From: a virus
Virus record (IMG/VR): IMGVR_UViG_3300007623_000043
Span: 1 to 20,173 of that record
Direction: 5' to 3' (one strand)
DNA length: 20,173 nucleotides
A program made the translations under genes and the position numbers. The notes beneath the pieces were generated by a model. It was not told where the DNA came from, did not search any database, and worked only from the letters and a program-made list of their open reading frames with translations. Of the stretch, positions 1 to 20,173 are shown in pieces (position 1 is the stretch's first letter; each line of letters starts with the position of its first letter).

Positions 1-1
1 A

Positions 2-337
2 GAAGGCTTAGGATTCAATACTTCCGAAGTTGCAACTCAAGACCCAAGAGAAGGCTTAGGATTCAATACTTCCGAAGTTGCAACTCAAGACCCAAGAGAA
101 GGCTTAGGATTCAATACTTCAGAAGTTGCTACACAAGATTCTCAAGAAGGACTTGGTTTTAACACTTCTGAAGTTGCTACTCAAGATTCTCAAGAAGGGC
201 TTGGTTTTAACACTTCAGAAGTTGCTACTCAAGACCCAAGAGAAGGACTTGGTTTTAACACTTCTGAAGTAGCAACACAAGACCCAAGAGAAGGACTTGG
301 TTTTAACACTTCTGAAGTGGCATATGATGATACTAAT
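2..337 (+). repeat. Tandem array of 48-bp in-frame repeats
   Basis: Seven units start at 2, 50, 98, 146, 194, 242 and 290, each encoding a version of EGLGFNTSEVATQ followed by DPR (units 1, 2, 5, 6), DSQ (units 3, 4) or, in the decayed last unit, YDDTN. An eighth, degenerate start (EGFGFHSS) follows at 338. Units 1-3 write the core with one codon set (ggcttaggattc) and units 4-7 with another (ggacttggtttt), so two nucleotide subfamilies encode the same peptide. Units 1 and 2 are identical. The array runs off the left edge, so total copy number is unknown. Confidence 0.97.
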
Positions 338-2335
338 GAAGGATTTGGATTCCATTCTAGTGTTCATTCTGGTAGAGGATATATTGAGTTTGGTACAACT
401 ACCATAATAGAATCTTCTGATGACCTTTTGAATATTTCCCTCCTAGGAAATAGAAATTTAAGTTATGATTCTGGCGTAAATGATTATGAAAACAGACTTA
501 ATTCATATAATAAGTTTATTGACAGAAGTATAATAAATGTAACTCAATTCTTTGGTCCAAGTGATATTGGAACAATTGATGTTAATTACTCTTTTATTAA
601 TACTGGAACCAGAGTTCAAAGAGCACTTCACGATTTCCAAGAATTAAAATCTTTCAGTGTTAATGTTGGACCTACATTTATTGATACTGATATTGCTCAG
701 TATAATGTTAGTGAATTCTTTACCGAAATAGAAACAAAATCATATAATAATTTTGAATTTATTTCTATTGATATTCCATATTCACAAACCAATATTAAAT
801 TTGCTTATAATAAGCAGAAAAATACAACAAAAACACAAGAAAAACAACTTAATCCTATTATCGACCTTTCTAACTTTAATAGAATACCTGATACTGAATC
901 TACAGACAGTATAGGAAACTATGTACAAGAATACCAATATGATATTCCAGATATTGTTAGAAATGTCATAAGCGCAGACTACTATGATGTACTTCGTGAA
1001 GTATCTCCTGTAACATCATTCCAGAAAAATCTTGTTGATTATGTTGATATTTCACCTCGTAAGGATTGGAGAAGAAGTCCATTCTATTCCGATTATAGGT
1101 CTAGACACTTAATACCAAATACTAATTATGAATTATTCAACGGTATTGGTAATCTATACAATCCGTTCAATACAACATTTGATATAAAACAAGAAGCACT
1201 TAAATCTAATTTCTTTAGTTCGCCAAATACAGGTATTTCTACAAATACTTTATGGTTAAGATTTGTAACTAAGTCTTATAATATCTCAAAAGAAAGATTA
1301 CATGGTAGACCTTATGAACATGTTGAAACTAGCGGAACTGAACAGGAAAAATGGATTTCTGGAAGAACTATAAATGGTGAGAAAAGATTTAGATGGAGAG
1401 GTTCTAACGCATTTGGTCATGTAATTCCAAAGTCTTCCCCTAAGAAAAATTCACATAGACTTAAACAGATGGAATTTGTGGTACAAAGAAAACATCATCA
1501 TACGGGATATTTGGTAGAATATCAAACAGTAAACGGAGAACTTCCGGGTCATGTTGTAGAATTTGAAGATATAGAACATAATCTTGATGGAATTAATAAT
1601 AAACTTTCAAAATGGGAAGAATTGTGGCATCCAGAATGGAAAGAATATGATATCAATTGGCACTTTAAAATTTCATTTGGAAGACTACCAGAATGTCTAC
1701 AATTTGATGGCGAAAACTATATATTTGGCAATGTAAGTGATTATGATAGATTCTTAATTACATATCAACACGAGAAATGGTTTGAATACTATGGACATGT
1801 TGTAGACGATAATTATAAAGACTTTGACATTGCTCCAGTAACAGATGGTCTATGGGAAACCACTACTGGAAAACCAGACCCAGATGACCCTCGTAAGCAT
1901 ACTGTGCAATTTACAGGATTTTATCCAAGGCAAAATCTTCCAAAAACTGTACACTTATCTTTCTTTATATTAAACAATTGGTCATATGATAGAGATAGAT
2001 TCATATTAAATCACGAAGAGCCTTTTTATATAGATGGAAAACGGGTAACTCCAGAGATTTATTTAACTACTATGAAAGCTAAAGGATTCTTTGAATATAA
2101 TCCTTTTGCGGCTGGTGTGTCAGATGATATAAATAATAGAACAATTGTAGAAAAAACTTTGAATTTTGAGGTTATACCTCCAGAAAAACAAATGGTTGGT
2201 TGTACATTGGGCAATACCGCTCAAGAAAGAGAAATAATAAGAAAGCTTTTCTGGAAGGATGGTTATGATATTCCAAAACCCACAGCCACATTTAGAAGTT
2301 GTTGTTCTATAGATGAAATAGTAGGAGGAAACTAA
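2..2335 (+). CDS. Large virion structural protein, 5' end outside window (probable baseplate or tail protein)
   Basis: The reading frame is open from the left edge of the window, so this is the C-terminal 777 residues of a longer protein. A GTG at 317 could be taken as a start, but the frame continues upstream without a stop through seven 16-residue repeats, so that start is not real. The repeats (consensus EGLGFNTSEVATQDPR) occupy the first 112 visible residues. The rest is non-repetitive, rich in aromatic residues and Asn, with no membrane segment or enzyme motif that I recognise. Its stop is one base before the PAAR gene, whose ribosome site (AGGAGG, 2323-2328) lies inside this gene, so the two are probably co-translated. 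The position suggests a baseplate wedge protein in the place of T4 gp7 or gp8, but I cannot match it to either. Structural role is likely by context; exact identity is unknown. Confidence 0.75.
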   Translation, partial: EGLGFNTSEVATQDPREGLGFNTSEVATQDPREGLGFNTSEVATQDSQEGLGFNTSEVATQDSQEGLGFNTSEVATQDPREGLGFNTSEVATQDPREGLGFNTSEVAYDDTNEGFGFHSSVHSGRGYIEFGTTTIIESSDDLLNISLLGNRNLSYDSGVNDYENRLNSYNKFIDRSIINVTQFFGPSDIGTIDVNYSFINTGTRVQRALHDFQELKSFSVNVGPTFIDTDIAQYNVSEFFTEIETKSYNNFEFISIDIPYSQTNIKFAYNKQKNTTKTQEKQLNPIIDLSNFNRIPDTESTDSIGNYVQEYQYDIPDIVRNVISADYYDVLREVSPVTSFQKNLVDYVDISPRKDWRRSPFYSDYRSRHLIPNTNYELFNGIGNLYNPFNTTFDIKQEALKSNFFSSPNTGISTNTLWLRFVTKSYNISKERLHGRPYEHVETSGTEQEKWISGRTINGEKRFRWRGSNAFGHVIPKSSPKKNSHRLKQMEFVVQRKHHHTGYLVEYQTVNGELPGHVVEFEDIEHNLDGINNKLSKWEELWHPEWKEYDINWHFKISFGRLPECLQFDGENYIFGNVSDYDRFLITYQHEKWFEYYGHVVDDNYKDFDIAPVTDGLWETTTGKPDPDDPRKHTVQFTGFYPRQNLPKTVHLSFFILNNWSYDRDRFILNHEEPFYIDGKRVTPEIYLTTMKAKGFFEYNPFAAGVSDDINNRTIVEKTLNFEVIPPEKQMVGCTLGNTAQEREIIRKLFWKDGYDIPKPTATFRSCCSIDEIVGGN
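2128..2135 (+). promoter_or_regulatory. Possible late promoter inside a coding region (TATAAATA)
   Basis: A perfect copy of the T4 late promoter box lies within the 3' part of the first gene, where it encodes part of Asp-Asp-Ile-Asn-Asn. It is about 200 bases upstream of the PAAR gene and could drive it together with the following fiber gene. An AT-rich 20-kb sequence is expected to contain one or two such octamers per strand by chance, so this may be accidental. Confidence 0.25.
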
Positions 2336-2336
2336 T

Positions 2337-2624
2337 ATGCCAGCGGCATGTAGACTTAACGATGTTTGTACTGGTCATGGTTGCTATGGTAGTAGACCAA
2401 ATGACCAAGGTTCTCCTAATGTTTTTATAAATTCAAGGGCGGCACACAGACAATCTGACCACTGGACTACTCATTGTTGTGTAATTCCATGTCATGATGG
2501 TTCGTTGGCGGCTGGGTCTTCTACAGTATATACAAATTCACTACAACAGGGGAGAATTGGTGACCCCGTTGATTGTGGTTCTTCAGTTTCTTCAGGTTCA
2601 CCAAATGTTTTTGTAGGCGGTTAA
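2337..2624 (+). CDS. PAAR-domain tail spike tip protein (gp5.4-like)
   Basis: This 95-residue protein has PAAR layout throughout: an N-terminal 'MPAACRLND' start, a 'GSPNVFINSRAAHRQSD' segment (residues 25-41), a central CCVIPCHDG segment (47-55), and a closing 'RIGDPVDCG...GSPNVFVGG' (73-95). PAAR proteins form a small cone that caps the trimeric spike and carries a metal ion held by His and Cys. Candidate ligands include H14, H37, H46, H53 and C80. The number of cysteines (C5, C11, C16, C47, C48, C52, C80) is high for the family. Length fits T4 gp5.4. It starts one base after the previous stop with a strong AGGAGG eight bases upstream, and is followed one base later by a fiber gene, so it sits in a tail-tip and fiber operon. 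Confidence 0.9.
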   Translation: MPAACRLNDVCTGHGCYGSRPNDQGSPNVFINSRAAHRQSDHWTTHCCVIPCHDGSLAAGSSTVYTNSLQQGRIGDPVDCGSSVSSGSPNVFVGG

Positions 2625-2625
2625 G

Positions 2626-3915
2626 ATGGCTGGCGAATATGATATAGTCACACCAGTAAAGGCGATATTTCAGGGGAACGGTGAAGTTCTCCTTGCCGAA
2701 TTTATAAACACCGATTATGTTTCTGTAAGTGATGGTGGTACTGGTGCTATAACAAAAGAAGGCGCTAGAACAAACTTAGAGCTTATAAAATATGTCGAAT
2801 TTGATACTTATTTGGAACTACAATCTGAAGTTCCAACTGAAGCTTGTCTAGCTAAACTTCTATCTACTGGTGAATTCTATTACTGGCATGATGGACAATG
2901 GCTAACCATTGGCGGCTCAATAAAAGTATCTGGATTTAATAATTTAGGCGAAGGAACTTCAGAAGATAATGTAAAAAAACTTACATTCAATGAAGAATTT
3001 ACCATAAATGATTCCGATGATGGAACAATGGGAATTGTTCTCGACCTATCGCCAATTAGAAATCGCCTAGATATAATAGAAGGTGATGAAACTGTTCCGG
3101 GCTCAATTCTAAATGCCATATATAATCTTGTAGACTTGGCACCAGAAACATTAAATACACTTAATGAACTGGCTAATGCTATAGGCAATGACCCTGATTT
3201 CTTAAACACGATAAATACAAGATTACAAGAATTACAAACTGCTATCGACAATGAGATTATTGATAGACAGACTGCGATAACCAATCTTGAGGATTTCTTT
3301 ACCCAAGAGTTGGCTACGGAGAAACAAGAACGTATAGCTGGTGATGATGACACATATGCTATCATAACGGCAGAGACAAATCAAAAGCTTTCTACCGAAA
3401 CACTAGCAAGACAGACGGAAATAGCTACTATAGAAGAGGCTTTGAACTCTTTTATTACTTTACAGAATAGCGCAAATGATAACTTTGAACTTAGATTAGA
3501 TATCATTGAAGGCGATGAAACCATAGAAGGTTCTATAAAGTATGCTATAAAAATGGTAGTGGGAGATGCTGTAGCTGAACTCGACACCTTACAGGAAATT
3601 GCTGAAGCTTTATCCAATAATCCAGATATCATAAATCTGATTAATACACAATTAGAGAATCTAAGCGTAGGCGATTTACTCAATGTACAAATTAACCAGC
3701 CGATTTCGGATGGTGACGTTCTATCTTACGATGAAGTGAGTGGTACCTTTCAAAATTCTCCACAGTCAAATGGTAGTTTTTTGAAATTTATTGAGTCAGA
3801 TGGCGAAGTCGATGGTGTTCCTGTTGTTAGAACTACTCGTGGAGATACTGTTTTGGAATCTTACATAGATTTTTATCAAGCCGATGGTACTCAACAAAAA
3901 TTATTCATGTTATAA
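2626..3915 (+). CDS. Tail fiber-like structural protein with duplicated helical segment
   Basis: This 429-residue protein opens with a fiber N-terminal module: a 'LLAEFINTDYVSVSDGG' stretch and then GGTGAITKEGARTNL (residues 38-51), a motif common at the base of phage fibers. A 'GEFYYWHDGQWLTIGG' segment follows near 82-98. A roughly 54-residue segment occurs twice (147-200 and 290-343), each copy beginning RLDIIEGDET and ending in an 'L.TL.E.A.A...NPD' helix, a recurring fiber-shaft motif. Between the copies is a charged region likely to form a coiled coil (205-275). The C-terminal part contains 'GDVLSYDEVSGTFQNS', also seen in phage fibers. It starts two bases after the PAAR stop. A late promoter overlaps its stop codon. 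Role inferred: an adhesion or baseplate-attached fiber; the receptor is unknown. Confidence 0.75.
   Translation: MAGEYDIVTPVKAIFQGNGEVLLAEFINTDYVSVSDGGTGAITKEGARTNLELIKYVEFDTYLELQSEVPTEACLAKLLSTGEFYYWHDGQWLTIGGSIKVSGFNNLGEGTSEDNVKKLTFNEEFTINDSDDGTMGIVLDLSPIRNRLDIIEGDETVPGSILNAIYNLVDLAPETLNTLNELANAIGNDPDFLNTINTRLQELQTAIDNEIIDRQTAITNLEDFFTQELATEKQERIAGDDDTYAIITAETNQKLSTETLARQTEIATIEEALNSFITLQNSANDNFELRLDIIEGDETIEGSIKYAIKMVVGDAVAELDTLQEIAEALSNNPDIINLINTQLENLSVGDLLNVQINQPISDGDVLSYDEVSGTFQNSPQSNGSFLKFIESDGEVDGVPVVRTTRGDTVLESYIDFYQADGTQQKLFML
3064..3654 (+). repeat. Internal duplication in the 429-aa fiber gene (copies 3064-3225 and 3493-3654)
   Basis: Two 162-bp segments encode related peptides that both begin RLDIIEGDET and continue through an Asn-Pro-Asp or Asn-Asp-Pro-Asp helix to 'IN.(R/Q)L'. 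Protein similarity is clear but the nucleotide copies have diverged, which points to an old duplication. Confidence 0.8.
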
Positions 3916-3918
3916 ATA
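3911..3918 (+). promoter_or_regulatory. T4-type late promoter (TATAAATA) for the 1083-aa gene
   Basis: A perfect TATAAATA overlaps the TAA stop of the preceding fiber gene and lies 40 bases upstream of the next start codon. T4 late promoters consist of this -10 box alone, recognised by the phage late sigma factor with its sliding-clamp coactivator. The next gene has AGGAG at 3948-3952. Confidence 0.8.
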
Positions 3919-3958
3919 GATACAAACGTCAAATTATTTAATTAATTAGGAGAAATAA

Positions 3959-6900
3959 ATGGCTGGATATAGCGTAAAGAGAAACGAGATTCTACATCTC
4001 GACTCATACAATAAAACGACTGCTAATGACAAAACTATCCCTTTACTTAAGCAAATCTTTTTGGATTTAGTAGGTGACGGAACTGATACATATCCAAACC
4101 ATGGGTTTAAAGATGTATCTCCTTTCATTACACGAGTAGAGATTGATGATGAAGTTCTAACAAAAGGCATCATAGATAACTACTTTAAAAAATTCTACAA
4201 GTGGGCGGAAGCTGGGAGAATTGGTACCCCAAATCAAGTAACTAAAGTAATAACATATGATGAACCTAAATGGAAAAATGAGGGAGTAGAAGACCCTCTT
4301 CAAAGATACCCAGAAATGGAAGCGGGACACCTTGTAGTTAGTAAAAAAGAAATGCCAGCTACCCCCGGTATGAAAAAATGGTATCCATTATCTAGACCAA
4401 AAGCACCATATGCCAGATGGATGAAATACGATTCCGAAGGCGATATGATTGAAGTTGCTGAGAGTGACCCAGAAGGTTTTTGGGCTATGCCTGTAATAGC
4501 ATACAAACCTTCTGGAAACGATACAGACCCAGAAGTTGAATTCGTTGCGGATACTGATGTTTTCCGCAAAGAAGTTATGAAAGTTGTTAACATTATAACC
4601 AATGCCAATCGCAACAATACTATGTCAACAAATGGCTCAACTCCACAAGTTGGTGATATTCGTCAATACAAGTATGACACAGACGTAGTGACAGGCAAAA
4701 ATGTTCACTCTTTCTGGATAATGACAAACAAAGATACTCCTCTATTCCAAGCGGAATCAGATAAGTGTTTGGATGCTACTGATGGCTCAGATATCACTTC
4801 CACATATGGCACAAAAGCAACATGTGAAGATGCTGGTAATACTTGGCAATCTGGTAATGTTATTCCATTGGAGCATGAAATTGTAATTGATGTTCCTGAA
4901 GATTTAAATCCAGGTTATGGTCATAGATATACTGTCACATTGGCAGTTGACCCTAGTATTATAAATCCAGGTTCCGAAAAACCATATGAAGATAAAGTAT
5001 TCCAGTTTGATTTTGTTCAAGGTATTGATGCTACTGATTTGACTAATGAATCAATATTCAAGAAAAACTTGTTCATGGCATTCAAGAAACAATCTATGTC
5101 TTCAGAATACATTATGACACTAGAAGACGATGTATTGAAAGTTAAGGATACTGAAACTGGAAGACCTTTCACAATTAGTATTGTAGATGAAGGTAGATTG
5201 ACAGATAGTGCTCCAACTTCATTTGTTAATTCAAATGCTCGTTATTTGAATTCAGGAAATGACCCTTCAAGCTCATATCTTTGGGCTTCAAAACTTTTAC
5301 TAGCTCAAACAGAAGAGTCTGCTGGAACATATCCAATAGGAAATGAGTATACTTATACTATCACAATTCCAGAAAAAGCTGGAGGTCCAGATGGAACTGG
5401 AATTCCAATTCCAGCTTTCAATTTTGAGTGGTCATATGTAATTACAAATCCAAATGAAACAGAATCTAGTGTTTTATCTAAGCTTGTTACAGCTATTAAT
5501 GAACACGATGATAACAAGGTGACTTATTTTAAAGCATCTGGAGAAGTTACAGTTCCTCTCATAAAGGCATCCGTTGCGAATAATAATATATTGGTTCTTG
5601 ACAGTGGGGTATCTGAGCTTAAAATGTATCCTTTGGGTGGCGAACTTGTATCATCAATAGGAACTAACTATTATTATTACAGAAGCACTAGAAATGCAAA
5701 AGGGGATGTAATAGGTACATTTACATCAACAGTTAATGCTGTGACCGCAGAAGCTGGAAATGTAGATTTTTCTATAGTGAATACTGTTATTCAACAGGCA
5801 CAGGAAGGAAGCAACAACGACATATCTTTCAACTTCCATTTGTGGAAAGACATGTTCTTTGCTCCAGATAAGAGATACCTAAGAAGTAAAGTTATCATGG
5901 ATGAAATGGCTTCATGGGATGTTCAACCAATGATGAGTATTGACTGTCCTTTCAGTAGAGTTATTGAGATTAAAGACCATTCTATGGGTCCAATTGTTCT
6001 CGAAACACTTCCATCATCTTCAAATGGTCTTCAGCTATCTGGTAAATTTATTCCAGATACAACCAAAGAAAAACCTCAAGCATGGAGAATCAGATTTGAT
6101 GTAAATAGAGGTGTTGAGCTTAGAGACCAAGCCACAAACATTCAATCTATTTCGGATAGAACTTATCCTTACGAATACCTTGAAGTAAACGTGGCAACCG
6201 AACACCAGCTTCTTTCCAATGGTAGGGTTACACAACTAGAAGGAAGAGATGGAATGAAAGCTCCTCTTATTAAGACTCCAGGTTACCTAGGGTTCATAAG
6301 AGAACAAATTGTTGGTTTCTCTAGTGACAATTACGAATCTGTTCTTGGCACATCTGCTGAAATGCTAGATGAAACTGATTATATCTTTGAAAGAGCTAGA
6401 ATTCAGAAAGGATTCTTCAGAAGAAGTACTAAATCAACGGTCGAAAATTCATACCCAATGTCATATAGATTGACAGTAGCTCCACATGGTATATTCTTCC
6501 ATCTTGCTGATGATGCTTCTGCTGACCAATCAGACGATTATGCTTGGTTCGTTGTCCAGAGACATGTTGAAGTTGGTACTGGAACTGTTTATACTCAACA
6601 GACTGCTCCACTACACTGTGTATATATGTCATCTGAGCCACCAACATACTTGTCAGATTTGGATTCATACTACATCAACAATCCTTATGAGATTTCTAAT
6701 CCTAAGAGAATTGAAGAGTTGTTCGACCAAAATGGTTACACAAACCTAGCGGATATATCAGTAGCAAAAAATCATGAAATTGGAATGCCTGATATTCGCA
6801 ACGAAGGGCGATTCAGAAGATTCATTGTTCGCGAGAAGAATGTATTGAAACCATGGGATGTTCATAAGTTTGCATCTATCAATACTGTTGACAGTCATGC

Positions 6901-7210
6901 TATCCTGAACACACAGGAACAACTTTCTATGACTGATAGGAATAAACTCACAATTACGTTCCCTAATAGATTGACCTCACAGAGCTTTGTGTTCACTGGT
7001 CAAGAGCTTGATATGATTGCATACTGTGATGCTGGTGTAATTGCTGAATCTACATTTATTTCTTCCTCTAGATACAACGATAATCGTGTATATGAAGCAC
7101 TACGCTCTACTAGAGCAAATGGCAACGGTATGAGAATTCTAGCCCTCTGTTATGGAGACATGATTGAAGATAGTGATGTTATACCTGAAGAAGTATTGAG
7201 TAGCGTCTAA
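3959..7210 (+). CDS. Large virion structural protein of 1083 aa, probably baseplate or tail
   Basis: I do not recognise a named family. The protein has no signal peptide, membrane segment or enzyme motif and is rich in beta-prone, aromatic and charged stretches, as expected of a virion protein. Three features stand out. Residues 270-296 hold a C-x18-C-x6-W element ending 'CEDAGNTW'; from memory, similar 'C...C...GG.W' inserts occur in T4 baseplate proteins gp8 and gp10. Residues 463-515 (YTYTITIPEKAG ... SSVLSKLVTAIN) look like a small beta-sandwich module seen in other phage proteins. The C-terminal half (about 700-1083) is uninterrupted and probably the conserved core. The gene has its own late promoter and a good ribosome site, and lies among fiber genes, which suggests a baseplate component that carries fibers. 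That is inference from position. Confidence 0.8.
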   Translation: MAGYSVKRNEILHLDSYNKTTANDKTIPLLKQIFLDLVGDGTDTYPNHGFKDVSPFITRVEIDDEVLTKGIIDNYFKKFYKWAEAGRIGTPNQVTKVITYDEPKWKNEGVEDPLQRYPEMEAGHLVVSKKEMPATPGMKKWYPLSRPKAPYARWMKYDSEGDMIEVAESDPEGFWAMPVIAYKPSGNDTDPEVEFVADTDVFRKEVMKVVNIITNANRNNTMSTNGSTPQVGDIRQYKYDTDVVTGKNVHSFWIMTNKDTPLFQAESDKCLDATDGSDITSTYGTKATCEDAGNTWQSGNVIPLEHEIVIDVPEDLNPGYGHRYTVTLAVDPSIINPGSEKPYEDKVFQFDFVQGIDATDLTNESIFKKNLFMAFKKQSMSSEYIMTLEDDVLKVKDTETGRPFTISIVDEGRLTDSAPTSFVNSNARYLNSGNDPSSSYLWASKLLLAQTEESAGTYPIGNEYTYTITIPEKAGGPDGTGIPIPAFNFEWSYVITNPNETESSVLSKLVTAINEHDDNKVTYFKASGEVTVPLIKASVANNNILVLDSGVSELKMYPLGGELVSSIGTNYYYYRSTRNAKGDVIGTFTSTVNAVTAEAGNVDFSIVNTVIQQAQEGSNNDISFNFHLWKDMFFAPDKRYLRSKVIMDEMASWDVQPMMSIDCPFSRVIEIKDHSMGPIVLETLPSSSNGLQLSGKFIPDTTKEKPQAWRIRFDVNRGVELRDQATNIQSISDRTYPYEYLEVNVATEHQLLSNGRVTQLEGRDGMKAPLIKTPGYLGFIREQIVGFSSDNYESVLGTSAEMLDETDYIFERARIQKGFFRRSTKSTVENSYPMSYRLTVAPHGIFFHLADDASADQSDDYAWFVVQRHVEVGTGTVYTQQTAPLHCVYMSSEPPTYLSDLDSYYINNPYEISNPKRIEELFDQNGYTNLADISVAKNHEIGMPDIRNEGRFRRFIVREKNVLKPWDVHKFASINTVDSHAILNTQEQLSMTDRNKLTITFPNRLTSQSFVFTGQELDMIAYCDAGVIAESTFISSSRYNDNRVYEALRSTRANGNGMRILALCYGDMIEDSDVIPEEVLSSV

Positions 7211-7237
7211 AAAATTAACCCTAAATAGTGAAAGTAT

Positions 7238-7579
7238 ATGAAACAAATACCGCTAAAAGCACATTACGTTTCAGGAAACTTAGAGGGGTTGGCAGAGTTT
7301 CAATCGGGAGATACAATCCCGATTGAACATTTAGGTCTAAGACTTGATTTTTGGTTAGAAAATCAAGTCATTCTTAACATGACATACGATGCTAATGAAA
7401 ATTTAGAATGGGTTTATTATGAAACTGGTCATTATCAACAAATGTTTTATGATGCCAGCAATGACGATATTCTGACACATGTTGACTATTACAACAGTCA
7501 AGATGTGAAAGTTGCTACCCTTAATATAACATATGATGTTTCAGGAAATTTAATTAATACAACTTGGGTAGAATATTGA
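7238..7579 (+). CDS. Small fiber-like protein (113 aa), function unknown
   Basis: The N-terminus (PLKAHYVSGNLEGLAEFQSGDTI in two overlapping pieces, residues 5-27) resembles the fiber attachment module that precedes 'GGTGA' in marine phage fibers, but here the long shaft is missing. The rest holds three related beta-hairpin-like segments about 20-28 residues apart: TYDANENL (49-56), FYDASNDD (70-77) and TYDVSGNL (98-105), each followed by aromatic residues. No strong ribosome site precedes the ATG (only GTGAAAG), so expression may be low or depend on read-through from the 1083-aa gene 27 bases upstream. Its stop overlaps the GAGG ribosome site of the next gene. It could be an adaptor between baseplate and fiber or a reduced fiber remnant; I cannot tell which. 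Confidence 0.7.
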   Translation: MKQIPLKAHYVSGNLEGLAEFQSGDTIPIEHLGLRLDFWLENQVILNMTYDANENLEWVYYETGHYQQMFYDASNDDILTHVDYYNSQDVKVATLNITYDVSGNLINTTWVEY

Positions 7580-7590
7580 GGCGATAGTTA

Positions 7591-7986
7591 ATGAGTATTA
7601 TTAATACTGCCGAGATTCAAAAGTTAAAAAAGGCAAAACTTGATAAGAAAGGGGGAACCTTAACTGGTTCCCTTTACTTACAGGGAGACCCTACAGATAA
7701 CTTTGAGGCAGTTAACAAAGGCTACTTAGACACAGAAGTTAATCGAATAGAGACTACGGTTTCTACGATTAATGGTGCCTTCAATATTTCAAGATTTGAT
7801 TTTAACACGCCATCTTCGGTGTGGGTTGTTCAGCACAATATGGGAACAACAAGATTTAGTGAGAAATTATTAGACTCCAACAATAGACCTTTCTTTGCTG
7901 GGATAGAAATTATAGATGAAAACACATTTAGGGTTCATCTATCTGAATTGACAACTGGGGCAGTAGAAGTTTCTTTTGGCATATAG
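7591..7986 (+). CDS. Short tail fiber-like protein (131 aa) with fiber repeat and HN domain
   Basis: Residues 15-60 carry a classic fiber segment: 'KAKLDKKGGTLTGSLYL', then 'DPTDNFEAVNKGYLDTEV', which matches the recurring 'K.GGTMTG.L.L...P....A..KGYVD' shaft motif of phage tail fibers. Residues 68-130 form a compact domain with 'VWVVQHNMG' and 'IEIIDENTFRVHLSELTTGAVEV'. This domain is shared with the 860-aa and 661-aa fibers in this window. The protein lacks an N-terminal attachment region of its own, so it may bind as a short tip or a partner of the preceding 113-aa protein, with which it is translationally adjacent (11 bases between stop and start). Likely a trimeric fiber tip or adaptor; receptor unknown. 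Confidence 0.75.
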   Translation: MSIINTAEIQKLKKAKLDKKGGTLTGSLYLQGDPTDNFEAVNKGYLDTEVNRIETTVSTINGAFNISRFDFNTPSSVWVVQHNMGTTRFSEKLLDSNNRPFFAGIEIIDENTFRVHLSELTTGAVEVSFGI

Positions 7987-8024
7987 CTTTTAGGATTTTT
8001 ACCTATTTTATAAATCTCCAATTT

Positions 8025-8032
8025 TCTAAATA
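8025..8032 (+). promoter_or_regulatory. Possible variant late promoter (TCTAAATA) for the 860-aa fiber
   Basis: This octamer differs from TATAAATA at one position and lies in the 117-base gap, 71 bases upstream of the fiber start codon. Nearby TATAAATC (about 8010) is another near match. Strong expression of the fiber, implied by its codon choice, would need a promoter in this gap, and this is the best candidate. The -10 box alone is weak evidence. Confidence 0.35.
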
Positions 8033-8074
8033 ATGATATATTTACTATAAGTGCTTTCTCACAATATAGTTTAA

Positions 8075-8092
8075 TATTTTAACGTTAAAATA
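8075..8092 (+). other. Perfect 18-base palindrome next to the fiber ribosome site
   Basis: The sequence TATTTTAACGTTAAAATA reads the same on both strands and abuts the AAGGAG ribosome site (8092-8097) of the 860-aa fiber gene. As RNA it could form a short AU stem with a small loop; as DNA it has the symmetry of a protein-binding operator. No function can be assigned from sequence. Confidence 0.8.
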
Positions 8093-8103
8093 AGGAGAAA
8101 AAT

Positions 8104-10686
8104 ATGGCTCAATTCGCCCCTACTTTTCACGGTATTAACCTTGCTAATGGCTCATATATTGAAAATGCCACAGTAGAGGTTTTAACCGCGAATCCAGCCG
8201 GGCAGACCACAGGTGGACGCATGTGGATGCTTGGAGGAACTGGTGTAACCCAAAAACTAAAATACTCTTATGTAGATGACCTAGGCGCAGTGCAAATTGG
8301 TACCTTTGCTACTGATGAAGACCTACAGGCTGAAATCACAAGAGCGACAAACGCAGAAGGTAACCTATCATTTGGTGACGGTACTTCTTCAAATCTAACT
8401 CAAGCTATCAATGCTGAAAGAACTCGTGCTCTTGGTGCTGAAGGTGACCTATCATTTGCTGATGGAACTTCAGGCGATATCACTACAGCTATTAATACCG
8501 AAAGAAGTGCTCGTATCACAACCGATACTTCACTACAGAATCAGATTAACGCTATTCTTAGCAACGTTGATGCTACTGCAATTGACTCTTTCTCTGAAGT
8601 TGTAGCGGCATATGAAGCGGCTGATGGTAACCTTGATGGTGCTATCTCTGCCAACGTAACTGCTATTGGTGAAGAAGAAGCGGCTCGTATCGCGGCTGAT
8701 AGTGACCTACAGGGTAAGATTGATACAATCGAAGCTAATGCTGGTCTGACTGTAGATGGTGCTCTTAACTTTACTACATTTGATTCAGAAACAATGCAAA
8801 TTGACCTGTCACTCAACTCTACTCTTCTTGGTGCTATCGAAGCAATCAACACTGAGCTAAAAGTTGGTGGGTCTGATGCACTTGATGCTGAAATCTCTCG
8901 TGCTACCTCTGCTGAATCTGACCTTCAGACAGCTATTGATACTGAAGAAGCGGCTCGCATCGCGGCTGATGGTAACCTAACATTTGATGACGGTTCTTCA
9001 ACTAACTTGACTACTGCTATTAATGCTGAAAGAACTCGTGCTCTTGCGGCAGAAAGCGATATTCAGACAGAACTAGATGCTACTCAGACTGCTCTCGGTT
9101 CTGTGTACAACGCAACTACAGATTCTTACAATGCTTTCTCTGGAACCAACTACATCAACTCCAACTCTTCAATTACTGAAGATTTGACTGACCTTGATGC
9201 TCAGGCTAAGACAAACGCTGATGCGATTGCGGCAGAAACAACTGCTCGTACAACTGCTGTTTCTAATGTTCAGAGTGAACTTGATGGAACTCAGACAGGC
9301 GCTGGTCTAGATACCGATGGTTCTTATGTCGCAGTAGGTACATTCGATGCTGGTACTAACCCAACTGGTGCTTACTACATTGGCGGAGCTTCTAGCCTTG
9401 CTAATGCCGATATGCTCCTTGATGCTCAGGTTAAAGCAATTGACACTGAAATTACTGCTTCTCAGACAGGCGCTGGTCTAAATGCTAATGGTACTTACAC
9501 TGCTAATGCTACTGCCAATTATATTGACACAGCTACTAGCCTAAAAGATGCCGATACAATTCTAGACTCTACTCTAAAAGCAACAAATGACGAACTTACT
9601 GCTACTCAATCAGCGGCTGGTTTGAATACCGATGGTTCGTACACTGCTAATGCTTCATCTAACTACCTATCTTCAGCTACTGGTCTTAAAGATGCGGATA
9701 ACAAACTTGATGCTAGAATCAAACTAGTACAGGATGAACTTGATGCTACACAGACAGGTGCTGGTCTAGGTACTGGTGGTGCTTACACTGCTAACGCTTC
9801 TATGAACTACATCCAGAGTGCTACTTCTCTTGTAGAAGCAGACGAAGCTCTTGATGCGGCTGTAAAAGCAAATGACGATGACATTGCTACAATCCAGAGT
9901 AGTGCTGGTCTTGACGCAGACGGTGGTTACACTGCTCCTGCTGGTGCCAACTACATAGCAGACGCTACGACTCTTAAAGCGGCTGACATTGCACTTGATA
10001 CCAAAGTTAAAGCTAACTTTGATGAGATTACAGCTACACAGTCTGCTGTTGGTCTAAATGCTGATGGTAGTATCATTGCATGGTCTGGAACTACTTACCT
10101 TGATGCTTCTTCTACAATCGCTGATGGTATTACTGCTCTTGATACTGCTCTTAATCAGGCTGTTATCACTTCTGGTAATGACGCGGCTGATATCCTAACT
10201 GAGTTGAACACTACACAGGATTCTTTGGGTGGAATGATTAGTGGTACTGATGGTTCTTGGGTTGGTTTCACAGGTTCTAACTACCTTGATTCTGCTCTAA
10301 CTACTACAGGTGCTCTAACTGCTCTTGACAATCAGGTTAAAACTAACACTGATGGTCTAGCGGCTGAAGTTACTGCTCGTACCAATGCTGATACTGCTAT
10401 CACAACTGCTTTTGAAGATGCTGATACTTCAATTGTAACACAGATTAACGGTATGCGCTACTCAACTACATCTACAGCGGCTACTTCACATACTATTACA
10501 CATAATCTTGCTTCTGACAATATTATTGTAAATGTGTGGGTTGACCAAGGTGATGGTTCTTACGCAAACGATATCGTACCTATTGCTATTGATAGTTCAA
10601 GCCAGTTTACTGTCTACCTATCAGAAGCTAGAGCGATTCGCGTTTCTGTAATGAAGATGGATGATATTACTGACCCTAGTGCGTAA
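8104..10686 (+). CDS. Large repetitive tail fiber protein (860 aa)
   Basis: The N-terminal 75 residues (including 'PAGQTTGGRMWM' and 'YSYVDDLGAVQIGTFATDEDL') look like a fiber attachment domain. A long shaft follows. It has 28-residue units of the type 'LSFGDGTSSNLTQAINAERT' at 88-115, 116-143 and 292-319, mixed with 'EEAARIAADGNL' segments likely to coil. Then four exact-length 48-residue repeats (453-644) of pattern 'TQTGAGLN.DG.YTANA..NYI..ATSLKDAD..LDA.VKA', flanked by longer degenerate copies. The C-terminus (about 795-856, 'HTITHNLASDNIIVNVWVD') is the HN domain shared with the 131-aa and 661-aa proteins. Composition is dominated by Ala, Asp, Thr and Ser, with no Cys seen. Codon choice (AAC for Asn, GAC, CTT/CTA) resembles the tail sheath gene, which suggests high expression. 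It has a strong AAGGAG site. Probably a trimeric host-binding fiber; which virion position it takes is not shown. Confidence 0.85.
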   Translation: MAQFAPTFHGINLANGSYIENATVEVLTANPAGQTTGGRMWMLGGTGVTQKLKYSYVDDLGAVQIGTFATDEDLQAEITRATNAEGNLSFGDGTSSNLTQAINAERTRALGAEGDLSFADGTSGDITTAINTERSARITTDTSLQNQINAILSNVDATAIDSFSEVVAAYEAADGNLDGAISANVTAIGEEEAARIAADSDLQGKIDTIEANAGLTVDGALNFTTFDSETMQIDLSLNSTLLGAIEAINTELKVGGSDALDAEISRATSAESDLQTAIDTEEAARIAADGNLTFDDGSSTNLTTAINAERTRALAAESDIQTELDATQTALGSVYNATTDSYNAFSGTNYINSNSSITEDLTDLDAQAKTNADAIAAETTARTTAVSNVQSELDGTQTGAGLDTDGSYVAVGTFDAGTNPTGAYYIGGASSLANADMLLDAQVKAIDTEITASQTGAGLNANGTYTANATANYIDTATSLKDADTILDSTLKATNDELTATQSAAGLNTDGSYTANASSNYLSSATGLKDADNKLDARIKLVQDELDATQTGAGLGTGGAYTANASMNYIQSATSLVEADEALDAAVKANDDDIATIQSSAGLDADGGYTAPAGANYIADATTLKAADIALDTKVKANFDEITATQSAVGLNADGSIIAWSGTTYLDASSTIADGITALDTALNQAVITSGNDAADILTELNTTQDSLGGMISGTDGSWVGFTGSNYLDSALTTTGALTALDNQVKTNTDGLAAEVTARTNADTAITTAFEDADTSIVTQINGMRYSTTSTAATSHTITHNLASDNIIVNVWVDQGDGSYANDIVPIAIDSSSQFTVYLSEARAIRVSVMKMDDITDPSA
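9460..10035 (+). repeat. Four tandem 144-bp (48-codon) repeats in the 860-aa fiber shaft
   Basis: Units begin at 9460, 9604, 9748 and 9892 and are all exactly 48 codons long. Each encodes (T/S/I)Q-(T/S)-x-AGL at the start, a 'YTA.A..NY(I/L)' centre and an 'L..AD..LD..(V/I/L)K' end. Longer degenerate units lie before (from about 9067) and after (to about 10380). Protein conservation exceeds nucleotide identity, so the array is not freshly amplified. Confidence 0.9.
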
Positions 10687-10703
10687 TATAATCTAATATA
10701 AAA

Positions 10704-10725
10704 GAAGGGTTCTTATGAACCCTTC
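10704..10725 (+). terminator. Perfect 9-bp hairpin after the 860-aa fiber gene; weak terminator or 3'-end structure
   Basis: GAAGGGTTC (10704-10712), a four-base loop TTAT, and GAACCCTTC (10717-10725) form a perfect stem 18 bases past the fiber stop. The following bases are ATTTATAAG rather than a run of T, so as an intrinsic terminator it would be weak. It directly abuts a second inverted repeat (10726-10788), and the two may act together. Confidence 0.65.
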
Positions 10726-10788
10726 ATTTATAAGCCCCATGTTCGACTTATAAATATAATTAGTCAATTAATTATGGGGTTTATAAAT
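10726..10788 (+). promoter_or_regulatory. Long inverted repeat that can hide the ribosome site and start codon of the 69-aa gene
   Basis: The 15-base arm at 10726-10740 (ATTTATAAGCCCCAT) pairs with 10774-10788 (ATGGGGTTTATAAAT) at every position, with one G-U wobble (10734 with 10780). The 3' arm contains the GGGG ribosome site (10776-10779) and the first two bases of the ATG at 10787. The 33-base loop holds a perfect late promoter, so RNA started there lacks the 5' arm. In T4 the genes e, soc, 49 and I-TevI use this layout to block translation of read-through RNA and allow it from late RNA. Here that function is inferred. Confidence 0.75.
10749..10756 (+). promoter_or_regulatory. T4-type late promoter (TATAAATA) for the small-protein pair
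   Basis: A perfect late promoter box lies 30 bases upstream of the 69-aa gene and inside the loop of the inverted repeat. By T4 spacing, transcription should begin a few bases downstream, around 10762, still within the loop. Confidence 0.8.
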
Positions 10789-10996
10789 GAAGAAATTAAA
10801 TTATTATGGTGTTGAAACAGCCAATTCCCCAAAAGAAGGAGTTGATTTGTTACTTAAAATGTTTGACGAACTTGCCGAAGTAGCAAGTACAGTTGACTAC
10901 ACCAAAAATGAAGATAGGGAGACATACAAACAGTATGTTAAGTCAATGCGAAGATATTTCGATAGATGTGAAAAACTTATCGTTAGTATGGAGTGA
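10787..10996 (+). CDS. Small helical protein of unknown function (69 aa)
   Basis: I do not recognise this protein. It is charged and almost certainly all-helical: 'KEGVDLLLKMFDELAEVAS' (residues 16-34) and 'ETYKQYVKSMRRYFDRCEKL' (45-64) read as two amphipathic helices around a polar turn. There is no membrane segment or signal peptide. It begins with ATG after GGGG seven bases upstream, inside a hairpin that could block translation of read-through RNA. The following small gene starts within ten bases of its stop, so the two are translationally linked. The location between two large fiber genes and behind a dedicated late promoter makes a fiber-assembly or virion-associated role plausible, but this is only inference. 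Confidence 0.7.
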   Translation: MKKLNYYGVETANSPKEGVDLLLKMFDELAEVASTVDYTKNEDRETYKQYVKSMRRYFDRCEKLIVSME

Positions 10997-11001
10997 AGTA
11001 T

Positions 11002-11223
11002 ATGGCAAAGACGGTTATTCCTGAACATATCGAAGGGTGGTTTGACAAAATTAGAAAAAACATAATTGAATTCCAAGAAAATAGACAGAACATGTCTAAG
11101 GATGAACAAATAGACTTTATAAGAAGACAATATGTTTTACTAGAAATAATTATATCGGTTTTGAATGACGAAATGTATTTTGTCGGTGTCAATCATGACC
11201 GCATTAAAAATAATCAGGAGTAA
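11002..11223 (+). CDS. Small helical protein of unknown function (73 aa)
   Basis: I prefer the ATG at 11002 because GGAG (10990-10993) sits eight bases upstream; a GTG at 10993 would add three residues but overlaps that ribosome site. The protein is charged and helical ('HIEGWFDKIRKNIIEFQENR' near residues 8-27, then 'IDFIRRQYVLLEIIISVLND'), with a hydrophobic stretch too short and broken to be a clear membrane segment. It is not obviously similar to the 69-aa partner beyond being short, helical and charged. Its stop is three bases before the 661-aa fiber start, so the three genes form one unit under the 10749 promoter. This favours a helper or partner of that fiber; no known family is recognised. 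Confidence 0.7.
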   Translation: MAKTVIPEHIEGWFDKIRKNIIEFQENRQNMSKDEQIDFIRRQYVLLEIIISVLNDEMYFVGVNHDRIKNNQE

Positions 11224-11226
11224 TAA

Positions 11227-13212
11227 ATGGCAGTTACAGGAAGAAATTCTATTTCCGTAAGGTCTCATATGAGACTGTTCGGTGACTTATCTTTTGATAA
11301 GGATAATGGGTCATTTCCAACAAATCCAGCCACGAACCAAATTTCCCTAGTAGATGGTATTCTTTACATTTACTCTTCAATAAATGGTGTTCGTACTTGG
11401 TATCCCTTGACTCACAAAAAATCAGCATATGTTCATACTCAGGCTGTCGCTTCGTCCGAGTGGACTTTAGCACATAACCAGAATACTTTAGATTTTGGTT
11501 ACTTTGCCTATGACACAGATAACAATCTATTGTATGCCAATATTGAGGTTGTTGATGCTGATACTATTAAAATCAAATTCAATAGTCCAGTTGCTGGTAA
11601 GGCAATTATGTTCTTTGACTATGAGATAACAGCTAAGAGCATTTCTGCTGGAAACTTGGATGTAACAAACATTGAAGGTATGTTCTCCAAAGTTGGTGAT
11701 GATATTGTTTTCTCTGGGAACTTGATTCCAGATACAGCAGATACATGGACCATTGGTAACGCTACTGCTCCCGTAAAAGACATGTATCTTTCTGCCAATA
11801 CTCTACATGTTGGCGATTTGACACTTTCTCAAAACAATTTCAACATGCCTATTGGTAGTAATCTAACATCTCCAGACCAAGCACCTTCTATAGAAACAGG
11901 TAAATTAATTGTAAATCCTGTTACATATGACCCAGGTGAAGGCTCACAGGTATCAGATGCTTCTATTTCATTCCGAGATTCAACAGGTAATGAAAACTCT
12001 ATAACTTTCAGTAATTCTACTGGTAAGTATAGACTAGACACATTTAATGGTGAAGGTTTTGGTTCACTTGAAGCTAAATCAGTAACACTAAACAATGTTG
12101 GTAACACTGCTTTGGTCATTAATGGTGATGTTTCATCTACTGGAACTTCTACTTTCTCAGATGTTGTAATGACCAATATGACCGTAAATGGTGGAACTAC
12201 ATTCTCAGGTACTGTTGACCTACAACAACCACTTGTATTTACAGAAAATGCTACAATTGGTGACGGTGATGATAATGTTACTATTAATTCAGGTGGAGCA
12301 AATTTCTTTAAAGTAATTTCTCAATATTTCAATCTTGATGAAAATGGTAACCTAACTATATCTGGTGACTGTACTGTTAATGGTACACTAACCACAACAG
12401 TTCAGGATATTGCTACAACTACTAACTCTACAATTACAGACCAGTACTTTGTAGCTCAGGGTAGTGGTACACTAGATGCTGGTATACAGATTGATAGGGG
12501 AGCTTCCACTACGGCAGTTCTTCAGTTTAACGAATCTACTGATAAGTGGGAAGCTGGTCTCATTGGAAATACAAGTTCTCTAGTTGTAGATAATGACCCT
12601 AGACTACTAACTGCAATACAGCGTTCTGATTTGACAAATGGAGGAGATACAAATCTCCACTACCATCCAGACGATAGAAATCGTACAAATCACACTGGTA
12701 CTCAGCCAGCATCTACGATTAGTGATTTCTCAACTGCTGTAACTAATATTATGTCTACACCACTTTCAAACAAAGTAGACAAGATTACAGGTTGGGGTCT
12801 AACACAAAACAACTATACTGATGTTGAAAAAGCTAAACTAGAAAGCATAGATGTTTCTAAAATAGGCGCTACTATATCTTGGTCGGAAATATCAGATAGA
12901 CCAAATGTATACTATGAATCAGCCATTCCAGCGGATGACTTGACTGTTACTCATGTTGACAATCTAGTTAGTGGTAAACTGGCTAATGGTGATAATCCTG
13001 TCCCTGTACTTCAGAGACCAAATACAATTACAGTTGTTGATGAAACTGTTACTACCTATACTGTAAACTATGACCCTACATACTTAATGGTATACATAGG
13101 TAGACAGATTTTGAGACCTTCTGAATATACAGCAACAAACGGTACATCAATAACATTCAACATTCCTCTAGCTTTGGATGATGAAATAGATATTATCACC
13201 GCGTTTAAATAA
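11227..13212 (+). CDS. Mosaic tail fiber protein (661 aa) in the gp12/wac position
   Basis: Several fiber modules follow in order. The N-terminus (residues 1-65, with 'MRLFGDLSF' and 'WYPLTHKK') is followed by an HN domain at 68-133 ('WTLAHNQNTLDFGYF... IEVVDADTIKIKF'). Residues 150-220 include 'GNATAPVKDMYLSANTLHVG', a motif frequent in marine phage fibers. Residues 220-430 are beta-rich with Gly/Thr/Asn repeats. 'HYHPDDRNRTNHTGTQPAST' (478-497) is a classic tail-fiber element, followed by 'KVDKITGWGLTQNNYTDVEK', the shaft-end motif of many fibers. The last 50 residues ('YLMVYIGRQILRPSEY') match a recurrent C-terminal tip domain. It has no named T4 equivalent but occupies the slot of gene 12 and wac just before gene 13. 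A strong terminator follows. Likely host-recognition or collar-region fiber. Confidence 0.8.
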   Translation: MAVTGRNSISVRSHMRLFGDLSFDKDNGSFPTNPATNQISLVDGILYIYSSINGVRTWYPLTHKKSAYVHTQAVASSEWTLAHNQNTLDFGYFAYDTDNNLLYANIEVVDADTIKIKFNSPVAGKAIMFFDYEITAKSISAGNLDVTNIEGMFSKVGDDIVFSGNLIPDTADTWTIGNATAPVKDMYLSANTLHVGDLTLSQNNFNMPIGSNLTSPDQAPSIETGKLIVNPVTYDPGEGSQVSDASISFRDSTGNENSITFSNSTGKYRLDTFNGEGFGSLEAKSVTLNNVGNTALVINGDVSSTGTSTFSDVVMTNMTVNGGTTFSGTVDLQQPLVFTENATIGDGDDNVTINSGGANFFKVISQYFNLDENGNLTISGDCTVNGTLTTTVQDIATTTNSTITDQYFVAQGSGTLDAGIQIDRGASTTAVLQFNESTDKWEAGLIGNTSSLVVDNDPRLLTAIQRSDLTNGGDTNLHYHPDDRNRTNHTGTQPASTISDFSTAVTNIMSTPLSNKVDKITGWGLTQNNYTDVEKAKLESIDVSKIGATISWSEISDRPNVYYESAIPADDLTVTHVDNLVSGKLANGDNPVPVLQRPNTITVVDETVTTYTVNYDPTYLMVYIGRQILRPSEYTATNGTSITFNIPLALDDEIDIITAFK

Positions 13213-13240
13213 TAATAAAAACATATAATAATAATATCTT

Positions 13241-13264
13241 GGGAGCCTTTGGCTCCCTTTTTTT
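13241..13264 (+). terminator. Strong intrinsic terminator after the fiber block
   Basis: GGGAGCC (13241-13247), loop TTT, GGCTCCC (13251-13257), then seven T residues (13258-13264) form a textbook rho-independent terminator. It separates the fiber block from the neck, packaging and tail block. Confidence 0.93.
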
Positions 13265-13282
13265 ATCTTAAAGTGTAGGATA

Positions 13283-13290
13283 TATAAATA
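13283..13290 (+). promoter_or_regulatory. T4-type late promoter (TATAAATA) for gene 13 onward
   Basis: A perfect late promoter box lies between the terminator and gene 13, 21 bases upstream of the ATG. The AAAGGAGG ribosome site at 13297-13304 is the strongest in the window. The promoter probably drives gp13 through gp17, as no other promoter or terminator appears before 17805. Confidence 0.85.
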
Positions 13291-13311
13291 GTACATAAAG
13301 GAGGATTCTTA

Positions 13312-14052
13312 ATGGCTGTAAACTCAAGACAAGACTTAAAAGATTATTGTTTAAGAAGATTGGGAGCACCAATGGTAAACATTGATGTATCCGATGAACA
13401 AATTGAAGACCGCATTGATGATAGTCTGTCAAAGTTTGCCAGATACCATTATAGTGGCTCTGAAAAACTGTACTATAAACATCAATTGACTCAGGAAGAT
13501 TTAGATAATTCATATATTAATCTTCCAGAAAATATAATAACTGTAATTCGTGTCCTACCATATGGTGGTTCGCTATCTGATTATAGTGGTATGTTTAATT
13601 CAAAATATCAAATGATGTTAGGCGATTACAATACAGGTTCTGTTCCAACAATAACAGATATGGTTATGAAACAAACTCATTTCGACTTCCTATCTAGTAT
13701 GTTGGGTGGTACTGATTCTATACAATACAATCGCTATAAAGATAAACTAATTTTTAATACTATGTCATCTTCTTTGAAACCGGGAGACTTTATCATAGCT
13801 GAATGTTATTCAGTAGTAGATGCTGAAGAATATCCTGAAGTTTACAATGATAGTTGGGTTAAAAAATACACTACTGCTCTTATTAAACAGCAATGGGGTA
13901 TGAACTTATTGAAGTTTCAGGATGCTAAACTTCCGGGCGACATAACTCTAAACGGTGCCAGATATTATGAAGACGCAACTGACGAAATTGAAAGATTAGA
14001 TGAAAGTCTAAGAAACACATACGAGTTACCAGTTGACTTTATGATAGGATAA
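13312..14052 (+). CDS. gp13: Neck protein gp13
   Basis: This is the T4 gp13-type head-completion and neck protein, which helps seal the filled head and attach the tail. The N-terminal 'DLKDYCLRRLGAP' (residues 8-20) followed by 'VSDEQIEDRIDDSLSKFARY' (26-45) is the family signature, and the C-terminus carries 'YYEDATDEIERLDESLRNTY'. At 246 residues it is shorter than T4 gp13 (309) but close to the marine T4-like versions. The start is fixed by a near-perfect AAGGAGG seven bases upstream. It is followed by gp14, gp15, gp16, gp17, gp18 and gp19 in T4 order, which confirms the assignment. Confidence 0.93.
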   Translation: MAVNSRQDLKDYCLRRLGAPMVNIDVSDEQIEDRIDDSLSKFARYHYSGSEKLYYKHQLTQEDLDNSYINLPENIITVIRVLPYGGSLSDYSGMFNSKYQMMLGDYNTGSVPTITDMVMKQTHFDFLSSMLGGTDSIQYNRYKDKLIFNTMSSSLKPGDFIIAECYSVVDAEEYPEVYNDSWVKKYTTALIKQQWGMNLLKFQDAKLPGDITLNGARYYEDATDEIERLDESLRNTYELPVDFMIG

Positions 14053-14063
14053 CGGAAATAACT

Positions 14064-14981
14064 ATGGGCATGACATACAATAAATCTGGCTTTAATATTA
14101 TGTCTCTTAAGCAAGAAGCTAAGAGTATGGTAAATAATATAAGCAGAGAAGTTAATGATGTAACTGGTCTTCCATGTAAATATTTACTGAGAGAAGAAAT
14201 AAATGTTGATTCTGTATTCAATGATGTAACATCTTCATCATTTAATCAATATTATGATATTACAATGGTGGTTGATTTCAACGAAACCAGTGTACAGGAA
14301 AATGATTTCCTATCCAAGTTTGGCATTGAAGCAAATGACCGAGTAACTTTTGAAGTCAATATAACAAAGTGGGAAGATGAAATAACTTCATTAAACCCAA
14401 CTGTAAAAACTCCAAGAGAAGGTGATTTGATTTATATTCAAGGCGTAGATAGGCTATGGGAAATTACTTATGTCGATTTTGAGAAGAAACTTTTCGATTT
14501 TGACCATTTGACTTATACAATTAATGCTCAAGTATACAATTATAGCCAAGAAACTCAATTTGGAACAGATTCTGGCGTGGATGTTATTGATAATATGGAA
14601 ACAGCTAATACATATGCTGTAGACTTTACGCTTGGTTCAGGCTCAGGAACTTACTCTAAAGATGAAGTCGTATATCAAGGCGTAAATCTAATAGAAGCAA
14701 CTGCTAGAGGTATCGTTATAGGCTGGAATGAAGAAACTAAGGTTCTAAGGGTATCGGATATTTCTGGTACTTTTGCGGCAAATCAGATGATTATAGGGAA
14801 CCAGACAACAGCGGCTTACTTACTTGGCGCAACAGTTACACTTTCTACACCAGTTGAACAAGCTAATTTGTTCTCTAATGATACTGATTTGGCAACAGCA
14901 GATAATCAATCAATAGAGTGGGAAGCTGATAAAGTAATTGATTGGTCGGAAACTGACCCATTTAGTGAAGGAGATTATTAA
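14064..14981 (+). CDS. gp14: Neck protein gp14, with extra C-terminal domain
   Basis: T4 gp14-type neck protein, which with gp13 forms the connector below the portal. The N-terminal 150 residues include 'FLSKFGIEANDRVTFEVNIT' (82-101) and 'GDLIYIQGVDRLWEITYVDF' (120-139), typical of the family. Residues 185-262 form an added Gly/Ser-rich beta domain ('GSGSGTYSKDEVVYQG ... GIVIGWN') that makes this 305-residue protein longer than T4 gp14 (256). The start is uncertain between ATG 14064 and ATG 14070: a weak CGGAAA at 14053-14058 suits the first better. The stop overlaps the gp15 start (TAATG), so the two are translationally coupled. Confidence 0.9.
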   Translation: MGMTYNKSGFNIMSLKQEAKSMVNNISREVNDVTGLPCKYLLREEINVDSVFNDVTSSSFNQYYDITMVVDFNETSVQENDFLSKFGIEANDRVTFEVNITKWEDEITSLNPTVKTPREGDLIYIQGVDRLWEITYVDFEKKLFDFDHLTYTINAQVYNYSQETQFGTDSGVDVIDNMETANTYAVDFTLGSGSGTYSKDEVVYQGVNLIEATARGIVIGWNEETKVLRVSDISGTFAANQMIIGNQTTAAYLLGATVTLSTPVEQANLFSNDTDLATADNQSIEWEADKVIDWSETDPFSEGDY

Positions 14982-15733
14982 TGTTCGGTGGGCATTTTTA
15001 TCATGGGACTATAAGAAAGTCCGTTATTATATTTGGAACATTATTTAATGATATTAGTATAAAGAAATATGACGCGGATGGGGTTCTGTTAAAAGAAATC
15101 CCAGTGCCACTTTCATATGGTCCAAGAGAAAAATATCTATCACGAGTTAATGCTTCTGAAAACCCTCTAACTATGCCAAGAATGTCTTTCACATTGCTTG
15201 ATTTGGTATATGATGGCGAAAGAAGACTAGGTAAAACTGATAGAATAACTAAAGAGGTACAGGAAGATACTAAATCAAAAATGAAAGTATTCAATCCAGT
15301 ACCATATAATCTGAATTTCCAACTAACAGCTATGGTTAAAAATAGTGACGATGGTATTCAGATTGTAGAACAAATACTACCATTTTTTGCTCCATCTTTT
15401 AGCATTTCATTCGATATCATTCCAGGAATGGAAATATCAAAAGATGTAGACATTATTTTAAATTCAATAACTCAAGAAGATACCTATGAAGGAGACTTTG
15501 ACACAAGAAGAGTATTGACTTGGACTTTTGATTTTACACTAAAAACATATTTGTATGGTCCTGTAAGAGAAGAGGGTGTTATCCTCAAGTCTATTTCGGA
15601 TATTTACGATGCTACTAAGGATTATAGTAGCTCTAATCCTTTAACCAGACAGACAGTAACCCCAGATACATTTGATAAGGATGATAACTTTACATTTGGA
15701 GATGCGATACAGGATTTTCCTGAATCAAAATAA
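14981..15733 (+). CDS. gp15: Tail completion and sheath stabiliser protein gp15
   Basis: T4 gp15 forms the ring that ends the tail tube and sheath and docks the tail to the neck. The N-terminus 'MFGGHFYHGTIRKSVIIFGT' parallels T4 gp15, and 'IVEQILPFFAPSF' (128-140) is the conserved core, followed by 'FDTRRVLTWTFDFTL' and 'YGPV' near 180-200. At 250 residues it is slightly shorter than T4 gp15 (272). The start overlaps the gp14 stop by one base and has AAGGAGA at 14968-14974. Confidence 0.95.
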   Translation: MFGGHFYHGTIRKSVIIFGTLFNDISIKKYDADGVLLKEIPVPLSYGPREKYLSRVNASENPLTMPRMSFTLLDLVYDGERRLGKTDRITKEVQEDTKSKMKVFNPVPYNLNFQLTAMVKNSDDGIQIVEQILPFFAPSFSISFDIIPGMEISKDVDIILNSITQEDTYEGDFDTRRVLTWTFDFTLKTYLYGPVREEGVILKSISDIYDATKDYSSSNPLTRQTVTPDTFDKDDNFTFGDAIQDFPESK

Positions 15734-15743
15734 TAGGTGATTT

Positions 15744-16169
15744 ATGAGAGATAAAGTTACAGATAAAATAAATGATTGTCTTGATGTTTATGTGGAAGAT
15801 ACAACTGATGATGAAAAGGATTTGGTTGTATACGACTCCGATATTAAAAATGAAAGTCGCGAAGATGACATAAAAGACGATTATGACAAACGCAGAGATG
15901 TTTTATATGATTTGATTGATAAAGGAAACAAAGCATTGGAATCATCTTTATCTGTTGCTACAGGTTCAATGCATCCTAGGGCATTTGAAGTCACTGGACA
16001 ACTAATTAAAACTATGGCTGATGTAGCCAAAGATTTGACTGAACTTCAACAGTCCATGGATAAACTTGAAGGCGTGGATAAAGAAAAGAAAACTCAAAAT
16101 GTAACGCAAAATGCTATATTTGTCGGCTCCACTAGTGAATTACTAAAAACACTAAAGGAAAATAAATAA
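15744..16169 (+). CDS. gp16: Terminase small subunit gp16
   Basis: T4 gp16-type small terminase, which assembles as a ring that regulates the packaging ATPase and initial DNA cutting. Length (141) is near T4's 164. The acidic N-terminus leads to 'DDYDKRRDVLYDLID' (45-59), then 'MHPRAFEVTGQLIKTMADVA' (76-95) as the central helical pair, and finally 'QNAIFVGSTSELL' (122-134), the C-terminal box shared with T4 gp16 ('QNATVFMGSPTEL'). There is no obvious helix-turn-helix, as expected for the T4 type. AGGTGA at 15735-15740 precedes the ATG. The stop overlaps the gp17 start by one base. Confidence 0.93.
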   Translation: MRDKVTDKINDCLDVYVEDTTDDEKDLVVYDSDIKNESREDDIKDDYDKRRDVLYDLIDKGNKALESSLSVATGSMHPRAFEVTGQLIKTMADVAKDLTELQQSMDKLEGVDKEKKTQNVTQNAIFVGSTSELLKTLKENK

Positions 16170-17782
16170 TGGCAGAAGTATATAATAACAATACTAACCT
16201 AAAAGCCAAGGATGTTGCTATCCAATGGACAGAAGAACAAGTATTAGAATATAAGAAATGTGCCACAGACCCAATATACTTCATAAAAACTTACATGAAA
16301 ATCATTAACTTGGATGAAGGTTTGACAAATTTTAATTTGTATCCTTTCCAAGAAAGAATGATTAATACTTTTTATGAGAATCGTTTTACTATTTGTAAAA
16401 TAGGTAGACAGTCTGGTAAATCAATAACGACTATAGCATTTTTCTTACATTATATATTGTTCAATGAAGATGTTTCAGTTGCTCTTTTGGCGAACAAATT
16501 GGCAACAGCAAGAGCACTTCTAGGAAGGCTACAAACAGCATATGAGCATCTTCCTTCATGGCTTCAACAAGGTATACTTTCTTTCAATAAATCCACCATA
16601 GAGCTAGAAAACGGCTCTAGGATACTGGCGGCGGCTACCTCTTCATCTGCTATTCGTGGTGATTCTTTCAACGTTCTTTTCCTTGACGAATTTGCGTTTG
16701 TTGAAAACCACCTAGCAGAAGAATTCTTTAACTCTGTATATCCTACCATTTCATCTGGTAAAAATACAAAAGTTATAATGGTATCTACTCCAAAAGGCAT
16801 GAACCATTTCTATAAAATTTGGAAAGATGCTATTAATGGTAATAATTCATATGTTCCTCTAGAGGTACATTGGAGCGAAATACCAGGTCGTGATGATGCT
16901 TGGAAAGAGGAAACTATAAAAAATACCTCAAGAGAGCAATTTTCACAAGAGTTCGAAACTGAATTTCTTGGTTCTTCTAATACTCTGATAGATGGAGCTA
17001 AATTAAGAACCATGCCTTTCATGAATCCAATTTATGATAGGAATTCAGTCAAAGTTTACGAGAAACCACAAGATGACCATGTATATTTTTTATGTGCGGA
17101 TGTATCTCATGGTAAAGGCGTAGACTATTCAACTATTTCTATAATTGACGCAACTAGTATACCTTATAAACAAGTTGCTACATATAGAAATAATGAAATA
17201 CCTCCTATGGTATTTCCAACTGTAATAGAAAAATTAGCCAAAAACTATAATGATGCTTATGTTCTTATTGAAGTTAATGATTCAGGTAAACAAGTTGCTG
17301 AGATAATGCATTATGAACTTGAATATGAAAATGTAATGAGTATAGCATCTGCTCCTGGTAAGGGGCAATATATTAACTCTGGCTTTGCAAAAAGTTTTGA
17401 ATGGGGGTTAAGAACCACCAAACAATCTAAAAAAGTTGGCTGTACATCTTTGAAAGATTTAATTGAAGGCGATAAGCTTATTGTTCCAGATTTTGATACT
17501 TTGAGAGAAATGACAGTTTTTGTTTCAAGAGCTAATTCTTATGAGGCAGAGCAAGGGGAGCATGATGATATGGTTATGACTCTAGTAATGTTTGCTTGGA
17601 TAGCCTCACAAGAATATTTTAAAGAAATGGCTGACCAAGATATCAGACATGTGCTTTATGAAGAGCGAATGAAAAATATAGAAGAAAATCTAGTACCCTT
17701 TGGCGAAATTGATGATGGTCTTGGTGAAGATGTTTTTGTAGATAGGGACGGACAATTGTGGCACCATGTAGACCAATGGTAG
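16169..17782 (+). CDS. gp17: Terminase large subunit gp17 (packaging ATPase and nuclease)
   Basis: This is the DNA-packaging motor: an N-terminal ATPase and a C-terminal RNase H-like nuclease that cuts concatemeric DNA. The Walker A box is GRQSGKS (79-85), Walker B is VLFLDE (169-174) with D173 and E174, and the coupling motif is STPKG (206-210). In the nuclease domain the likely acidic residues are D311 ('ADVSHG'), E368 ('LIEVNDSG') and D466/D467 ('GEHDDMV'). All key residues are present, so the enzyme should be active. Length (537) is shorter than T4 gp17 (610), mainly at the ends. It overlaps gp16 by one base and has AAGGAAA upstream. No late promoter precedes it other than the one at 13283. 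Confidence 0.97.
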   Translation: MAEVYNNNTNLKAKDVAIQWTEEQVLEYKKCATDPIYFIKTYMKIINLDEGLTNFNLYPFQERMINTFYENRFTICKIGRQSGKSITTIAFFLHYILFNEDVSVALLANKLATARALLGRLQTAYEHLPSWLQQGILSFNKSTIELENGSRILAAATSSSAIRGDSFNVLFLDEFAFVENHLAEEFFNSVYPTISSGKNTKVIMVSTPKGMNHFYKIWKDAINGNNSYVPLEVHWSEIPGRDDAWKEETIKNTSREQFSQEFETEFLGSSNTLIDGAKLRTMPFMNPIYDRNSVKVYEKPQDDHVYFLCADVSHGKGVDYSTISIIDATSIPYKQVATYRNNEIPPMVFPTVIEKLAKNYNDAYVLIEVNDSGKQVAEIMHYELEYENVMSIASAPGKGQYINSGFAKSFEWGLRTTKQSKKVGCTSLKDLIEGDKLIVPDFDTLREMTVFVSRANSYEAEQGEHDDMVMTLVMFAWIASQEYFKEMADQDIRHVLYEERMKNIEENLVPFGEIDDGLGEDVFVDRDGQLWHHVDQW

Positions 17783-17804
17783 CATACGACTAAAAATTAG
17801 ATTT

Positions 17805-17812
17805 TATAAATA
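17805..17812 (+). promoter_or_regulatory. T4-type late promoter (TATAAATA) for the tail sheath gene
   Basis: A perfect late promoter box lies in the 87-base gap, 57 bases upstream of gp18. AAGGAGA (17857-17863) is the ribosome site. A dedicated promoter fits the very high demand for sheath protein. Confidence 0.85.
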
Positions 17813-17869
17813 AATTTAACTATTACAATATTTTTGAATAGATTATTATAAGATAAAAGGAGAATAACA

Positions 17870-19651
17870 ATGCCATTTCAATTAAGTCCGGGTGTTAATG
17901 TTTCTGAAATCGACTTGACTACTGGTATTCCAGCAGTCGCTACTTCTATCGGTGCTACAGCTATCCTAGCTCAGTGGGGACCAGTAGAAGAAGTTGTTAC
18001 AGTCGGTTCGGAAGATGACCTTGTTAAAAGGTTTTGGACACCTAATAACGAAAACGCAGTTTCTTGGTATACTGCGGCAAACTTTCTAGCGTATGGTAAG
18101 AATCTTAAAGTATCACGCGCAGTTTCTTCAGCGGCTACTAACGCAACTGCTTCAGGAACTGGTTTGCTCATTAAGAATGATGACCACTATGAACTAAACT
18201 ACGCAAATGGACAGGGTGAAGTCGGTGAATTTGCCGCTATGTATCCTGGTCTTTTGGGTAACTCACTGACAGTATCTATCGCAGATAGTGCTTCGTTTGA
18301 TTCTTGGGATTACAAATCAGAGTTTGATACATCTCCGGGTCACAACGAATTCCTTATGAATAAGGATACAACTTCTGACCCAGATACTGGAAACTCAAAC
18401 ATCAATGACGAAATTCACGTTGTTGTAGTTGACCGTCTTGGTCTTTTCTCTGGTGTTAAAGGAACTGTTCTAGAACGATTCCCATTCCTATCAAAATCAC
18501 CAGATGCTAAAACCGAAGCTGGAGCTTCTGCTTACTATGCACAGGTTCTTAACAGACAGTCACAGTTTGTTCGTTGGATGGACCATCCTATTGATGCTGA
18601 TGGTGCTCCATCAACTAACTGGGGTACTTCATTCCTAGGTGATGATACTATCACTTACACACTACTAACTACACCTCTTACTCTAGACCTTTCTGGTGGT
18701 AACGATGGTAACGGTGCTCTAACAGCGGCTGACTTCATCAATGCGTTTGATATGTTTGCTGACCCAGACGAAATTGATGTATCTCTACTACTTGCTGGTG
18801 GTGATGGTCCATTTGTAATGTCTACTGGTCTTGATTACACAACTGTTATGGCTCGTGTTGCTCGTATTGCTTCTGACCGTAAAGATGCTGTAGCGTTTGT
18901 TTCTCCACTATACGCAGATGTTGTTAATAATGCTGGTAGCGAAACTACTTCAGTTCTTGACACTCTACGCTTGGGTGACAATCAGATGGCTATGAGTCAT
19001 TCACAGAACTCTTACGCATTCGCTGACTGTAACTGGAAATACCAGTATGACAAGTACAACGATGTTTACCGTTGGGTTCCTGTAAACGGTGATATTGCTG
19101 GTCTATGTGCGGCAACTGATAACACTCGTGACCCATGGTGGTCTCCTGCTGGTTTCAACCGTGGCAACATCAAAAATGTTGTTCGTCTTGCTTGGAATCC
19201 TAAGAAAGCAGACCGTGATGACCTTTACAAAAACAGTGTTAACCCTGTTCTTAACTTCCCAGGTGACGGTACTATCCTTTACGGGGATAAAACAATGCTT
19301 GCTAAACCTTCAGCGTTTGACCGTGTTAATGTTCGCAGACTGTTTATTGTACTTGAAAAAGCTATTGCTATCAGTGCTAAATACTCACTCTTTGAATTCA
19401 ACGATGCCTTCACTAGAGCACAGTTTGTAAATATGGTTGAACCATTCCTACGTGATGTTCAGGGTCGTAGAGGTATTTACGATTACAGAGTAGTTTGTGA
19501 CGAATCAAACAACACTGGCGAAGTAATTGACAGAAATGAGTTTGTGGGTGACATTTACATTAAACCTGCTAAGTCTATCAACTTCATTCAATTGAACTTT
19601 GTTGCTGTTAGAACTGGTGTTGACTTCTCAGAAGTTGTTGGTAAGTTTTAA
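17870..19651 (+). CDS. gp18: Tail sheath protein gp18
   Basis: The contractile sheath subunit. The N-terminus 'LSPGVNVSEIDLTTGIPAVA' is the family signature, and the C-terminus contains 'QFVNMVEPFLRDVQGRRGIY' and 'FVGDIYIKPAKSINFIQLNF', the conserved region that makes inter-subunit contacts. Length is 593 against 659 in T4; the outer, surface domain in the middle (about 100-300) is the likely place of the difference. Codon choice is noticeably biased toward C-ending Asn, Asp and Tyr codons compared with gp17, as expected for a very abundant protein. It has its own late promoter, and gp19 follows after 40 bases. Confidence 0.97.
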   Translation: MPFQLSPGVNVSEIDLTTGIPAVATSIGATAILAQWGPVEEVVTVGSEDDLVKRFWTPNNENAVSWYTAANFLAYGKNLKVSRAVSSAATNATASGTGLLIKNDDHYELNYANGQGEVGEFAAMYPGLLGNSLTVSIADSASFDSWDYKSEFDTSPGHNEFLMNKDTTSDPDTGNSNINDEIHVVVVDRLGLFSGVKGTVLERFPFLSKSPDAKTEAGASAYYAQVLNRQSQFVRWMDHPIDADGAPSTNWGTSFLGDDTITYTLLTTPLTLDLSGGNDGNGALTAADFINAFDMFADPDEIDVSLLLAGGDGPFVMSTGLDYTTVMARVARIASDRKDAVAFVSPLYADVVNNAGSETTSVLDTLRLGDNQMAMSHSQNSYAFADCNWKYQYDKYNDVYRWVPVNGDIAGLCAATDNTRDPWWSPAGFNRGNIKNVVRLAWNPKKADRDDLYKNSVNPVLNFPGDGTILYGDKTMLAKPSAFDRVNVRRLFIVLEKAIAISAKYSLFEFNDAFTRAQFVNMVEPFLRDVQGRRGIYDYRVVCDESNNTGEVIDRNEFVGDIYIKPAKSINFIQLNFVAVRTGVDFSEVVGKF

Positions 19652-19657
19652 TAAATA
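19650..19657 (+). promoter_or_regulatory. Variant late promoter (AATAAATA) for the tail tube gene
   Basis: One base different from TATAAATA, overlapping the end of gp18 and 34 bases upstream of gp19. This spacing is like that of the other late promoters here. It would allow separate high expression of the tube protein. Confidence 0.45.
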
Positions 19658-19691
19658 GTTCTAAGAATTAGATAGATAAAGGAGAATAATA

Positions 19692-20173
19692 ATGGCATTT
19701 TCAATTCAGAATTTTGCTTCAAACGTAATGAAGAGTGGTGGTGCTAGACCTAACCTATTTGAAGTTAGACTAACAGACCAAGGCTTCGGACAAGACTTTT
19801 CCTTTTATTGTAAGGCGGCTTCTTTGCCGTCTTCAATAATCGGACAGGTAGACGTTCCATATTTCGGCAGACAGGTAAGACTTGCTGGCGATAGAACTTT
19901 TGAAAACTGGAATATTACAGTTCTTCAACAGGAAACTATGGACCATCATGCCAAGTTTGAAGAATGGATGCATAAGATTAATAATTATGCGGCTAACCTA
20001 GATACTACCGATGGTGTTGCTGGCTACAAAGTAGACGCTGAAGTAATTCACTACACTAAAGCTGGTGAAGAAAACAGACGCTACAAGTTCAAAGGTATGT
20101 TCCCAATTAACTTGGGTGCTGATGAACTAGCTTGGGATTCTAACGATGCTGTAGAAGAGTTCACTGTTGAACT
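19692..20173 (+). CDS. gp19: Tail tube protein gp19, 3' end outside window
   Basis: The ATG at 19692 has AAAGGAG (19678-19684) upstream, and the frame stays open to the window edge (160 full codons). The product is the inner tail tube subunit: 'RPNLFEVRLTDQG' (20-32) leads to 'FYCKAASLPSSIIGQVDVPY', 'GRQVRLAGDRTFENWNITVL' and 'FEEWMHKINNYA', the conserved tube fold of T4 gp19. T4 gp19 is 163 residues, so probably only a short C-terminal part is missing, though some relatives are longer. Codon choice matches gp18. Position after the sheath gene is as in T4. Confidence 0.95.
   Translation, partial: MAFSIQNFASNVMKSGGARPNLFEVRLTDQGFGQDFSFYCKAASLPSSIIGQVDVPYFGRQVRLAGDRTFENWNITVLQQETMDHHAKFEEWMHKINNYAANLDTTDGVAGYKVDAEVIHYTKAGEENRRYKFKGMFPINLGADELAWDSNDAVEEFTVE

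Follow-up and report, generated by a model that had tools for sequence, protein, structure and literature searches.

Background

The start of a small gene lies here within a long hairpin whose loop carries a late promoter box, and the question raised by this locus is whether the hairpin acts as a translational switch. Such switches have been described for a small number of genes in phage T4 and its near relatives, where they delay the synthesis of late proteins on early RNA. A preliminary description of the locus, made from the sequence alone, had recognized the same layout in front of an unknown gene pair. The analysis reported here leads us to consider, with a probability of about two in three, that a late promoter incorporates here a translational switch of the T4 type, placed on a two-gene orphan operon. 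It is probably the known device at a new place, with a 69-aa gene translatable only from the RNA begun at its own promoter.

Genomic context of the hairpin

The window, i.e. the whole stretch of DNA analyzed, is a 20,173-base IMG/VR fragment of a T4-like phage, and its source is a marine relative of T4. It encodes the neck protein gp13 (gene at 13312) and the large terminase (gene at 16169, about 56% identity to marine cyanophage terminases), the genes of gp14-gp16 and gp18-gp19 being named by gene order only. The genes with matches are of neck, terminase and similar late types, and no early gene was seen in this 20-kb fragment. At its very beginning (positions 1-320), the window carries tandem DNA repeats encoding the peptide repeat EGLGFNTSEVATQDP(R/S). 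It also holds, at 13241-13312, another junction composed successively of a gene, a terminator, a late promoter and a gene; a clear intrinsic terminator, GGGAGCCTTTGGCTCCCTTTTTTT, is followed there by TATAAATA (13241-13290) and delimits a second transcription unit before gene 13; strong occlusion of the start is absent.

The hairpin region (Table 1) is preceded by a gene whose product looks, from its sequence, like a coiled fiber protein, and for which the search of Pfam and PDB gave no match. On the other side, the orphan pair is bordered by a 661-aa protein matching PHROGs of unknown function. The pair has no convincing relatives in viral contigs, phage records, PHROGs and Pfam; no relative of the arm sequence was found in the same setting, nor any homologous leader among the loci searched. 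The proteins compared between this phage and IMGVR_UViG_3300007725_000089 are 100% identical, and this second contig starts at about 11294, just 3' of the hairpin, so that it provides no second copy of it. The 3' arm with the ATG, searched exactly in the viral contigs, gave 22 matches, none of them accompanied by a complementary upstream arm and a late box.

Table 1. Positions of the features composing and flanking the hairpin region of the window
Feature	Position	Strand	Characteristics
Upstream gene, stop codon	10684-10686		860-aa protein; precedes the hairpin region
Terminator-like hairpin, 9 bp	10704-10725		GAAGGGTTC-TTAT-GAACCCTTC; after the stop of the upstream gene; -15.5 kcal/mol, z -6.0
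5' arm of the sequestering stem	10722-10740	+	CTTCATTTATAAGCCCCAT; from inverted-repeat search and folding
T4-type late promoter box	10749-10756	+	TATAAATA; in the loop; predicted +1 at 10762
3' arm of the sequestering stem	10774-10792	+	ATGGGGTTTATAAATGAAG; covers the GGGG Shine-Dalgarno-like site (10776-10779) and the ATG (10787-10789)
69-aa orphan gene	10787-10996	+	Predicted two-helix protein; start hidden by the stem; codon usage fits only this frame
Second orphan gene	11002-11223	+	ATG at 11002; Shine-Dalgarno GGAG (10990-10993) within the last codons of the 69-aa gene

Codon usage also fits the frame of the second orphan gene and no other. Models built without alignments gave two helices for each of the two proteins (pLDDT 76 and 85), and Foldseek found nothing at E <= 0.001 for the second one. 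The comparison of both proteins with endonuclease families returned no match and no intron context was identified. The two genes are probably coupled, since the second Shine-Dalgarno sits within the last codons of the 69-aa gene. Further inside this gene, at 10838-10849, a good Shine-Dalgarno (AAGGAG, -8.3 kcal/mol) precedes an in-frame TTG at 10847.

A stem covering the start and a late promoter box in its loop

The arms ATTTATAAGCCCCAT (10726-10740) and ATGGGGTTTATAAAT (10774-10788) and the 33-base loop read as in the preliminary description, which had nevertheless understated the extent of the pairing: 15 positions with a single G-U were reported, and 19 are found (10722-10740 with 10774-10792), with one G-U. 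These 19-nt arms are 95% complementary in an inverted-repeat search of the window, and are the longest near-perfect arms among its short-range inverted repeats. In the minimum free energy structure, the stem counts 18 bp (10724-10741 with 10773-10790) and contains the whole AUG; the 3' arm covers the GGGG site, as had been noticed, together with the entire start codon instead of its first two bases. The locus displays the stable stem with Shine-Dalgarno and start codon on its 3' strand that characterizes the T4-type switch class. Computed for naked RNA at 37 C, as are all the folding energies given here, which ignore proteins and co-transcriptional kinetics, the 63-nt element reaches -20.0 kcal/mol against -7.3 +/- 2.4 in dinucleotide shuffles (z -5.2, 0/200 as good), and the 101 nt including the adjoining hairpin reach -36.4 kcal/mol (z -7.0). 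The Shine-Dalgarno hidden in this way is weak, with -5.4 kcal/mol for GGGG compared to -6.9 to -11.6 for the better structural genes of the window, a weakness that may be a trade-off for the strength of the stem.

The search of Rfam returned no family at gathering score, the sub-threshold matches being mostly generic long hairpins. The 10722-10792 stem was also considered as an intrinsic terminator and rejected on the criteria of a G+C-rich stem, a short loop and a T tract. A degenerate late box TATAAATG is present in both arms, on opposite strands (10782-10789 on the plus strand and 10725-10732 on the minus strand), and the whole 71-nt stretch shows 75% identity with its own reverse complement.

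The box TATAAATA is located in the loop at the place first given for it, and the predicted +1 corresponds to an offset of 13 from its first T. Such a box precedes +1 by about one helical turn (PMC2988020), and the cyanophage late box NATAAATA has been reported for S-PM2 and others (PMC2984593). Three of the four other exact TATAAATA boxes of the window are just upstream of gene starts, which makes this sequence a plausible promoter in this genome. According to sequence and folding, the RNA predicted to begin at the loop box is devoid of the 5' strand and its start is open, as in the T4-type switch class; the absence of the 5' arm, initially proposed for a +1 at 10762, holds for any predicted start between 10757 and 10768.

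Predicted occlusion of the start

The folding of RNAs started upstream and near 10762 had been suggested as a check of the proposal, and opening the ribosome site is 12.9 kcal/mol more costly in the upstream-started RNA. This score was calculated for every late-type box NATAAATA followed within 90 bases by the ATG of an open frame of at least 40 codons; the survey took in the window, T4 and about 160 related environmental loci, giving 405 late-promoter/start pairs (nearest ATG taken as ORF start in the environmental loci, T4 sites assigned by annotation coordinates). It is the difference between two costs of opening the start region (-14 to +3), the first for an RNA whose 5' end lies 60 bases before the box and the second, which is subtracted, for an RNA whose 5' end is +1, set 13 bases after the first base of the box. 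The window site ranks 2 of 405, the 364 non-T4 sites averaging 1.5 +/- 2.7 kcal/mol. In the same blind scan, the T4 genes documented to use this switch come out near the top, with the following ranks: e 1 and 6 (13.3 kcal/mol), I-TevII 3 (12.8 kcal/mol), 49 4 (12.4 kcal/mol), segB 7, 26 8 and 17, and I-TevI 15 (8.9 kcal/mol). Of the T4 parallels drawn at first, those with e, 49 and I-TevI have high scores, whereas soc is low (2.5 kcal/mol).

When the 60 bases upstream of the box were shuffled, 1/1000 sequences reached the observed occlusion, and none of the 1241 control ORF starts provided with a mock promoter (0/1241) reached the score of the window site. The result is independent of the exact start across 10757-10768. 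RNA started at or before 10730 is blocked and RNA started at or after 10738 is largely open, strong blocking occurring only from about 10734 or earlier.

Proposed functioning of the switch

The RNA reading through from the fiber-like gene holds both arms, and their pairing and energetics are those computed above; we infer that this fold would block translation, with a stem of 18-19 bp burying the Shine-Dalgarno and the start of the 69-aa gene. The phage late sigma/RNA polymerase would, judging from the box, start at about 10762 and produce an RNA lacking the 5' arm, with an open start. The output of the 69-aa gene, and probably of the downstream gene too, would then be set by their own late promoter alone and insulated from read-through. 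The silenced RNA would most likely be a late read-through escaping the 10704-10725 hairpin, not an early RNA as in T4. The T4-type reading of the preliminary description is supported for the layout and the predicted energetics. Genes of late structural types lie both just upstream and downstream, so that a repression acting on early RNA is less likely here: with a late-type gene upstream, the temporal reason of T4 would be missing, and since the upstream neighbors look late, insulation from late read-through is the likelier purpose.

The 10704-10725 hairpin, absent from the preliminary description, abuts the 5' arm, the base of which is overlapped by its 3' side. Its better T tract is on the minus strand, and it passes the terminator test on that strand only. 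This hairpin may also terminate or process RNA, and the stem would back it up in insulating the orphan pair from read-through. An alternative, unlikely in our opinion, is that the stacked hairpins (10704-10725 and 10722-10792) constitute the 3' end of the fiber-like mRNA, with a terminator followed by an exonuclease-blocking or RNase III-cut stem, hiding of the start being a by-product. The contiguity of the two hairpins and the similar junction at 13241-13312 are consistent with such a 3' end, but a long stem with a 33-base loop and no T tract after it has the wrong shape for a terminator; moreover, the 3' arm is positioned exactly over the ribosome site and the ATG, and the promoter box is inside the loop.

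An inverted repeat acting or originating at the DNA level (operator, cruciform or debris of an inverted late-box duplication) has a still lower probability. It would account for the degenerate TATAAATG present on each arm, at 10782 (+) and 10732-10725 (-), and for the 75% identity of the 71-nt stretch with its reverse complement, but no late box includes the GCCCCAT/ATGGGGT core, and the correspondence with the ribosome site would be left unexplained. A functionless chance pairing in AT-rich DNA is the least credible of these explanations: about 400 promoter/start pairs were examined and conservation support is absent at this locus, but the z values (-5.2 to -7.0), the controls (1/1000 and 0/1241) and the rank among proven T4 cases all argue against it.

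Pairing in gene 13 leaders and possible dose control

The promoter block (-33 to -1) of 38 distinct gene 13 (neck) leaders of environmental T4-like phages, a set in which relatedness was only thinned, pairs with its own leader at -7.80 kcal/mol against -5.76 +/- 0.33 kcal/mol with other loci (0/2000 permutations, several groups having been tested and p values being uncorrected). These blocks pair better than shuffled flanks (Wilcoxon p 0.00018, uncorrected) and also outperform the block lying further upstream (p 0.03, uncorrected). The same pairing test flags T4 (17/2000; p 0.0044) and does not flag gp18 and gp19, and a separate shuffle test of occlusion retains 11 of the 38 leaders at p <= 0.05. 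A second gene 13 set, comprising only six distinct leaders, gave a borderline result in a hold-out swap test (259/5000), and covariation among ten close leaders is weak, with one compensatory pair and 44/500 shuffles as good. In eight named phage genomes, inspection by eye of the gene 13 leaders revealed no clear example of pairing, and the pairing is not strong in the window's own gene 13 leader (ddG 3.6).

The promoter block tends to complement its own Shine-Dalgarno region in L007:3770, L116:1263, L121:7153, L050:4279, L017:6947 and other gene 13 leaders, with arms that differ by group: AGTCGTA/TACGACT in L116, ACTCTTAT/ATAGGAGT in L121 and GTCCTTAT/ATAAGGAT in L050. The 5' arm is often in or just after the TATA box, and is therefore absent from RNA begun there.

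A case of lysozyme strength in a distant marine phage, within a late structural block, suggests that the device is widespread, and the switch may serve dose control besides timing. We tentatively propose, while judging it somewhat improbable at present, that marine T4-like phages use the promoter-in-hairpin within the late program to insulate late genes located behind fiber genes (the orphan pair, commonly gene 13), their own promoter and not the upstream neighbor setting the dose. The pairing between promoter block and leader of gene 13 in many environmental phages provides a set of loci on which dose control can be tested.

Comparison with known T4-type leaders

The gene 13 leaders (e.g. L116, L121, L050 and L017) share with the hairpin of the window a promoter block pairing with its own Shine-Dalgarno region, and differ by weaker stems and a 5' arm often in or after the TATA box; they are a positional parallel, not a homologous leader. 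The leaders of T4 I-TevI, I-TevII, segB and Aeh1 mobE also have a sequestered ribosome site with a late promoter just upstream (PMC2988022), but they precede homing endonucleases, whereas the orphan proteins match no endonuclease family. The T4 gene 49 leader likewise combines a late box and a stem over the start. Gene 49 has a second, shorter CDS, which the internal Shine-Dalgarno and TTG (10847) of the 69-aa gene recall as a possibility of the sequence; a nested 49-aa product could be made from this TTG in the same manner.

The closest likeness in predicted strength is with T4 lysozyme (gene e), the hairpin of which cuts translation about 100-fold (PMC3014915). Both loci have late promoter(s) within the segment, a 5' strand pairing with the Shine-Dalgarno/start region and a late RNA without that strand, and their occlusion differences are similar (13.3 kcal/mol for e and 12.9 kcal/mol here). 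In T4, the genes silenced by such hairpins are late genes carried on early/middle RNA (PMC2988022, PMC3014915); gene e lies on early/middle-transcribed DNA, whereas the gene upstream of the present hairpin is late-type; unlike gene e, the locus described here associates an 18-19 bp stem and a box in a 31-33 base loop with an orphan gene.
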